A stretch of DNA of 64,000 nucleotides from Sorangiineae bacterium NIC37A_2 (GTDB lineage: Bacteria > Myxococcota_A > Polyangia > Polyangiales > Polyangiaceae), in assembly GCA_002085155.1 (NCBI GenBank), contig NASX01000005.1:77811-141810 (forward strand). Direction: 5' to 3'. A model generated the notes under the pieces. That model searched no databases and was not told where the DNA came from. It saw only the letters and a program-made list of their open reading frames with translations. This document shows, piece after piece, positions 1-64,000 of the stretch (positions within the stretch are counted from its first letter, which is position 1; each line of letters starts with the position of its first letter). Both the position numbers and the translations under genes were made by a program.

Positions 1-1006
1 CCCACTCCACAAGCCGAGTCACCTGACTCGGGTCGACCTCGGGCACGACCCCATGCCCCAGGTTGAAGATATGGCCCGGGAGAGCTTTCCCCTCTTCCAC
101 GACCTTTTTGGCTCTCTCCGCGAGAACTTCCCACGGCGCCAGAAGCAGCATCGGGTCGAGGTTTCCTTGGAGAGCGACGTCGGGACCCAGGCGCTTTGAG
201 GCCTCGGTCAGGCTGAGCCGCTGATCGACGCCGATCACCGTACCGCCCGCCTGCTTCTGCAGTTCGAGCAGCGTGCTAGTTCCGGTGCCAAAATGGATCA
301 CCGGTACACCCAAAGTCATCACATCCTGGAGAATGTGCTCGACGTGGGGGGCGACGGAGGTCGCGTAGTCTTCCGGCGCGAGCGCGCCGACCCAGGAGTC
401 GAACAGCTGAACCGCTTGCGCGCCTGCTTCGACCTGGGCCCTGAGGTAAAGCCGGACCACCTCAGCCAGCTTTTCCATTAGGCTCGCCCAGACGCGGGGT
501 TCCGAGTACATGAGCCGCTTGGTGCGAATGTATTGGGAGGATTTTCCGCCTTCGATCAGGTAACTCGCCAGCGTAAAAGGCGCTCCCGCGAACCCGATGA
601 GCGGCGTCTTGCCGTCGAGCTCGCGACGGATCATCGCGATCGCGTCGAGTACGTAGCCGAGGCTCTCCCGCGGATCGACGACCCGCAGACGCGCCACATC
701 GTCCGCCGTGCGGATCGGCGAGTGGACCACGGGGCCTTCCCCTTGGGCGAACTCGAACGGCGCGCCCATCGGCTCAATCGGCAGGAGAATGTCAGCGAAC
801 AAGATCGCCGCGTCCGGCTGATGGGCGCGGATGGGCTGGAGCGTGACCTCGGTAGCGAGCTCCGGATTCTTACAAAGGTCGAGCAGCGTATAGCGGCTCC
901 GGAGCGCGCGGTACTCGGGCATGTAGCGACCTGCCTGCCGCATGAGCCAAATCGGTGTGGTGTCGACGGGTTCGCGCCGACAGGCCCTGAGGAAACGGTC
1001 CCACAT
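1..1006 (-). CDS. hemE: Uroporphyrinogen decarboxylase, 3' end cut by window edge
   Basis: Decarboxylates the four acetate side chains of uroporphyrinogen III to give coproporphyrinogen III, a cytoplasmic step of haem synthesis. Reading down from the ATG at 1006, the N-terminus carries the family's RQAGRYMPEYR substrate-binding motif (about residues 24-34). FAGAPFTLASY lies mid-protein, and LGHGVVPEVDP sits near the C-terminus just before the window edge. About 335 codons are visible against a usual 340-355, so only the last few residues are missing. The start follows the stop of the CcmE-like gene by 11 bases, so the two are probably co-transcribed, which fits a shared haem theme. Identification is firm; only the C-terminal end is unseen. 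Confidence 0.96.
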   Translation of the reverse strand, partial: MWDRFLRACRREPVDTTPIWLMRQAGRYMPEYRALRSRYTLLDLCKNPELATEVTLQPIRAHQPDAAILFADILLPIEPMGAPFEFAQGEGPVVHSPIRTADDVARLRVVDPRESLGYVLDAIAMIRRELDGKTPLIGFAGAPFTLASYLIEGGKSSQYIRTKRLMYSEPRVWASLMEKLAEVVRLYLRAQVEAGAQAVQLFDSWVGALAPEDYATSVAPHVEHILQDVMTLGVPVIHFGTGTSTLLELQKQAGGTVIGVDQRLSLTEASKRLGPDVALQGNLDPMLLLAPWEVLAERAKKVVEEGKALPGHIFNLGHGVVPEVDPSQVTRLVEW

Positions 1007-1017
1007 GGGCCAGATAG

Positions 1018-1629
1018 TTACTCCTCAATCGCCGGAACGGCCACGGGCATTCCGATCGCCTCATGCGGAGCGGCCTCACCGCCGGCCGCTTTCTGTTGCA
1101 TCTCGTACTTGCTCGGGCATTTCGCCATGATCTTGGTGGCGTCGAGGAAGCCTTCCTTCGAAAGAGTTCCCTCCGCGGTCACCTTGACGTCCATGCCCGG
1201 GACGTCACGGAACGTGTCCGGAACGACGCAGTCGGGATAGTGGACCTTGAGCACCTTGCCTTCGTGCTCCATCGAGAAGCGATACTCGCAAGGATCCGCG
1301 CGGTAACGCAGGCTGCCTTTGACGAGATCGCCTTCAACGCGGACCGTCCTGCCCTCGTACTTTTCGACATTCGTGACGAGCTCGGAGGTCGTCACCGAAT
1401 AAATCGCTGCGCCATCCACTCCCGAGAAGAGCAGGACCAAGACCGCCGCGCCGAGTCCCAAAAGGAGGATCAAAAATCCCCAATTGCCGCGGCTCGGGCC
1501 GGTCTTCTTCACGCCCCCCGAAATCCCCGAAGGATCGCGCGAGCCCTCGCCGGTTTCTTGTGCGACGGAGCCCTTGGCGCCTCGTTCGGCTTCGTCAAAG
1601 GCTTTTTCGAGCTCTTGGTTCAGGTCCAT
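1018..1629 (-). CDS. ccmE: CcmE-type haem chaperone, CxxxY variant
   Basis: Membrane-anchored cytochrome c maturation protein that would carry haem across the periplasm to the cytochrome c lyase. A charged 48-residue N-terminus precedes one membrane segment (about residues 50-70, GFLILLLGLGAAVLVLL). A beta-rich OB-fold-like domain follows, containing VEKYEGRTVRVEG and GMDVKVTAEGTL. Where classical CcmE has its haem-binding histidine, this protein has LDATKIMAKCPSKYE: a Cys171-x3-Tyr175 arrangement known from archaeal and some deltaproteobacterial CcmE. At 203 residues it is longer than most CcmE because of the N- and C-terminal extensions. It lies directly upstream of hemE. No other ccm gene is in the window, so the rest of the maturation system must be elsewhere. 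Confidence 0.8.
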   Translation of the reverse strand: MDLNQELEKAFDEAERGAKGSVAQETGEGSRDPSGISGGVKKTGPSRGNWGFLILLLGLGAAVLVLLFSGVDGAAIYSVTTSELVTNVEKYEGRTVRVEGDLVKGSLRYRADPCEYRFSMEHEGKVLKVHYPDCVVPDTFRDVPGMDVKVTAEGTLSKEGFLDATKIMAKCPSKYEMQQKAAGGEAAPHEAIGMPVAVPAIEE

Positions 1630-1736
1630 GTGCGCCCTTTGAATGTAGCGGGAGGTAGGGCAGAGTCCAGCACGTGCTCGGCCCGCGCTCCGGTCAGACT
1701 CGCTCGCTGCTCAAGATCGAGGTGGGGCGCAAAGAT

Positions 1737-2705
1737 ATGCTCCCGGCGCTCTGTCTCGGCTGCGGAGCACCGGGAACTCGCGGAATCGAGCTGCCCGCCC
1801 TGTCTCCAGGCAAACAGAGCCGGAGCGGGTATTTGTGCGACGCCTGCGAAGAAAAACGGCGCGCCGCGGCCACCCGCGCTTTCGCGAGTCGAATGGCCCT
1901 TACGGTCCTCTTGGTCGCGTGCGCCGCGGTCGTGCTGTTCGCTTACGAAGACAGCGCGCTGCTCCGCCAGGCTTGGATTGTGATGCTTTGGGGAGTGGGG
2001 GCCACGGCTTTGCTCGAGGTTTGGCTCGCTCGCCGCGAACCAGGGCGCGCCTTCTTCGAGAGTTCGCGAGAAACGGGCGAAGGGTTCCTCTTCGTTCCTG
2101 ACACGGAGGCCGGGAGAAAAATCGCTCGCGCCCTCGAGCCCCGCCGCACCGAGTCCGTAGAGCACGCTCCTTCTCGCCCCCTCTCGCTCGGGAGCCTTGT
2201 GCCCACGAGCGCAGCGCTGGGCCTCTTTTTCCTGGCCCATTTCAGCCTCGACTCCGAGCTCATCATCTTGGACGCCGAAGGGGACAGCACGATCTTGGTC
2301 GACCATCGCCTCCGCGGACGAGTAGAGAGCGTGTCGCGAGAATCGCCCACTCGCCTCTCTTCCTTGCGCGTATTTTCCGGAACGCGGCAGGTGACTTGGC
2401 TCGGCGCCGACGGGCGCATTCGCTTCGACGACAAAGTCGGTATTGCACCGGGACAGGTGGTTCTGCTCGCGGCGCCCCCCAAGGGAAAGTGTCTTTTTCT
2501 CGAGTCTCAAAGCTACGGCGAGGCGGGCCCCGATCACCATTTGCTTGAGCTCGGTCCTGGGCCGGTTCACTACCTCGAACCACCACCTGACCACTGGCTT
2601 GAGCCGATGCCGCCACCGGAGCCGACTGCGACCCGCGGCGGCCAAATGACAGCGCTCCGCCTTCTGCCCTGCCGTTCCCCGCGATCGCGCCGGGCGGAGC
2701 TTTGA
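1737..2705 (+). CDS. Zinc-ribbon membrane protein of unknown function
   Basis: I do not recognise a named family. From the ATG at 1737 the protein is 322 residues. It opens with two Cys pairs, LCLGCG (Cys6, Cys9) and YLCDACE (Cys34, Cys37), as in a short zinc ribbon. Two hydrophobic segments follow at about residues 51-69 and 78-97, with another near residue 155 (TSAALGLFFLAHF). The C-terminal half looks soluble and ends in a proline-rich, then basic tail. An in-frame start at 1674 exists, but 1737 places the ribbon at the very N-terminus and has a GAGGTGG ribosome-binding site upstream. It is divergent from the ccmE/hemE pair and ends 64 bases before grpE. The Cys pattern suggests metal binding; the role is open. 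Confidence 0.6.
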   Translation: MLPALCLGCGAPGTRGIELPALSPGKQSRSGYLCDACEEKRRAAATRAFASRMALTVLLVACAAVVLFAYEDSALLRQAWIVMLWGVGATALLEVWLARREPGRAFFESSRETGEGFLFVPDTEAGRKIARALEPRRTESVEHAPSRPLSLGSLVPTSAALGLFFLAHFSLDSELIILDAEGDSTILVDHRLRGRVESVSRESPTRLSSLRVFSGTRQVTWLGADGRIRFDDKVGIAPGQVVLLAAPPKGKCLFLESQSYGEAGPDHHLLELGPGPVHYLEPPPDHWLEPMPPPEPTATRGGQMTALRLLPCRSPRSRRAEL

Positions 2706-2732
2706 CCGATAACCCGAGGCTTTCGGGCGAAG

Positions 2733-2760
2733 TTGGCAGAAGCGGGGGGGTGATTATACT
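2733..2760 (+). promoter_or_regulatory. Sigma-70-like promoter upstream of grpE
   Basis: TTGGCA (2733-2738) and TATACT (2755-2760) are separated by 16 bases and closely match a housekeeping -35/-10 pair. The -10 box ends only nine bases before the grpE GTG, so transcription from it would begin at or within a few bases of the start codon. No CIRCE-type inverted repeat is visible here. Confidence 0.5.
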
Positions 2761-2769
2761 GCGCCGAGC

Positions 2770-3345
2770 GTGGCAGACGATCCTATTGAAAACCAAAGTA
2801 CGACTTCGGATTCGGCGCCTTCGGAGGTCCTCGAAGAACAGAGCGGCCCCTCTCCTCTCGAAGAGGCGCAGGCGGAAGCCGCTCGTCTGAAGGACCAGCT
2901 GCTCCGGACGGCCGCCGACTTCGACAACTTCCGAAAGCGTTCGCGCCGGGAGATCGCCGATGCAGAGCGCAAGGGCCGCGACACCTTGCTCAAGGAGCTC
3001 CTGCCGGTCTTCGACAACCTGGAGCGCGCTACCGCGCTCGGCAGCGTGGCTGATGGCGGGGACGTGCGCGGAATCCTCGACGGAATCGAGCTTGTATCGC
3101 GCCAGTTCCGCGACACTCTGCAGCGCCTCGGCGTTGAACGCATCAAGACCGTGGGCGAGGTGTTTGACCCCGCGTACCACGAAGCGATCCAGCACCTGGA
3201 AACGAATGACGTCCCTCCGGGCAATGTGGCCCATGAAGTGCAGTCCGGTTATCGGGAGGGCGAGCGGGTGATTCGACCGGCCCTCGTGGTCGTCGCGAAG
3301 CCCGTGAGCGCCGCCGCCGCTACGGAAAGTGAACCCAGCGCCTAA
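2770..3345 (+). CDS. grpE: GrpE nucleotide-exchange factor
   Basis: Co-chaperone that releases ADP from DnaK and so drives the chaperone cycle in the cytoplasm. The protein has 191 residues. An acidic disordered N-terminus (about 1-30) is followed by a long helical coiled coil with the hallmark AADFDNFRKRSRRE and a DNLERA segment. The C-terminal beta domain contains GEVFDPAYHEAIQ and GYREGERVIRPALVVV, both strongly conserved in GrpE. The start is GTG at 2770. No Shine-Dalgarno sequence is well placed before it, and a promoter -10 box lies nine bases upstream. The gene is followed 26 bases later by dnaK, so the two form a chaperone operon. No dnaJ or hrcA is nearby. Identification is secure. 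Confidence 0.95.
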   Translation: MADDPIENQSTTSDSAPSEVLEEQSGPSPLEEAQAEAARLKDQLLRTAADFDNFRKRSRREIADAERKGRDTLLKELLPVFDNLERATALGSVADGGDVRGILDGIELVSRQFRDTLQRLGVERIKTVGEVFDPAYHEAIQHLETNDVPPGNVAHEVQSGYREGERVIRPALVVVAKPVSAAAATESEPSA

Positions 3346-3371
3346 GGTCGCTCGATCCTCCTCATAAACTC

Positions 3372-5210
3372 ATGGCCAAAATCATCGGCATTGACCTCGG
3401 CACGACCAACAGCTGTGTGTGCGTGCTCGAAGGCACAGGGCCTCGAGGGGAACCGGAAATCGCCGTCATCCCGAACGTTGAGGGGGCCCGGACGACGCCG
3501 AGTGTCGTCGCCTTCACCGAACGCGGAGACCGCTTGGTCGGCCAAGTCGCCAAGCGTCAGGCCACGACCAATCCCACGCGCACCATCGCCGCGGTCAAAC
3601 GCCTGATGGGCCAGAAGTTTAGCGCCGCCGAAGTCCAGACGCAGAAGGCGGTCTCTTCCTACAACATCGTCGAGCACGAAAACGGCGACGCGTGGGTCGA
3701 GATCGATGGCCAGCGCTACTCGCCCCCCGAGATCTCCAGCATGGTCCTCAGGGCCATGAAAGAGATCGCCGAGACCTACGTCGGCGAAGAGATCACCCAA
3801 GCAGTGGTCACGGTCCCCGCCTACTTCGACGACGCGCAGCGTCAGGCGACCAAAGACGCGGGGCGAATCGCCGGGCTCGAAATCGAGCGCATCATCAACG
3901 AGCCGACGGCCGCAGCTCTCGCCTACGGCCTCGACAAGACCGCCTCCGGGCGCATCGTCGTTTACGATCTCGGCGGAGGGACCTTCGATATCTCGGTGCT
4001 CGAGATCGCCTCGGGCGTCTTCAGCGTCAAGGCCACCGGTGGCGATACCCATCTCGGCGGCGAAGACTTCGACCGGCTCCTCATCGATCGCCTCGCCGAA
4101 GAGTTCTTGGAGAAGAACAACATCGACCTGCGCCAGGACAAGATGAGCCTGCAGCGCCTGCGAGAAGCGGTCGAACGAGCCAAACACGAACTTTCGTCAT
4201 CGCTCGAGACCGAGGTCAACCTGCCGTTCATCGCGACGGGTCCGAGCGGCCCGCTCCATCTCGAGCGGACCGTGAAGCGCAGCGAGCTCGAGATCTTGGT
4301 TCGCCCCCTCGTCGACCGCACGATCGCCGCCTGTAAGGCCACCCTGAAAGACGCTGGCCTCGGCCCCGAAGACATCGGGGAGGTCGTGCTCGTCGGCGGC
4401 ATGACCCGCATGCCTCTCGTCCAGCGCGCTGTGGTCGAGTATTTCGGGAAACAACCGAACAAGACGGTCAATCCCGACGAAGTCGTCGCCTTCGGCGCGG
4501 CCATCCAAGCGGCCGCCTTGAGCGGAACCATCGATGAGGTGCTGCTGCTCGATGTGACTCCGCTGTCGATCGGTGTCGAAACGGGCGGCGGCGTCTTCAC
4601 CCGCCTCATCCCGCGCAACACGACGATTCCGACCGAGCGCAGTGAGATCTTCACGACCAGCGTCGACAACCAGAACTTCGTGCCCGTCCACGTCCTGCAG
4701 GGTGAGCGCGAGATGGCTCAGGACAATCGCAGCCTCGCGAGCTTCGAGCTCACGGGCATCCCGCCCGCGCCCCGCGGCGTGCCGAAGATCCAGGTGACCT
4801 TCTCGATCGACGCCGAAGGCCTCCTCTCGGTGTCGGCGCGGGACCTCGGCACCGGCCGGGCCCACTCCGTGACCGTGCGTCCCGCGAGCGGCCTGACGCA
4901 GGCGGAGGTCGATCAGCTGGTGGCGGCGGGCGAGCGCTACCGGGAGGCGGACGAGCTCCGGAGAAGCCTCGCCGAGCTCAAGAACCAGGCCGAAACGCTC
5001 ATCTATACGACCGAGCAGGCCGTCGACGCCTACGGCGAGCTCCTCTCGCCCGATCACACGGCAAAGGTCCGCGCTCAGATCCAGAACCTCAAGGCGCTCC
5101 TCGCGAGCGGCGCCGGCCTCGACGCCATCAGGGCCGCCTACATGGAGCTCGAAGGGGCCGCCTACGACATCGCCGAACTCATGTACGGCGGGGCCGAAGC
5201 CAAGAGCTAA
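3372..5210 (+). CDS. dnaK: Chaperone DnaK (Hsp70)
   Basis: ATP-driven cytoplasmic chaperone. The nucleotide-binding domain starts with IGIDLGTTNSCV and contains IINEPTAAALAYG, VYDLGGGTFDISVLE and EVVLVGGMTRMP. The interdomain linker and start of the substrate-binding domain read EVLLLDVTPLSIGVETGGG, followed by the beta-sandwich (NTTIPTERSEIF, QGEREMAQDNRSL). The helical lid runs to the end. The protein is 612 residues, shorter than the usual 630-640. It stops at YDIAELMYGGAEAKS and lacks the usual long disordered acidic tail. It lies 26 bases after grpE. The linker after SVSARDLGTG is also less like the standard HGTATGKEQ-type motif. It is clearly an Hsp70, and the grpE neighbour supports DnaK rather than HscA. 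Confidence 0.95.
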   Translation: MAKIIGIDLGTTNSCVCVLEGTGPRGEPEIAVIPNVEGARTTPSVVAFTERGDRLVGQVAKRQATTNPTRTIAAVKRLMGQKFSAAEVQTQKAVSSYNIVEHENGDAWVEIDGQRYSPPEISSMVLRAMKEIAETYVGEEITQAVVTVPAYFDDAQRQATKDAGRIAGLEIERIINEPTAAALAYGLDKTASGRIVVYDLGGGTFDISVLEIASGVFSVKATGGDTHLGGEDFDRLLIDRLAEEFLEKNNIDLRQDKMSLQRLREAVERAKHELSSSLETEVNLPFIATGPSGPLHLERTVKRSELEILVRPLVDRTIAACKATLKDAGLGPEDIGEVVLVGGMTRMPLVQRAVVEYFGKQPNKTVNPDEVVAFGAAIQAAALSGTIDEVLLLDVTPLSIGVETGGGVFTRLIPRNTTIPTERSEIFTTSVDNQNFVPVHVLQGEREMAQDNRSLASFELTGIPPAPRGVPKIQVTFSIDAEGLLSVSARDLGTGRAHSVTVRPASGLTQAEVDQLVAAGERYREADELRRSLAELKNQAETLIYTTEQAVDAYGELLSPDHTAKVRAQIQNLKALLASGAGLDAIRAAYMELEGAAYDIAELMYGGAEAKS

Positions 5211-5260
5211 GCGGGGGCCAAAATTTGGCCCAGGGCGCGCGGCCAGCGTACCTGGATGCG

Positions 5261-5944
5261 ATGGCTCGGAAACTCTCTTCCGCTGTCCTCTTGCTCGGGA
5301 TGAGCGCGCTCGCCTGTTCGACGCGCCATTGGGCCGAGGTCAAGAGCGCCGAGGGCCCTCCCCCTCCCGGACAGCGCGCCCTGCATACTGGCCGCCTCTT
5401 CGTCAGCTTGGACCGCTCGATCTCCGAGATCCAGTGCGTTCGAACAGATCGTTATCGACCCGTTTGTTTCCACAACTTGCGCAGCTCCCTTGAAGCGGCG
5501 CTCTCGAAGAACTTCTGGTCGAGCTTCCCCGAGACCATCATCGGCAGCGAAAAAGACGCGACGGAGCGCGACTACGTGCTCGAGGTCCACTTCGCGTTTG
5601 AGACCTTGCCTCCCGGCGACGGGCCCGGATGGTCGGCCGGTGCCAAGGCCCACTATCGACTGTTGCGCGCGGGCCAGGTGCTCCACGAAGAGACCCTCGC
5701 CTCGCGGTCGCGCGCCGACTACGCCTATGGGGCGCCGCTCGGCGAAGGCGCGAGCGACACCCTAGACGCCATCGCCCAGCACATCGTGCTCCGAGTGAGC
5801 CAGGTGCCCGAGCTTGAACCCGACGCGCCCAGGCCGCTCCCCGCGGTCGCCACGAGGCCCATCGTAACGACAACAGCAGCCGCAAAGGCGCCCTCGCTCC
5901 ACAAGAGCGCTCCACAAGTCGAAGCGCGTCTCGCGACCCGCTGA
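5261..5944 (+). CDS. Predicted lipoprotein of unknown function
   Basis: The 227-residue product begins MARKLSSAVLLLGMSALAC, a typical lipoprotein signal with Cys19 as the likely acylation site; it should sit in the envelope. A TTG twelve codons upstream (5225) would break the compact signal peptide, so ATG 5261 is chosen. The mature part has a mixed alpha/beta look: LHTGRLFVSLD, RDYVLEVHFAFETL and AHYRLLRAGQVLHEETL. It ends in an alanine/threonine-rich tail. The alternating strands resemble small envelope lipoproteins, but I recognise no family. It begins 50 bases after dnaK and converges on dnaA with 11 bases between the stops. Confidence 0.65.
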   Translation: MARKLSSAVLLLGMSALACSTRHWAEVKSAEGPPPPGQRALHTGRLFVSLDRSISEIQCVRTDRYRPVCFHNLRSSLEAALSKNFWSSFPETIIGSEKDATERDYVLEVHFAFETLPPGDGPGWSAGAKAHYRLLRAGQVLHEETLASRSRADYAYGAPLGEGASDTLDAIAQHIVLRVSQVPELEPDAPRPLPAVATRPIVTTTAAAKAPSLHKSAPQVEARLATR

Positions 5945-5955
5945 AGCCCTCGCTC

Positions 5956-7395
5956 TTACTGCTCGCTCGAGGCGAGTCGACGCTCGATGGCTTCGAGGTG
6001 CGCGTTGACCTGGGGATCTCGCTTGCGCAGGGACTCGACGCGGCGCACCGCGCTCATCACCGTCGTGTGGTCGCGGTTGCCGAAGGCGCGCCCGAGCTCC
6101 GGGAAGCTCGACTTCAGACGCTGACGGCAGAGATACATCGCCACCTGCCGCGCAAAGGCGACCGATTTGTGGCGATCTTTGCTCATCAGATCGGCGTTCG
6201 TAACGCGGAAATGGGAGCAGACGACGCGCTGAATGTCGACGAGACCGACCAACCGCTGGGAGGCCGTAGCCACGAGGGCGAGTTCTCCCTGCATGACTTC
6301 ATCGTCGAGGGTTCGACCCGTCAAAGACGCCTTCGCCGCGAGACGAATGAGCGCGCCTTCGAGCTCACGCACGTTCGAGTGAACCTTCTGCGCGAGCAGG
6401 ACCGCGACCGTATCTGAGAGCGGGATCGCCTCGATCTGGGCCTTCTTCTTCAAGATCGCCACGCGCGTTTCGAGGCCCGGGGCCTGAACATCTGCCACGA
6501 GACCCGAGGTGAAACGGGAGACGAGCCGCTCCGGCATCCGCTGCAGCTGCTGAGGATACTTGTCGCTCGTCAGGATGATCGGAACACCCGTGTCGTGCAG
6601 CGCGTTGAAGGTATGGAAGAACTCCTCCTGGGTTTGTTCACGACCGGCCAAGAACTGGACGTCGTCGAGCAGGAGCACGTCACACTGCGTTCGGTAACGA
6701 GCGCGGAACTCGTCCATGCGGTGGTTCTGGAGAGCTTCAATGAACTCGTTCGTGAAGTGCTCCGCGGAGACGTACACGATGCGCGCATTTGGATGCATCG
6801 AAAGCACCTTGTGCGCGATGGCGTGCATGAGGTGCGTCTTGCCGAGGCCCGTGCCGCCCGTAATGAAAAGGGGATTGTAGCGAGGGGCCCCGCCACTCGC
6901 GCAGGCATAAGCTGCGGCGTGGGCTAGCTCATTCGAGGAGCCCACGATGAAATTCTCGAAGGTGTACTTCGGGTTGAACTGGAAAGCGGGCGGCGGCGGA
7001 ACCGAAGCAACGCGCAGCTGCGCCCCGGAGGAGGTCGGGCGCGGACGGTCGACGTCGCTCGCAGCGGAGCTCGGCGGCGGGGCGCTGCTCGGAGACGAGC
7101 TCGGTCCAAGTTTCCGCGGCGGGCAGATCGGCGAGCTGAGCAGCGGATTCACTGTCCAGCCCACCTCGAGGGGACGACCCAAGAGGAGCTCGAGTTGTTC
7201 GAGCAGCGTCGGAAGGAAATGAGTCTTGACCCAATCGCGCACGAACTCGTCGCGGGCGACCAGACAAAGTCGCCCGTCTTTGATCCCCTCGAATCCAACC
7301 GAGGCGAACCATTGCTCGAACGTGGCAGGCGAGCGGGTCCTCGTGTGGAGGAGCGCTTGGAGCCACGAGTCTTGTTCAATCGACGAGAGCTGCAT
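5956..7395 (-). CDS. dnaA: Chromosomal replication initiator protein DnaA
   Basis: Binds DnaA boxes in oriC and opens the origin with ATP. From the ATG at 7395 it has 479 residues. Domain I (WLQALLHTRTRSPATFEQWF) comes first, then a proline/serine-rich domain II. The AAA+ domain begins near YTFENFIVGSSNELAHAA, with Walker A GGTGLGKTHLMHA, Walker B VLLLDDVQF and the HSNVRELEGALIRL region. The C-terminal DNA-binding domain has GRAFGNRDHTTVMSAVRRVE, matching the DnaA signature. A TTG three codons upstream (7404) is also in frame but lies inside a tandem repeat; neither start has a clear Shine-Dalgarno. dnaN, recF and gyrB are not next to it. The upstream side is the candidate origin. Confidence 0.96.
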   Translation of the reverse strand: MQLSSIEQDSWLQALLHTRTRSPATFEQWFASVGFEGIKDGRLCLVARDEFVRDWVKTHFLPTLLEQLELLLGRPLEVGWTVNPLLSSPICPPRKLGPSSSPSSAPPPSSAASDVDRPRPTSSGAQLRVASVPPPPAFQFNPKYTFENFIVGSSNELAHAAAYACASGGAPRYNPLFITGGTGLGKTHLMHAIAHKVLSMHPNARIVYVSAEHFTNEFIEALQNHRMDEFRARYRTQCDVLLLDDVQFLAGREQTQEEFFHTFNALHDTGVPIILTSDKYPQQLQRMPERLVSRFTSGLVADVQAPGLETRVAILKKKAQIEAIPLSDTVAVLLAQKVHSNVRELEGALIRLAAKASLTGRTLDDEVMQGELALVATASQRLVGLVDIQRVVCSHFRVTNADLMSKDRHKSVAFARQVAMYLCRQRLKSSFPELGRAFGNRDHTTVMSAVRRVESLRKRDPQVNAHLEAIERRLASSEQ

Positions 7396-7400
7396 AGGGG

Positions 7401-7420
7401 TCAAAAAACGTCAAAAAACG
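7401..7420. repeat. Tandem 10-base repeat just upstream of dnaA
   Basis: TCAAAAAACG occurs twice in a row, five bases from the dnaA ATG. Read in the dnaA direction it is CGTTTTTTGA twice. It may be part of the dnaA leader, a regulator site or an easily melted element. Confidence 0.6.
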
Positions 7421-7524
7421 GTGTCGCCTTCGCGCGAGGCGGGAAGGAACCAGAAGGAAAGCAGAGGGCTCAGCTCCGACAGAGCGTCCGTCCGGACGCC
7501 GCGTGCCCACGGGACACGAACAAG

Positions 7525-7545
7525 CTATCCACAGCCTGGGGATAA
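7525..7545. promoter_or_regulatory. Two inverted DnaA-box-like sites
   Basis: CTATCCACA (7525-7533) and, on the opposite strand, TTATCCCCA (7537-7545) each differ by one base from the DnaA box TTATCCACA. They face each other three bases apart. Their position about 130 bases upstream of dnaA supports a role in initiation or in dnaA autoregulation. Confidence 0.55.
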
Positions 7546-7720
7546 CTTGGGTAGAAGTGGGGGGGAGACAATGAGACCATCTTCATGAAAAGCCAGCGAT
7601 TTCCCGAAACGGTATCATACCTGAGCGAGCCGAGTTTAATCTTCGGAACAACTTCCATCCTGCCCACATCTCCCCCAACACTGAACAAACAGGAAGTCTT
7701 CACCCAGAGGTAAACCCAAG

Positions 7721-7740
7721 CACTTTGGCGAGCCAAAGTG
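7721..7740. repeat. 20-base near-perfect inverted repeat
   Basis: CACTTTGGC and GCCAAAGTG form perfect 9-base arms around a GA centre. The size and symmetry fit a dimeric regulator's operator or a small hairpin. No T-run follows, so a terminator is unlikely. It sits in the middle of the gene-free region. Confidence 0.5.
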
Positions 7741-8117
7741 TCCGACTGAAATCATCAACCGGGTTCGCCCAGTTAGCCGCACGCTACGAATTCTTCAAGC
7801 CTCGACATTTCTTCGATCTTCGGCTCGCCTGAAAAAACCGCTTCAAAAAAGAGCGCTCCGCCATTTTGTAAACGCTCTCGAGAGCTTCCGCGCTTCGCGC
7901 CCCGAGAGCCTCCGAACGCGCGATTGTCACGAAGTTGGCCCAAAGCAAAGAGCTCCCGTATAGCGAATCGAGCCTGATCTCGAGCGGCGGGGCGTCCCCC
8001 TAGAGCCAACCTCTTCTCTCTCAGAACCATCACAAATCGTCCTCACCTCTCGCTATCGTGTCGCTCACCGGTCATCATATCGTCACATCCGCGAACCCTT
8101 CTTCGCGACGTCGCGTC

Positions 8118-9143
8118 ATGTCCGAGCTGCCGAGCGAAGGCGCTCGTCCTCTGCCCCTTTCGGTGGCGCACAAGCTCACTGTCGCTCTCGGGGCTGCCCT
8201 AGCGAGCTTGAGTCTGCTCACGGTGAGCGGTCGAGCTCACGCGGAGCCGAGCCAGTTGCCGCCGGAGCTCGCTTACAACTCGGCGGAGACCGACACGCCG
8301 CGCAGCTTGGCCACGGCGAGCGCCATGCGCGCCCAAGGCATCGGAACTACAGCGCTTTTTTACAATCCCGCCAACATGGCGGTCACGCGCGCTTATCACA
8401 TCACGGCCCTCGCCCAGATCTACCCTGAGGCGGGACGCCAAAGTTACGGCGGAGCGATCGTCGACTCGATCGTCAGCTCCTCGGGCCTCGCCGGAGGCAT
8501 CGGAGGGACTTGGAACCTCCAGGATCCCGACGGCCTAGGCCGAGAGTGGATGGACATCCGGGGCGGCTTTGCGCTGCCTGTCGGAAGGTTGTTCTACATC
8601 GGCGCGGGCGGTCGCATCTTCTCTCTGATCCAAAACGGCGGGGGTCCCTTGGGCCGGAGCCCGATCGCCGGGGGGCTCGACGGCCAGATGATCGTGAACA
8701 CTTTCACGCTCGACCTGGGCGCTACTTTTAAGCCTCTTCCCGAGCTTTCCATCTCGATCACTGGGCATAACCTGACCAATCCGGGCACCGGCTTCCTGCC
8801 CCTGATGGCGGGGATCGGCGTCGGATATGGCCGACAGGAGTTCTCCCTGGACCTCGACGCCGTACTCGACTCGACGACCTACGAACAGCCCACGGCGCGC
8901 GTCATGTTCGGTGGCGAGTTCCTCGCGGCGGGGGTGGTCGCAGTGCGCGCTGGCTACCGATACGAACAGGGGCTCGACCTCCACTCGATCTCGACCGGCC
9001 TTGGCTACATCGACCGCCGCTTCTCGGTGGACGCTGCCTTCCGGCGCACGGTCAGCGGAGTGGAGGCGACGGCGCTCGTCTTCGGCTTCACGCTCCACAT
9101 TGAGAACATCTCGCTCGGGTCAGAGCCGGGCTCTTTGGACTGA
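8118..9143 (+). CDS. Predicted outer-membrane beta-barrel protein (PorV/OmpP1-like)
   Basis: From ATG 8118 the product is 341 residues. It has a signal peptide of about 42 residues (hydrophobic LTVALGAALASLSLLTVSG, cleavage near AHA-EP). The mature part begins with SASAMRAQGIGTTALFYNPANMA, the pattern of PorV/FadL-like barrels where an early Asn-Pro-Ala motif precedes the strands. It continues with alternating glycine- and aromatic-rich strands (DIRGGFALPVGRLFYIGAGGR, LSISITGHNL, RAGYRYEQGLDLHSISTGLGY). A GTG at 8058 would add 20 residues before the signal, so the later start is preferred. The function could be transport of hydrophobic compounds or assistance in secretion. It stands alone between the candidate origin and a convergent gene. 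Confidence 0.65.
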   Translation: MSELPSEGARPLPLSVAHKLTVALGAALASLSLLTVSGRAHAEPSQLPPELAYNSAETDTPRSLATASAMRAQGIGTTALFYNPANMAVTRAYHITALAQIYPEAGRQSYGGAIVDSIVSSSGLAGGIGGTWNLQDPDGLGREWMDIRGGFALPVGRLFYIGAGGRIFSLIQNGGGPLGRSPIAGGLDGQMIVNTFTLDLGATFKPLPELSISITGHNLTNPGTGFLPLMAGIGVGYGRQEFSLDLDAVLDSTTYEQPTARVMFGGEFLAAGVVAVRAGYRYEQGLDLHSISTGLGYIDRRFSVDAAFRRTVSGVEATALVFGFTLHIENISLGSEPGSLD

Positions 9144-9156
9144 CGCCAAGGCTCGC

Positions 9157-10479
9157 TCAACCGAGCGCGCCGATGAGCTCGTCCACCCAGGCGAGGCCCT
9201 CTCCCATGAGGCGATCCTTGTCTGCGTAGAGCGGCGGAACCGACTGGCCGAGATCGATGAACTCTTCCTGAAAGCGAGGGTTGTCGAACCAATCCTCATC
9301 ATAACTTCGCTGAGCCTCGACGCTCCGCACCCCGGCCTCGACGAGCGCGACAAGATCCCGATCGGGACGGCTCGTCCGAAGCAAACGACCGAGCAAAGCT
9401 TCCCCGCTCTCCCGAGCGCCCAGGGCTCGCTCAGAAAACTCCGTCGCAAGGTCCCGCGCCGCGCCCGCGCTCCCTAACGCAGCATCGAACAGGAGCGCTC
9501 GCTGCGCCGCGCGGTGAAGTTCACTGACCACCGCCCCTGCGAGCGCTCGCCGCGCGCCCGCGACGCGTCCAAAAGAGAGATCGAGCCGCCGCTTCAGAAA
9601 GGGAAAAGTGAGCGGGATCAGACCGAAAAGAGCTCCCTCCGTCCAAGTCCGCAGGTCGAGCGGCGAGTGCACGATCACAAAGGGAAGGTCGGAGCGTACC
9701 CGCGCGCGAGAAAACGCGCGTCCGAAGCCCGAGAGCGCCAAGAGAAAGCTCGCAGGGCTTTTGCGCTCGGGCACGTCCGTGAAGCGGAGTCGGAACCCTC
9801 CGGTCCACGATCTCGCGCGTACGAGATCAACGATGCTGTCAGGACGCAATCGCGCTGGCCAGCCCTCCGCCGCGCCCGTGAGGAGGTTCTCGGAGACCTC
9901 GAGCTCGTCGAGCCCCAGCTCCGAGAGAGCCGCCCGCGTCCGTGTGAGAACTTCATGGGCGAGGCGAACCAGCTCTGCTCGCGATCCCAGAGGCGACAGC
10001 ACGTCGCTTTGCGCACCCAGTCGACGGTCGATCTCCGCAAGGCGCCCCCACCTCTCGAGATGAAACGACGCAGTCCTCTCGTCGAGCGCGCTCCGCGTCA
10101 AAATCCAGACGCGCCGCTCTTCTCCGCGGCTTCCGAGCGCCAAGCTGCGAACCTCGGCTCGCGAAAAAGAGCCGTCACGCGGCCCGCTGACCGGGTGCCG
10201 CTCGTGGTATTCGAGGCGAAGCCCCTCGAGCGTCCAGGGCATCTGCACGCGGGCCCTGACTAGCTCGTGGATCCAGAGCGAGAGTGGACCGCGCAAAGGG
10301 TCCATTGGGGGCATCCCCAAGACCGCGTCGTAATGAGTTTTTCCAGGGAAAAGCCGACCCGAGAAGGGATCGCCCGTGGGCGCTTCGCTCCTTGTGCGAG
10401 CGAAAATGCGATCTATGTCGGTGGACACGGCCTCGAGCTCCCGACTCAGTCGCAGCGGTTCCAGATCCGACGTATCCAT
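9157..10479 (-). CDS. Conserved-looking protein of unknown function
   Basis: A 440-residue soluble protein without signal peptide or membrane segment, starting at ATG 10479. A start 15 codons further upstream would run into the divergent helicase gene. It is rich in Arg, Leu and Glu with long predicted helices. Features include LFPGKTHYDAVLGMPPMDPLRGPL near the N-terminus, an acidic ELGLDELEVSENLL stretch in the middle, and FDNPRFQEEFIDLGQ near the end. I see no HExxH, Walker or other catalytic signature and cannot name a family. It shares a 34-base divergent region with the UvrD/PcrA-type helicase, so the two promoters must be very close. A DNA-repair connection would be a guess. Confidence 0.55.
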   Translation of the reverse strand: MDTSDLEPLRLSRELEAVSTDIDRIFARTRSEAPTGDPFSGRLFPGKTHYDAVLGMPPMDPLRGPLSLWIHELVRARVQMPWTLEGLRLEYHERHPVSGPRDGSFSRAEVRSLALGSRGEERRVWILTRSALDERTASFHLERWGRLAEIDRRLGAQSDVLSPLGSRAELVRLAHEVLTRTRAALSELGLDELEVSENLLTGAAEGWPARLRPDSIVDLVRARSWTGGFRLRFTDVPERKSPASFLLALSGFGRAFSRARVRSDLPFVIVHSPLDLRTWTEGALFGLIPLTFPFLKRRLDLSFGRVAGARRALAGAVVSELHRAAQRALLFDAALGSAGAARDLATEFSERALGARESGEALLGRLLRTSRPDRDLVALVEAGVRSVEAQRSYDEDWFDNPRFQEEFIDLGQSVPPLYADKDRLMGEGLAWVDELIGALG

Positions 10480-10513
10480 GGTTCGCTTCGGTCGTCGCTC
10501 GCCCCCACCTCCC

Positions 10514-12796
10514 ATGTCAAGCACGCTGAACGAACCTCAGATGTCCGCCGTCCTGCATCCGGGAGGTCCCCTCCTGCTTTTTGCAGGTGCCGGCAGCGGC
10601 AAGACGCGGACCATTACCTATCGGGTGGCCCACCTCGTCGCCGAGCACGGCGTCCCGCCCTACCGCATCTTGGCCGTCACCTTCACGAACAAGGCGGCGC
10701 AAGAGATGCGCGAGCGCCTCGAGAGCTTGGCCGGAGAGTCCATCGCGCGAGACCTTTGGATCGGCACCTTTCACGGCGTCTGCGTCAAATTCCTTCGGCG
10801 CCACTACGACGCCGCTGGTCTCAAGAGCAGCTTCGTCATCTACGATGACTCCGATCAGAAGGCGCTCGTGCAGCGCACCATCAAGGCCCTCGATCTCGAC
10901 GACCGCGAGTACCCCGCGAAGATGGTCCTGTCGCGAATCAGCATGCTCAAACGGGAGGGCAAAGATCCGATCTCGACGCCCCTGACCGGAGGCATCGACG
11001 ACACCCTCGACACCCTGGCGCGCGAGTACCAAACCCTGCTCAACCGCGCGAGCGCCATCGATTTCGACGACATCCTCCTCTACGCGCTCCGCATCGTCGA
11101 AGATCCCGACAGTCCGTCCGGGCGCGAGCTCCGCAAGAAGTTCGAACACGTGCTCGTCGACGAGTTCCAGGACACCAACTGGGTCCAATATCGCCTGGTG
11201 CGGGCGCTGGCGGCCTCTCACCGCAACTTGTGTGTCGTCGGTGATGACGACCAGTCCATCTATCGCTGGCGCGGCGCCGACGTGCGCATCATCCGCGGCT
11301 TCAAGAGCGATTTTCCCGAAGCCCAGGTCATCAAGCTCGAGCAGAACTATCGCTCCACCGGAAACATCGTGCGCGCGGCGCTCGGCGTCATCGCCCAAGC
11401 CGCGGATCGCGAGCCGAAGAACCTCTGGACCGAGGCGCCCCCCGGCGACAAGGTGCTCGTGAAGGGCGTGAGTGACGAGCGCGCCGAAGCGCTCTTCGTC
11501 GCAAGCGCCATCGACCGAGCCAGAAAAGCCGGCATCAGCCCCAAACAACAAGCGATCTTCTACCGTACCCACGCTCAATCCCGCGTGCTCGAAGAAGCGC
11601 TCCGCAGCGCTCAAATCCCCTACCAGATCATCGGGGGCATGAAGTTCTTCGAGCGCGCCGAGATCAAAGATCTGCTCGCCTACCTTCGCCTGATCGAAAA
11701 CCCGAACAGCGACGCCGACCTGCTCCGGATCATCAACGTGCCCGCCCGCGGCATTGGCGCCAAGTCGGTGACCACGCTGCTCGAGCTCGCCCAGCGACTC
11801 CAGGTGAGCGCCTTCGAGGCGCTCCTTCGCGCCAAAGGGGACGCGTCCCTCTCCTCCCCGGCCCTGAAGAAGATGATGGGCTTCCTTGAGCTGATCCAAG
11901 ATTTCCAAAGGGCCAAGGATTCCCTGTCTCCGAGCGAGCTCTTGGAGCGCATCGTCGAGTCAACAGGCTACCGAAAGCAGCTCGAAGAGGATGACAGCGC
12001 CGAGAGTGATGCGCGCCTCGAGAACATCGCGGAATTGATCGGTTCGCTGCGCGAATACGAGAGTGAAGCCCCGGATCTTGGTGAAGTTCCGTCCCTCGCA
12101 GGCTACTTGGAGCGGGTCGCCCTGGTCGCGGCCGTCGACACGCTCGAGGAAACGCAAGCGGTCTCGATGATGACCGTCCACAGCGCCAAAGGTCTCGAGT
12201 TCGACCAAGTCTTCATTACGGGCATGGAGGAAGAGACCTTCCCCTACCGGGGCCTCGGCGACGAAGATGGCGAAGAGCTCGACGAAGAGCGGCGCCTCGC
12301 CTACGTCGCGATCACCCGAGCCCGCAAGAATCTCACGATCACCTACGCTCAGAGCCGCTTCCTGTTCGGCCGCACCAAGTACCTGATGCCCAGCCGCTTC
12401 TTGAAGGACTTGCCAGAAGAGGCGGTCGAGCGACAAGGCATGCTCTCGGGGCCGAGCAGCGAGTTCGGGCGCGACAGTTACGCCTTCCGCTCAGGCTATG
12501 CGCCCGGTGGCCGCAACACAGGCTTTGGCCATGAACGCTCGGCTGGGGGGAGAGCAGCGGCCAGCGCCATCCAGCTCGAACCCGGTCAGCGCTTCATTGA
12601 GCGGGACGAACACGTCCACGACGACACCGACCAGGAGGGAATTGTCGTACGCCCAGGGCAACACGTCCGTCACAGCCGTTTTGGTCAGGGCATCGTGGAA
12701 CGGGTGGAGCCCGGCGCGAAGCCGACGGTTGTGGTGCGCTTCCCGGGCTACGGCACGAGGCGCATCGTCGCCGAGTTCCTCGATTTCGGTAGCTGA
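10514..12796 (+). CDS. pcrA: ATP-dependent DNA helicase, UvrD/PcrA/Rep type
   Basis: Superfamily 1A 3'-5' helicase used in excision repair and in clearing replication blocks. The 760-residue product starts MSSTLNEPQMSAVLHPGG, followed directly by Walker A FAGAGSGKT, the placing usual for UvrD. Other motifs in order are AVTFTNKAAQEMRERL, VDEFQDTN, GDDDQSIYRWRGA, LEQNYRS and MMTVHSAKGLEF. The C-terminus has a VRHSRFGQGIVERVEPG domain like the Tudor-type fold at the end of PcrA. An upstream in-frame start at 10376 is rejected because it would overlap the divergent gene and add a basic, non-homologous leader. UvrD versus PcrA cannot be separated by eye. A small TPR gene follows immediately. Confidence 0.92.
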   Translation: MSSTLNEPQMSAVLHPGGPLLLFAGAGSGKTRTITYRVAHLVAEHGVPPYRILAVTFTNKAAQEMRERLESLAGESIARDLWIGTFHGVCVKFLRRHYDAAGLKSSFVIYDDSDQKALVQRTIKALDLDDREYPAKMVLSRISMLKREGKDPISTPLTGGIDDTLDTLAREYQTLLNRASAIDFDDILLYALRIVEDPDSPSGRELRKKFEHVLVDEFQDTNWVQYRLVRALAASHRNLCVVGDDDQSIYRWRGADVRIIRGFKSDFPEAQVIKLEQNYRSTGNIVRAALGVIAQAADREPKNLWTEAPPGDKVLVKGVSDERAEALFVASAIDRARKAGISPKQQAIFYRTHAQSRVLEEALRSAQIPYQIIGGMKFFERAEIKDLLAYLRLIENPNSDADLLRIINVPARGIGAKSVTTLLELAQRLQVSAFEALLRAKGDASLSSPALKKMMGFLELIQDFQRAKDSLSPSELLERIVESTGYRKQLEEDDSAESDARLENIAELIGSLREYESEAPDLGEVPSLAGYLERVALVAAVDTLEETQAVSMMTVHSAKGLEFDQVFITGMEEETFPYRGLGDEDGEELDEERRLAYVAITRARKNLTITYAQSRFLFGRTKYLMPSRFLKDLPEEAVERQGMLSGPSSEFGRDSYAFRSGYAPGGRNTGFGHERSAGGRAAASAIQLEPGQRFIERDEHVHDDTDQEGIVVRPGQHVRHSRFGQGIVERVEPGAKPTVVVRFPGYGTRRIVAEFLDFGS

Positions 12797-12808
12797 GTGG
12801 ACAAGAAC

Positions 12809-13123
12809 ATGAACAAGAGACTCCTTTTCCTCGAAAACCTCGTCAAAAGTGGCAGCGCGGACTCCTTCTCGCGCTACGCGCTCGCCCTCGAATATCGCCG
12901 GGAGCAGCGAGCGGAGGACGCAATCGGTGTATTCGAAGAGCTCAGGCAGCTCGATCCCGCCTACGTTCCTCAATACCTCATGGCAGGACAGATCTTGCTC
13001 AGTCTCGGTCGAACCGCCGAAGCAAAGAAGGTCTTTGAAGAAGGCATCGAGCGCGCTCAAACGGCTCGGGATTCTCACGCGGAGAGCGAGCTCCGCTCGG
13101 CGCTCGCTGACCTCGAAGATTGA
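12809..13123 (+). CDS. Small TPR protein
   Basis: A 104-residue protein (ATG 12809; a GTG four codons earlier abuts the helicase stop). It is almost entirely tetratricopeptide repeat: SFSRYALALEYRREQRAEDA, then AYVPQYLMAGQILLSLGRTA, then a third helix pair ending in an acidic LADLED. TPRs of this kind bind partner proteins. It has no signal peptide. The 12-base spacing puts it in the helicase transcript, which may be translational coupling rather than a shared function. It converges with the patatin gene. Confidence 0.75.
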   Translation: MNKRLLFLENLVKSGSADSFSRYALALEYRREQRAEDAIGVFEELRQLDPAYVPQYLMAGQILLSLGRTAEAKKVFEEGIERAQTARDSHAESELRSALADLED

Positions 13124-13163
13124 GTCGACAGGGGGCGACTTCGGTCCCCGGGGCTCAGGGTTG

Positions 13164-14408
13164 TCAGCCCACGACCGGCGCCGGGTAGGACCATTCGTCG
13201 GTGCTAGCCGGATGACCGGAAGGGGGCGGATCCATATCCCCGAGGAAATCGAGGATGCGATCACGCTGGGCGCGGGCGTCCGCACGTCCCAGTTCAATCA
13301 GCTGCCGCACGAAGCCACCGTCAAACAAGAGGTAGCTCGGCAAGTCCGCCTGTTCCCCCGGATCGAGCCAATCGAGCAGGCGCCGCGTTAGAACCGAGCG
13401 GGTCCGGATCCGATTCGAGCGGAGATATTGGCTCCCGAGGGAGCCGATCGTCGTCGAAGGACGCACCGCCAGCACACGCGTCGGCTGCACGACGCGTCCG
13501 CCGCGCGCGACCGCCGCTCGGTTGTGCGCGGCGAGGAAACCATCACCGTAAGCGAGCGTCCCGGTCTCGATCAAATCGTTCACAAGCCGTGTCTGCGCGA
13601 GATCATTGTCCAAATGATCGAGCAAGAGCGCGTTCATGATCTTGCCGAGGATCAAGGCCGTGGTCGGGGTCTTCGCAGGCGTGCTCGCGACGATGCCGCG
13701 CTGTTCGCGGGAAGTGCTCACAACGAACAAATGGGTCGCGCCAAGCCGAATCGCCGGAGCAATCGGAGTATTGTGCCGGAGCGCGCCGTCCATGTAGAGG
13801 TTCCGGCCCACGCGGACCGGCGGGAACAGGATCGGGAGCGACGCTGAAGCGAGGACATGCTGCGGTCCGATCCGTTCGCTACGAATCAACGTGTTGGGCG
13901 GGGCGTGCGTCGGGAGTGAGGTGGTCGGGCCGGTCTGGACGAAGAGGACGGTGCGCCCCGTGTAGACCTCGGTGCAGGTGACGCTGAGGGCCTTGAGCCT
14001 GCCGGCGCGCATCGTGCCCGTGATCTGGGACCAAGGGATTTCTCGATGAATAATACGCGCGAGAGGCGCCGCGTTGATGAGCCCACTCTCGCCCCCCGGT
14101 TTGAGCCAGCCGAAGGCCTGCTTCAGGCCGAAGTCCATGACCTGATCGAGCTCGAGGCCCTGCCAGAGCGTGCGCAATTTGGCCATTCCGGCCGCGGGAT
14201 CTTTGAGATGCGCGGCCAAAAATGCCGCGTTGATGGCCCCGACGCTCGTTCCGCACAGGATGTCGACGGCGATCGGAATATTCCGGATCTTCTCGAGCTC
14301 CTCAAAGAGATAGCTGAGCACTCCCACCTCATAGGCGCCCCGCGCTCCGCCTCCCGACAGAACAATCGCGAGCCGACGCTCGACGCCTTCCGGCAACTGA
14401 AAGGTCAC
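13164..14408 (-). CDS. Patatin-like phospholipase
   Basis: Predicted lipid acyl hydrolase with a Ser-Asp dyad. The 414-residue product starts close to the oxyanion-hole glycines SGGGARGAYEVG (GGGARG at residues 19-24). The nucleophile motif GTSVG (Ser55) follows, then the DGALRHNTP block with catalytic Asp207. There is no signal peptide, so the enzyme is probably cytoplasmic or delivered by another route. The C-terminal third after about residue 330 is helical and of unknown role. Its ATG overlaps the stop of the upstream kinase gene by four bases (ATGA), pointing to coupled translation. The substrate cannot be inferred. Confidence 0.9.
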   Translation of the reverse strand: MTFQLPEGVERRLAIVLSGGGARGAYEVGVLSYLFEELEKIRNIPIAVDILCGTSVGAINAAFLAAHLKDPAAGMAKLRTLWQGLELDQVMDFGLKQAFGWLKPGGESGLINAAPLARIIHREIPWSQITGTMRAGRLKALSVTCTEVYTGRTVLFVQTGPTTSLPTHAPPNTLIRSERIGPQHVLASASLPILFPPVRVGRNLYMDGALRHNTPIAPAIRLGATHLFVVSTSREQRGIVASTPAKTPTTALILGKIMNALLLDHLDNDLAQTRLVNDLIETGTLAYGDGFLAAHNRAAVARGGRVVQPTRVLAVRPSTTIGSLGSQYLRSNRIRTRSVLTRRLLDWLDPGEQADLPSYLLFDGGFVRQLIELGRADARAQRDRILDFLGDMDPPPSGHPASTDEWSYPAPVVG

Positions 14409-17400
14409 GCCTCTCCTCCCAAATAGGGCTCGGAGCGAACCGGCGAGGAAAGCAAAAACTGCACAGGTGGACGGCTCAAAAAGGACTTCCAGAGGCTCGG
14501 CTCACGCAGCGCATCAGACCGCGCCTGAGCGAAAGCAGCGGCGCGACGACGCAGCTCCGTCGCCTGGGGCGAGCGCGCCTTTTCGAGCGCCTCACAGCAG
14601 AGGGCCCGGGTCTGGAGCGCGTATTCACTTCCTTGCATGGCCTCCACGGCGCCGAGCGCCGCGGTGGCGAGGAAAATGCCCGTATGGTGTTCGCCGACAT
14701 CCACGCGGGCGGCCGCCTCGATGGCCATCGCGTAGAAATGGAACGATGCGTAGGACTGGAGTCCGACCGCGTCGCGAGCCTCGAGGGCTCTTTGGATCGC
14801 CTCGTGAGGGCGCTTCTGCGTCCGCGCCAGGAGCGCCCGGAGCACACGCTCGTGGGTCGCGTCATAACGGTTCCCCGTAACCTGGACCAGTGCAGCGGCG
14901 TCTCCGACCGCGACAGCGGCTTCCTCGACGCGTCCACATTCGAGAAGCACCTCCGCCATCGAGAGCAGCGTGTCCGCGCGGGTGTCGCGCTCGCCGAAGC
15001 GCTCATGCTCATCGCGAGCACGATTCAAACAGTCGAGGCCCTTTCCATAGTTACCAGCCCCAGCATAGCACAAGCCCAAGTTGGCTAAGGTCTTAGCAGC
15101 CTGAAATCGGCCGCCAATCGCGGCGTCGATCTGGAGCGCATCCTCAGCGAGCAAGATCCCGTCTTCGTAGCGCCCGAGCGCATACATGGCGAAAGAAAGG
15201 GAACTCATCGCCCGCGACTCCATGCGCCGCGCGCCCGCTTGCTGAAAAACAGCGATCGACTCGGCGTAAGCCTCGACCGCTTCGTTCACGCGACCCACTC
15301 TGCGCAGGAGCGTGCCGCGAATCCGCAAGACCTCCGCCCGCAGACGTGGCGTCACCTCCGGATGGTCTGCGGCGAGCAGCGCTCGATCGGCTGCGGCCAG
15401 TGCGCCTTGCATATCGCCCAGATCGCGGAGCACCTCCGCGACCAGACCGAGCGCTTGTACGGCTAAGATTTCGCTCGAGGCAACACGGGCAGCTTGTTCC
15501 GCGAGCTGAGCCGTGCGCGCCGCCTGCACGAGTTGTCCCGCGTCGAGCTCGTACCGAGCGCTCCGGAGGAGGCTCACCGCGACCCAGTATCCGCTCTGAG
15601 AGCTCCTCGCCAAAGTGCGCAGGCGATTGAGGTAGTTTCGGCGTTCGCGGCGCCTGCCCTCGTTCCGCGCCATTGCCTCGAGAGCTTCGAATGCCTCAAG
15701 GAGCCTCCGATCATCCGGAGGCAAGATGGCGACAACCTTCTCGTAGCAGCGACCGGCGATATCCATTTGGTAGCTGCTGCGCGCAGCTCCCGCCGCTTCC
15801 AGATAGAGCTCCGCGGCTTGATCAGCGAGGCCTCCCTTGGCCAAATGACGAGCAACCACCGCCGCAAGAACGCCGCGATGTTGGTTACTCGAGGCCAAGA
15901 GCTCGCCGAGAGCCCGGTGGAGCTCGCTCCGTCGCTCGCGTCCGATCGAGCGGTAGGCAACGTCGCGGATCAGAGGATGTTTGACATCGATAAACCCTCC
16001 GCGCGCTTCGATGATGCCACGTGCAAGGAGCTGTTTTAGTACCTCGTCGGTATCGAGCCCGTAGAGGGTCTCGAGATCGGCCTCAGAGAGGGGGCCCGAA
16101 GCGACGGCGATCCACTCGAGCAAGCGCTGTTCCTCATCGCCGAGCTCGGTGAGACGGTCTGCGAGGAGCTGTTCGACGGTGCTCGGGAGGGTCAGAACGC
16201 TGCCCGCCAAATCGACGCGCTCGAGATGGTTCGTGCCGTCCGGGCCTTCACGCACCTCGAGCACGCCGCGCTCGATGAGCGCGTCGACCATCTCGAGCAA
16301 GAAATAGGGGTTTCCGGCGGCGCGCGGGAACACGTCCGCGCAAACCCGCTCGACTCCGGGCCCTACTCCGAGCCGCACCTGCAAGAGACGCGCTTGGCTC
16401 TCAGGCGAGAGCCCCGACAGGTCGATGCGCAGCCGTCCCTCAACGTACGGCAGGACGCGCACCTCAGGCCGTGTCACAAGCAACACGAGCACCGGGAGCG
16501 AGCCTCCTTCGTCGATCAGCGCGCGCACCAGATCGAGCGTGCCAAAGTCGCACCACTGCATCGCATCGAGCACGACGACCAGGGGGCCCTCCGAAGCCAG
16601 GCGCACCGCGAGCTGACGCAGACCCAAGAGGAGCGCCTGCTTTTGGTGCTCGACCTCGCTCTCGTCGAAGACATCGGTCTGTCTTCCGGTGACGAGATCT
16701 GTCAATCGCTCGACGGAATCGCGCGTCTCCGGTGTTTCAGGAATGTCGGCCCAGCCGAGCGCCTCCTCCACGAGCCTCCGGGCCTGGTCTCGGGGCTGGT
16801 CCGCGCGCGTATGAGTGAGCTCGCGAAGCCAGTCGGTCACAACACCAAACGGGACATCGCGGCGACCTTGGAGACAATCGGCGCGCAGCACACGCGCGTC
16901 CGGAGGAAGCTCATGCAAGAAGGCATAAACGAGCGCCGTCTTTCCAATCCCGAGCTCACCGCTGATGACACGCACGACAACGCGCGGATCTCCCGAAGTT
17001 TGCCCAACGGCGCTGTAGTAAGCCGCGTGTAAATCGGCCATCTCCGCGTCACGCCCGATGAGCTCGGCGGGCGCGTGGGCCACCTCTTGTAGCTTCTCTT
17101 CCCGAGTCAGACCGCGCAAAAGCGAATAGACTCGGAGCTGCGCCGGGAGTCCTGGCTTATGGATCGCGACCGTCGGCGCATCGCCCCAGAAAAAGTCTCT
17201 GCGGACAAGTCGGTAGAGACCGCCGGCGACGAGGCTCGCGCCCTTCTGCGCATGATCGCGCAGGTAATCGGCGAGCAAAATGGCCGACTCGGCGAGCTCA
17301 TGATCTTCGAGGTTACCGGAGCGGTCGCGGCGTCCGGTCGCCACGCTGCGCACGACGCCGGCCCGCACACTGATCTCGACGTCCAAATCTTCGCTCGCCG

Positions 17401-18826
17401 CGCGCACGCCATCATGGGCGTCGACGACGAACCAAAGGGAGTCAGCGGCAGCCGCGGCAGGGTGCGCGAGAAGACCAGCGACACCTCGCCCGCGAGCGAC
17501 GAGTCCCCCTTCGCGTTCCCAGCGCAGCTGCATGTTTCGCTTGAACGCAATCGCGTCCAAAGTGCTTGCCACGCGGTCTAAGGCGGCGCGAGCGCCGTGT
17601 TCCCCGAGGCGTTCAATGAGCTCTTCGTGCCCGTCGATCGCCAGCGAGACGACAGCGACGTGCCGCACTTCGTGCCCTTGTTCGCGGAGTGGCAGGAGCG
17701 GCTCGACGGGCGTCCCCTCGCCGGGATCGGCGGTCGCTTCGTGGCGGGTCTCTTTTGAGCGAGGTTGCTCCTCGATCTCGGTCCGCGGCGAGCCGAAGAG
17801 CCTCGCGAGCTCAGCCTCGAGAGTATGAGCATCGACGAGCTCCCCCATCTCGAAGACCGCCCGCGACAGGGCCTGAGAGAAGTCGCGAGCCGTGGCGAAG
17901 CGCTGCGCGGGGTCGGGCGAGAGGGCCTTCAGGACGATGGCGTCGAGCTGCGGCGGGATGCCCAGCACGAAGTGGCTGGGCGGTTCCACGTGTCCTGCGC
18001 GCACCGCCTGCAGCAGGGCCTCTCCTTCGAGGTTGCCGTGCAAGGGGCGCCCGGTCAGAAGCTCGTGGAGAACGACGCCGAGCGAATAGATGTCAGTGCG
18101 GCGATCGACCTTCTGACCACGCGCCTGCTCCGGCGACATGTAGCCGGTCTTGCCCTTGAGGACGCCGACCTCTTCGCGGAACAGGTTCGCGCTCGCGATG
18201 CCGAAGTCCGCGACCTTCACAGCACCATCGGCGCTCAGCAGGATGTTCTGAGGCGAGACGTCTCGGTGAACGATCTCGAGAGGCGCGCCGCTTTCATCCG
18301 TGCGCTCGTGGGCATAGTGAAGACCTTTGGCGACCTCTGCGGCAATGTAGGCCGCGAGCGCGAAGGGGGTCCTTTTTTCGCTGGCCCGAGCTGCTTTCAT
18401 GAACGCGCGAAGATCGGGGCCGTCCACGAACTCCATACTGAGGAGCTGCCCGTCGTCGCCGTAGTCTTGGAACTCGTAAACTTGAACGATGTTCGGATGG
18501 TTCAGGCGCGTGGCGAGCTGCGCCTCCTCGGCAAACATCATCCGGAAGCGCCGCGACGAGACGTAGTCAGGCAGGACACGCTTCAAGACGAGCAGCTTGA
18601 AGGTGCCTTCGGCCCCGCGCTTCTTCGCGAGGAATACCTCCGCCATGCCGCCTACACCGAGGCGACGCACGACCTCAAAATCCGCGAGGCGATCGGGGAC
18701 CGAACGGTCCACGGTCGGAAGCGAATCCGTAGCCAAAGACGAACTCCCCTCAGACACCGGCGCGCCCGCAGGCGTGGAGGTGCCGCTCGGGGCTCCCGTA
18801 CTTCTCAGATCGCTATCCGTCGTCAT
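14405..18826 (-). CDS. Ser/Thr kinase fused to cyclase-like, STAND ATPase and TPR domains
   Basis: A 1473-residue signalling protein. The kinase domain (about residues 50-330) is complete: glycine loop GVGGMAEV (57-64), Lys82, catalytic loop HRDVSPQN (Asp189), DFG (Asp207-Gly209) and the GYMSPEQARG activation segment. Residues near 390-570 look like a class III nucleotide-cyclase fold (VAVVSLAIDGHEEL, VSVRAGVV-type strand, late AESAILLADYL) but with no recognisable metal-binding Asp pair, so it is probably inactive. An AAA/STAND ATPase follows, with Walker A GELGIGKTALV and an LVVVLDAMQWCD Walker B region. The last about 470 residues are helical TPRs. The layout resembles the kinase/cyclase fusion proteins known from myxobacteria. 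The stop overlaps the patatin start by four bases. Confidence 0.9.
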   Translation of the reverse strand: MTTDSDLRSTGAPSGTSTPAGAPVSEGSSSLATDSLPTVDRSVPDRLADFEVVRRLGVGGMAEVFLAKKRGAEGTFKLLVLKRVLPDYVSSRRFRMMFAEEAQLATRLNHPNIVQVYEFQDYGDDGQLLSMEFVDGPDLRAFMKAARASEKRTPFALAAYIAAEVAKGLHYAHERTDESGAPLEIVHRDVSPQNILLSADGAVKVADFGIASANLFREEVGVLKGKTGYMSPEQARGQKVDRRTDIYSLGVVLHELLTGRPLHGNLEGEALLQAVRAGHVEPPSHFVLGIPPQLDAIVLKALSPDPAQRFATARDFSQALSRAVFEMGELVDAHTLEAELARLFGSPRTEIEEQPRSKETRHEATADPGEGTPVEPLLPLREQGHEVRHVAVVSLAIDGHEELIERLGEHGARAALDRVASTLDAIAFKRNMQLRWEREGGLVARGRGVAGLLAHPAAAAADSLWFVVDAHDGVRAASEDLDVEISVRAGVVRSVATGRRDRSGNLEDHELAESAILLADYLRDHAQKGASLVAGGLYRLVRRDFFWGDAPTVAIHKPGLPAQLRVYSLLRGLTREEKLQEVAHAPAELIGRDAEMADLHAAYYSAVGQTSGDPRVVVRVISGELGIGKTALVYAFLHELPPDARVLRADCLQGRRDVPFGVVTDWLRELTHTRADQPRDQARRLVEEALGWADIPETPETRDSVERLTDLVTGRQTDVFDESEVEHQKQALLLGLRQLAVRLASEGPLVVVLDAMQWCDFGTLDLVRALIDEGGSLPVLVLLVTRPEVRVLPYVEGRLRIDLSGLSPESQARLLQVRLGVGPGVERVCADVFPRAAGNPYFLLEMVDALIERGVLEVREGPDGTNHLERVDLAGSVLTLPSTVEQLLADRLTELGDEEQRLLEWIAVASGPLSEADLETLYGLDTDEVLKQLLARGIIEARGGFIDVKHPLIRDVAYRSIGRERRSELHRALGELLASSNQHRGVLAAVVARHLAKGGLADQAAELYLEAAGAARSSYQMDIAGRCYEKVVAILPPDDRRLLEAFEALEAMARNEGRRRERRNYLNRLRTLARSSQSGYWVAVSLLRSARYELDAGQLVQAARTAQLAEQAARVASSEILAVQALGLVAEVLRDLGDMQGALAAADRALLAADHPEVTPRLRAEVLRIRGTLLRRVGRVNEAVEAYAESIAVFQQAGARRMESRAMSSLSFAMYALGRYEDGILLAEDALQIDAAIGGRFQAAKTLANLGLCYAGAGNYGKGLDCLNRARDEHERFGERDTRADTLLSMAEVLLECGRVEEAAVAVGDAAALVQVTGNRYDATHERVLRALLARTQKRPHEAIQRALEARDAVGLQSYASFHFYAMAIEAAARVDVGEHHTGIFLATAALGAVEAMQGSEYALQTRALCCEALEKARSPQATELRRRAAAFAQARSDALREPSLWKSFLSRPPVQFLLSSPVRSEPYLGGEA

Positions 18827-19091
18827 GACTTAGGGGGAACGATCCTCAAAGATAACCACGAACCAGCAGGCTGCACTTCGCGCTGATGGAGCTCCGAGCG
18901 CCGCACATGGGCCCGCACCCCGGCGGGGCCAGCGCCCGATGAAGCGCCAGGGAGACGGACGAAGTGAGCGGTCACTTCCTGCTAGAGTACCCGCAAAGTC
19001 GAGCTGGTCTACAGCCTCGCATGCCCCCTCGGCCTCGGCTGCATCGAAGCAGCGCTGGCGCTCCCCGCCCTGAAACCTTAGAACAACACAA

Positions 19092-21305
19092 GTGAACCCG
19101 ACTCTTTCTCGGCTTGGACTCCTCGGCTCCCGGCTCGGCCTCCTCGGCGCCCTGATGGCCACGTCCGCCTGCCATTCGAAGCCCCCCGAAAGCCCGAGAG
19201 AGGGAGCGGAACCGGAAGCGGCGTACGACACCACCCTACCCTCGCGCGAGGAGTTTCCGGAGCTCGTCCTGAACCTGCTCACGTCCCCGGCCGATGCTCA
19301 GAGAGCCCGCTCCGATGTGATCCGCGTCGTGCAATATCAGCTCACACGCGCCGCTGACCTCTACGCAAAGGGTCAGGAAGAAGCAGCGGCGAGCGCGACG
19401 CTCGGCGCGCTCCTCCTATTGCGCGACGGAGACAATCAGCGAGTTGCCCTCCGAGGTCACGAAGCGACGCTCTTGAACGCGGCAAACGGCGCGGCGCGCC
19501 TCGGGGACAGCGGACAGGCCACCGCCCTTTACCGCCTCGCGCTCATGCACGGCAGTGACGCGACGATGAGCGAACCTCAAGAGCACCTGCGCGCTATCGC
19601 CGACTTCGACGAGCGCACGGCGCGCTCGTTTCCGCTCTCCCGAGCCGGGGAAAAGGCCCGCCACGAGCTGCTCGCGGCGGTGAGGGATGGATCACAGGAC
19701 CAGTACACACGCGCGGAGACGAGCCTCATCGCTTGGATCCAAATGGCGCTCGAAATGAACCAAGAGCCCCCGCGAAACGTCGATGAGCACACCCAAAGGG
19801 AACACGCTCTCGAAGAGTATCGCGCGCTGCGCAGCGGCGGTCTCGCCATGCTCGCGCTCGCGGTTCGTCAAGGCGATCCGAAGCGCGCCCTCGATGCGCT
19901 CGATCGAAACGGGCTCAAGCGCGCCCTGCCGAGCCAAGTTCGCTCTGACGTCTTGCTCGCTGCGGCCGGCGAATCCGCAGGCTACGTCGAGCTCTATCGT
20001 CTGTTCGACGCTGCGCGGAGAGCCGAAGTCGGCGAAGCAGGCTTGCCTCGGCCCATCCTGGATGCAGCCGTTTTCTGGTCTGCGGTGCTCGCCGCGCGCA
20101 ACAGCGACGGAGACATCGATGAGGTGTTGCCTCTCGCCATCAGCCTCGTCGAAGTCGGCATCAGCGAAGCGGCGGCGCGTCTCCTCTCCCACATCTCGGC
20201 GAAGAACCTCTCCACCGAAGGGCTTTCGTTCTGTCTCACCATCCTCGGACGAGGTCTATTCGACCACGCGCGCGCAGGGATGCTGGAGGAAGCGGAGCAG
20301 GTGTATGCGGAGATGAAGCCGCTCTTGCTCCTCGCCCGCACTCCGAAATTCCAGGGCATCGAGCCGAGCCCCTCGAAGATCACGCGTGTGCTCGCTGAGG
20401 CTGAGGTTCGCGCTGGGCGCCTCAAGCTGGCTTTGCCCCTGCTCCTCGAGATTGTAGCAGAAACTCCGAGCCCGAACGTGCATCTTGAGCTCGCGGCGAT
20501 CTACCGCCAAGCAGGACGGCGGGACCGGGCCCTTGAAGCCATCGACCGCGCCGTGCAGCTCGCCCAAGCAGAGGGACAGCTCTATACCGAGGCCGTCGCG
20601 GAGACGGAGCGCTTCGAGATCGAACAAGAGCAGGGACGTCTCGATGAAGCCGCGGCTTCCCTCCGCCGCGCCCTCGAGCGAATCCTAACAGTGCGCTCCT
20701 TGGATTTGCCTGTGCTCTCCCGCGCCGCCATCGAAAGGCAGCTCGCGCGCATCCTGGAGCACTACGGGGACCGCGACGGAGTCCGTCGTGCCTACGAGCG
20801 CGCGCTCACCGAGAGCCGCGGCGTGTCCTTTGAGCTCACGGCGACCTTGACCGAAATGGCGCGAGCGTCCGTGACCATGGCGGACCTGGAGCTCGGGAGG
20901 AGCGCCCTGCGCTCCGGCGTCGAACTCGGCATCGAGAGCGAAGGTCTGCTCTACCTGGCGCTTTGGCAGCTCATCGTCGAACGCACAAAAAGCGTGCCCT
21001 CGAACGGTCTGCCCGTCCAAGTGCTGGAAGCGTCCGGTGACCTACGCGGTTGGCTGCGAGGCCTGCGCGGCTGGGGTCTCGGGCGCATCACGGGACCCGA
21101 ACTCGTGCGTTTGGCCGATACGAAGGTCGAAGAGGTCGAGGGCATCTTCTACACAGCGATCCTCGCGCCCCCCGAGCAGCGTCTCCCTGCCCTTCAGAAG
21201 GTCGCGAGCAGCGAAGCGATCGGCCTCGTCGAGGTCCAGATCGCCCGCGCTCTCACCGAAGCCAAGGGCGTCTACCAGCTCCCGGCAGAGGTCAAGCTCC
21301 CCTGA
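19092..21305 (+). CDS. TPR-rich lipoprotein of unknown function
   Basis: A 737-residue protein beginning at GTG 19092 with a lipoprotein signal (SRLGLLGALMATSAC, Cys about residue 27) followed by a charged, disordered stretch. The rest is nearly all helical and contains tetratricopeptide-like pairs: EAAASATLGALLLLRDG, GRLKLALPLLLEIVAETPSP, LELAAIYRQAGRRDRALEAI and the C-terminal RRAYERALTESRG. It should be a membrane-tethered scaffold facing the periplasm. A short repeat in the signal (RLGLLG twice) is visible. The 265 bases upstream, shared with the divergent kinase gene, hold no clear promoter to my eye. It converges with the channel gene with 24 bases between stops. No specific function can be assigned. 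Confidence 0.7.
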   Translation: MNPTLSRLGLLGSRLGLLGALMATSACHSKPPESPREGAEPEAAYDTTLPSREEFPELVLNLLTSPADAQRARSDVIRVVQYQLTRAADLYAKGQEEAAASATLGALLLLRDGDNQRVALRGHEATLLNAANGAARLGDSGQATALYRLALMHGSDATMSEPQEHLRAIADFDERTARSFPLSRAGEKARHELLAAVRDGSQDQYTRAETSLIAWIQMALEMNQEPPRNVDEHTQREHALEEYRALRSGGLAMLALAVRQGDPKRALDALDRNGLKRALPSQVRSDVLLAAAGESAGYVELYRLFDAARRAEVGEAGLPRPILDAAVFWSAVLAARNSDGDIDEVLPLAISLVEVGISEAAARLLSHISAKNLSTEGLSFCLTILGRGLFDHARAGMLEEAEQVYAEMKPLLLLARTPKFQGIEPSPSKITRVLAEAEVRAGRLKLALPLLLEIVAETPSPNVHLELAAIYRQAGRRDRALEAIDRAVQLAQAEGQLYTEAVAETERFEIEQEQGRLDEAAASLRRALERILTVRSLDLPVLSRAAIERQLARILEHYGDRDGVRRAYERALTESRGVSFELTATLTEMARASVTMADLELGRSALRSGVELGIESEGLLYLALWQLIVERTKSVPSNGLPVQVLEASGDLRGWLRGLRGWGLGRITGPELVRLADTKVEEVEGIFYTAILAPPEQRLPALQKVASSEAIGLVEVQIARALTEAKGVYQLPAEVKLP

Positions 21306-21329
21306 GGCGAGCGGGGCCCAAGGGAACGC

Positions 21330-23156
21330 TCAGAGAGCGATTTCGACGAGGCCCTGCGGAGCCCGGACTGGCTCCGCAAAGACAGCCACGGGGCCGGCCG
21401 GAGTTTCGATCACGGAGAGCAGGGCAAGGCCCGAGTGCCGCAGCTCCATCGCTAAGAGCTCCTCACTCACGTTCGGCGCGAGCGCAGCTCGAGTCACGAA
21501 CGTCATGTGATGATCGAGGGTGAGCCCGAGGACGTTGTCGCGATCGGCGACCGACGTCATGCTCTCGAGCACCTGGGCGACGATGCGCGGCGTCGTGATG
21601 AGCTCAAAATGGGGAAGGGGGATGGCGTGGTTGTCTTGGAGCAGCTCGAGCACGCCGTAGGCGCCTGGTTTGCACGACGAGAAGCGTTGCTCCAGAGCCA
21701 TCGCGATGGCCAAACTGCGCACATCGGCCGTTTCCGGATTCCCGGAGCGATCGGCGAGGATCAGAAACCTATCGTAGCTGGCGAGCTCCCGCTCGGGCAT
21801 GAACTCGACGGAGAGCGGGTCGGCCTCGCGATGGGTGACTTGCACCCGACCGGGCCAAGCGTGGCTGAGCACCGCTTGTTCCCGAATCGCGGCCGGGGCC
21901 CGCGAGATCACATCCACTTCGTAACGTCCGCTCGGCTCGTGGGAGAACGCGCCGATCACATCGGCCCCAGCCTCGTTCCAGCCGAGCACCAAGATCCTGC
22001 GCTTTTTCGCCTCGAAGCGGCGACTGCGCGGCACCATCGGCATCGACATGGGAGGCGCGTCCAGGTCCTCTGGCTGCTCGATGCGCACCGTCCCGTCGTG
22101 GAAGACCATCACCTTCTCCCCCGCGCAAAGGACCCGATCTCGCATCATATCGAGCGACGTCCAAGCGTTGCCTTCTTTGGATAAGACGCCCAGCACTCGT
22201 CCGCCTGTCACCTGGCGCCTGAGTGATCCGAGGGGCAATCCGGTCAGCTCCGGGAACGAGCAAGCTTCGATGCGCAGACCCGAGTGAGGCGTCAAAAGGT
22301 CGATCGCAAAGGCGACCAAACCTCGCTGTTGAAGGACGAGACGAAGCACCCTCGCCACGATCCGATCGCTCGCCAGGACGCGAGCCCTTGGAAGCACGCT
22401 CTGCACCAGGGGTAAGAGGCTGCGCTCAACAATTTCGAGGGCCACGATCGGGCGCTCATCGTTTTGATCTCGGAGCAGCTCACTGAGCGCGTAGGTGGTC
22501 CGGACAATGCGAGGATCTTCCTCGGCATCCCCCGCGATCGCCCGGGCGGAGGCGGCCATGATGACGACCTCGGCCCGGGCGCAGCCGGCCCGACTGAGCT
22601 CGTGGGGCCGGTAGGGAAAGCCAGCCCTGAGGATCACGCGATCGAGCTCTACCGGACTCAGACCGAGGCTCGCGAGGCGCGAGCGCGCGTGCACGATGTC
22701 CTCGACGAGGAGCACGATCGGGCGCGAGTCGCTCGCCAGAAAAAGCGAGAGGAGCTGCGGCGTGCGGTCGTTCCACCCGATGAGCACCGTATGTCGCGAG
22801 AAGGGCACCGGCGTCGTTCCCGAGGCCAGCGCCCCGAGAAAACGATGCATCTGTTGGCTGACGACGGCCACAATACCACCGACCGTGACCGCCATGCCGA
22901 CGATGCTGAGCGCCATCGAGAGGCCGCGGATCTCGAGGGAGTCGATCTCGTCAGAGAGATACCCTGTGTCACTCAAACGCAGCACCGCCCACCAAACAGC
23001 GCTTTGGTAGGTCGTAAAATGCTCCGGATGCGCGAGCCTCGCCAATAGACCGCCGAGCAGGGCCACCCCGCACAGGGTCCCGCACATGACGACCACCAGC
23101 CCGAGGGACCTGCGGCCCACGAGTCGTTCGAGGTGGTAACGAAACCAGACCAGCAC
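21330..23156 (-). CDS. CASTOR/POLLUX-type ion channel with RCK/TrkA-N domains
   Basis: Predicted membrane channel of 608 residues. N-terminal membrane helices (LGLVVVMCGTLCGVALLGGLLA; LSMALSIVGMAVTVGGIVAVV) flank a pore region WWAVLRLSDTGYLSDE, where a potassium channel would have TVGYGD. Two Rossmann-like regulatory halves follow: HTVLIGWNDRTPQLLSLFLA and RRILVLGWNEAGADVIGAF. This double GWN signature is characteristic of the CASTOR/POLLUX family. The family includes plant nuclear channels and bacterial relatives often annotated as potassium transporters. Ion selectivity cannot be read from the pore. The gene runs alone on the minus strand between a convergent TPR lipoprotein and a PilZ gene 37 bases upstream. 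Confidence 0.82.
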   Translation of the reverse strand: MLVWFRYHLERLVGRRSLGLVVVMCGTLCGVALLGGLLARLAHPEHFTTYQSAVWWAVLRLSDTGYLSDEIDSLEIRGLSMALSIVGMAVTVGGIVAVVSQQMHRFLGALASGTTPVPFSRHTVLIGWNDRTPQLLSLFLASDSRPIVLLVEDIVHARSRLASLGLSPVELDRVILRAGFPYRPHELSRAGCARAEVVIMAASARAIAGDAEEDPRIVRTTYALSELLRDQNDERPIVALEIVERSLLPLVQSVLPRARVLASDRIVARVLRLVLQQRGLVAFAIDLLTPHSGLRIEACSFPELTGLPLGSLRRQVTGGRVLGVLSKEGNAWTSLDMMRDRVLCAGEKVMVFHDGTVRIEQPEDLDAPPMSMPMVPRSRRFEAKKRRILVLGWNEAGADVIGAFSHEPSGRYEVDVISRAPAAIREQAVLSHAWPGRVQVTHREADPLSVEFMPERELASYDRFLILADRSGNPETADVRSLAIAMALEQRFSSCKPGAYGVLELLQDNHAIPLPHFELITTPRIVAQVLESMTSVADRDNVLGLTLDHHMTFVTRAALAPNVSEELLAMELRHSGLALLSVIETPAGPVAVFAEPVRAPQGLVEIAL

Positions 23157-23193
23157 TCAAACCCTCGCCCGCTTTCGCGATCCTCTCACGAAC

Positions 23194-23592
23194 TCACCCT
23201 GCCGGCTTCCGTCCTAGGATTCCAGCAGCCAAACTCTCGCCGAGCTCCTCGACGAGCAGCCTCTCGACCCTGGCCTCCGTCGCCTTGCGCTCTTCTTCGC
23301 TCGCATATTGGAACTCGATGCCCATCCCGGCCGGGTTCGCCTTCGTGGAGGTCTCGCGGCTGGTCGTCCAGATGACCTTGCCCTTGAGCTTGAGGGGTTC
23401 GCCCAGCCGCGGCACATCCAGGGCGAAAACAAACTCAGTCCCGACCGCAAGCGGCCGGTCCGTCTCGATGAAAGTGCCTCCCCGCGAGATGTTCCGTGCG
23501 TAATCGGCGAAGAACGAATTGGTCCTTTTGTAGCTGACCCGGAGTTCGATGGGCGCGCGCGTCTGGTCGCGACGTTCGGACTTCTCTACCAC
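23194..23592 (-). CDS. PilZ domain protein, likely c-di-GMP receptor
   Basis: From GTG 23592 the product is 132 residues and consists of one PilZ domain. Both binding motifs are present: RRDQTR (RxxxR) near the N-terminus and NISRGG (N/DxSxxG) about 30 residues later. The layout, including FADYARNISRGGTFIETD and a late GMGIEFQYASEEER, matches the small PilZ proteins common in myxobacteria. A GTG nine codons upstream (23619) is possible but would add a non-homologous leader. The product is cytoplasmic, and such proteins usually relay c-di-GMP to motility or polysaccharide machinery. It lies 37 bases upstream of the channel gene on the same strand, so co-transcription is possible. Confidence 0.85.
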   Translation of the reverse strand: MVEKSERRDQTRAPIELRVSYKRTNSFFADYARNISRGGTFIETDRPLAVGTEFVFALDVPRLGEPLKLKGKVIWTTSRETSTKANPAGMGIEFQYASEEERKATEARVERLLVEELGESLAAGILGRKPAG

Positions 23593-23692
23593 CTGACAAG
23601 GGTAGCCCCAGAGCGTCACGCTGCGAAAGGCCCTCCGAGAGCGAGTTCATTTCTCAAAAAGGGCCGGGTCCAGTAGGCTCCAACCAAGAAAC

Positions 23693-24505
23693 ATGGACCT
23701 GGGACGACTAGAGGGGCGCGTCGGCTTCATCGGCGCTGGCAATATGGCAAGTGCGCTTCTGAAGGGTTTTCTGCGCGCCGGACTCACCCCGGACCGCGTG
23801 AGCTTTTTTGATCCGGATGCGCTCCGCTCGCGCGGATTCTCAGATCTGGGGTGTCGCTCGGAGTCGAGCGGCCCGGCCGTTGTTCGCTCGAGCGACATCG
23901 TCATCCTGGCCGTCAAGCCAGGCGCCGTGCGCGCTGTCGTCGAAGCGGCGCGCGGCGAAGGAAATCCGCTCTGGTTGAGTGTCGCCGCCGGGATCCCCTG
24001 CGCGGCCATCGAGAGCGCCGCGGGCGGAGAGGCTCGGGTGGTGCGCGCCATGCCCAACACGGGAGCTTTGGTCGGCGCCAGCGCGACCGCCTTATGTAAG
24101 GGCTGCGCCGCGTCCGACGAGGACCTGGCTCAAGCCGAGCTCTTGATCGGCACGGTGGGCTCGGTCTCGATCGTCCCCGAGTCGCTCATGAACGCTGTGA
24201 CGGGGCTATCGGGCAGCGGTCCCGCCTACGTCATGATGTTTATCGAAGCGCTGGCGGACGGCGGCGTCAAAGCCGGTCTCCCGCGCGACGTGGCGCTCCG
24301 CTTGGCCACGGAAACGGTGCGCGGAGCTGCGTCCCTGGTGGCCGAGACGGGACAACATCCCGCCATTATCAAAGACCAGGTCACAAGTCCCGGCGGGACG
24401 ACCATCGCCGGTATCGCAGCTCTCGAGGCGCACGGTTTCCGCGCTGCCGCGATGGGGGCGGTCGCAGCGGCAACGGCGCGCGCCGATGAGATGAGCCGTT
24501 CGTGA
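23693..24505 (+). CDS. proC: Pyrroline-5-carboxylate reductase
   Basis: Last step of proline synthesis: reduces 1-pyrroline-5-carboxylate with NAD(P)H in the cytoplasm. The 270-residue protein opens with the Rossmann motif VGFIGAGNMASALLKG. It contains VILAVKPGAV, the VRAMPNTGALVGAS block and the C-terminal signature ALADGGVKAGLPRDVALRLA, then KDQVTSPGGTTIAGI. All are diagnostic for ProC. The length is normal. It is divergent from the PilZ gene by 100 bases and converges with the BNR protein gene. In the 43 bases after the stop, GGGCCTG and CAGGCCC could pair, but no T-run follows. Confidence 0.95.
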   Translation: MDLGRLEGRVGFIGAGNMASALLKGFLRAGLTPDRVSFFDPDALRSRGFSDLGCRSESSGPAVVRSSDIVILAVKPGAVRAVVEAARGEGNPLWLSVAAGIPCAAIESAAGGEARVVRAMPNTGALVGASATALCKGCAASDEDLAQAELLIGTVGSVSIVPESLMNAVTGLSGSGPAYVMMFIEALADGGVKAGLPRDVALRLATETVRGAASLVAETGQHPAIIKDQVTSPGGTTIAGIAALEAHGFRAAAMGAVAAATARADEMSRS

Positions 24506-24548
24506 CTCTTCGTTGGGGCCTGTTTTCGCTCAGGCGCAGGCCCACTTC

Positions 24549-27227
24549 TCAGCGGCACTCGAGCGTTCCGAGCGGACGCCCGGTAGAACCAAACACCGAG
24601 AGCGGGAGAGAAGACCCGCCATTCGAACGCGCCTTGGCTCGAGAGTCCTTGAGCGAACTGCGCGCCCGCGCGCTGAGCGCATCGAGGCAAAGCCCACGAG
24701 AGCTCGCGCGGAATCGGGCGCGCACCGCGAGCAGCGGCAGGGCACCCCCTGGACCCTCGATGAGCGGGCTCACCGAAAAATCTCGGACGAACGTGTAACC
24801 GCTCTGATCCTCACAGGTGGGAGCACGTTTGCCTTGGTGTTCGAAGAAGAGGGGGTTTCCTTCGAGCTCTCCGCGCTCGGACAGCGGGTACACAAAGAGA
24901 CCGGTGTCTCCGTCCATCACGATAGCGAGGTTTTCCCGTTCGCCCTCGGCGAGCCCCACGTAACGATTGCCGATGTCCTCGAGAGGAAAGGCCGAAAAGG
25001 GTTCGAAGGCGAAGCCGCGCTCTCGCAGCAGAGTGAGCCGACCGCCTTGAATGTACGCGAGATAATGGGCCCCGCTGCGGCGAGCCACGCCGATGAGTCC
25101 AGAGGTGGGGAGCCGACCCGAATGCTCGATCTCATAGACAGGCTCTCCTTGTCCAAAAGCGAAAAGACGGGTCGCTTCACGACTTCGGAGGAACATGATC
25201 CCGCCTTTACCGGTCGGACTCAGGTAGCCGGTGGCGTAGCTGACCGAGGCATCGAAGAGCCCCAGAGCCTCTTCCGCTTCGGTGCGGCTCGAGAAGAGCC
25301 CTCGCGTCGCCAGCGAACGCTTCTCGGAGGTGGTGAATGGATCGTGATACCTGACCGAGACCCGGCTCTCGCGGCCAAACTGAGGACCGGCCGCGCCCAC
25401 GAGCTCAACCTGAGCATCGAGTCCCCCCATGCTGAACGAGAGGACTCCGCTGTCCTTCGGTTCCCGCCGAACCGGCGCTTCCTCTTCTCGAAGAGGAGCC
25501 CCCGGCGGCACCTCACAGCTGAACTGGTTGCGCCCTCCGCCGAGCGGAGGCAGGGGAATTTCCTTGAGCTCTTCGGGAGCAACCGTCAGCGCGGGCGCCC
25601 CCCAGCCGATCCGTACGCGGTCGCCCAAAACAGCTCCCACACGGCTTGCCCCCACCCGCGTGAGCGCCGAAGGCTCCGCGGGCTCGTCCGCTGTCTCGCT
25701 ATCGGGCAGCAGCAGATCGTTCCAGGTGATACCGCCGTCGATCGTCTCTCGGCCGAACCCGAGCGCACCCCAAATGAGCGCCCGCGGCCCGGCAAACGTA
25801 GTGCGCCGGAGCTGAGACTGGACCGGGCCGTAGCTGATCCCCGAAGCTGTGATCGTCACACCCACAAAGTTCTCACCTGACGTCAGCCAGAAGCCGAACC
25901 CATTTGTAAAGTGCAAGCGCTGATGGACGCTCCCGCGTCCGAGAGCACGCATCTGCTTGGCATCCGGCAAGTGGCCGCTCACGGTCGCGCCGCTGCGCAG
26001 GTCGACGAGACGGAACTTTGCCTCTTGCTCCGAAAGATCCCGGTAAAGTCCGACCACTTGGCCGCCGCGGACGCCCCACGCGAGGGGCGGCTCCTTGGGG
26101 GGAGGAACTTCCTCGGCGCCTCCCTCCGAGAGCAAGCAAGCGCCCGCCGAATCGGCCTTTTCACACCCTCCTTCGAGGAGCACAGCCGTCTCGTCCACAG
26201 CGAGCGTGCGGCGCAGGCCGAGAGCGGACCGAGCGGCCACCAACTTGCCCTGCTCGATGCGAGCAAGATGAGTCCGAGGCGGATCTTCGTCAGCTCTTCG
26301 GCACAGCCAATACCCCCGAAGCTCTCCTTCGGCGCTGCACGCGCCGAGAGCGTCCTTTCGGTCCTGACTCTTGAGCTTTACCTGGGTGCCCGAGAGGATG
26401 AGCTCACGGTGCTTGTGCCCTTCGAAGAAAACAAACGTTCCCTCGGAGGTCGGCGTAGCGCTCCGGACCGCGGCGACGAGACCTTCGTACATGGTTCGCC
26501 CTCGCCTCTTCGGGGAAGGGCCCAGGGCTCCTTGGGCTAGCTCGGGGAGATGCGAGACCGCCCGGAAAGAGCGTCCCCGATCCTCTGTCATGAGCCACCC
26601 CACAAGCGGAGCGCGAAGCGCAGCAGCGTCTTCCCCCCAAAACCGTAAGTCGGTGACCGTCGGCACAGCCGGGAAAGGAGTCGGCGGGACAGCGCGCTCC
26701 GCTCCGGGCAAAAGGGCAAAAGTGCGCCCTCGAGCGAGCACGTACAGCCGGTCCCACCCCGGCACCACACGTTCGATGGCCACGGGAAGCGTGCCCCAGG
26801 GTTCGAGGGGCGCCGTCCAAGTCCTCGCCCGATAGAGCCGCGTCGAAGCGCCGCCGACGCGCTGAAAGCGTTGGTGAAAAAGATAGCCGCCGCCCAGGGT
26901 CTCCGGCAGCTCGACCCCAACCGCAGGAGCGCCATCGGGAAACACGTCGAAAGACAGCTCGAGGGTCTCCTGGTCTTCGAGATCCACCCGCTCGCGACCG
27001 TGCATCGAGGGACCACCCTTGGATAAGGCGGACCGAGACACCACCCAGCTCACCTTCGGACTCGGACTGTCAGCGACTGGCTCATGAGCGGCAGGCTCAG
27101 CGGAGAGGGCCGGAGAGGCGCCTGCGAGGGTCAGAAGCGCAATCGATGCGACGCACCGGCGCCGGTCAGAACCGGTCGCTCGGCGACGTTTCGGCGCCCT
27201 CGGAGCGAAGGAGCGTACGCTCACCAC
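24549..27227 (-). CDS. Large secreted protein with BNR/Asp-box repeats
   Basis: A roughly 892-residue exported protein of unrecognised function. A basic leader ([17 protein letters not shown]) precedes the hydrophobic [16 protein letters not shown] and a likely cleavage after SAE. The mature part has many short strands and Asp-box motifs such as MTEDRGRSF and TIDGGITW, typical of BNR or sortilin-like beta-propellers. It ends in [21 protein letters not shown]. The longest ORF would start at 27347, inside the nadA leader. Two adjacent GTG codons at 27227 and 27224 are better placed for the signal peptide, though an ATG at 27314 cannot be excluded. It is divergent from nadA. The propeller suggests binding or sensing of an extracellular partner. 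Confidence 0.6.
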
Positions 27228-27336
27228 AGATCTTCGCTTTACACCCTCACTCTCCGACGAGGAAGACGTGCCAGCAGCCTTTTCTGGCCTGGCGCCGTCC
27301 AGAAAATCCGGCATGGTCCCTGGCAGAGGTAACCTC

Positions 27337-28305
27337 ATGCAACTCACCCCCCTTCCTCAGTTCCAGGGGAGCGGTCTCGACCTGGATGCCGAAATCGCGC
27401 GACTGAAAAAGGAGCGCAACGCCGTCCTCTTGGCTCACTACTACCAAGACAGTGAGATCCAAGACATGGCCGATTTCATCGGCGACTCACTCCAGCTCGC
27501 CCAGGCAGCCAAAAAGAGCGACGCCGACGTGATCCTCTTCGCCGGGGTCCATTTCATGGCCGAGGTCGCCAAGATCGTCAATCCGTCCCGGACCGTCCTG
27601 GTGCCGGACATGAAGGCCGGCTGTTCGCTGGCAGACGGCTGCCCCGCCCCTCAGGTTCGGGCTTGGAAAGCCAGGTACGAGCGCCCCTTTCTCATCAGCT
27701 ACATCAACTGCTCTGCCGAGGTGAAGGCGGAGAGCGACCTGATCTGCACATCGTCGAACGCTGAGAAGATGGTGATGAGTGTGCCGAGCGATCGGACGTT
27801 GCTCTTCGCGCCTGATAAAAACCTCGGTCGTTACCTGATCAAGAAGACGGGCCGGTCCATGGAGCTTTGGCCCGGGAGCTGTATCGTGCACGAGACGTTC
27901 AGCTTGAAGCGGGTCGTCGAGCTCAAGCGGAAGCACCCGGACGCCAAGGTCGTCGCGCACCCCGAGTGTGAGGAGCCGGTGCTCGACGAATCCGATTTCA
28001 TCGGCTCTACGGCGGCGCTCTTGAACTTCGTTCAAAGAGACGACGCTCAGACGTACATCGTCGCGACCGAGAGCGGCATCATTCATCAGATGAAGAAGGC
28101 GTGTCCGGACAAGACATTCATCGCCGGCCCGCCCGAGTCTGAGAGTTGCTCCTGCAACGAGTGCCCCTTCATGCGCCTGAACACTCCGGAGAAGATCTAC
28201 CTGGCGCTCCGGGACCTCACCCCGGAGCTGACCATGGATGAGGAGCTCAGGCAGCGCGCCAGCCTGCCCATCGAGCGTATGCTCGAACTCAGCCAGAAGC
28301 CCTGA
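27337..28305 (+). CDS. nadA: Quinolinate synthase
   Basis: Condenses iminoaspartate with dihydroxyacetone phosphate to quinolinate in NAD synthesis, using a 4Fe-4S cluster. The 322-residue protein starts at ATG 27337 behind AGAGGTAACC. It contains [36 protein letters not shown] (first cluster Cys), [31 protein letters not shown] and [15 protein letters not shown]. The cysteines expected of NadA are present. An in-frame ATG at 27268 would add 23 residues with no family match. No nadB or nadC is in the window, so the pathway is dispersed. It converges with the pseudokinase gene; a 9-base inverted repeat (28313-28343) lies between the stops but lacks a T-run. Confidence 0.95.
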
Positions 28306-28363
28306 GAGCCCGAGCTCGAGGCTCCCCCTTTGGACCTCGAGCTGCTCGCGCGCCTCAAGCGAC

Positions 28364-29563
28364 TCAAGGCGTCGTTTCGACGAAGGGCAGCTCCTCGCCC
28401 CGCGGCAGCGGGGACCTCTGCACCTTCATCTCCACGTCGACGATCGCAATCTGTCCTTTTTGCACCTCGATCAAGCGCTCTTCCGGGGGCGCGTTCGGAT
28501 GCTCGAGACGGACCAGATGTTGACCAGGAGAGACCGTGAGCAGCGCAGCAAAGGGAGTCGTGTCCTCGTAGTCTCCGTCGACAAACACCCGCGCCCAAGG
28601 GCGCGCCACGACGCGAATGCGCGCCTTCTGAGAATCGGAAGCCTCGACGGGCACGCGGCTGAGCCGAATCGTCTCCGATGGGCGCGAGCGCACCACGAGC
28701 CCGACCGCAAAGACAAAACACATGGCGAGCAAAGCGCCCGCTGCCCCGAAAAAGATGCGCCGTGAGCGCCGACGCGGAGCGGCAATTTCCCTGGCCTGAT
28801 CCTGCTCGATCCGCTCGAGTTCCTCCTTCACGGCCAGCATGCTCTCGGGACGGTCGGCGGGGATCGGCTCGAGACAACGCCGCACGAGGTCCAACAGACC
28901 GTTCGGCAAGAGGAATCGCGTCGCCACTTCGCGGGCGGAGATCTGGGGAGTTCCCGCGCCCCCGCTCAGGGGTTTACCTGTGAGGATGTGATAGGCGAGG
29001 GCCCCGAACAGGTAGACGTCCGAGAGCGCCGAAAAAAGGCCGCCTCGGCTCACCTCGGGGCAGAGGAGCGCGACGCCGGTCGCCAGATCGCCGGAGACAA
29101 TGGCGCGAGAGCTGTCGACAATGAAGCGAAAGCCTCGGATCTTCACCGAGCCATCGACGACACTGACGCGTTCCGCATCGAGCCCACCGTGCAAGACTCC
29201 TTGCGCGTGAGCGTAGCTGAGCGCAGAGGCGAGCTCGCGAAGCAGGGTCAGGAGCTCGCCAGGGTGCTGGCTCGAGTATTCGACAATGTCCTCGCCGCTC
29301 GTGAGCTCCATCACGACGGCGATCTCCGTCGCGCTCTCCGAAAATGAGTAAACCTGAGCGATGTTCGGGTGCTTCAGGCGGGCGTGGGCCCGGGACTCGT
29401 CCATGAGCGCTCGAGCGCGCGGCGACGAGGGAAGGAGGCCTTCCTCGAGGCGGACGAAAGCCACTCGGCGACCTAAGGGCTTCTGGATCGCCTCCCAGAC
29501 GGTCCGACCGTCCCCTCGATGAAGCTCGCGGGCGAGCTCGAGTTCGAGCTGCTCAGGATTCAT
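28364..29563 (-). CDS. Membrane-anchored pseudokinase with PEGA domain
   Basis: A 399-residue protein with the fold layout of a Ser/Thr kinase but without its chemistry. The ATP-anchoring Lys is replaced (VAFVRLE, Arg38). The catalytic loop reads HGGLDAER, so HRD-Asp is Gly127 and the Asn is Arg132. DFG is replaced by GFR (144-146). Surrounding kinase landmarks remain, such as HARLKHPNIAQVYSF, VMELTSGEDIVEY and SDVYLFGALAYHILTGKP. A membrane helix (about 270-290, GAAGALLAMCFVFAVGLVV) leads to a PEGA domain (ARVFVDGDYEDTTPFAALL). It is likely a regulatory or scaffolding protein with its sensor outside. It sits 60 bases downstream of an FHA gene on the same strand. Confidence 0.88.
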   Translation of the reverse strand: MNPEQLELELARELHRGDGRTVWEAIQKPLGRRVAFVRLEEGLLPSSPRARALMDESRAHARLKHPNIAQVYSFSESATEIAVVMELTSGEDIVEYSSQHPGELLTLLRELASALSYAHAQGVLHGGLDAERVSVVDGSVKIRGFRFIVDSSRAIVSGDLATGVALLCPEVSRGGLFSALSDVYLFGALAYHILTGKPLSGGAGTPQISAREVATRFLLPNGLLDLVRRCLEPIPADRPESMLAVKEELERIEQDQAREIAAPRRRSRRIFFGAAGALLAMCFVFAVGLVVRSRPSETIRLSRVPVEASDSQKARIRVVARPWARVFVDGDYEDTTPFAALLTVSPGQHLVRLEHPNAPPEERLIEVQKGQIAIVDVEMKVQRSPLPRGEELPFVETTP

Positions 29564-29622
29564 GAAGCGCGCCCCATATCACGGACCATCGTCGCCCCTA
29601 CCATAGGATCCTCTGGAGGCAT

Positions 29623-30273
29623 CTAGTTCCGGGTCATGAGCTGGTAGAGCGCGGCTCCCGCAATGCTCGTCAGTCCCAGGGCGCAGAGCGAAATGACCCA
29701 GTCGAAGGGGCGGGGGTCGCGCAGCACGACATCCCGCGCCAGAAGTTCCGCCCGCGCCCTTTGAGCCAGCTCCGCGTCGAAGGCGGGGCGCACAATCCGT
29801 TCTTCCGGGGCCTCAAGCAGAGAGTCCACCGCTTGCTTGAGCTCTTCGTCGGACACCGAGAGCGAGAGCGACTCCATCGCAGCCCGCACCGCGCGCTCGG
29901 GGATCAAGGCCGGATCCGGGAGCAGCTCGACCTCCCCTTCTGCGAAAAACGGAGGCTGGGTCCGGAGTTCGATGACGACATGGCCGAGGTGAATCTGATC
30001 GCGATCCTGAATGACACGGGGTGCGCTCGGGCCGAGCAGGACCGGCTCCTCAGAGCCCGCCGCAAGCACCAGGGTTCCGTTTTGGCTCCCCTCGTCGGTC
30101 ATGACGTAAACCTGCCCCCGCTTGCGGAGCGTCAGGTGCCGAGAGCTGACAGTCGGTTCTGCCAGGCGGACGGCACAGTCAGGATGGCGCCCAAGCTCGA
30201 GGGCACGGCCTTTAAGCACCACAGCGAGAGGCGGCTGCACGGGAGGCGTCAGGAACACGAGGGCTACGGACAC
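29623..30273 (-). CDS. FHA-domain protein with C-terminal membrane anchor
   Basis: FHA domains bind phosphothreonine, so this is a reader of Ser/Thr kinase output. The domain occupies roughly the first 100 residues: ELGRHPDCAVRL, VSSRHLTLRKRG and the loop EGSQNGTLVL. These carry the key Arg, Ser-Arg-His and Asn residues. A helical middle part (RAAMESLSLSVSDEELKQAVDSLLE) follows. The extreme C-terminus is a membrane helix (WVISLCALGLTSIAGAALYQL), giving a tail-anchored protein. GTG 30273 is preferred to TTG 30312 because a purine-rich AGCAGGGGG precedes it and the earlier residues do not belong to the fold. It lies immediately upstream of the pseudokinase gene. Confidence 0.85.
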   Translation of the reverse strand: MSVALVFLTPPVQPPLAVVLKGRALELGRHPDCAVRLAEPTVSSRHLTLRKRGQVYVMTDEGSQNGTLVLAAGSEEPVLLGPSAPRVIQDRDQIHLGHVVIELRTQPPFFAEGEVELLPDPALIPERAVRAAMESLSLSVSDEELKQAVDSLLEAPEERIVRPAFDAELAQRARAELLARDVVLRDPRPFDWVISLCALGLTSIAGAALYQLMTRN

Positions 30274-30400
30274 GCCCCCTGCTCTTAACAGAGAGAAAGG
30301 AACTTGGCCCAAGTTCCGCAGATTTCGTAGCGGAAAAGAGGTTCACCCTCCGGGCCTCCCCCTGGAGCGGTCCCTCACCTCGTCAAGGACACGACTTCCC

Positions 30401-32149
30401 ATGAATGCAGCCGAAGATCGCAGGAATCCAAAGGTACAGCGCGTCGAGCTCACCACCCTCGTCGACATCTGCGAATCGGGTTCGAAGCTCCCCCCGTTCC
30501 AAGGGGAATGCTCGAACGTGAGCGGGCGCGGGATGCATCTCCGCACCAGCCACCTGCCGGAAATCGGCCAACCGTTGGTCTGTCGCTTCGAGCACGAAGG
30601 GCACGAAATCCTTGTCGAGGGACGCGTGGCTTGGCGCTCCGAAGGCACGGACGGTGGCGAGTTTGGCGTACAGTTTACGGCCGTCGACGCCGGGAGCGCC
30701 GAGGTGTTGCGGCGCCTCAGGAACGTACCGTCCAAGAGTGTCCCTTCCCTTCTCCGCAAGCCCGAAGTGCGACTTGCAGACGAGGCCGACGATCCGGAAG
30801 ACGACGATAGGGCCGTGCCGCCCCTCGCTGTGGGGGACCGCGTCAAACTGCACATCGAAGGGCTCTCGGCTCCGATGAAGGCGAGTGTCCAGGAGTCGTT
30901 CGCCCACAAGGTTCGCGTTGGCTCGAACCTCGAGTTCTTGAAGATGGGACGGGCCGTCGAAATCGAGGAGCTCGAGGACGGTGAGCGCCGAGGCGCGCGG
31001 GTCGACTCGATCAACGTCGTCGTCAACCCGACCACCTCCGTCCCGGAGCTCGTCGTGATGCTCCGCTACGATACGGACGGAGACATCGCCTCCCCCGCCC
31101 CCGGCTACACGCAGGATCTCGACGCTGATGGCCCGGAGGAAGAAGACGAATCCGGCGACGCGCCGTGGCACCCCGCGGCTGTCGCCTTCGAAAGCCGACT
31201 CACCCATGCCCTCGGCTCAGCCTCGGAGTCCCTGAAACGCGCCGGCTCTGTCCTCTCCCACGCCAGCGCAGGCGCGCTCCGCGCAGCGCAGGGGACCGTG
31301 AACAAGCTGCGGCAAGAGCGCGCAGCGAAACCCGCAAAGCCCCGCGTCCAAAAATCTGCGCCCCCTCGGCGCACCGCTCTGCGAGTGCGCCCGAGCAACG
31401 TGAGCGGCATCGGCGTCCGGCGGAGCCGTCCGAGCACCTCGCCGAGCTCTGATGCGCCGAGCTCAAACGCAAAATCTCGCCGCCTCGCACCTCGGAGCTC
31501 TCTCGCTCTCGTGCTCTCGGCGGCAGCAGCCGCCTCGCTTTTCTTTCTCTGGCCGAAGAACAAAGACGTTCCGCCCGCCGCCAAGGTAGCAGCCGCGACT
31601 CCTGCGGAACCCGCCGCCGCAGCTCCCGCGCCCGCACCCGCCGCCCCGGAGACCGTGGCGGCGCCCGCTCCGAAGGTTTCCCCTGAGGGCATCGTCGCCG
31701 AGGTGCCACTGTTTGGACCGCGCGCGATCACCACAACAGAGCCCGCACGACCGGCGCCGAAAGATGAGGCACTTGCGGAGAAGCGAGCGGCCGCAGCGGA
31801 GGTGCCCGACGAGGTCTTCTCCAAAGAAGAGCCGGCGAAACCCGTGACCTTCGGGCGCGGAAAGCTGAACCTCCCGACGGTCCATCGCATTCGCCTCGAC
31901 GGTCCCGGCTCAGAGCTCGTCGGCACGGTCGAGGGCAAAGGTTTCTCCGTCGTGATCCCGGGGCGCAAGGCCATGGAAACAGGCCGCGCCATTGAAAAGC
32001 GCGACCGCCGCATCCTGCACGTCAAATCAAGTAATACGGCCGAAGGGGCGAGGATCTTCTTCGAGTTCCGCGGACCGGTCCCCGCCTACAAGGTGCGCCT
32101 GAAGAATGACTTCGTGGAGTTTTTGATCAGCGCGCCGGAAGGAACCTAA
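30401..32149 (+). CDS. PilZ-domain membrane protein with C-terminal AMIN-like domain
   Basis: The 582-residue product from ATG 30401 (AAGGA upstream) has a PilZ domain at about residues 5-110. NVSGRGMHL supplies the NxSxxG motif, but the first Arg motif is stretched (RRNPKVQR), so c-di-GMP binding may be altered. A second beta-rich domain (GDRVKLHIEGLSAPMKASV) covers about 150-235. A long basic and alanine-rich linker precedes a single membrane helix (LALVLSAAAAASLFFLW, about residue 370-385). An Ala/Pro-rich spacer leads to a C-terminal periplasmic domain (LPTVHRIRLDGPGSELVGTV...) resembling AMIN. It could link a cytoplasmic second messenger to the cell wall. It converges on tsaD with overlapping stops. 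Confidence 0.78.
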   Translation: MNAAEDRRNPKVQRVELTTLVDICESGSKLPPFQGECSNVSGRGMHLRTSHLPEIGQPLVCRFEHEGHEILVEGRVAWRSEGTDGGEFGVQFTAVDAGSAEVLRRLRNVPSKSVPSLLRKPEVRLADEADDPEDDDRAVPPLAVGDRVKLHIEGLSAPMKASVQESFAHKVRVGSNLEFLKMGRAVEIEELEDGERRGARVDSINVVVNPTTSVPELVVMLRYDTDGDIASPAPGYTQDLDADGPEEEDESGDAPWHPAAVAFESRLTHALGSASESLKRAGSVLSHASAGALRAAQGTVNKLRQERAAKPAKPRVQKSAPPRRTALRVRPSNVSGIGVRRSRPSTSPSSDAPSSNAKSRRLAPRSSLALVLSAAAAASLFFLWPKNKDVPPAAKVAAATPAEPAAAAPAPAPAAPETVAAPAPKVSPEGIVAEVPLFGPRAITTTEPARPAPKDEALAEKRAAAAEVPDEVFSKEEPAKPVTFGRGKLNLPTVHRIRLDGPGSELVGTVEGKGFSVVIPGRKAMETGRAIEKRDRRILHVKSSNTAEGARIFFEFRGPVPAYKVRLKNDFVEFLISAPEGT

Positions 32150-33213
32150 GGGCCTTCCGGGCGGGGCCCCGCGCCCTTGCGCGTCACAGTGACGAGCCGC
32201 GTGCGCGGCGACATCGTGAGGTTTCCTCGATCGTCGCGCCCCGCCGCGAGCGAAAAAGAGCCAGCGTAGGCGATCATCGCCGCGTTGTCGGTGGCAGCGC
32301 GGCGACTCGGAAGCACGAGCTCATAGTCGGGCGCTGGGAAAAACTCCGCCGCACGGCGCCGAAGCTCACTGTTGGCCGCCACACCACCGGCGAGCACCAC
32401 ACGAGAGATCCCGCGCAACTCGGCGGCCGCTCGCGTCTTCTTCAAGAGCGACTCGACGACACGCCTTTGAAAGGCAGCGCACAGATCGCGCAGGGTCTGG
32501 TCATTTTGGGGTCGGCCATTTTCGCTCACCCAGCGCATCACGTTCGTCTTCAAGCCAGAGAAGCTCAGGTCGAGCTGGGCTTTGTCGGCCATTGGAGCCG
32601 CGAGGAAGATCCGATCTGGATCGCCTTGCTGCGCTAGGCGATCGATAACAGGACCCCCCGGATAGCCGAGTCCGAGCAGCTTCGCGACCTTATCGTAGGC
32701 CTCGCCTGCCGCGTCGTCCCGCGTCCCGCCGTGCTGATGCATCTGTTCCGGCTCGGGACCGAGCACCTCGTAGACACCCGTGTGTCCGCCGCTCGCGAGC
32801 AATCCGATGAAAGGAAACGAAAGCGGGGGCGGGGGCGCCTCGGTGGGAAATGCCAGAAATCCAGCGAGCAGGTGACCGGCGAGATGATCCACGCCGACGA
32901 GAGGTCGATCGAGCGCAAAGGCGAGCGAACTTCCGAAGTTCATGCCCATGAGCAGCGCGCCAGAGAGCCCCGGCTGGCATGTCACCGCAAAGGCGTCGAT
33001 GTCGTGCAGCGTGACGTTTGCTTGGGCCAGCGCGGCTTCCACGACCGGACGCAGGTGGACGAGATGGTCCCGCGCCGCGAGCTCCGGAACTACACCGCCA
33101 TACTCCGCGTGCACCGCGATCTGGCTGTGGACGACATCGGAGAGAACCTGATTTCCCCGAACGACCGCGGCCGCAGTCTCGTCACAGGAGGATTCAATAC
33201 CCAGGACCAGCAC
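32146..33213 (-). CDS. tsaD: tRNA threonylcarbamoyladenosine transferase TsaD
   Basis: Adds threonylcarbamoyl to adenosine 37 of ANN-decoding tRNAs, with TsaB and TsaE (not in this window). The 355-residue protein begins LVLGIESSCDETAAAVV. It has the metal-binding VDHLAGHLLAGFL (two His), a GLLASGGHTGVYEV block, AYDKVAKLLGLGYPGGPVID and the late VVLAGGVAANSELRRR. These are all TsaD/Kae1 hallmarks. Its TAG shares bases with the TAA of the convergent PilZ/AMIN gene (CTAA at 32146-32149). Upstream, 191 bases separate it from the divergent pepA. Confidence 0.95.
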   Translation of the reverse strand: MLVLGIESSCDETAAAVVRGNQVLSDVVHSQIAVHAEYGGVVPELAARDHLVHLRPVVEAALAQANVTLHDIDAFAVTCQPGLSGALLMGMNFGSSLAFALDRPLVGVDHLAGHLLAGFLAFPTEAPPPPLSFPFIGLLASGGHTGVYEVLGPEPEQMHQHGGTRDDAAGEAYDKVAKLLGLGYPGGPVIDRLAQQGDPDRIFLAAPMADKAQLDLSFSGLKTNVMRWVSENGRPQNDQTLRDLCAAFQRRVVESLLKKTRAAAELRGISRVVLAGGVAANSELRRRAAEFFPAPDYELVLPSRRAATDNAAMIAYAGSFSLAAGRDDRGNLTMSPRTRLVTVTRKGAGPRPEGP

Positions 33214-33404
33214 CGGGCGCTGTCTAGCGCGGGCCCACCCCTCGTGCCCAGCTGACGCACCCGGAGCGCGTTTTTCGGGCTCCCTCTTTCCGTTCGCAGG
33301 GTAACCCTGGGGGCGCCGCGCGCCGAGACTTTTTTGAGTTCCTAGGCAGCGACGTGAAAAGCCGGCTACTATATCTTGCTCCTCTCTCCCCCCATTTTCG
33401 CCAA

Positions 33405-35033
33405 ATGCCGCCCAAGATCGCGCTCGTCCAACCCTCCACGAAATCCATCGCCGCCGACCTGCTCATCGTGCCGGTCCAGCCGAAAGGAAAGGGAGGGCCT
33501 CTCGCGTTCCCCCAAGCCCTCGCCGAGCTCGACGACACATTTGGCGGCGAACTCCTCAAGTATCTCGAGAAGCAACGCTTCACCGGGGAGCGCAATAACA
33601 CTCTGCTTATTCCGAGCCTCGGTCGCTCCGTTTACTCGTCCGTGCTCGTCACGGGGCTCGGCGGAGAAGCTGAGCTCACCGGCGCTCAGATCGCCGAGAG
33701 CATCGCCATCGCCGTTCGCCAAGCGCTCTCCGTTCGCCCACAGCATGTGCTGGTCGATGCGCGCGCTCTCGCAGATCTCGACGCACAGAGCGGCGTATAT
33801 GGCTCTGGCGCGCTCGGCGCGGTAGCTCTCGGAGCCCGACTCGGCTCCTACCAATTCACCAAGTACTACGGCGAGAAGCAAAAGAAGAACGTCACCCTGG
33901 AGCGCGTGAGCGTGCTCGGACCGAAGTCGGCAAGCGCTGACTTCGAGCGCGGCCTCTCGATCGCCGAAGGTGTCTGTCTGGCGCGGGATTTGGTCAACGA
34001 GCCGCCCAATGAACTGTATCCGGAGACCTTCGCCGAGCGCGCCCGCCAGATCGCAAAGTCGAAGGGCCTCAAAGCGACCATCCTCGACGAAAAAGCGATG
34101 AAGGCCGCGGGCATGAACCTCCATTTGGCGGTCGGCCGGGGCAGCCGCAAGAGCCCGCGCTTCGTTCACCTCACCTTCACGCCCAAGAACCCGAAGGGCA
34201 GCGTCGCCTTCGTCGGCAAAGGCATCACGTTTGACTCAGGCGGCCTCTGCATCAAGCCCATGCAGGGCATGGCTGACATGAAGAGCGACATGGCCGGCGG
34301 CGCCGCGGTTCTCGGTATGATGAGTGTGATCGCCGATCTCGCTCCGTCCTTGACGGTGCACGGCATCATCGGCCTCGCTGAGAACATGCCCGACGGCGAC
34401 GCCTATCGCCCGGCGGATGTGATCTTTTCCCTCTCCGGCAAGGGAGTTGAAATCATCAACACCGACGCGGAGGGACGTTTGGTCCTCGCCGACGCGCTCA
34501 CCTACGCAGCCCGTTTGAACCCTGACTTCATGGTGGACGCCGCCACGCTCACCGGCGCTACGCTGATCTCGCTCGGCCCCCCCTACTCGGCCTTCTTCAC
34601 GGGCAACGAAGCGCTCGCCCAGGCTATGACCGAAAGCGCGAAGCGCGCTGGCGAGAGTTTCTGGCGCATGCCGCTCATCGAAGAGCTCGCCGCGGAGCTG
34701 AAGAGCGACATCACCGATCTTCAGCACACCGGACAGCGTTACGGCGGCGCGATCAGCGCAGCCCTGTTCCTGAGGGAGTTCACCGAAGGCCGCCCCTGGA
34801 TCCACGCGGACGTGCCTGGCCCGACCTTCCGCGACCGCGCGAGCGGGCTCCACCCCAAGGGTGGAACGGGCCATGCCGTCCTGACCTTCCTCGAGCTCAT
34901 CCACAAGCACGCTTCTGAGCCTATCGTCGCTCCCAGCACGGCGTCCTCCGAACCCCACAAGAGCGCCCCCAAGAAGCGCGGAGCTCCTGCCGCAAAAAGC
35001 GGGAAGGCCGGCCAGCGCCGCCCTCGAGCCTGA
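33405..35033 (+). CDS. pepA: Leucyl aminopeptidase (M17, PepA-type)
   Basis: Two-metal hexameric aminopeptidase that trims N-terminal residues from peptides. From ATG 33405 it has 542 residues. The N-terminal macro-like domain is followed by the catalytic domain with ARDLVNEPPNELYP, VGKGITFDSGGLCIKP (metal and active Lys region), DMKSDMAGGAAVLG and the M17 signature NTDAEGRLVLADAL. A basic extension (about the last 30 residues, KKRGAPAAKSGKAGQRRPR) goes beyond the usual end of the family. A start at 33354 is also in frame but adds 17 residues with no similarity. The gene is divergent from tsaD and converges on the TPR/HEAT gene. Confidence 0.93.
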   Translation: MPPKIALVQPSTKSIAADLLIVPVQPKGKGGPLAFPQALAELDDTFGGELLKYLEKQRFTGERNNTLLIPSLGRSVYSSVLVTGLGGEAELTGAQIAESIAIAVRQALSVRPQHVLVDARALADLDAQSGVYGSGALGAVALGARLGSYQFTKYYGEKQKKNVTLERVSVLGPKSASADFERGLSIAEGVCLARDLVNEPPNELYPETFAERARQIAKSKGLKATILDEKAMKAAGMNLHLAVGRGSRKSPRFVHLTFTPKNPKGSVAFVGKGITFDSGGLCIKPMQGMADMKSDMAGGAAVLGMMSVIADLAPSLTVHGIIGLAENMPDGDAYRPADVIFSLSGKGVEIINTDAEGRLVLADALTYAARLNPDFMVDAATLTGATLISLGPPYSAFFTGNEALAQAMTESAKRAGESFWRMPLIEELAAELKSDITDLQHTGQRYGGAISAALFLREFTEGRPWIHADVPGPTFRDRASGLHPKGGTGHAVLTFLELIHKHASEPIVAPSTASSEPHKSAPKKRGAPAAKSGKAGQRRPRA

Positions 35034-35066
35034 AACAACCTGAAGCCGCACCGACAGCGCCCCTGC

Positions 35067-38000
35067 CTAACGGCTCGGGCGCAAGCTCGACTCCATTTCC
35101 TCGACGCGCTTCTGAAAAGCCCAGGAGCGGCGCTCGGAGAGAGCGCGGCGAAGCCACATGCGGCTCTCTGCGTCTCCCTCCTCGACAATACGCTGCGCGG
35201 CCAAGGTCGCGAGTTCAAGCGATGGCCCGAAGAGCATTTCATGAAGGGCCTTGCGCGCGACCGGAAGCTCCGCGGTCGGAAACGGAAGGGCATCAAGAGC
35301 GGCTCCGCGAAGAGAGGCTTCGGGGCTCATCGTGAGCGGCTCAAGTTCCCCCTTGAGCTCCTCAACGAGCGCCCTCTTGAGCCCCCGAGGCCACGGAGGC
35401 AGCCCTTTGAAGCGCCGCGAGAGTCGGCGCAGAGCGACTTCGCGGAGCGGTGTATCCTCGGAGAGACGCGCTCGAAGCACCGTCTTCAGCTCCGCGCGCA
35501 CAAGCTCGTAGGCGTCCTCCGGGGTCTCCGTCCGTTTCGAGACAAGCTCCTCGAGCCAGGCCTCGAGGTCCGGGGAGCCATCACAGAGAGACTCGGGCAG
35601 CCAAAGGCCAAAGTCAGCCCCGAGCGCGACACCGAGAGCTCTGTGGGCTGCTCTTTGAAGCAAAGGCTCGGGATCAAGCGCAGCCACGGCGATCGCCTTC
35701 CGAAGCTCGGGGCGCAGCCCGTCCCCTTGTCCTCCCCGAGACGCGCTCAGCCGCTCCCGAGCCTCAGAAAGCCCAAGCCCAACGAGATGAGCCGCGCGGA
35801 CAACAGGGACTTCGTTTTTCTCTGCGAATCGTCCTGGCGCTCCCAGGGCAAGGAATTGACTGGCGCGGCTCGTAGGGGCAAGCGGGAGGGGATCATCGCT
35901 CGAAGGAGTCGCTTCACCCCGGGCGCCAAGCGCCAGCCAAGCGATTGTCTCGAGAGCCGGCACCTTGGAGGAGCGAAGTGCCCCAAGCGCGCGGGTTGTC
36001 CTCGGATCGGAGACCTTCGCGAGCCCGAGCGCGAGGCTGATGCGAATGCGCGGCGCGTAGCTGTCGCTGTCTCGTGAGACATCGAGGAGCGCTAAGAGTG
36101 CCTCTTCGTCTCCTGACGACCCGACGCGTTCGATCAGGGGGCAGGTCACCTCATGAGGCGCCCCCGAGAGCGCATAGTCGAGCAGAGCGCGCACGGACTC
36201 GGTCCCCCCGACGCGTGATAGAATTCTGGCCGCGCGAGCGCGTTCTTCCTCCGTGCCGCGGGCCAAGATCGTCAAGAGAGGCATACGCGCACGCCCTCGG
36301 GCTGCCTGCGTTTCCACCATGCGGTGCTCTCGAACCAGAGCTTCAGGAGGAAAAAGAGATTCGTAGAGCGCGAGGATGAGCGCCCGATAGCCTGGATGAT
36401 CCGGACGCGCTGAGAACGCACGCACAGTCTGCTCCTCGACCGACAAAAGAATCTGCGTGGCATCGGAGCCAGCTTTGCTCCGGAGTAAGAGGAGCGCGTC
36501 CGAGGCCGCCGCGAACTCTTCGGGGGACTTCGAGACCGTTAACACGTTCAAATAGAGCTGAGCAGCTTCGCGAACGCGCCCTTCCTGAAGCAAGAGCGCG
36601 GCCTTTTTCAAAAGGACCGCCGAGCGGCGCGGCTCCAGGCGAAATGCCGTCTCGACGCTCTCGAGCGCCTCCTTCGCTCGACCGAGACCCTCGAGCGCCT
36701 CAGCTCGAAGCAACAGGGCGCTCACATCCCGCGGCGCGGCTCGGAGAAGCGCTTCGCTCGCCTCCAGCGCCTCGGCCATCTGGCCGCGCAAGAGGCTATT
36801 CTTCGCGACCTCTCGCAGCCTCAGGGTAGCGGCCTCGCTCTCCGCGGGCAGCGAAGAGGCGAGCGCTGCTCCACCATCCCGTCGCCCCGCCCGCGTCTTG
36901 CGCGCCTGGAGGCCCTGGTCGAAGGGAGATTTCTGAATGAGCGCCGTAAGGATTTGATCGGCCTCCTCCGCGCGACCGAGAGCCTCCAGCGCCTCCAGCA
37001 GGAGCTCGGCGTGGGCGCGATCCACACGCCCGCTCTCGTATTGCTCTCGGAGGCGCTCCGTTTCCCCTTCGAGGACCTGGGCTCGACTCCAAAGGCGCAC
37101 CACATGCCGCGCCGCTTCCGCCCGCTCATTGCCCTTGAGCTTGCTATCCAAGGCCAGCTCGAGCCAAGCGCCGATGGCGAGCGCACGTCGCTGTGCCTCG
37201 TGCGACCTCTCGAGGGTCATGGTCCGCGAAAGAGCGAGGGCCCGCGCGCGCAGCACCTTCGGGTCGCTGGGGGCTCGCGCACGTGCCTTGTCATGCGCAA
37301 GCAGGCCTTCCTCGATCAGCTCGTGGTCGATGAGCACGTCGGCGTAGCGACTGAGCGCGGGACCGTCGGGATTCGGACCACGCGCCTTGAGCCAGGCCTC
37401 TTTAGCCAAAGCTTGATCGCCCGCTAGGTATCTCCGACTGCCGAGCTCATAAAGCAGCCCGCGGTCCTGTGTCTTTTGGAGCAGAGACTTCTCGAGGCGT
37501 TCACAGGCAGGCCCATCCAAGGAGCTCAGACAGAGATCGACAATGGTCAGCTTCTCGTCAGCAGTGCTGAGGCGCATGAGGGCGCGCTGAAACTCTTGTT
37601 CGAGCCGCTCCCGCTCGCCCAGAGCTCCCATGAGCTCCAAAACTCGGACGGAGGCCCCTAGGTCCCCGGGGTTCAGCCGCAAGAGCGCCTGGTACGCGTC
37701 CCGCGCTCCGCGCAGGTCCCCTGCCCGCTCGAGAAACTCCGCGAAGCCTCGCGCCAGCTCGACGTCTGCGGGGGCGAGCGCCATCGCCCGCCTGTGACAA
37801 GTGAGGGCTAAAGCCGAGAGACCCTCTGTTTCCAGAGCTCGCGCGAGGTAACTGAGAGTCTGGTTGTCGGACTTCTCTCTGCAAGCGGCCTGCGCGAGAG
37901 CCTCGAGACGTCGCTCCGAGCGGGCTCGCTCGATCTCCAGGCGAAAGAGCTCGCGCTCGATCTCAGGGTCAAAGCGGCCCAAGGCCCGCGCTCGCTCGAG

Positions 38001-38885
38001 CTCCTCGCGCGCTCGCTGATCATCGCCCAACTCAAGCAAGACTGCCGCCAAGCGAAGCCGGAGGGGTGCGACGATCTCGGCCTCCTGCGCTTCTGAGAGC
38101 GCGACCTCGTAGGCTGTGCGCGCCTGCTCCAGCGCGCCGCGATCCCGATAGGTGTCGCCGAGGCTCCAAGCTTCTCTCGGTTCGATGCGGGTGAGCTCGC
38201 TCTGGTACCCGGCAGCACCCGCGTCATCGCCGTGGGCAAGAGCGAGCTCTCTGAGCCTCCTGAGCAGCTCGCCTCGCTCCACGGGGCGCACCGTCCCCCG
38301 GGCCCCATCGAGAACAGAGCGAGCGGCGACCGGGTCGAGCTCGGCGAGAAGTACGTGAGCGTCCAGGCGCTCCGGTGCGCTCGCTTTCGCCTTTTCGAAC
38401 CAACTTCGCGCGCTCTCCTTGTCACCTTTCATCCACTCGAGACGACCGAAAAGGATCTCCGCCCCGTATCTCCGATCGAGATCGGTCCCTCGGAGATCGC
38501 GCTCAAGGCGTTCTGTGAGGCCTTTGAGGTTCGGGTCGTGGTCTCGCAGCGTCTCGACGAGCTTCTTGAGCACGACGCTGTCCTGGGGCGTCCGAAGCAA
38601 GGACGCGTAAAGTCCCTCCGGAAACGCACCCCGAACCTCATTCGCCGAGGCCGCCGGGCGCGCTCTCGTTGCGCTCGCCTGTGGGGGCGCTTCGCTTGTG
38701 GTAGCCGGGGCACGCGAACCTCGAGGCGGGCTGCTCGGAGCGGGTTTCCCCGCAGCCGGAGCGGGCCGCTTGCGACCGGAGGGGGAGAATTGCGCGTACG
38801 CTTCACCCGAAAGAGCGCCCCCACTCAGCACCAGGACAAACAGTGCCGTCGGGAAGAGAAAGGGAGCAAGCCGCGCTCGGCGCAC
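35067..38885 (-). CDS. Giant secreted TPR and HEAT repeat protein
   Basis: A 1272-residue protein with a signal peptide (LAPFLFPTALFVLVLSGGALSGEAYA) and then a proline/serine/alanine-rich linker of about 60 residues. From about residue 90 to 850 it is a long series of TPR-like helix pairs, for example EWMKGDKESARSWFEKAKASAP, GDDQRAREELERARAL and GDLRGARDAYQALLRLNPGD. The last third changes to HEAT-like repeats (EEERARAARILSRVGGTESV; DEEALLALLDVSRD; GLAKVSDPRTTRALGAL). Both repeat types form protein-binding solenoids, so a periplasmic scaffold is likely. I see no catalytic motif. It stands alone: pepA converges from one side and a divergent membrane-protein gene lies on the other. Confidence 0.75.
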   Translation of the reverse strand: MRRARLAPFLFPTALFVLVLSGGALSGEAYAQFSPSGRKRPAPAAGKPAPSSPPRGSRAPATTSEAPPQASATRARPAASANEVRGAFPEGLYASLLRTPQDSVVLKKLVETLRDHDPNLKGLTERLERDLRGTDLDRRYGAEILFGRLEWMKGDKESARSWFEKAKASAPERLDAHVLLAELDPVAARSVLDGARGTVRPVERGELLRRLRELALAHGDDAGAAGYQSELTRIEPREAWSLGDTYRDRGALEQARTAYEVALSEAQEAEIVAPLRLRLAAVLLELGDDQRAREELERARALGRFDPEIERELFRLEIERARSERRLEALAQAACREKSDNQTLSYLARALETEGLSALALTCHRRAMALAPADVELARGFAEFLERAGDLRGARDAYQALLRLNPGDLGASVRVLELMGALGERERLEQEFQRALMRLSTADEKLTIVDLCLSSLDGPACERLEKSLLQKTQDRGLLYELGSRRYLAGDQALAKEAWLKARGPNPDGPALSRYADVLIDHELIEEGLLAHDKARARAPSDPKVLRARALALSRTMTLERSHEAQRRALAIGAWLELALDSKLKGNERAEAARHVVRLWSRAQVLEGETERLREQYESGRVDRAHAELLLEALEALGRAEEADQILTALIQKSPFDQGLQARKTRAGRRDGGAALASSLPAESEAATLRLREVAKNSLLRGQMAEALEASEALLRAAPRDVSALLLRAEALEGLGRAKEALESVETAFRLEPRRSAVLLKKAALLLQEGRVREAAQLYLNVLTVSKSPEEFAAASDALLLLRSKAGSDATQILLSVEEQTVRAFSARPDHPGYRALILALYESLFPPEALVREHRMVETQAARGRARMPLLTILARGTEEERARAARILSRVGGTESVRALLDYALSGAPHEVTCPLIERVGSSGDEEALLALLDVSRDSDSYAPRIRISLALGLAKVSDPRTTRALGALRSSKVPALETIAWLALGARGEATPSSDDPLPLAPTSRASQFLALGAPGRFAEKNEVPVVRAAHLVGLGLSEARERLSASRGGQGDGLRPELRKAIAVAALDPEPLLQRAAHRALGVALGADFGLWLPESLCDGSPDLEAWLEELVSKRTETPEDAYELVRAELKTVLRARLSEDTPLREVALRRLSRRFKGLPPWPRGLKRALVEELKGELEPLTMSPEASLRGAALDALPFPTAELPVARKALHEMLFGPSLELATLAAQRIVEEGDAESRMWLRRALSERRSWAFQKRVEEMESSLRPSR

Positions 38886-39003
38886 CTGTCCATCTTAGCG
38901 CGTGCCCAGAAAAGGCCGAGCCGAAAACCCGGGTTCATGCACGGCCCCTTCTTGACTATAGCGTTCGCACCCCAATGAGCCGCGCCTGCGAGAAACAAGC
39001 CCC

Positions 39004-39948
39004 ATGAAACGCCCTGCGCTCGGCCGCGTGCTGCGGGGCATCCTGTTTGTCGCTGCGCTCGCCTTCGTACTCAAGACGGCAAGTGACCTCTCCAGAGCTT
39101 GGGACTCCCACGCGGTCCAGGTCAAAGGAGTCTGGCTGACCGTCGCGCTTGGCCTGAATTTGGCGGCTCTCTACGTCCAAGGCCTGGCCTATTTGGCGAT
39201 CCTTTCGAGCTGGCTCGGCCAGCCCCTCGATCGGAGGCCAGCGCTCTCCGTCTTTTTCGGGTCCCAGCTCGCCCGCTACACTCCCGGGAAGGTCGGCCTC
39301 CCGGGAGCCCGCATCGCCGGAGTCGCGGCCCTCGGCGGTTCGAAACAGCAGGTGCTCGTCAGCACCATTGTGGAAGTGCTCGTTTGGTTGTCCGTCGGAG
39401 GAGTGACCGGTATCCTCTTCTTTGCCGCCTCTCCGTTTGTTTGGATCACGTCGGGCTCCGCGCTGCAGTTTGCCCTGCTCGGTCTCTCGATCCTGCTCTC
39501 CGCCCTCGGCTTCAAACTGGCGGCGCTCAACTGGGCCCAAGTGCGCAGGCTCGTCGCTCGCCTCGTCCCGCCGCTCGTCTCACGACTCGACGGTCCGAAA
39601 GATACAAGCCCCCTCGCTCCTCCTTCCAGCGTAGGCTGGTTCATCGCTCACTGGGTGCTCACGATTCTCACCGGCGGCGCGCTCTGCCTTGCGATCGGCG
39701 GCGCAATGTCCGCCGCGATCCCCGCAGGGACCACCCTCGTCCTCGCGATCGTCCTCGCTTTCCTTTCCTTCTTTGCGCCGGGCGGCGTGGGGATCCGTGA
39801 AGCAGTCCTCGCTGCCTGCGCCGCTCCCCTCGTCGGCGCCAAGGAGGCCACCGTGCTCGGGATCTTGGCCCGGATCATCTCGCTCGTTGCCGAGGTCCTT
39901 CTTTGGGTGGGGAGCCGCCTTCTCGCCCGAAGGGCTGAAAGCTCTTGA
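39004..39948 (+). CDS. LPG synthase-type (UPF0104/AglD-like) membrane protein
   Basis: A 314-residue integral membrane protein with about eight helices. The family pattern is visible in VFFGSQLARYTPGKVGLPGARIAGVAAL, then VSTIVEVLVWLSVGGVTGIL and the late LAFLSFFAPGGVGIREAVLAA. Together these mark the membrane domain of lysylphosphatidylglycerol synthases and the related UPF0104 group. The tRNA-dependent acyltransferase domain of MprF is absent. In this family, stand-alone membrane domains are thought to act on lipid intermediates, often next to glycosyltransferases; here a GT2 gene lies about 1 kb downstream on the other strand. ATG 39004 starts right before a basic residue pair and a hydrophobic segment. 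The substrate is unknown. Confidence 0.78.
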   Translation: MKRPALGRVLRGILFVAALAFVLKTASDLSRAWDSHAVQVKGVWLTVALGLNLAALYVQGLAYLAILSSWLGQPLDRRPALSVFFGSQLARYTPGKVGLPGARIAGVAALGGSKQQVLVSTIVEVLVWLSVGGVTGILFFAASPFVWITSGSALQFALLGLSILLSALGFKLAALNWAQVRRLVARLVPPLVSRLDGPKDTSPLAPPSSVGWFIAHWVLTILTGGALCLAIGGAMSAAIPAGTTLVLAIVLAFLSFFAPGGVGIREAVLAACAAPLVGAKEATVLGILARIISLVAEVLLWVGSRLLARRAESS

Positions 39949-39967
39949 AGCGTCGATCCCGAAGCGC

Positions 39968-40861
39968 TCAGCCCCTTTTCTCGGGTGCTCCGCGCCGATA
40001 GACGGTTTGAACCAAGACCACGAAAAGGACGAGGAGCCCGCCGGTCACCCCGCCCACCAGGAGCGGATAGAGGCTGCCAAGGACCCAATGTAACTCCATC
40101 GCCGCTTCGCCAAGCCGAGCGAGGAAGGGGACGCCGTGGGCCACGATCCCTCCTCCCACGAGGAACATGGCGATCGTGCCGGCAACGCCGAGCAGCTTCA
40201 TGAGCGGAGCCGCCGCGCGCACCAAAATCCGACCGAGCGCCTGGCTCAGGGCAGACGGTCTTTTGAGCAAGAGAAGACCCAGGTCGTCGAGTTTGACGAT
40301 CGCGAGCACGAGCCCATACACCCCTACGGTCATAACGAGGGCAATCGTGACGAGAGCCGCGATTTGTGAGCCGAGAGGATGACCCGTCATGGTGCCGAGA
40401 GCGATCACGATGATCTCGGCGGACAGGATGAAATCCGTACGGATCGCGCCCTTTACGCGCGCCTTCTCGAACGCTTCGGGATCGCTCAGAGCCAGCTCTT
40501 CCGCCCTGTCGCTCTCCGGCGAGTGGTGAAAGATTTTCTCAGCGACCTTCTCGGCGCCTTCGAAGCAGAGGTAGGCGCCACCGAGCATGAGCAAGATCAC
40601 GACCAATGGCGGATAGACCGCCGTGATCAAGATCGCTGCCGGGACCAAGATGGCCTTGTTGATCAAGGACCCCCGCGCCACTCTGAGCACCACGGGGAGC
40701 TCCCGATTGGCGGGGGCTCCCGAAACTTGCTCTGCGTTCAAGGCGAGGTCATCGCCCAGAACCCCTGCGGTCTTCTTGGCGGCGACCTTGGTCATGAGCG
40801 AGACATCGTCGAGCAGGCTCGCGATGTCATCGATGAGAGAGAGTAAGCTCGTCCCGGCCAC
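39968..40861 (-). CDS. DUF808 (YedI-like) inner-membrane protein
   Basis: A 297-residue membrane protein matching the YedI/DUF808 pattern. It starts MAGTSLLSLIDDIASLLDDVSLMTKVAAKKTAG, with the conserved DDIASLLDDV helix. It continues with GVLGDDLALNAEQV, KAILVPAAILITAVYPPLVVILLMLGG and AEKVAEKIFHH. Further segments include LVTIALVMTVGVYGLVLAIVKLDDLG and a C-terminal GVTGGLLVLFVVLVQT. The function of this family is not established. It converges with the preceding membrane-protein gene with 19 bases between stops. Its start is 115 bases from the end of the GT2 gene on the same strand. Confidence 0.88.
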   Translation of the reverse strand: MAGTSLLSLIDDIASLLDDVSLMTKVAAKKTAGVLGDDLALNAEQVSGAPANRELPVVLRVARGSLINKAILVPAAILITAVYPPLVVILLMLGGAYLCFEGAEKVAEKIFHHSPESDRAEELALSDPEAFEKARVKGAIRTDFILSAEIIVIALGTMTGHPLGSQIAALVTIALVMTVGVYGLVLAIVKLDDLGLLLLKRPSALSQALGRILVRAAAPLMKLLGVAGTIAMFLVGGGIVAHGVPFLARLGEAAMELHWVLGSLYPLLVGGVTGGLLVLFVVLVQTVYRRGAPEKRG

Positions 40862-40976
40862 GAGCTAGACTAGAACACCTCGTGAGATTTGAAGACGCCG
40901 CCTCTGTTCGCCGAGAAAATCAGCCACGGCGCGCGAGAGGAGAGCCCAAGGGGCTCAGGTAAATCCGAACTTACAC

Positions 40977-42002
40977 TCAGGCGATCGGGCGAAGAGTGGA
41001 CTGCGCCCTCAGAGGCTCAAGTTGTTCGGTCGCCGCGCTACTGCCGATCACTGTGCGCACGTAGTACGGCGGCTTGTTCTGGGACTCGTGGTAGGTGCGC
41101 GATACGACGTCCGCCACGAGCCCGAGCGAAAGCAGCTGCACGCCGACGACAATCAGGAGAATTCCTAGGAGGAGCAGCGGACGATTGCCGATATCCTCGG
41201 CAAAAAACAGCTTCTCGAAGACCAAAAAGAGGCAGACAAGAAACCCAAGGGTCCCGCTCGCGATCCCCGCCAGGCCAAACACCTGCATGGGCCGGACGAG
41301 ATAGGTCTGCATGAAGCGCACTGTGATCAGATCGAGGACCACACGAATCGTGCGGCCAATGCCGTACTTGGTCGTGCCGAATTGCCGGGCCCGATGGTTC
41401 ACAGGAAGCTCCACGATGCGCACCCCCACCCAATTGGCGACGGCGGGGATAAAACGGTGCATCTCTCCGTACAGTCGAAGCTCCTTGGCGACCTCCCGAG
41501 TCATCGCCTTCAGGGTGCAGCCGTAGTCGTGCAGCGAGACCTTTGTGGTCATGCTGATCAAACGGTTCGCGATCATCGAAGGCAATCGCCGGTTGATGAA
41601 CGCGTCTTTCCGATCCTTGCGCCAGCCAGCGACGAGATCAAAGCCCTCGTCGAGCTTCTGGAGCATGCGCGGAATGTCCGCCGGATCATTTTGCAGGTCC
41701 GCGTCCATCAAGACGACCCTCTGCCCCCTCGAGTAATCAAGCCCGGCCTGCAGAGCGGCTGTCTGGCCGAAGTTCCTCCGGAACGAAACCACGACGAGCT
41801 CCGGAACACGACTTGCGAGATCGGTCATCACAGCCAGGCTGCGATCCTTCGAACCATCGTCGACCAAGATGATCTCGTAAGGGATCCCGAGGGGAGCAAT
41901 GGCTTCCGTGATCTCCCGAACGAAGTGCGGGAGGCTCTCCTCCTCGTTGTATACAGGGGCGATGACGGAGAGGGCGATGGGCGCGCCTGCGGCGGTCGAC
42001 AT
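40977..42002 (-). CDS. Family 2 glycosyltransferase (polyprenyl-phosphate sugar type)
   Basis: A 341-residue inner-membrane glycosyltransferase. The GT-A domain contains LSVIAPVYNEEESLPHFV, EIILVDDGSKDRSL and the VVLMDADLQNDPADIP metal/nucleotide motif, followed by GWRKDRKD. These are typical of dolichyl-phosphate mannose synthase and GtrB-like enzymes that transfer a sugar to undecaprenyl phosphate. Two C-terminal membrane helices (GLAGIASGTLGFLVCLFLVFEKL; LLLLGILLIVVGVQLLSLGLV) support the GtrB type. It lies 80 bases downstream of the DUF2079 gene in the same direction. That gene may use the lipid-linked sugar made here. The sugar is unknown. Confidence 0.9.
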   Translation of the reverse strand: MSTAAGAPIALSVIAPVYNEEESLPHFVREITEAIAPLGIPYEIILVDDGSKDRSLAVMTDLASRVPELVVVSFRRNFGQTAALQAGLDYSRGQRVVLMDADLQNDPADIPRMLQKLDEGFDLVAGWRKDRKDAFINRRLPSMIANRLISMTTKVSLHDYGCTLKAMTREVAKELRLYGEMHRFIPAVANWVGVRIVELPVNHRARQFGTTKYGIGRTIRVVLDLITVRFMQTYLVRPMQVFGLAGIASGTLGFLVCLFLVFEKLFFAEDIGNRPLLLLGILLIVVGVQLLSLGLVADVVSRTYHESQNKPPYYVRTVIGSSAATEQLEPLRAQSTLRPIA

Positions 42003-42082
42003 TGGAGGCCTTTTTCCCGGGAAGTTCAGGCGTCGTCAAGCACGCCGCCCCGAGGCGCGAGGGACTCACCTCGCGCCGCTCG

Positions 42083-44494
42083 TCATTCAGCCAGGGGTTT
42101 GTCCTCTGATTCCGCCTCTGCTGCTTCTGACTCTTCCGCCTCCGCCGAATCCGCGTCCGGATCTGCGCTCCGGCGCTTGGGCTTGGACTTCGTCTTGCCG
42201 CGCAACTTCCACTCACTGATGACGTCTTCATTGTCGTCCGTGTCGTGGCCTCGTTTGAAGACGATGAAGGGACCCTGCCGCGCGAACACGCCGTAATCTC
42301 CGCTCTCGAGCGCATCAAGGATGGACTGTTTGGTGCGGTCGAGGCGAAGCCCGCTCTTCTCGGCGACGATGTAGTCGACGTTATGGTGCCCGCGGCGCAG
42401 CGTATAGAAACCGAGTCGCGAGGACAGGTGAGCTCCAATACGCTCCGTGGTGGCCACGCTCGCCGATTTCGGAATCATGCTCTCGACCACGCTAAGGTCC
42501 GAGAGCTTCTGGCGATCCTCCGGCGTCATGTGAAACCGGATCTTGTGATAACCCGCCGCCAGCGACCCGTCCCGTTGGGGGAAAGCGCCGTAGTTGTAGG
42601 TCAGGGCAATGGAAACGAAGCCCACCGCGAGCGCCACTGCCGCTTGTCGCGCGTGACCTTTTCCAGAGATGCGCTCCGCGTCGCGCCCAATGGCCGAGAT
42701 GGCGACCGCCGCCGCCAGGAACAAGTACGGCCCCCAGTGCATGACGTACTGGAAGGAGAACATGAGCGGGGGATCATAACTGGTGACCAGCAGAGTGATG
42801 ATCGCCCCCGGGATGAAAGCGGCCCAAAGGTACCAACGCCGCGCCGGAAGGAACAAAAGCGGCGTCATCAGGTGCAAGATGTACCAAAGCTTCTTCTCGA
42901 CGAAGATGTGCTTGAGGACGAAGGTCGGGTTCGTGAGCAGGGTGTGGATGACGCCGCCGAACCCCTTGTACGGCAGGGCCCACAGGTCCTCGTACATGTT
43001 CGGGAACCACCAGGATCCCGCGTCCGTCATGATCTTGAACCTAAGGATGATGAACCAAGAGGCCGCGATGCTGAAAATGGCCATCCCGAAGCGGGGCCGA
43101 TATCCGCTCAAGACGAAGAAGAAGCCCAAGATCGCGAGCGGCAGCGGGATGTCCTCCCGCATGATCAAACACACGAAGAAGAGAACCCACGCCGTCTTGA
43201 AGCGCTCGGTATCGACCGCCCAGACCAAGCCCATGATGAAGGGCGCCGCCAGCGGGACGAGGTTCATCTCGGTGAAGTTCGCCCCGTGCATCGGGTAATA
43301 GCAGAGGTACGCGATGGCGAGGACACACGCGATCCACTCCGGGACCCTCCGCCGTGCGAACAGGAATAGCGGAATCGCCCCGAGTCCTAAGATGATCGAC
43401 TGGATGATGAGTAAGGTCTCGGGCCGCGGGAACACCGCGTAGATGGGCAAGAACAGGTACAGGCCCAGCTTGACGTGGTTCGCGATGTACTTCGCCGGGT
43501 CGTCCGGGAAGATGACGGTGCTCTGGTTGAACTTTCCGTGGAGCCCGCCGTAGATGAGGTTGTTGTTGATCCCGAGATCGAAGGTCGCCGTCCCCATCAT
43601 GTGGTGCCAGCGCACCGTGCACATGCTCATGAAAATCCCATAAGCAACGCCCAGGGCGACAACGAGACCGAGAAACCCGTGGCGACGAATGACCGGCGGG
43701 ATCTCTTCGATGAGCGGAGGATCGCCCGCGAAGAACTTCTTCACCGGACGCGGCACCCGACTCAGAGACTGGAACAAAAGCACTTCAGCGATCAGGCCGA
43801 AGAACAGCACGATCGGCAGGAGCGTCTTGTGCTCGTTGAACCAGATCTTGTGCTGACCGAAGACGATCACCGCGGGCAAGAGCATGAGCGGCGACAGGAA
43901 CCAGGCCCACTCTTCGATGCGAGCGGCTCGATCCAAGAGCGCCTCGGCGGAGCCAGGCCGCTTGAAAGAGAGCAGGCCGTATCCGATCCCCGCCGAGAGC
44001 ACGCCGCTGCCGATCAGCAGCACCAAAAAAGTGACGCGCACCGGGCCCTCGAGCTCGTTCGACCCGAGCAGCGCCTCGCGCAATCCAGCGTGGAAGGAAA
44101 GCCACGCCCACGTGCACAGCCCCATGCCGAGGAGCCCGAGGACAACCAAAGCGCGAGTGGTGCGCGCGAGGAAGATCCCTTTCTGCTCCGCCGTGAGAGG
44201 AGGCTCGCTCCCTCCGGACCTCTTCGTGCCCCGAGCCTCGCCCTCAGCGTGCCCCGCTCCTGCCGTCTCGACGGACGCGCTCGCCGCCTCCGCCGAACTC
44301 AGGGCTCCGCCCTCGGACCCCGCCGAAAGTCCTTCCGCATGGGATTCTCCTCCCACTGCCGGAGGGGAAGCGGCTTCGGCCCCTTCCGGGCCAACGCCGA
44401 CCTCCGAAGCTTCCGCGGGCGTCTCGGGCGAGCTCGAACCCTCGGCCAGAGCATTGCTCTCTTGGGGTTCACGGTCGGATGACGGGACACTCAT
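42083..44494 (-). CDS. DUF2079 polytopic membrane protein with acidic tails
   Basis: An 803-residue protein. The first about 110 residues are an acidic Ser/Glu/Gly/Ala-rich disordered tail, and the last about 40 are strongly acidic as well (ADSAEAEESEAAEAESED). Between them lie about a dozen membrane helices and the DUF2079 hallmark region TFDLGINNNLIYGGLHGKFN after a first helix. The family resembles polyprenyl-phosphate-sugar-using membrane glycosyltransferases, so a sugar transfer role is plausible. The downstream GT2 gene would make the lipid-linked donor. The acidic tails are unusual and would face the cytoplasm or periplasm depending on topology. Its start is 118 bases from the divergent aguB. 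Confidence 0.8.
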   Translation of the reverse strand: MSVPSSDREPQESNALAEGSSSPETPAEASEVGVGPEGAEAASPPAVGGESHAEGLSAGSEGGALSSAEAASASVETAGAGHAEGEARGTKRSGGSEPPLTAEQKGIFLARTTRALVVLGLLGMGLCTWAWLSFHAGLREALLGSNELEGPVRVTFLVLLIGSGVLSAGIGYGLLSFKRPGSAEALLDRAARIEEWAWFLSPLMLLPAVIVFGQHKIWFNEHKTLLPIVLFFGLIAEVLLFQSLSRVPRPVKKFFAGDPPLIEEIPPVIRRHGFLGLVVALGVAYGIFMSMCTVRWHHMMGTATFDLGINNNLIYGGLHGKFNQSTVIFPDDPAKYIANHVKLGLYLFLPIYAVFPRPETLLIIQSIILGLGAIPLFLFARRRVPEWIACVLAIAYLCYYPMHGANFTEMNLVPLAAPFIMGLVWAVDTERFKTAWVLFFVCLIMREDIPLPLAILGFFFVLSGYRPRFGMAIFSIAASWFIILRFKIMTDAGSWWFPNMYEDLWALPYKGFGGVIHTLLTNPTFVLKHIFVEKKLWYILHLMTPLLFLPARRWYLWAAFIPGAIITLLVTSYDPPLMFSFQYVMHWGPYLFLAAAVAISAIGRDAERISGKGHARQAAVALAVGFVSIALTYNYGAFPQRDGSLAAGYHKIRFHMTPEDRQKLSDLSVVESMIPKSASVATTERIGAHLSSRLGFYTLRRGHHNVDYIVAEKSGLRLDRTKQSILDALESGDYGVFARQGPFIVFKRGHDTDDNEDVISEWKLRGKTKSKPKRRSADPDADSAEAEESEAAEAESEDKPLAE

Positions 44495-44612
44495 GACCCG
44501 GGGCGTCTACCACGAGGCCCTTTCGGAAGTGTAGGGAGGAGGTCCCTCCGGGCGCGAATTTGTCGCACAAGTGGCCCTTTCGAACCTCAGAAGACCGCGT
44601 TAGAGCGTCGCC

Positions 44613-45539
44613 ATGACCGAGCGCCCTTCCTCCCGGCCCGTTCGTGTCGGCCTCGTCCAAGCGCGAGTCCGTCCGAGCTACGACGAGACGATCGAAAACA
44701 CCCGAGAAAAAGTGCGGGAGGCGAGCGAGCGCGGCGCGAAGCTCGTCGTCTTGGGTGAGCTGTTTGCGTCTTACTATTTCTGTCAAACCGAAGATCCAGA
44801 GGTCTTCGCGACGGCTGAGACGCTCGACGGACCGACGGTCACCACGATGAGCGCGCTGGCCGGTGAGCTCGGCATCTCCCTCGTCATCCCCTTCTTCGAG
44901 CGCCGCGCACCGGGGCTCTTCCATAACACTTTGGTCATCGCGGGCCCCGACGGACGATCGCTCGGCGTCTACCGAAAGATGCACATCCCGGACGACCCGC
45001 AGTTCATGGAGAAGTACTACTTCACTCCCGGCGACAGCCCCCGGCCCGGTGATGCTCCTGGCCAAGCGGGCTTCTCCGCGTTCCAGACGCCGCAGCTCAA
45101 GGTGGGCCCGCTCATCTGCTGGGACCAGTGGTATCCCGAAGCCGCGCGCCTGACCGCCATGAAAGGCGCAGACATCCTCATCTACCCGACCGCTATCGGG
45201 TGGCTCCCGAGCGAGAAGCCCACGGAAGGTGCAGCTCAGCTCTCGGCTTGGCAGACCATGCAGCGCTCCCACGCGATCGCCAACGGAACCTTCGTGGCCG
45301 CCGTGAACCGTGTCGGCCAAGAGGGGTCGAAAGAGACCGGGATCGAGTTCTGGGGCCACTCGTTCATCTGCGATCCGATGGGCCGCGTGCTCGCGGAAGC
45401 AGGTGAAGACGAGGAAGTCCTGATCGCCGACTTGGACCTCAGCGAGATCGAAAACACACGAAAGTGGTGGCCCTTCTTCCGGGATCGGCGCGTCGACGCC
45501 TACGGCGCCATCACGAAGCGATGGGACGAAGATCGATGA
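44613..45539 (+). CDS. aguB: N-carbamoylputrescine amidase
   Basis: Nitrilase-superfamily enzyme that hydrolyses N-carbamoylputrescine to putrescine, CO2 and ammonia. In 308 residues the catalytic triad is visible: Glu in VVLGELFASYYF, Lys in GVYRKMHIPDDP and Cys in PLICWDQWYPEAARL. The GYRKMHIPDDP-like stretch followed by FMEKYYFTPGD is characteristic of the plant/bacterial AguB group rather than of other nitrilases. Its stop overlaps the start of aguA by four bases (ATGA at 45536-45539), so the two enzymes are translated together. The pair forms the agmatine-to-putrescine route; arginine decarboxylase must be elsewhere. Confidence 0.93.
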   Translation: MTERPSSRPVRVGLVQARVRPSYDETIENTREKVREASERGAKLVVLGELFASYYFCQTEDPEVFATAETLDGPTVTTMSALAGELGISLVIPFFERRAPGLFHNTLVIAGPDGRSLGVYRKMHIPDDPQFMEKYYFTPGDSPRPGDAPGQAGFSAFQTPQLKVGPLICWDQWYPEAARLTAMKGADILIYPTAIGWLPSEKPTEGAAQLSAWQTMQRSHAIANGTFVAAVNRVGQEGSKETGIEFWGHSFICDPMGRVLAEAGEDEEVLIADLDLSEIENTRKWWPFFRDRRVDAYGAITKRWDEDR

Positions 45540-46633
45540 GCCGTAGTTCGAACCGGACCAGCGCGCCCGCTGAGCTCGGATACAGGATGCCGCCCGAGTG
45601 GGCGCCGCACCGCGCCACCTGGCTCGCCTTCCCGCACCATCGCACGGACTTCCCCGGAAAACTCAGCGCCGTCGCCTGGACCTTCGCCGAGATGGCGCGC
45701 GTCTTGACCGAGGGCGAAGCTGTCGCTCTCCTGGTCAAAGATCGGGCCGAAGAAGAGCGCGCCCTGCGCATGTTCGAAGACAATCACGTGAACATGGCGC
45801 GCCTCGAGCTGGTCCGAGCCGATACGAACCGCTCCTGGACCCGGGATTCGATGCCTCTCTGGGTCACCCGGGGTCGAGGGAAGAATCGCGACAAGATGGC
45901 CGTAAATTTCAGATTTGATGGCTGGTCTCGCTACCGCGATCACCAAAAAGACGACGCTGCTGGGAAGGCTGTGGCGAGCCGCAGCGTGAAACTTGGCCAC
46001 GCGAGCGCGGTGCGCGCGCCGCTTCTGCCGGACGGGACACGAGCGGTGCTCGAAGGCGGCTCCATCGATGTCGACGAGTTCGGCACGCTGCTCACGACGC
46101 GCGAGTGCCTCTTGACCTCGAAGCGGGCCCGCTTCGGTCGCTACGGGAAAGAAGTCTGTGAGTCGATCCTCAAAGACGAGCTCGGGGTCAAAAAGATCCT
46201 TTGGCTCGGTACGGGCATCGCCGGTGATGACACGAGCGGCCACGTCGACGATTTCGCGCGTTTCGCTCCGGGCGGGAAGGTCCTGATCTCAAAGGAGACC
46301 CGCAAGAGCGACCCGAACTACGAGCCCCTTGTCGCTGCTCACAAGGAGCTCCTCAAGGCTACGAACGCCGCCGGCAAGAAGCTCGAAGTGATCCCGCTCC
46401 CGATGCCCCAGGCCGTCGTCTATCGCGGCGACCGCCTGCCCGCGAGCTACGCAAATTTCTACGTCGGAAACTCCGCGGTTCTGGTCCCCGTCTTCAACGA
46501 TCCAAACGACCGAGAGGCCCTCGGTGTCATCGCCGAAGCCTTCCCCGATCGACCCACGGTCGGCATTTACGCGCGGGATTTGGTGGTCGGACTCGGCACT
46601 TTGCACTGCTCTTCGATGCAGGAGCCCCTCTGA
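45536..46633 (+). CDS. aguA: Agmatine deiminase
   Basis: Hydrolyses agmatine to N-carbamoylputrescine and ammonia. From the overlapping ATG at 45536 the product is 365 residues. It starts with the family's MPPEWAPHRATWLAFPHHRTDFPG and has TNRSWTRDSMPLWV, LEGGSIDVDEFGTLLTT, GHVDDFARFAPGGKVL (His/Asp) and the C-terminal catalytic Cys in LHCSSMQEP. Porphyromonas-type peptidylarginine deiminases share this fold, but the aguB neighbour settles the assignment. A start at 45464 is in frame but would overlap aguB by 76 bases. Its stop TGA shares one base with the ATG of the next gene. Confidence 0.93.
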   Translation: MSRSSNRTSAPAELGYRMPPEWAPHRATWLAFPHHRTDFPGKLSAVAWTFAEMARVLTEGEAVALLVKDRAEEERALRMFEDNHVNMARLELVRADTNRSWTRDSMPLWVTRGRGKNRDKMAVNFRFDGWSRYRDHQKDDAAGKAVASRSVKLGHASAVRAPLLPDGTRAVLEGGSIDVDEFGTLLTTRECLLTSKRARFGRYGKEVCESILKDELGVKKILWLGTGIAGDDTSGHVDDFARFAPGGKVLISKETRKSDPNYEPLVAAHKELLKATNAAGKKLEVIPLPMPQAVVYRGDRLPASYANFYVGNSAVLVPVFNDPNDREALGVIAEAFPDRPTVGIYARDLVVGLGTLHCSSMQEPL

Positions 46634-47313
46634 TGTTGCTCTCTGGTCCCCTCGCTCCGACCGCCTTCGACGCGATCATCTTCGATCTCGGCGGCGTCAT
46701 CTTGCCCCTCTCTTACGGACGCACGATTGACGGTCTATCCGCTTTGCTCGGCCGCGACGCCCGCGAAATCTACCAAGAGACGAGCCAAGAGAGCCTCTTC
46801 GATCGCTTCGAACGGGGCGAGATCGGACAAGAAGTGTTCCGCGACAGCCTGCGCGCCCTCGCCCGCGGCAGTCGCCCGCCGACGGACGAAGAGCTGAACC
46901 AGGCCTGGAACGCGATCCTCGAAGAGATCCCGGAAGAGAACGTGGCGCTGCTCCGCGGCCTCAGCCGAGCCAAACGCACCTTCCTCCTCAGCAACACAAA
47001 CGAGATCCACCTCGCGAAGTTCGAAGCGGACTACGAAGCCCGGCACGGGGGCCTCCACGGGCCTTTTTGGACTCTGTTCGAGAAGGACTACTACTCCCAC
47101 CGCATCGGCCTTCGAAAGCCCGACCGCGCCGCGTTTCTGCACATCATCGACGGCCACGGCCTGCGCCCCGAACGCACCCTCTTCATCGACGACAACCACC
47201 ACAACGTCGACGCCGCCCTCGCCCTCGGCATGAGCGCCATCTTGCACCCGCGCAACGAGAAGATCGGCCCCTATTTCGAGGGCTGGCTCGATAGCTCAGA
47301 GCTCGCCTTCTGA
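46633..47313 (+). CDS. HAD-family hydrolase
   Basis: A 226-residue HAD phosphatase-like enzyme. Motif I is IIFDLGGVILPL with the nucleophile Asp. Motif II is TFLLSNTNE, with the Ser/Thr position as Ser-Asn. The late block RIGLRKPDRAAF supplies the Lys, and TLFIDDNHHNVDAAL supplies the acidic motif IV. The family resembles glucose-1-phosphatase/YihX types that start with DxGGV. The start overlaps the aguA stop by one base (TGATG), so it belongs to the same operon. Whether it acts on a polyamine-related phosphate or on sugars cannot be told; co-location alone does not prove it. Confidence 0.88.
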   Translation: MLLSGPLAPTAFDAIIFDLGGVILPLSYGRTIDGLSALLGRDAREIYQETSQESLFDRFERGEIGQEVFRDSLRALARGSRPPTDEELNQAWNAILEEIPEENVALLRGLSRAKRTFLLSNTNEIHLAKFEADYEARHGGLHGPFWTLFEKDYYSHRIGLRKPDRAAFLHIIDGHGLRPERTLFIDDNHHNVDAALALGMSAILHPRNEKIGPYFEGWLDSSELAF

Positions 47314-47464
47314 AACCCGAGCAAAACTCCGAGCTCTCTTTTTGAGGGCCCCGGTCCATCACATCTCAATGAGCCCGACCGAGCCTTCTCTCTGAGCCCG
47401 ACGCCTCAGCTCCACGCGTCCGGACGCGCGGGACGCGCTCTCCCGCGCGCCGCCGCGCGCGCCC

Positions 47465-48859
47465 TCAGAGCCCAAGCGACTCGCGCAAGGCGTCGAACTC
47501 AGCAAAATCACTCTCTTTCGCGCGCGCTGTGTTGCCCTGCCAGGTGAACATCGCCTCTCCCCACTCTCCCGACTGCGTCGGCTCCCAGAAGAACGTCCCG
47601 ATGCCCCGCCCACCTGGCAGGTCCCGCATGATCTCGTTGGCGCGCGTCCGCTCGGGGTTGTACTCAGCGATCACAAACTTCAAGTTGGGATGCTCATTCG
47701 CCAGCGTGGTGAAGGTGTTCTGCCAAACGCTCGGCTGCCCCTGGAACTTCGTATAACAAGAGAGCCCGAACACGTCGAAGTCGACCCCCTGAGCGATCGC
47801 TTGATTCAACCACCAGCGCACTCCCTCGAGCTCGTCGGTGTTCTCGACGTGGAGCATGATCAAAATCGTCGGATCGACCTCACGCACCGCACTCGCCCCC
47901 GCGCTGAGCAGCTTGCCGAGGTTCGTCCAGTTGCTCGTGGAACCGCCGAAAGGCGCCGAAGCCGGCTGATTCCCCCAACAATCGGTGTTCGCTCCCGGAA
48001 CGTGCATCAGCATGCCGGGGGTAATTTCGTTGCCGATCTGGACCATGTCCGGCCGCGCCCCCTCGGCGATCGCGTCCTCGATGAAGTCCTTCGTGTACTC
48101 TTTCACGAGCTCCGCGAGGGCGTCGATGTTGGCCGCGTTTCGCCAGGCCTGAGGGATGATCTGATTGCCCGGGTCAGCCCAGACGTCGCTATAATGAAAA
48201 TCTACCAAAAGGCCCATGCCGTGGTCTTTGGCTTGTTTTCCGTAGGCGATGACGTGCGCTTTGTCGCCGTAAGCTTCGGACTTCCCCGTGCAACCGTTCG
48301 CGCTCGAGGCGTAACCGTAAGGCGCCATCGGATCGACGAAGGTGCGCAGACGCACCGAGTTGAACCCGTGATTTCGGAGGAGCGCGAAGATGCTCTTCTG
48401 CTGACCGTCCGTGTCGATGAAGGTCGAGTTCGACTCCTGGACGCTCGAGATGTCCGCCCCCAGAAAGAACGCGGGCGTCGCCGGAGCTCCTCCGCTGCCC
48501 TCGGCCCCGGCTCCCTGAGCACCGCCGCTCCCCGCGCTGCCACCTGCGGACGCGCCCCCAGCGGGGTCCGCGCCTCCTCCGCCTGATCCGGAGCCCGCGC
48601 TGCCACCGACCGATGGCGCCCCGCCCGCAGAGCTCCCGCCACTCGTGGGCGCCCCGCCCGAACCGGTCCCGCCATCGCCGAGCGGTCCCCCACCGCTCGC
48701 CCCGCCGCCGACTGCAGAGATCCCTCCGCTGCCTGCGCCGCCGGCCCCTGTGGGTTCAGAGTCCGAGGATGAACAGCCGAGCGCCCACGCGACGAAAGAC
48801 AGGGAGAGGAGGGACGGAAGAAGCCGGAGGGACATGGGACGACGGGAAGGATGGCTCAT
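47465..48859 (-). CDS. GH53 endo-beta-1,4-galactanase, lipoprotein
   Basis: Predicted extracellular arabinogalactan endo-beta-1,4-galactanase for pectin side chains. The lipoprotein signal (LLPSLLSLSFVAWALGC) is followed by an about 100-residue Gly/Ser/Ala linker, then the GH53 barrel: FFLGADISSVQES, LLRNHGFNSVRLRTFVDP, GLLVDFHYSDVWADPGNQ and MVQIGNEITPGML (acid/base Glu). The nucleophile Glu is in KFVIAEYNPERT. ATG 48859 is chosen because it is the nearest upstream start giving a complete signal; 48835 is also possible. The mature enzyme would stay on the cell surface. It is the downstream partner of a similar linker-bearing CE15 gene, with 106 bases between. Confidence 0.9.
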   Translation of the reverse strand: MSHPSRRPMSLRLLPSLLSLSFVAWALGCSSSDSEPTGAGGAGSGGISAVGGGASGGGPLGDGGTGSGGAPTSGGSSAGGAPSVGGSAGSGSGGGGADPAGGASAGGSAGSGGAQGAGAEGSGGAPATPAFFLGADISSVQESNSTFIDTDGQQKSIFALLRNHGFNSVRLRTFVDPMAPYGYASSANGCTGKSEAYGDKAHVIAYGKQAKDHGMGLLVDFHYSDVWADPGNQIIPQAWRNAANIDALAELVKEYTKDFIEDAIAEGARPDMVQIGNEITPGMLMHVPGANTDCWGNQPASAPFGGSTSNWTNLGKLLSAGASAVREVDPTILIMLHVENTDELEGVRWWLNQAIAQGVDFDVFGLSCYTKFQGQPSVWQNTFTTLANEHPNLKFVIAEYNPERTRANEIMRDLPGGRGIGTFFWEPTQSGEWGEAMFTWQGNTARAKESDFAEFDALRESLGL

Positions 48860-48965
48860 CTGTCGAAAATGTCGCGGCCTCGCCGAAAGCCCGCACATCT
48901 GTCGGCTCTATGCGAATCTCAGCCGATCCGATCGAAGAAAAGGCGCTCGCTACCGGACGAAGGCC

Positions 48966-50498
48966 TCAGAGCTCACCCGCGAGCGTCGGCGGCTCCCAGT
49001 CGATGTGTGTCGTGTGATTGGGCGGATTAGGAAGGTCCGTCTTGAAGGTACCGGTCGTCGTGCCGCTCTTCTCCAACAGGAACTTGTCGATCATCGCGTT
49101 GAGTGAAGGAGTGTATTGTTCTCGCCAGCTGCAGTGGGAGCCGGAGGCTCCTTCGTAGGCCATGTGATCGCCGACCCCGAGGGCTTCGAAGATCATCTGG
49201 CCCACCTTCGCCGTCACCCAGGCCGAGTTGCGATCGAGGCCATTATACATCGTGCTCGGATTGTCGACGATGTAGAGGCCTCGCGGCGCAATCAGACCCA
49301 TCATTTCGTGCATGTCGACGGGCAACTTATCCGTATTGTCGGCTCCGGCGCTGTTGCCCGTTGTGAATTGACCGAGCGCTTTCTCGGAGAGCCAGCGCAC
49401 ATAACTGATCGCGTGATAAGGCCACTCGCTGCCGCTATAGCTGTCGAGCACCTCGACGAGCCGCAGCCCCACGGTGCCCCCGAGGCCCGACTCAACAGGG
49501 ATCGTGAGCGCGATGCGATTGTCGAGCGCGCCGGCGACGAAGGCGCCTTTGCCATACCGAGAACACCCCGTCACAGCGACATGTTTCGGATCGATGACGT
49601 CAGGTTTCGCCTCGAGCAGATCTAAGAGACGGCTGATTTGCCAGGCCTGCGCCGTGAGGTACCCGGCCTCGTGGTTCGCGCCATAGGCCGTATAAAACGG
49701 GCCATTTTTCGCGCCGCTGCCGCCCGTCGACTCCACCGGAGAAAAATTCAGGGTCGCCACGCCCGCCGGAACCTTCATGCCTCCGACGCCGCCGTAACCG
49801 ATGATGGCCGGCGCGGGCGCCGTAGCGCCGTTCATGTTCACGGTGACGTTGAAGGAGGTCATCTTGCCCCCATCGTTGACCTCAACGGTGATCATGGTCG
49901 AGCTCACATCACCGGAGACGGCGCTCTTCGGAGTCTCGGGCTTCTCTCCGTAGATGAACGCGAGAGCTTGCTTGCGGATCTCTTCCCTCCGACAGCGCCA
50001 CTCGCTCTTGCTCGTGATCCGCGTCCCATCCATCTTCTTGAAAGGATCGGGGAGTTTCGCGCTGGCCGTGAGCGAACCGACGCTCGGCAGCGGTCCGACC
50101 TCACAATCCGCGCTCGGGTTCTCCACTTCACCCCACGCGCTCACATCGTTCCCGGAGCCCCCTGTGGTCGGCGCTCCACCACCAGCCCCCGGTTCTGCTC
50201 CGCCGCTGCCCCCGCCAGCGCTACTGCCGCCATTGCCTCCCACGTTCGGCGCTCCGCCCGCAGGACTCGGGTCCATGCCACCTCCGACGCCATCACTTGC
50301 GCCCCCTGAAGCGACCCCGCCTACCCCAAAGGCCCCGCCGCTCCCGGTCGCGCCGCCAGAAACGTCTCCCCCGACGCCGCTTACATTTCCCCCCACGCCG
50401 TCGTCGCCCTCACTCGGCACATGTCCGCCGGAACAGGCGACAATGCCCAAGGCGCTCGCAGCCAAAAGAGAGAGGGACGAACTCAAACGAACAGACAT
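48966..50498 (-). CDS. CE15 glucuronoyl esterase, lipoprotein
   Basis: Predicted 4-O-methyl-glucuronoyl methylesterase that cuts lignin-glucuronoxylan ester bonds. A lipoprotein signal (LSLLAASALGIVAC) and an about 100-residue Gly/Ser/Ala linker precede an alpha/beta hydrolase domain. The serine motif is VTGCSRYGKGAFVAGAL (Ser in CSRYGKGA), with IPVESGLGG and a late GASGSHCSW supplying the acidic and His residues. This is the layout of bacterial CE15. The start at 50498 is the methionine directly before the signal; a start at 50540 is in frame but unneeded. The neighbour is a GH53 galactanase with the same architecture, so the two probably work together on plant cell wall. Confidence 0.88.
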   Translation of the reverse strand: MSVRLSSSLSLLAASALGIVACSGGHVPSEGDDGVGGNVSGVGGDVSGGATGSGGAFGVGGVASGGASDGVGGGMDPSPAGGAPNVGGNGGSSAGGGSGGAEPGAGGGAPTTGGSGNDVSAWGEVENPSADCEVGPLPSVGSLTASAKLPDPFKKMDGTRITSKSEWRCRREEIRKQALAFIYGEKPETPKSAVSGDVSSTMITVEVNDGGKMTSFNVTVNMNGATAPAPAIIGYGGVGGMKVPAGVATLNFSPVESTGGSGAKNGPFYTAYGANHEAGYLTAQAWQISRLLDLLEAKPDVIDPKHVAVTGCSRYGKGAFVAGALDNRIALTIPVESGLGGTVGLRLVEVLDSYSGSEWPYHAISYVRWLSEKALGQFTTGNSAGADNTDKLPVDMHEMMGLIAPRGLYIVDNPSTMYNGLDRNSAWVTAKVGQMIFEALGVGDHMAYEGASGSHCSWREQYTPSLNAMIDKFLLEKSGTTTGTFKTDLPNPPNHTTHIDWEPPTLAGEL

Positions 50499-50747
50499 GA
50501 TCGGCTCCAGGCTAAAGTGAAAGAAGGAGGAGGAGGGCAACTCTCCCCCGCTTCTGTTGCGACGGTGTCACTGCCGAATCGCTCGAGCCAAGCTCTTTGA
50601 GCCACTTCGCCTGAGTTCCGTGCTTCTCTCAGCGGCCCACCTGCGAAGTTTCGACGAAATAGAAAGTTGACCCTTTTCCCCGAGATCGTGAATCACGGTC
50701 CTCGGGACCGCTCGCCTTCTCCCTCAGCTCAGCTACCTTCCGGCCGC

Positions 50748-52940
50748 GTGGCTCGCCCGGGACTCTTTGGACACCAGCCCTTCTGGGCGAAGCGACTCGG
50801 CGTGGCGCCGTTTCTCCCGCGCTCGCGCGCCGAGATGGACGCGCTCGGCTGGGAGGCCTGTGACGTGATCTTGGTGACCGGCGACGCCTACGTCGACCAT
50901 CCGAGCTTCGGTATGGCGCTGGTGGGTCGTCTCCTCGAAGACCAGGGCTTTCGCGTCGGCATCTTGGATCAGCCCGACACCTCGAGCGCCGCTGCGTTTC
51001 AAGAGCTCGGTGAACCGACGCTCTTTTTCGGCGTCACGGGCGGCAACATGGATTCGCTCGTGAACAACTACACGAGCGACAAGAAACCCCGCTCGGACGA
51101 CGCCTATACGCCCGGAGGCGTCGCCGGCAAGAGACCAGACCGAGCGACCATCATCTACACGCAGCGCTGTCGCGAAGCCTACCCGAAGGCGCCTGTCATT
51201 TTGGGCGGCATCGAAGCGAGCCTCCGCCGCTTAGCCCATTATGACTATTGGAGCGGGAAGGTGCGCCGCTCGCTGCTCGTCGACTCCGGAGCCGATCTGC
51301 TCATTTACGGCAACGCCGAGCGAGCCCTCTGTGAGGTCGCCCATCGGGTAGCGCGCGGCGAGCACCCGCGAAACATCCTCGACGTGCGCGGCACTGCGGT
51401 GCGCCGTCCCGTGGGGCCAGGCGGCCCTCTCGACGCGCCGCCCGGGACTTTCGTCGTCGAACCTTCCGACAGCGTCGATGTGCCTGGCCCTGTCACCGAC
51501 GTGCCAAGTCCTTATCTCATGGAGGCCGAGATCCGCGCCTCCCAGGGCCCTTCAGAGGGGCCGACCAAAGCCGAGCTTGTCCAGCTCCGCAAAGCACGCC
51601 TTCGGCACCCGCGAGACAAAGTCATCCTCCGGCTGCCGAGCGCCGAAGTCGTGAAAGAGGACAAGGTCCTCTACGCCCACGCCTCCCGCGTCTTTCATCT
51701 CGAGTCGAATCCTCACAACGCTCGCTGTCTCGTGCAGAGAAACGGCGACGTGGATGTGTTCGTGAATCCGCCTCCGCTGCCGATCTCGACGGCGGAGATG
51801 GATCACATCTACGAGCTCCCCTACCAGAAGGTGCCCCATCCGGCGCACCAAGGGCAGAGGCTGCCGGCCTATGAGATGATCCGTTTCTCGGTGACGATCA
51901 TGCGCGGCTGCTTCGGCGGCTGTTCCTTCTGTTCCATCACCGAACACGAAGGCCGCATCATCCAAAACCGCTCAGAAGCTTCGATCTTACGCGAGCTCTC
52001 GGCCATGACGAGCCTGCCCGGCTTCACCGGTCACGTGAGCGACCTCGGGGGACCCACCGCGAACATGTATCGGCTCGCCTGTAAGAGCCGCGAGATCGAG
52101 GCCAAGTGCCGCTTGCCCTCCTGCGTCTATCCGGACGTCTGTGACAACCTGAACACCGACCATACGCCGCTGATTCAGGTTTACCGAAAAGCCCGCGCCA
52201 TCCCGGGTATCAAGAAGATCTCGATCGCCTCCGGCCTTCGCTACGACCTCGCCATCAAGAGCCCCGAGTACATCAAGGAGCTCGCGACGCACCACGTCGG
52301 CGGCTACTTGAAGATCGCTCCCGAGCACATCGCCGAGGGACCACTGTCGAAGATGATGAAGCCGGGGGTCGGAACCTACTATCGCTTCAAGCGTCTGTTC
52401 GAGGACTACTCAAAGGCCGCCGGCAAAAAACAGTACCTGATCCCTTACTTCATCGCGGCTCACCCGGGCACAACCGACGAGGACATGCTCGAGCTCGCTC
52501 TCTGGCTCAAGAAGAACGGCTACCGCGCCGACCAGGTCCAGGCGTTTTTGCCCGGACCGATGTCCTACGCCGCCGCGATGTATCACACGGAGCGAAACCC
52601 GCTCCGTCCGGTGGATCGCTCGTCGGAAACGGTCGCCGTTGTGAAGAGCCCCGAGCAGAGGCGTCTGCACAAGGCCTTCCTCCGCTACCACGACCCAAAG
52701 AATTGGCCGCTGCTCAGAAAGGCGCTCGTCCGTATGGGTCGCCATGATCTGATCGGCCCTGGAGAGCATCAGCTCATCCCCCGCTACGATCCGCTCTCCC
52801 CCGAAAGGCCTCCGCGCGAGGCAAAAGAGAATCGAAGCTCCGGGCGCCCCTCGTCTTCGGACTCATCGCCCTCGCGCAAGGAAAAGCCCCTTTTGACCCA
52901 GCACACGGGTCTGCCCCGCGTGCCTCGAGGACGCCGCTGA
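50748..52940 (+). CDS. YgiQ-family radical SAM protein
   Basis: A large radical SAM enzyme of unknown reaction. The family hallmarks are [36 protein letters not shown] near the N-terminus, read here as two adjoining blocks. The cluster-binding motif CFGGCSFC (Cys-x3-Cys-x2-Cys) lies in the middle, with [20 protein letters not shown] and [12 protein letters not shown] after it. The C-terminus is basic and serine/proline-rich ([23 protein letters not shown]). In-frame starts at 50667 (TTG), 50688 (GTG) and 50748 (GTG) all lack a clear Shine-Dalgarno. The last gives the usual short leader before the conserved [13 protein letters not shown], so it is used here. It converges with the trypsin gene. 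Confidence 0.88.
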
Positions 52941-52974
52941 ACAGCCAGCGGCATCCTTCGAGAGTCACGAGGGC

Positions 52975-53020
52975 AAACGCCCGGCGCACCCGATGGTCGA
53001 GATGCGCCGGGGGGGCGTTT
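52975..53020. terminator. Bulged hairpin between convergent genes
   Basis: AAACGCCCGGCGCA and TGCGCCGG...GGCGTTT pair around a 14-base loop with a four-G bulge. The flanking A and T runs are short. It lies between the YgiQ and protease stops and could serve both directions. Confidence 0.45.
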
Positions 53021-54312
53021 CAGTTCACGACCTGCCAGGCGGCCCAGCTGAGGCCAGCTTTGACATAGACATAATAGCCGCCGTCTTTGCGCGCCGGGTA
53101 AGCCCAGTTTCCGACCCACTGATTGGTCACATCCTGCCCGTTCAAGTTGACCTGGATCATGCTGTAGTTGTTCAAGCTATACCCGAGGTCTGGGAGGAAG
53201 TAGCAGCTGTCGTCGACGCCCTGCTTGAAGAGCGGAGCGCTCACTGTCTTGACCGCGTTGCATCCGGAAGGACACGTGCAGTTCGTGTTCGCTGAGCCGC
53301 CCACGGTGTCGACGTTCAGACTCTGAAGCCAACTGCCCACGCCGTGCAGCGAATCGAGGGACGTCCTCGTGTGCAGGTCGGTCCAAGAGACTCCGCCGAG
53401 ATCTTCGGGACCGCTCCGCGGCATGAACGTGTAGTCGGAGTTCACTCCCACGATGCGCGGCTCCGCGCTCGACTTCAGGTAGACCGGGCCCCCAGAGTCT
53501 CCCATACAAAGGCTCGCGTTGTCCGGGTTCTGCGCGTGACCGGCCGTAATGAGGTAGGTATCCCCGATCAGAGCGGCCTGACTGCTCGTCACGGCCGGGC
53601 GATGCATCACCTCGTGGGGGTGGACGATCGAGCTCGCCGGGATCGTCGTCCCTTCGGCGGACTTGTAGCGCCCGAGACCGTCGAGCTCTTCGACGGGAAT
53701 GTTCGTGCGAACTTCGCAACCATAGCCCACCTTGATGATTTCTGTTCCGACCGGGACCGGATCGAGATCGACGCGAGCCGAGGGGATCTGCGGCGTGTCT
53801 TCGGCGATCTCGATCACCGCAATGTCAGCCGCGGTCCCCTCTTGGTAGACCGGCTCATAACAAGTCGGGCACGACCACCAGGACGGGTGGATGTGAGTCT
53901 GAACGATAGTGACTGTGATGTCCTCGGGAGTTCCGGTGTTTACGCCCGAGTGAATGACGAGCAGGTTCCCCGGGAGGAAGTTCCCAGCGATCCCGTTGTT
54001 CTCCGGGTAGTCCTCCGGAAGCGGGAAGGGGTACCGCGGCGGAACTCGCCACCCGGCCACGCAATGGGCCGCCGTGAGGAACAGCCTTGGCCCCACCTTG
54101 GCTGCCGTGCACACATCCCCAATGCCCACCGTCGAGCGGTAGAAGTCGAGCGGCACCGGCAAGCCGCCGATGAGCTCCTGCTCACTGTCGCGCACCTCGC
54201 TCTCACCCATGTCCAAAGGCTCGACGGCACAAGCCCCGAGGCCCAAGGAAATCCCGGAAAGGACTGCGAAAATTCCGGTGCGAGCGAGCGATGAGTGCTT
54301 CTGATACTTCAT
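53020..54312 (-). CDS. Trypsin-like serine protease, lipoprotein
   Basis: Secreted S1-family protease of 430 residues from ATG 54312, which has a good GGGGAAG ribosome-binding site five bases away. A lipoprotein signal (TGIFAVLSGISLGLGAC) and a short acidic pro-part end at SEQELIGG, the likely activation site. The triad is visible: TAAHC (His), AADIAVIEI (Asp) and MGDSGGPVY (Ser). After about residue 350 comes a Cys-rich stretch (NTNCTCPSGCNAV) and a C-terminal beta domain with QVNLNGQDVTNQWVGNWAYP. That part lies outside the protease fold and may bind a target. Target proteins are unknown; prey-protein digestion is a plausible guess for a myxobacterium. Confidence 0.88.
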   Translation of the reverse strand: MKYQKHSSLARTGIFAVLSGISLGLGACAVEPLDMGESEVRDSEQELIGGLPVPLDFYRSTVGIGDVCTAAKVGPRLFLTAAHCVAGWRVPPRYPFPLPEDYPENNGIAGNFLPGNLLVIHSGVNTGTPEDITVTIVQTHIHPSWWSCPTCYEPVYQEGTAADIAVIEIAEDTPQIPSARVDLDPVPVGTEIIKVGYGCEVRTNIPVEELDGLGRYKSAEGTTIPASSIVHPHEVMHRPAVTSSQAALIGDTYLITAGHAQNPDNASLCMGDSGGPVYLKSSAEPRIVGVNSDYTFMPRSGPEDLGGVSWTDLHTRTSLDSLHGVGSWLQSLNVDTVGGSANTNCTCPSGCNAVKTVSAPLFKQGVDDSCYFLPDLGYSLNNYSMIQVNLNGQDVTNQWVGNWAYPARKDGGYYVYVKAGLSWAAWQVVN

Positions 54313-54555
54313 GAATACTTCCCCTTTTTCTCTGAAAACCAACAAAACCACCTATACTCCCGCTGCATTTTTCCGTTGTCAGACGAGAGGGCGGCAACCT
54401 ACCTCAGCCCACGTCGCTTTTGAACCCCTCCAAGAACCGACCGCGGCGCCCCTCGTCGGTCGGACGAGGAAAGATTCGTAAAATCCGCGGCTTACCGTGT
54501 AGGTTCGTTCGGGGCGTGGCGCCGGCCCCCGCTTGACCTATGCTTATAGGAACAG

Positions 54556-55194
54556 ATGAGCTTTCTGGGTGCCCAAAGCCGCTCTTGGAGGGTGCGCTCG
54601 CTCGTAGGAGCGGGAGCGATCGCAGGCGTCATCGCCCTCGCCGTCCCGCTTGCTCACGCTGACATCTACCAGTCCGTCGACGCCGACGGCGTGATCGTCT
54701 TCACCTCGAAACCCCGCCCTGGCGCAAAAAAGGTCGCTGTCGATACGCCCGTCGCGATGCCCAAAGATCGCAGTCCCGAGCGGCTCACCCGTTACGACGC
54801 CTACATTCGCGAGGCTGCTTCCCTCTATCAAATCCCTGAGGAGCTCGTCCGCGCCGTCATCCTCGTCGAGAGCAACTACGATCCCCGCGCCGTCTCTCGA
54901 GCTGGCGCCATTGGGCTCATGCAGCTGATGCCCGCGACCGCCGCGACCATGCTCGTCGAGGACATCTACGATCCGCGGCAGAATATCCTCGGCGGAACCC
55001 GCTATTTGCGCGTCCTCGCCAACATGTTCAACGGCGATCTCATGCTCACCATCGCCGGCTACAACGCTGGTGAAAACGCCGTCCTTCGTTACGGGGGCAT
55101 TCCGCCATACCCCGAGACGCAAGGCTATGTGACCAAAGTCATCGAGAACTACCAGCGCTACCGGGAAGCCTCCCAAAAGCGCGCCGCCGAGTAG
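54556..55194 (+). CDS. Lytic transglycosylase (SLT type)
   Basis: Cleaves peptidoglycan glycan strands. The 212-residue product has a signal peptide (GAGAIAGVIALAVPLAHA) and a short N-terminal domain with IYQSVDADGVIVFTSKP, as in DUF4124-type segments. The SLT domain follows: VRAVILVESNYDPRAVSRAGAIGLMQLMPATA, read as catalytic Glu in LVESNYDP and the GLMQLMP block, then GGTRYLRVL and IAGYNAGENAV. The domain is complete and of normal length. The gene stands alone with 243 bases upstream, in which I see no clear promoter, and 522 bases downstream before amtB. Such enzymes act in wall turnover or in assembling envelope-spanning machines. Confidence 0.92.
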   Translation: MSFLGAQSRSWRVRSLVGAGAIAGVIALAVPLAHADIYQSVDADGVIVFTSKPRPGAKKVAVDTPVAMPKDRSPERLTRYDAYIREAASLYQIPEELVRAVILVESNYDPRAVSRAGAIGLMQLMPATAATMLVEDIYDPRQNILGGTRYLRVLANMFNGDLMLTIAGYNAGENAVLRYGGIPPYPETQGYVTKVIENYQRYREASQKRAAE

Positions 55195-55716
55195 TCTCTC
55201 CCGAGAGCTCGTCTTCGGGTCCGCCGACCGCGGTCTCCCCCGGGGCGGGAACAGCGCGCCCAATGTTTCTCGTCGTCGTCTGCGACGCTTTGGACCTCAT
55301 AGGAGCCCCGATAGGGCCGCGCCGGCCCATCTAGGTGCTGAGCCTCTCGCCCCTTGAAAGGGCGGTGGTCGCGGGCGCGCGGCCCCTCAGGAACGACACC
55401 CCCCTCGTCCTCCTTGCCCACAAACTCGTGTCCTTCCGCGAGGAAACATCGCTTTTGCGCCGTCTGCCGATCAGGTGCTCGGGCGGCAACAGAAAACGAG
55501 AGCGCGCGGCCGTCCCCCCCGGTCCAGCGGCGATCAGGAGAAATATGCCTAGCGTCCGAAAAAAGAACAAAGCCCCTCACAGCTCGCAAATCTCTGAATT
55601 TGAAGCGCTTCTCCTGCAGGAGAGGACGCCAGAGCGCGCTCCGATCTTGATTGCAAATATTTCGACACAAAGAAGAAACCTCGACCAGGGAACTTAGAGC
55701 CCGAGGAGATGGCTCC
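55195..55716. other. Gene-free region upstream of amtB
   Basis: No acceptable gene is seen in these 522 bases. A perfect 14-base palindrome TCTCCTGCAGGAGA lies at 55610-55623, about 95 bases before the amtB ATG. The second half (55550-55690) is richer in A and T. I looked for a sigma-54 (GG-N10-GC) promoter, common for ammonium transporters, and did not find a convincing one. An RBS (CGAGGAG) lies before the amtB ATG. Confidence 0.5.
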
Positions 55717-57147
55717 ATGAGAAATAATTCACTGAAGACCTTAATCGCGCTGGGGCTCTTTTTAGCCCCGAACCTCGCCCTGGCTGACGAAGGCCCTTCC
55801 ATCAATGATTTGAAGGTTGCCACCGATACGCTCTGGGTCGTTTTTGCAGGCCTCATGGTGTTCTTCATGAACGCCGGATTCGGTCTGGTGGAGTCGGGAT
55901 TTTGCCGGAAAAAGAACACCGTCAACATCCTTGCGAAGAACGTCGTCGTCTTCGCCCTCACCACACTCATCTATTACGCCGTCGGCTTCGGCATTCAGTA
56001 CGGCAACGGCAACCCCTACTTCGGAACGAGCGGCTGGTTCGTCCCCTATGACGAGGAGACCTTCTCCGCCCTTTCCTGGGCCACGGTTCCGATCCCGGTC
56101 AAGTTCTTCTTCCAGCTCGTGTTCGCTGGTACCGCCGCGACGATCGTGTCCGGCGCGGTCGCCGAGCGCATCCACTACGGAGCATTCCTTGTCTTCAGCA
56201 TCGTGATGGGCGCCGTCATCTACCCCGTCGGCGGTCACTGGATCTGGGGCGGCGGCTTCCTCGGCGAGGAAGGTATGGTCGACTTCGCTGGCTCGACCGT
56301 GGTGCACTCGGTCGGCGGCTGGGCGGCCCTCGCTGGCTGCATTTTCCTCGGACCGCGTCTCGGCAAGTACACCAAAGACGGCAAGGTCAAGGCGATCCCT
56401 GGCCACAACATGACGAGCGCCATGCTCGGCACGCTCATCCTCTGGCTCGGCTGGTTCGGGTTCAACCCGGGGTCGACCATGGGCGCGAGCTCTGACGCCA
56501 TCGGTCACATCCTGCTCACCACGAACATGGCCGCTGCGGCCGGTGCTGTCGTCGGTACGGTCTACACCTGGGCCCGCGTTGGCAAGCCGGATCTCGGCCT
56601 GACCCTCAACGGCTGCCTCGCCGGCCTCGTGGCCATCACCGCTCCCTGCGCCTTCGTGACCGGCCCGATGTCGATCCTGATCGGCGCCATCGGCGGCGTC
56701 ATCGTCGTGGAAGGCGTCATCATGTTCGACAAGATCAAGATCGACGATCCCGTCGGCGCGACCAGCGTCCACCTCCTGAACGGTATCTTCGGCACCTTGG
56801 CCATCGGGCTCTTCGGTGACGTCGGTGTCGCTAAGGCCATCGCGGACGTCGACCTGGCTTCCGGCGGCCTCTTGGTCGGCGGCGGCGCGGCTCAGCTGAT
56901 GATTCAGCTCAAAGGTGTGGTCGTCGTCGGCATCTATGCCTTCGCGGTCTCCTCGCTCGTCTGGTTCGTCATCAAGAAGACGATGGGTCTCCGCGTCTCG
57001 GCAGAGGACGAAGAGATGGGCCTCGACGCAGCCGAGATGGGCATGGAAGCCTATCCGGACGACTTCCCCCGCACCGGCATTGCGGTCTCCTCGGCTCTCG
57101 AAAGCGAGACGATGGTGAGCGCTCCGAAGGAAGTTCCCGCGGAGTAA
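55717..57147 (+). CDS. amtB: Ammonium transporter AmtB
   Basis: Conducts ammonium/ammonia across the inner membrane. The 476-residue protein has a signal-like N-terminus (LIALGLFLAPNLALA), then eleven membrane helices with the family's DTLWVVFAGLMVFFMNAGFGLVESG, read here as two blocks. The twin pore histidines lie in STVVHSVGG and SVHLLNGIFG. Also visible are GHNMTSAMLGTLILW and LGWFGFNPGS. The C-terminal tail (about 60 residues, acidic and Ser-rich) is longer than in some relatives and would face the cytoplasm, where PII proteins bind. No glnK gene is adjacent, which is unusual for amtB. ATG 55717 fits the RBS; an upstream start at 55651 does not. Confidence 0.95.
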   Translation: MRNNSLKTLIALGLFLAPNLALADEGPSINDLKVATDTLWVVFAGLMVFFMNAGFGLVESGFCRKKNTVNILAKNVVVFALTTLIYYAVGFGIQYGNGNPYFGTSGWFVPYDEETFSALSWATVPIPVKFFFQLVFAGTAATIVSGAVAERIHYGAFLVFSIVMGAVIYPVGGHWIWGGGFLGEEGMVDFAGSTVVHSVGGWAALAGCIFLGPRLGKYTKDGKVKAIPGHNMTSAMLGTLILWLGWFGFNPGSTMGASSDAIGHILLTTNMAAAAGAVVGTVYTWARVGKPDLGLTLNGCLAGLVAITAPCAFVTGPMSILIGAIGGVIVVEGVIMFDKIKIDDPVGATSVHLLNGIFGTLAIGLFGDVGVAKAIADVDLASGGLLVGGGAAQLMIQLKGVVVVGIYAFAVSSLVWFVIKKTMGLRVSAEDEEMGLDAAEMGMEAYPDDFPRTGIAVSSALESETMVSAPKEVPAE

Positions 57148-57151
57148 GAGC

Positions 57152-57167
57152 GGCAGGTTCGCCTGCA
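57152..57167 (+). terminator. Small TTCG-loop hairpin after amtB
   Basis: GCAGG TTCG CCTGC begins six bases after the amtB stop (arms 57153-57157 and 57162-57166). TTCG loops are very stable. No T-run follows directly, so it probably works with the next hairpin. Confidence 0.45.
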
Positions 57168-57173
57168 AAGTAG

Positions 57174-57210
57174 CGGGAGGAAGCGTTCGCTTCCTCCCGT
57201 TTCTCTTTTT
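57174..57210 (+). terminator. Rho-independent terminator after amtB
   Basis: A 12-base perfect stem CGGGAGGAAGCG / CGCTTCCTCCCG (57174-57185 and 57188-57199) is followed by TTTCTCTTTTT. This is a classical intrinsic terminator placed for the end of the amtB transcript. Confidence 0.85.
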
Positions 57211-57303
57211 GTGGCCAGGCTCGCGTTTGTGAAAGGATTTGAGACGAACGCGGCCGAGGCTTGTGGCTTCCCCCTCCGGAGAGCCAGGCGAAGAGCGCCC
57301 TCT

Positions 57304-58845
57304 CTATTTGATCCCGAAGAAGCCCTTGATCGTCTTCATGCGGCGCCGGAGAAGCACCGGGAGCTTGAGGGCGCCACCTGGACGATTCAGCTGCAGGTCC
57401 GAGAGTGTCTCACCGAGCTCGGTCAGGTTATCGTCGAAAGGAACCCAGAACGGTTCAGGTCCTCGATTCCGATCGATCGCGATCGCCTTGGGCCGGGCGA
57501 AGGTGAGCAGTGACCAGGCGCTATTGGCGATGCCGCGCCCGGACGAGCGCCGGCCGCTCCAGGGAAGATCCGGGATGGCGCCGGTGAAGGCGTGATTGTT
57601 GATGGTCACAACGCCGACATCGAGCTCGTCGGCGAGGTTCTCTGCCCGACGAATGTCGCGCGTCCAAAGCGAAGCCGTAAGTCCATAGAGGCCGCGGTTG
57701 ACGCGGCGGATCGCGTCGGCCGGACCGTCGACGGCGACGACCGGGATCACGGGCCCAAAAGTCTCCTCTCGCACCACCCGCATCTCTTCGGTGCAGTCTG
57801 CGAGCACAGTGGGCGGCATGTATTGCCCCTCGGCCGTGCCTCCCGTGAGCAGGCGCGCGCCTCTCTCGACAGCGTCGCGAATATGCTCTTCGACGAGCGT
57901 GAGCTGTTTCTTGAGAGCGATCGGCGCGAGAGAGCCCGGTCCTCCGACGATGACCGGGGGCCGGAGGCGCTCACAAGCGTCGGCCAGCCGAGCGGCGAGA
58001 TCCGCCGCGACGCGACTATCCGCGTAGACAACCTCGATCGCTCCGCAGGCCTGCCCGGCGTTTTGGAGCGCCCAGTGCACAATGCCTGCCACGGTCCGCT
58101 CCATGTCGGCGTCCTCGAGCACGATCGCCGCATCGTTGCCGCCCATCTCTGCGCTGCACGGGATGCCGAGCTCGAAAGCGCGCGCTTCTACCCGAGCGCC
58201 GACCGCCGAAGAGCCCGTGAACACGCAGGCGTCGATCCCCGATTCGAGGAGCGCCGCGCCCACCTCGGGTCCGCCATAGGCGATCTTCAGCACGTTCTCA
58301 GGGAGCTCCGCCGCCAGCGTCTCGAGGAACCAACGACTCGAGCGTGGCGAATATTCGCTCGGCTTCACGACCAGGGCGTTACCGGTCAAAAGAGCCGGAA
58401 TGACGCTCCGATAGAGGCCGGAGATGGGGAAGTTCCAAGGAGAGAGGACGCCGACGACCCCTCGAGGCAGAAGCTCGATGCGCGCAGACTTTCGGGGGAA
58501 CGCCAGAGGATTCAGCGAGACGGTGCCAGCCGGGGCTCCTTCAATGACTCGAACCCAGCCGCGCACGGCGTCGAGCGGTCCGAGCGCTTCGGTGAAGAGC
58601 GCGTCGGCATGAACCTTCCCAATTTCGGCTTCAACGATCGCCATGCCTTCGGCGCGCCTCTCGAGCAGGCGCCGCGCGGCGCGCTCGAGCCTACGTCGCC
58701 TCTCGGCGAACCCTTCTCTTTGGAAGGCCTTCTGGGCGGCGCGCGCCTTCTCCACCAATTGACTCACAGAAGACGCGTCAGTGGTCGGAACGAGAGGAAG
58801 AGCCTCGCCTGTGCGGGGATCTTGAGCTTCGAGAGCGCTAGCCAT
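57304..58845 (-). CDS. NAD(P)-dependent aldehyde dehydrogenase
   Basis: Oxidises an aldehyde to an acid. From ATG 58845 it has 513 residues. Visible motifs are LSPWNFPISGLYRSVIPALLTGN (coenzyme-binding block), VKPSEYSPRSS, FTGSSAVGARV, EMGGNDAAIV (catalytic Glu) and NAGQACGAIEVVYA (catalytic Cys), with EETFGPVIPV further on. The C-terminus is about 50 residues longer than the core and ends with basic RRRMKTIKGFFGIK, which may contact the membrane. The specific substrate cannot be read from sequence. Starts at 58881 or 58863 are also in frame, but the residues they add do not belong to the fold. The gene faces away from ino1 across a long empty stretch. Confidence 0.9.
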   Translation of the reverse strand: MASALEAQDPRTGEALPLVPTTDASSVSQLVEKARAAQKAFQREGFAERRRRLERAARRLLERRAEGMAIVEAEIGKVHADALFTEALGPLDAVRGWVRVIEGAPAGTVSLNPLAFPRKSARIELLPRGVVGVLSPWNFPISGLYRSVIPALLTGNALVVKPSEYSPRSSRWFLETLAAELPENVLKIAYGGPEVGAALLESGIDACVFTGSSAVGARVEARAFELGIPCSAEMGGNDAAIVLEDADMERTVAGIVHWALQNAGQACGAIEVVYADSRVAADLAARLADACERLRPPVIVGGPGSLAPIALKKQLTLVEEHIRDAVERGARLLTGGTAEGQYMPPTVLADCTEEMRVVREETFGPVIPVVAVDGPADAIRRVNRGLYGLTASLWTRDIRRAENLADELDVGVVTINNHAFTGAIPDLPWSGRRSSGRGIANSAWSLLTFARPKAIAIDRNRGPEPFWVPFDDNLTELGETLSDLQLNRPGGALKLPVLLRRRMKTIKGFFGIK

Positions 58846-59416
58846 CGCTCCGCCTCGTAACATGGGCGCCGGTCGACACAAGAACCGAAGTGGGCGGAGC
58901 GTCGCCTCTCGAAAGTGCGCGCTCTGCTCCTCATGAACCCATCATCAAATCGAACGCGCGCGTCTCTGCTCAGCGCGCCCCGAGTGGCCCTACCAGTCGA
59001 GGAAGGCCTGTGCGCGGTCCGGAGCCCTGCTGGGGGCAGGTGCGCACTCATTTACGCGCCTCCGCGGGTCCCCATTTGGCCTGTAAAGACCTTTTCGCGC
59101 TCCGATGGGCCGAGAAGATTTGCCGGGTCCTTTCGAAGATTTACTGGACAAACCTTTCCAATCGGTCACGAATGGTAAAACCAATTCCGGTTGAGGCTAG
59201 ACGCCCCGCCGAACTCACGTTAGGGGCGTCTCGCCCGTCCCGGTTCTGGTCCCCCGAACCGAGACAACTTCCCCCCCGGCAAAGGCGCCTTCGATAACCA
59301 CCCCAAGAGCCCTGGCTCAACAGTCCGCAACAAACATCAAACGGTTATCGTCGGGAATTCGGGAAGTCCAACGAAGGTCAAAACGCAAGCCAATCGGCGC
59401 CAAACAAGAGGAACAT
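58846..59416. other. Gene-free region with paired hairpins upstream of ino1
   Basis: 571 bases between two divergent genes hold no acceptable ORF. AGACGCCCC (59199-59207) can pair with GGGGCGTCT (59223-59231), and CGGTTC (59241-59246) with GAACCG (59256-59261). Both hairpins lie 155-218 bases before the ino1 ATG and could form a structured 5' leader. A clear AAGAGGA ribosome-binding site stands right before the ATG. I could not assign the promoter. Confidence 0.45.
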
Positions 59417-60706
59417 ATGGGACGCGTAGGTGTAGTCATCATTGGAATTAACGGGGCAGTTGCCTCTACGTTGGTCGCGGGCGTCGCCCTCATGAAGCGA
59501 GGCCTCGCTCCGCGTCGCGCAATGCTCACGGAGCCGGACGACACGGTCACCTCGGACAAGCTCACGGACATTCTCGAGTTCGCGAAGCTCGAAGACCTCG
59601 TCTTCGCCGGCTGGGACCTGAACGACAAGAGCCTCTACGAGGCAGCCCTCGGGCACGGCGTCTTCCGCGCCGATGAGCTCGAGCCGGTTCGTGAAGAGCT
59701 CGAAGCCCAGCGCCCCTGGCCAGCAGTGTTCTCTCGCGAGTACGCCCAGAACCTCCAGGGCCGTCACGTCGTCGGAACCGACGGCGGGCACCGTGGCCAG
59801 ATCGAGGCCATCAAGAAGGACATCGAGAAGTTCAAGCAGGCGAACAACCTGCGTCGCGTTGTTCTCGTGAACCTCGCTTCCACGGAGAAGTGGATGGATC
59901 GGACCGAGGTCCACCAGACGCTCGCTGCCTTCGAGAAGGCGATCGACGAGAACAATCCGGCGATCTCCCCGACGATGCGTTACATGTACGCAGCGAACTC
60001 GCTGGGCGTGCCCCACGCGAACTTCGCTCCGAGCCTCGCAAACGTCCCGGCTCTCGAGGAGCACGCGATCAAGAACGGCGTGCCCTACTGCGGTATGGAC
60101 GGCAAGACGGGCCAGACCCTCGTGAAGACCGCGATGGCTTCGATGCTCCGCCTGCGCCGCCTCCGCGTCGACGGCTGGTACTCGGTGAACTTCCTCGGCA
60201 ACAATGACGGGCTCGTGCTCGACGATCCGAAGAGCAACGAGACCAAGGTTCGTTCGAAGGCCAGCGTGCTCGACAGCGTTGTCGGTCACAAGGTCGAGAA
60301 CCACCAGGTTCACATCCACTACTACAAGCCCCGCGGCGACGCGAAAGAAGCTTGGGACAATATCGACGTCCAGGGCTTCTGTGGTCAGCCGATGCAGATG
60401 AAGATCAACTTCCTCTGCAAGGACTCGATCCTCGCAGCTCCTCTCTGCATCGACATGGTGCGCATCCTCGACGTTGCTCAGGAAGTCGGCGAAAAGGGCA
60501 TCCAGACCCAGATGAGCATGTACTTCAAGTCTCCGTACACGAGCCCCGGTCAGGAGCCGGTCCACGATCTCTTCCAGCAGGAGCGCATGCTCTATGACTG
60601 GGCGCGCTCGGTGGCCGCTCGCAAGCAGAAGGCCCAGGGTCGCCCCGCCGCCACGAACGGTGGAGCAGCTGTCTTCGGCGCCGCTCAGCAGCGCAAGGAC
60701 GACTGA
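59417..60706 (+). CDS. ino1: Inositol-3-phosphate synthase
   Basis: Converts glucose-6-phosphate to 1D-myo-inositol-3-phosphate with an NAD redox cycle. The 429-residue protein starts with GVVIIGINGAVASTLVAG (Rossmann motif). It contains VLVNLASTEKWMD, CGMDGKTGQTLVKTAMASML, VNFLGNNDGLVLDD and the catalytic-lysine-rich SNETKVRSKASVLD. These are the hallmarks of the family. Its length is between mycobacterial (about 370) and eukaryotic (about 510-550) enzymes. The C-terminus ends in an Ala/Gly-rich tail. Frequent C-ending Asn, Lys and Glu codons suggest high expression. A strong terminator separates it from the aminotransferase gene. Products may feed inositol phospholipids, aminocyclitols or osmolytes. 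Confidence 0.95.
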   Translation: MGRVGVVIIGINGAVASTLVAGVALMKRGLAPRRAMLTEPDDTVTSDKLTDILEFAKLEDLVFAGWDLNDKSLYEAALGHGVFRADELEPVREELEAQRPWPAVFSREYAQNLQGRHVVGTDGGHRGQIEAIKKDIEKFKQANNLRRVVLVNLASTEKWMDRTEVHQTLAAFEKAIDENNPAISPTMRYMYAANSLGVPHANFAPSLANVPALEEHAIKNGVPYCGMDGKTGQTLVKTAMASMLRLRRLRVDGWYSVNFLGNNDGLVLDDPKSNETKVRSKASVLDSVVGHKVENHQVHIHYYKPRGDAKEAWDNIDVQGFCGQPMQMKINFLCKDSILAAPLCIDMVRILDVAQEVGEKGIQTQMSMYFKSPYTSPGQEPVHDLFQQERMLYDWARSVAARKQKAQGRPAATNGGAAVFGAAQQRKDD

Positions 60707-60740
60707 TAGAGGCCCGTCTCTCAGAACAAACCCATAGAAC

Positions 60741-60770
60741 AAGGGCCGCGCCTCCTGGCGCGGCCCTTTT
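60741..60770 (+). terminator. Rho-independent terminator after ino1
   Basis: A 12-base perfect stem AAGGGCCGCGCC / GGCGCGGCCCTT with a TCCT loop runs into TTTT. It lies 34 bases after the ino1 stop and would separate ino1 from the aminotransferase gene 26 bases later. Confidence 0.85.
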
Positions 60771-60795
60771 CACGTCAGACAAGAGAACAATCCCC

Positions 60796-62115
60796 GTGAC
60801 AGCACATCTTCCCTCCGCATTGCTCAAGGACGACGCCCCCGTAAAACTCATCGACCCCGCGCGCCATCGCCTCTGGCCGATCCTCGAAACTGAGGAGAAG
60901 CAGGCCGTCGAACGCGTCCTGTCGCGAGGAGTCCTCTCCGGTAACTTCGCGCCCGAAGCGCTCGCTCTCCAGGAAGAGTTCAGCGAGTACGTCGGAGCGA
61001 AGTACGCCCTCCTCACACACTCGGGAACCAGCGCCCTGATCTTGGCTCTGGCCGCCGCTGGCATTGGTCCCGGAGATGAGGTGATCGTCCCCGCGTACAC
61101 ATTCGTCGCTACGGCTCAGGCGGTGCTCTCTGTGGGGGCTACGCCCGTCTTTGCTGACGTCGATCCCCGAACCGGTCTCATCGACGAACAAGAAGTCGTC
61201 CGCTGGCTCTCGCCGCGGACCAAGGCGATCATGCCGGTCCACGTTCACGGTTGCCCCTTCGACATCGATGCGCTCAAAAAGCTCGCCGACGCTCGCGGCC
61301 TGATCTTGCTGGAAGACGCAGCTCAAGCTCACGGCGCAACCTACCGGGGCAAACCTGTTGGTGCCCTCGCCGCTGGTGGCGGTTTCTCATTCCAATCGAG
61401 CAAGAACCTTGGCGCTGGCGAAGGCGGAATCTACGTCACCGGGGAGCTCGAGCGCGCTGAGCTCGCGAACCAGGTCCGGAACTTCGGCCACGATCTGAGT
61501 CTCGCCGAAGGGCGCCTGAACGACCTCCGTCGGCCCCTCGACGGCTGGCGCAGCCTGAACAGCCAGAGGCTCGGCTCGATGTACCGTGGCAACGAGATGA
61601 TGGCGGCGCTCGCGCGCTCCCTGCTCAAGAAACTCCCCGCGCGCACGCGTGCCGCTCAAGAAAACGCCGCGCGCTTGAGCGCCCGTCTCGCGAAGCTCCC
61701 CGGTGTCCTACCTCCGCATGTTCCCGAGGACCGGACCACTGTGCACCACAAGTATCGGGTGCGCATCGACCGGAAGGCCGCAGGCCTCGAGGAGTTCTCG
61801 GCCACCGTCGTGCGCGATGCGCTCCTCTCCGCCCTCAAGGCCACGGGCTTCGAAGCCACGCTCTGGGAGCGCGCACCCCAAACGCATCACAAGATCTTCT
61901 CCGAAGCCAAGAACCTGCCGGAGAGCGTCCTTGAAAACTACAAGGCGCGCTTCCCGAAGACCGAAGAGCTGCTCGACGGCTCCTTCCTCCTGTTCACCCA
62001 ATCGTGCCCGCTGATCGCTCAGGACGCCGAGACCGTCGACGCCTACGCCTCGGCGTTCGAGAGGTTCTGGGAGCACCGCCGAGCGATCGTCTTGAGCGCG
62101 GCGAAAGCCGGCTAA
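60796..62115 (+). CDS. DegT/DnrJ/EryC1/StrS-family PLP aminotransferase
   Basis: A 439-residue sugar or cyclitol aminotransferase. Visible are ALLTHSGTSALILALAAAGIGPGDEVIVPAYTF (read as two blocks), VHVHGCPFDIDALKKLADARG, LEDAAQAHGATYRGKPVG and the PLP-lysine region FSFQSSKNLGAGEGG. The SSKNLxAGEGG form is shared with the scyllo-inosose and AHBA-type branch of the family, which amidates cyclic ketones as well as sugars. Start is GTG 60796. The neighbour ino1 makes inositol phosphate, so an aminocyclitol product is worth considering, though no inositol dehydrogenase is in view. Its TAA overlaps the TAG of the convergent lipoprotein gene. Confidence 0.88.
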   Translation: MTAHLPSALLKDDAPVKLIDPARHRLWPILETEEKQAVERVLSRGVLSGNFAPEALALQEEFSEYVGAKYALLTHSGTSALILALAAAGIGPGDEVIVPAYTFVATAQAVLSVGATPVFADVDPRTGLIDEQEVVRWLSPRTKAIMPVHVHGCPFDIDALKKLADARGLILLEDAAQAHGATYRGKPVGALAAGGGFSFQSSKNLGAGEGGIYVTGELERAELANQVRNFGHDLSLAEGRLNDLRRPLDGWRSLNSQRLGSMYRGNEMMAALARSLLKKLPARTRAAQENAARLSARLAKLPGVLPPHVPEDRTTVHHKYRVRIDRKAAGLEEFSATVVRDALLSALKATGFEATLWERAPQTHHKIFSEAKNLPESVLENYKARFPKTEELLDGSFLLFTQSCPLIAQDAETVDAYASAFERFWEHRRAIVLSAAKAG

Positions 62116-62864
62116 GGCCTCTTCGCGGGCGGCTCGAGGACCAAGCTCCCGTCTTTCAGGGAGCTTACGACTTTCTGGTTCAGCTTCGCGTCGAGGTCGA
62201 CACACTTCTTCGACACTTCACCGCTGAAGGCGCCTTTGCATTCCTTCTTCCGGGCCACATAGGCCTCGAAGATCGGGCGATGCGCCTTCAGCTGCTGTTC
62301 GGTGTCGTCTCCGAGATACCTCCAAGCGATCGTCGCGTATTTCGCCTTCGGCGGCACATTCAGGGTGACCTCGTTCGAGTCAAGCGTGACGCAGGAGCCG
62401 TCCAGCCGGATCGCGTCGTAGCCACCTTCCGCACCGCTGACCTGAATTCCATTCGCGTTCGGCGCGCGGTGATAAAGAAGAACAACCTCTTCGTCGAAAG
62501 CGAGCCACTCGTCGCCGCTCGTCACACCGCCTGAGGCGTTCACTGCCTTCGTCTTGCGTGTGATGTAACCGTGGGTGAACGGCGAAGACTTCTGGAAGAG
62601 GTAGAGCGCCACGTCCGGATAAAGATCGGCGCACAGCTTCTTGACCCACTTCGGGTCCGCCGTGCACACCGGCCCGTCCCGATGACAGCTGGTCGGAATC
62701 GCGCCAGGTCCGCTCGCTTCCTCTACCTTCTCTGGTTCTTCGCTTGTCTCGGCGCTTTCGGGCTCAACGCTCTCCGGTTCGGCGGCGGGAGCCTCAGGAG
62801 CTTTCGAAGAACCGCCACAGGCGGAGAGGGAGAGAGCTAAGATGGTCAGGGAAAGAGCCCGCAT
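62112..62864 (-). CDS. Predicted lipoprotein of unknown function
   Basis: A 250-residue lipoprotein: signal ALSLTILALSLSAC (Cys16), then a long acidic Pro/Ala/Glu-rich linker (about residues 20-50). A compact domain follows with paired Cys (TSCHRDGPVC, KKLCADLYPDV) and later CVTLDSNEV, KKECKGAF and KKCVDLD. Several strands (WLAFDEEVVLLYHRA, YATIAWRYL) suggest a beta-rich fold, probably with disulfides in the periplasm. I do not recognise a family. It converges with the aminotransferase and starts 44 bases downstream of glmS on the same strand, so it may share that transcript. Confidence 0.65.
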   Translation of the reverse strand: MRALSLTILALSLSACGGSSKAPEAPAAEPESVEPESAETSEEPEKVEEASGPGAIPTSCHRDGPVCTADPKWVKKLCADLYPDVALYLFQKSSPFTHGYITRKTKAVNASGGVTSGDEWLAFDEEVVLLYHRAPNANGIQVSGAEGGYDAIRLDGSCVTLDSNEVTLNVPPKAKYATIAWRYLGDDTEQQLKAHRPIFEAYVARKKECKGAFSGEVSKKCVDLDAKLNQKVVSSLKDGSLVLEPPAKRP

Positions 62865-62908
62865 ATCCTCTGCATCGTCTCGACGCGGCGGGCCCTGTCA
62901 AGCCCGGC

Positions 62909-64000
62909 TCACTCGACGGTCACTGTCTTCGCCAAATTCCTTGGCTGATCGACGTCGGTGCCTCGCAAATCAGCGACGTAGTAGGCGAGGAGCTGGAGCG
63001 GAATCGTGGTGATGAGAGGTGCGATGGCTTCGTGGACCTTCGGAATATAGAGCACATCGTCTGCGACGCCTTTCACGCGCTCGTCGCCTTCCGTCGCAAC
63101 AGCGATCACCCGACCATCCCTCGCCCTCACTTCTTCGAGGTTGCTAAAGGTCTTCTCATAGGTGCGATCATCCGGGATGAGCACGATCACCGGCATCTTC
63201 TCGTCGATGAGGGCGATCGGTCCGTGTTTCATCTCACCCGCCGCGTACCCCTCGGCGTGGGCGTAGGAGATTTCCTTGAGCTTGAGCGCACCCTCAAGCG
63301 CGATAGGAAACTCGAGTCCTCGTCCGAGGAACAGGAAGTTCTGGCTCTGGTGCCATTTGCGAGCGACGCTGAGCACCGCCTCGTGCGCCTCCAGAGTCGT
63401 CCTTAGGGAGCCCGGCGCTTCCAGCAATGCGTGCAGGAGCGCGAGCAGCTCGGGCGCAGGGAGCGTCCCGCGCAAGCGACCAAGCTCAAGGGAGAGCATG
63501 AGCATGGCGACCAGCTGCGTCGTAAAAGCCTTCGTCGATGCCACGCCGATCTCCGGTCCGGCGTGGGTATAGAGGGCAGAGTCCGCGGCCCTCGCGATCG
63601 CGCTCTCCAGCACGTTGGTCAGCGCGATCGTGCGCGCGCCATGCCGCTTGGCCTCCTCGAGCGCCGCTAAGGTATCGAGCGTTTCGCCCGACTGGCTCAC
63701 CGCGATCACGAGGTCACCCTTTGTGAACACCGGATCGCGATAGCGTACCTCACTGCCGAGCTCCGTCTGCGCCGGGATGCGCGCGTATTTTTCGACGTAA
63801 TGACGCCCGAGCAAACTTGCGTGATAGCTAGTTCCGCAAGCAATGAAGCAAATGCGCGAAATCCCCCGCGCCGTCTCCGCATCAAGCCCGAGTTCATTCA
63901 GCACCAAGGAGCCCGACTCGAGATCGAGTCGCCCGCGCAGCGTATCTTCGATGGCTCTCGGCTGCTCAAAGATCTCCTTGAGCATGAAGTGTTTGTAGCC
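62909..64000 (-). CDS. glmS: Glutamine-fructose-6-phosphate aminotransferase, 5' part outside window
   Basis: Makes glucosamine-6-phosphate, the first step to UDP-GlcNAc. The visible 364 codons cover both sugar-isomerase (SIS) domains; the N-terminal glutaminase domain lies beyond the window edge. Reading from the edge, YKHFMLKEIFEQP is followed by FIACGTSYHASLLGRHYVEK, VIAVSQSGETLDTLAAL, the GPEIGVASTKAFTTQL block and the late KEISYAHAEGYAAGEMKHGP. The C-terminus DVDQPRNLAKTVTVE is the standard end of GlmS. The frame stays open at position 64000, so a start at 63985 would be an artefact of the cut. Confidence 0.96.
   Translation of the reverse strand, partial: GYKHFMLKEIFEQPRAIEDTLRGRLDLESGSLVLNELGLDAETARGISRICFIACGTSYHASLLGRHYVEKYARIPAQTELGSEVRYRDPVFTKGDLVIAVSQSGETLDTLAALEEAKRHGARTIALTNVLESAIARAADSALYTHAGPEIGVASTKAFTTQLVAMLMLSLELGRLRGTLPAPELLALLHALLEAPGSLRTTLEAHEAVLSVARKWHQSQNFLFLGRGLEFPIALEGALKLKEISYAHAEGYAAGEMKHGPIALIDEKMPVIVLIPDDRTYEKTFSNLEEVRARDGRVIAVATEGDERVKGVADDVLYIPKVHEAIAPLITTIPLQLLAYYVADLRGTDVDQPRNLAKTVTVE

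Follow-up and report, generated by a model that had tools for sequence, protein, structure and literature searches.

The window, that is, the whole stretch of 64,000 nucleotides analysed here, carries on its minus strand a gene for a multidomain protein kinase followed by a gene for a patatin-like phospholipase. Their features are the following:

14405..18826, minus strand: kinase-pseudocyclase-STAND ATPase-TPR protein of 1473 aa (ORF call and Pfam)
17894..18679, minus strand: Hanks-type Ser/Thr kinase domain, residues 50-311 (Pfam PF00069, Pkinase, E 2.3e-36)
17102..17671, minus strand: class III cyclase-like domain, residues ~386-575 (profile matches; catalytic Asp absent)
15947..17065, minus strand: STAND-type ATPase and winged-helix part, residues ~588-960 (AAA_16, E 7.9e-20 at 588-781)
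14447..15946, minus strand: TPR superhelix, residues ~961-1460 (Pfam TPR_12; AlphaFold model)
14415..14419, minus strand: Shine-Dalgarno sequence GGAGG of the patatin gene, within the kinase coding region, 6 nt before the GTG
14405-14408, minus strand: GTGA stop/start overlap of 4 nt (the plus strand reads TCAC)
13164..14408, minus strand: patatin-like phospholipase of 414 aa (Pfam PF01734, E 2.3e-29)

The 1473-residue kinase/ATPase/TPR protein proposed by an earlier, sequence-only reading of this DNA is borne out by the ORF call and by Pfam (Pkinase, AAA_16 and TPR). The coordinates given there, 14405-18826, cover the kinase gene only, and the patatin gene lies to their left, outside them. 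As it had stated, the kinase stop falls within the first codon of the patatin gene, but the overlap reads GTGA instead of ATGA, the patatin start codon being GTG. The GGAGG preceding this GTG is predicted to be a good ribosome site, while a promoter/terminator scan was uninformative. The N-terminus of the kinase protein is uncertain, with no Shine-Dalgarno sequence at its ATG and homology starting from about residue 43. Neither protein displays an obvious membrane segment or signal peptide when its sequence is read, and the kinase protein is apparently soluble.

The kinase domain is active-looking. The VAIK Lys, HRD Asp, DFG Asp and SPE/APE motif of Hanks-type kinases are all present, and K82, E101, D189 of HRD, D207 of DFG and SPE (230-234) are 93-99% conserved among 105 sequences. 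Downstream, the cyclase-like part compares by profile with the class III adenylate cyclases of PDB 5o5k and 4p2f (E ~1e-6), and Pfam Guanylate_cyc is found in 12 of 29 relatives (best 3.1e-6), the window's own copy being below detection. The part called cyclase-like from sequence alone is thus a class III cyclase homologue by profile. In the family alignment, however, whose register was set by visual comparison with the known motif, other residues occupy the positions of the two metal-binding catalytic Asp; an active class III nucleotidyl cyclase is therefore rejected and the domain is referred to as a pseudocyclase. The ATPase includes the Walker A GELGIGKT (K629), the Walker B D760, the sensor-1 R786 and a GNP at 838-840, all 99-100% conserved, so that the Walker A/B motifs, sensor-1 Arg and GxP motif ahead of the winged helix characteristic of STAND ATPases are present. 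Asp189 and the Walker A Lys, the two residues singled out by the sequence-only reading, are therefore conserved as expected. The AlphaFold model of residues 380-1473 has a pLDDT of 87.8; among solved folds it comes closest to 6mfv, a STAND protein whose sensor consists of TPRs.

The patatin-like protein carries a GGGARG motif, a GTSVG nucleophile (S55), the catalytic D207 and a conserved helical C-terminal part with SYLLFDG. The GGGxRG oxyanion loop, the GxSxG Ser and the DGG/DGA Asp of patatins are thus present, and G19-G24, S55 and D207 are invariant in alignment A1, save single loop positions. By these motifs, it is predicted to be an acyl hydrolase with an intact active site. Its model (pLDDT 88.1) matches the folds of CapV, PlpD, CapE and plant patatin at 12-17% identity. 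The genome of the window includes one full patatin match and a partial one.

By sequence, the two proteins belong to the Hanks kinases, STAND ATPases and patatins, and closer relationships to described systems were considered. The TOMM kinase/cyclase model (TIGR03903) shares the kinase, cyclase-like and ATPase regions in the same order and matches at 504-1017, but with a total of 178.2 bits against a curated cut-off of 705.75, a score that rejects this identity. The window's protein further differs by its patatin partner and its lack of catalytic cyclase residues, and an NCBIfam scan of neighbouring genes recognised no TOMM cyclodehydratase or precursor gene. STAND-TPR proteins such as PH0952 (PDB 6mfv) and MalT-like regulators have the same Walker A/B, sensor-1 Arg and GxP-type motif followed by TPR, whereas the window's protein adds an active-looking kinase and a pseudocyclase in front, and no DNA-binding output was recognised in it. 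In the open-access literature searched, which leaves most subscription papers outside, no description of a kinase-patatin operon or pair was found.

The sequence-only reading had suggested searching for the same two genes in the same order among relatives. Using the non-kinase part of the first protein as query, a match was obtained in 125 of 177 genomes of the order, and a strong patatin match occurs in 160 of 183 (paralogues included). Among the 104 kinase loci fetched at order level, the window being additional, 75 are followed by a patatin gene on the same strand, including loci with only 26-33% kinase identity. It mostly follows immediately, L084 being an exception with 1.6 kb in between. 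The 4-nt start/stop overlap is available in 47 of the 76 pairs (46 plus the window), and the gap is at most 150 nt in 68 of them by the script's measure. As a control, the largest homologous family of flanking genes covers only 18 of 73 pairs upstream and 11 of 74 downstream. The pairing is beyond chance: the two genes stay together where their neighbours differ. Among the carriers with names are Sorangium cellulosum So0157-2, Minicystis rosea, Polyangium, Labilithrix and Sandaracinus, and it is on these that the naming of the order, one of soil and water bacteria, as Polyangiales is based. The pairing pointed out from the window thus proves deeply conserved and translationally coupled, with active-site residues kept in both proteins.

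The sequence-only reading had also held that regular occurrence of each gene without the other would count against a link, and this is partly the case. The kinase stands without an adjacent patatin at 29 of the 104 order-level loci. In these, no recurrent same-strand replacement partner was found within the order, the next gene being mostly on the opposite strand, and a partner swap is thus rejected. Outside the order, the patatin of the paired family is absent from all 31 loci (L281-L311) in the stretch fetched, a few contigs ending near the kinase. Because so many kinase loci lack an adjacent patatin, the kinase cannot be solely a patatin controller. The converse, patatin without kinase, occurs in several clades: clade f7 and genus g64 have kept the patatin with no full-length kinase detected, whereas in the family of the window, the paired-type patatin is nearly always with the kinase, G118 and G068 being clear exceptions. 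This reverse loss is rarer than patatin loss. Pairs are split with both genes retained in G087, G180 and G181. A distance of ~17-18 kb separates them in G180 and G181. In G087 (loci L188 and L085), a natural split in which both genes are open, the patatin keeps its place in the ancestral block, with the TPR gene on one side and pcrA on the other, and the kinase is on another contig. Unpaired patatin paralogues of the same order and of some Gammaproteobacteria MAGs share the length and motifs at ~35-44% identity and are not beside the kinase.

The neighbours of the pair are a divergent TPR gene and, farther out, pcrA, dnaA, dnaK, pyrroline-5-carboxylate reductase and nadA. The divergent TPR protein (737 aa, 19092-21305, plus strand), possibly a lipoprotein, is found beside the pair in ~20 related loci, which share a syntenic block of TPR, kinase, patatin, small TPR gene and PcrA. 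In sub-clades, two different same-strand genes recur 3' of the patatin (11 and 8 loci) and are possible third operon members, the first kind at L103, L106, L109-L111, L114, L115, L121, L125 and L126, the second at L154, L156, L159, L160, L164 and L168-L170. Outside the order, a recurrent same-strand gene of 156-247 aa just 3' of the kinase homologue (L292, L299, L303, L304 and L307) is a possible alternative partner. Elsewhere in the window, a second short Hanks-type kinase of 399 aa is encoded at 28364-29563 on the minus strand, and the AT skew at 38001-40000 is sharply negative (-0.154) compared with its surroundings, a region adjoining a 1272-aa TPR protein (35067-38885).

In the kinase tree (FastTree), the proteins from outside the order all lie on one side of one branch. 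Within the order, the distribution of paired and unpaired states requires 12 changes, of which starred branches force 11. By these comparisons, the kinase architecture is older, phylum-wide and without patatin, and since the same architecture exists outside the order with no adjoining patatin, the kinase-patatin link would be a specific gain. The simplest history is a single recruitment of the patatin, close to the base of the order, by this older kinase, to which it would be dispensable, followed by at least ten losses or detachments. In the patatin tree, a single clade unites the paired proteins and also takes in a few unpaired ones (the kinase-less clades f7 and g64, G118, G068 and the split pairs). 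Both trees hold the same main clades, with a Mantel r of 0.72 reached in 0 of 999 permutations. Matching distances are what co-inheritance predicts, but simple vertical descent would yield congruent trees as well. In close pairs, every folded domain of either protein has a dN/dS below ~0.25; only the linker that follows the kinase departs from this. The TPR part, with 0.02-0.22, is thus not a fast-changing sensor. In three close pairs devoid of patatin, dN/dS is no higher; this purifying selection indicates that the kinase keeps a function without patatin. A relaxation of a docking domain after patatin loss was also considered and rejected, as no clear domain-specific relaxation appears in these three pairs, for which dS is partly high.

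The two genes are a genuine pair, and the pairing probably has a function. The reading that we prefer, at about an even chance of being right, is a vertically inherited two-gene operon of Polyangiales in which a signal integrator holds or activates a patatin as an optional, co-translated phospholipase output. The upstream protein would be a soluble integrator with a Ser/Thr kinase, in which the pseudocyclase is probably a scaffold or a ligand pocket, the STAND ATPase probably switches and assembles on ATP, and the TPR superhelix may bind a partner or signal. The patatin, made by coupled translation, would be a cytosolic acyl hydrolase with membrane or storage lipid of the same cell as its substrate. 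Most likely, the integrator would hold or activate it through phosphorylation or through docking to the STAND/TPR part, this being one output among several. We infer gating of the patatin by the kinase or the ATPase and, likewise, physical contact, the direction of control, the lipid substrate and the trigger. Several points count against this reading: the kinase persists unpaired, under similar purifying selection in the three close pairs measured, and may have its main job elsewhere; f7 and g64 have a patatin with no full-length kinase detected; and operonic coupling can reflect shared expression only.

A plausible alternative, towards which we lean less than halfway, is co-expression alone: the kinase-STAND protein would regulate other targets, and the patatin would serve lipid turnover under the same conditions with no direct control. 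The kinase without adjacent patatin in at least ten lineages and at every outside-order locus checked agrees with this, as does the patatin without kinase in f7 and g64, and the dozens of kinase-domain matches in the window's genome mean that regulatory partners abound. Conversely, co-expression sits poorly with a 4-nt overlap that has outlasted very deep divergence and the turnover of other neighbours, and with an asymmetric loss in which the patatin is rarely left alone in the family of the window.

An immune role, at which the sequence-only reading had hinted, is disfavoured. The Neurospora NLR PLP-1 is made of patatin, NB-ARC and TPR, and cell death requires its patatin domain and ATP-binding motif (PMC12881547). 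An NLR-like immune or allorecognition switch of this kind, in which the TPR senses a trigger, the STAND part oligomerises and the patatin damages the membrane as in PLP-1 or CBASS CapV, would use the same set of modules. CapV and CapE, with the same patatin core and catalytic Ser/Asp, are among the closest solved patatin folds, and the kinase domain resembles defence-kinase models. However, these PADLOC kinase matches are generic to Hanks kinases, the window's second kinase scoring too. CBASS membership is rejected: identity to CapV/CapE is 14-16%, the effector model NF041079 scores 42.7 bits against a cut-off of 200, and no CD-NTase match was found by PADLOC among the neighbours. The same scan of neighbours returned only generic kinase and helicase similarity and no defence genes, as the sequence-only reading had noted, and defence-system membership (PADLOC, NCBIfam CBASS/DS models) is rejected on scores and context. 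A bacterial NLR/Avs-type defence also fails, as its patchy mobile spread and variable sensor are replaced here by an order-wide vertical pattern and a TPR part under purifying selection. Moreover, the pair sits among core genes (dnaK, dnaA, pcrA and nadA), a patatin match is present in most genomes of the order, and no close phage or plasmid relatives of the patatin were found. An immune switch is thus improbable, and a routine cell function is more likely than an immune weapon.

The reverse flow, in which the kinase-STAND protein is tuned from the patatin side, by the enzyme itself or by its lipid product such as a released fatty-acid ligand, is very improbable: a ligand could plausibly bind the pseudocyclase and TPR parts and the kinase is the older, retained partner, but the kinase of patatin-less lineages would require another input.

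Under the preferred integrator-output reading, the likeness to PLP-1 is one of modules used together (patatin, STAND ATPase and TPR), with two proteins here instead of one, an extra kinase, no sign of diversification and no indication of a cell-death role. By analogy, the pair may work like a split patatin-STAND-TPR system such as this fungal protein. A bolder version, which we consider unlikely, makes it a two-protein counterpart of patatin-NLRs, a kinase-gated STAND-TPR switch that, order-wide, recruits or releases a patatin which remodels membranes for lipid signalling in development or predation. If true, a patatin controlled by a kinase-STAND hybrid would amount to a new principle of regulation.

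Myxobacteria and their relatives possess very many Hanks kinases, the targets of which are mostly unknown. Gene order and translational coupling name a candidate target, a lipid hydrolase, for one of these kinases order-wide. Culturable carriers exist in Sorangium, Minicystis and Polyangium, and the lineages that have the kinase but lost the patatin, together with the genomes in which the pair is split, provide natural controls.
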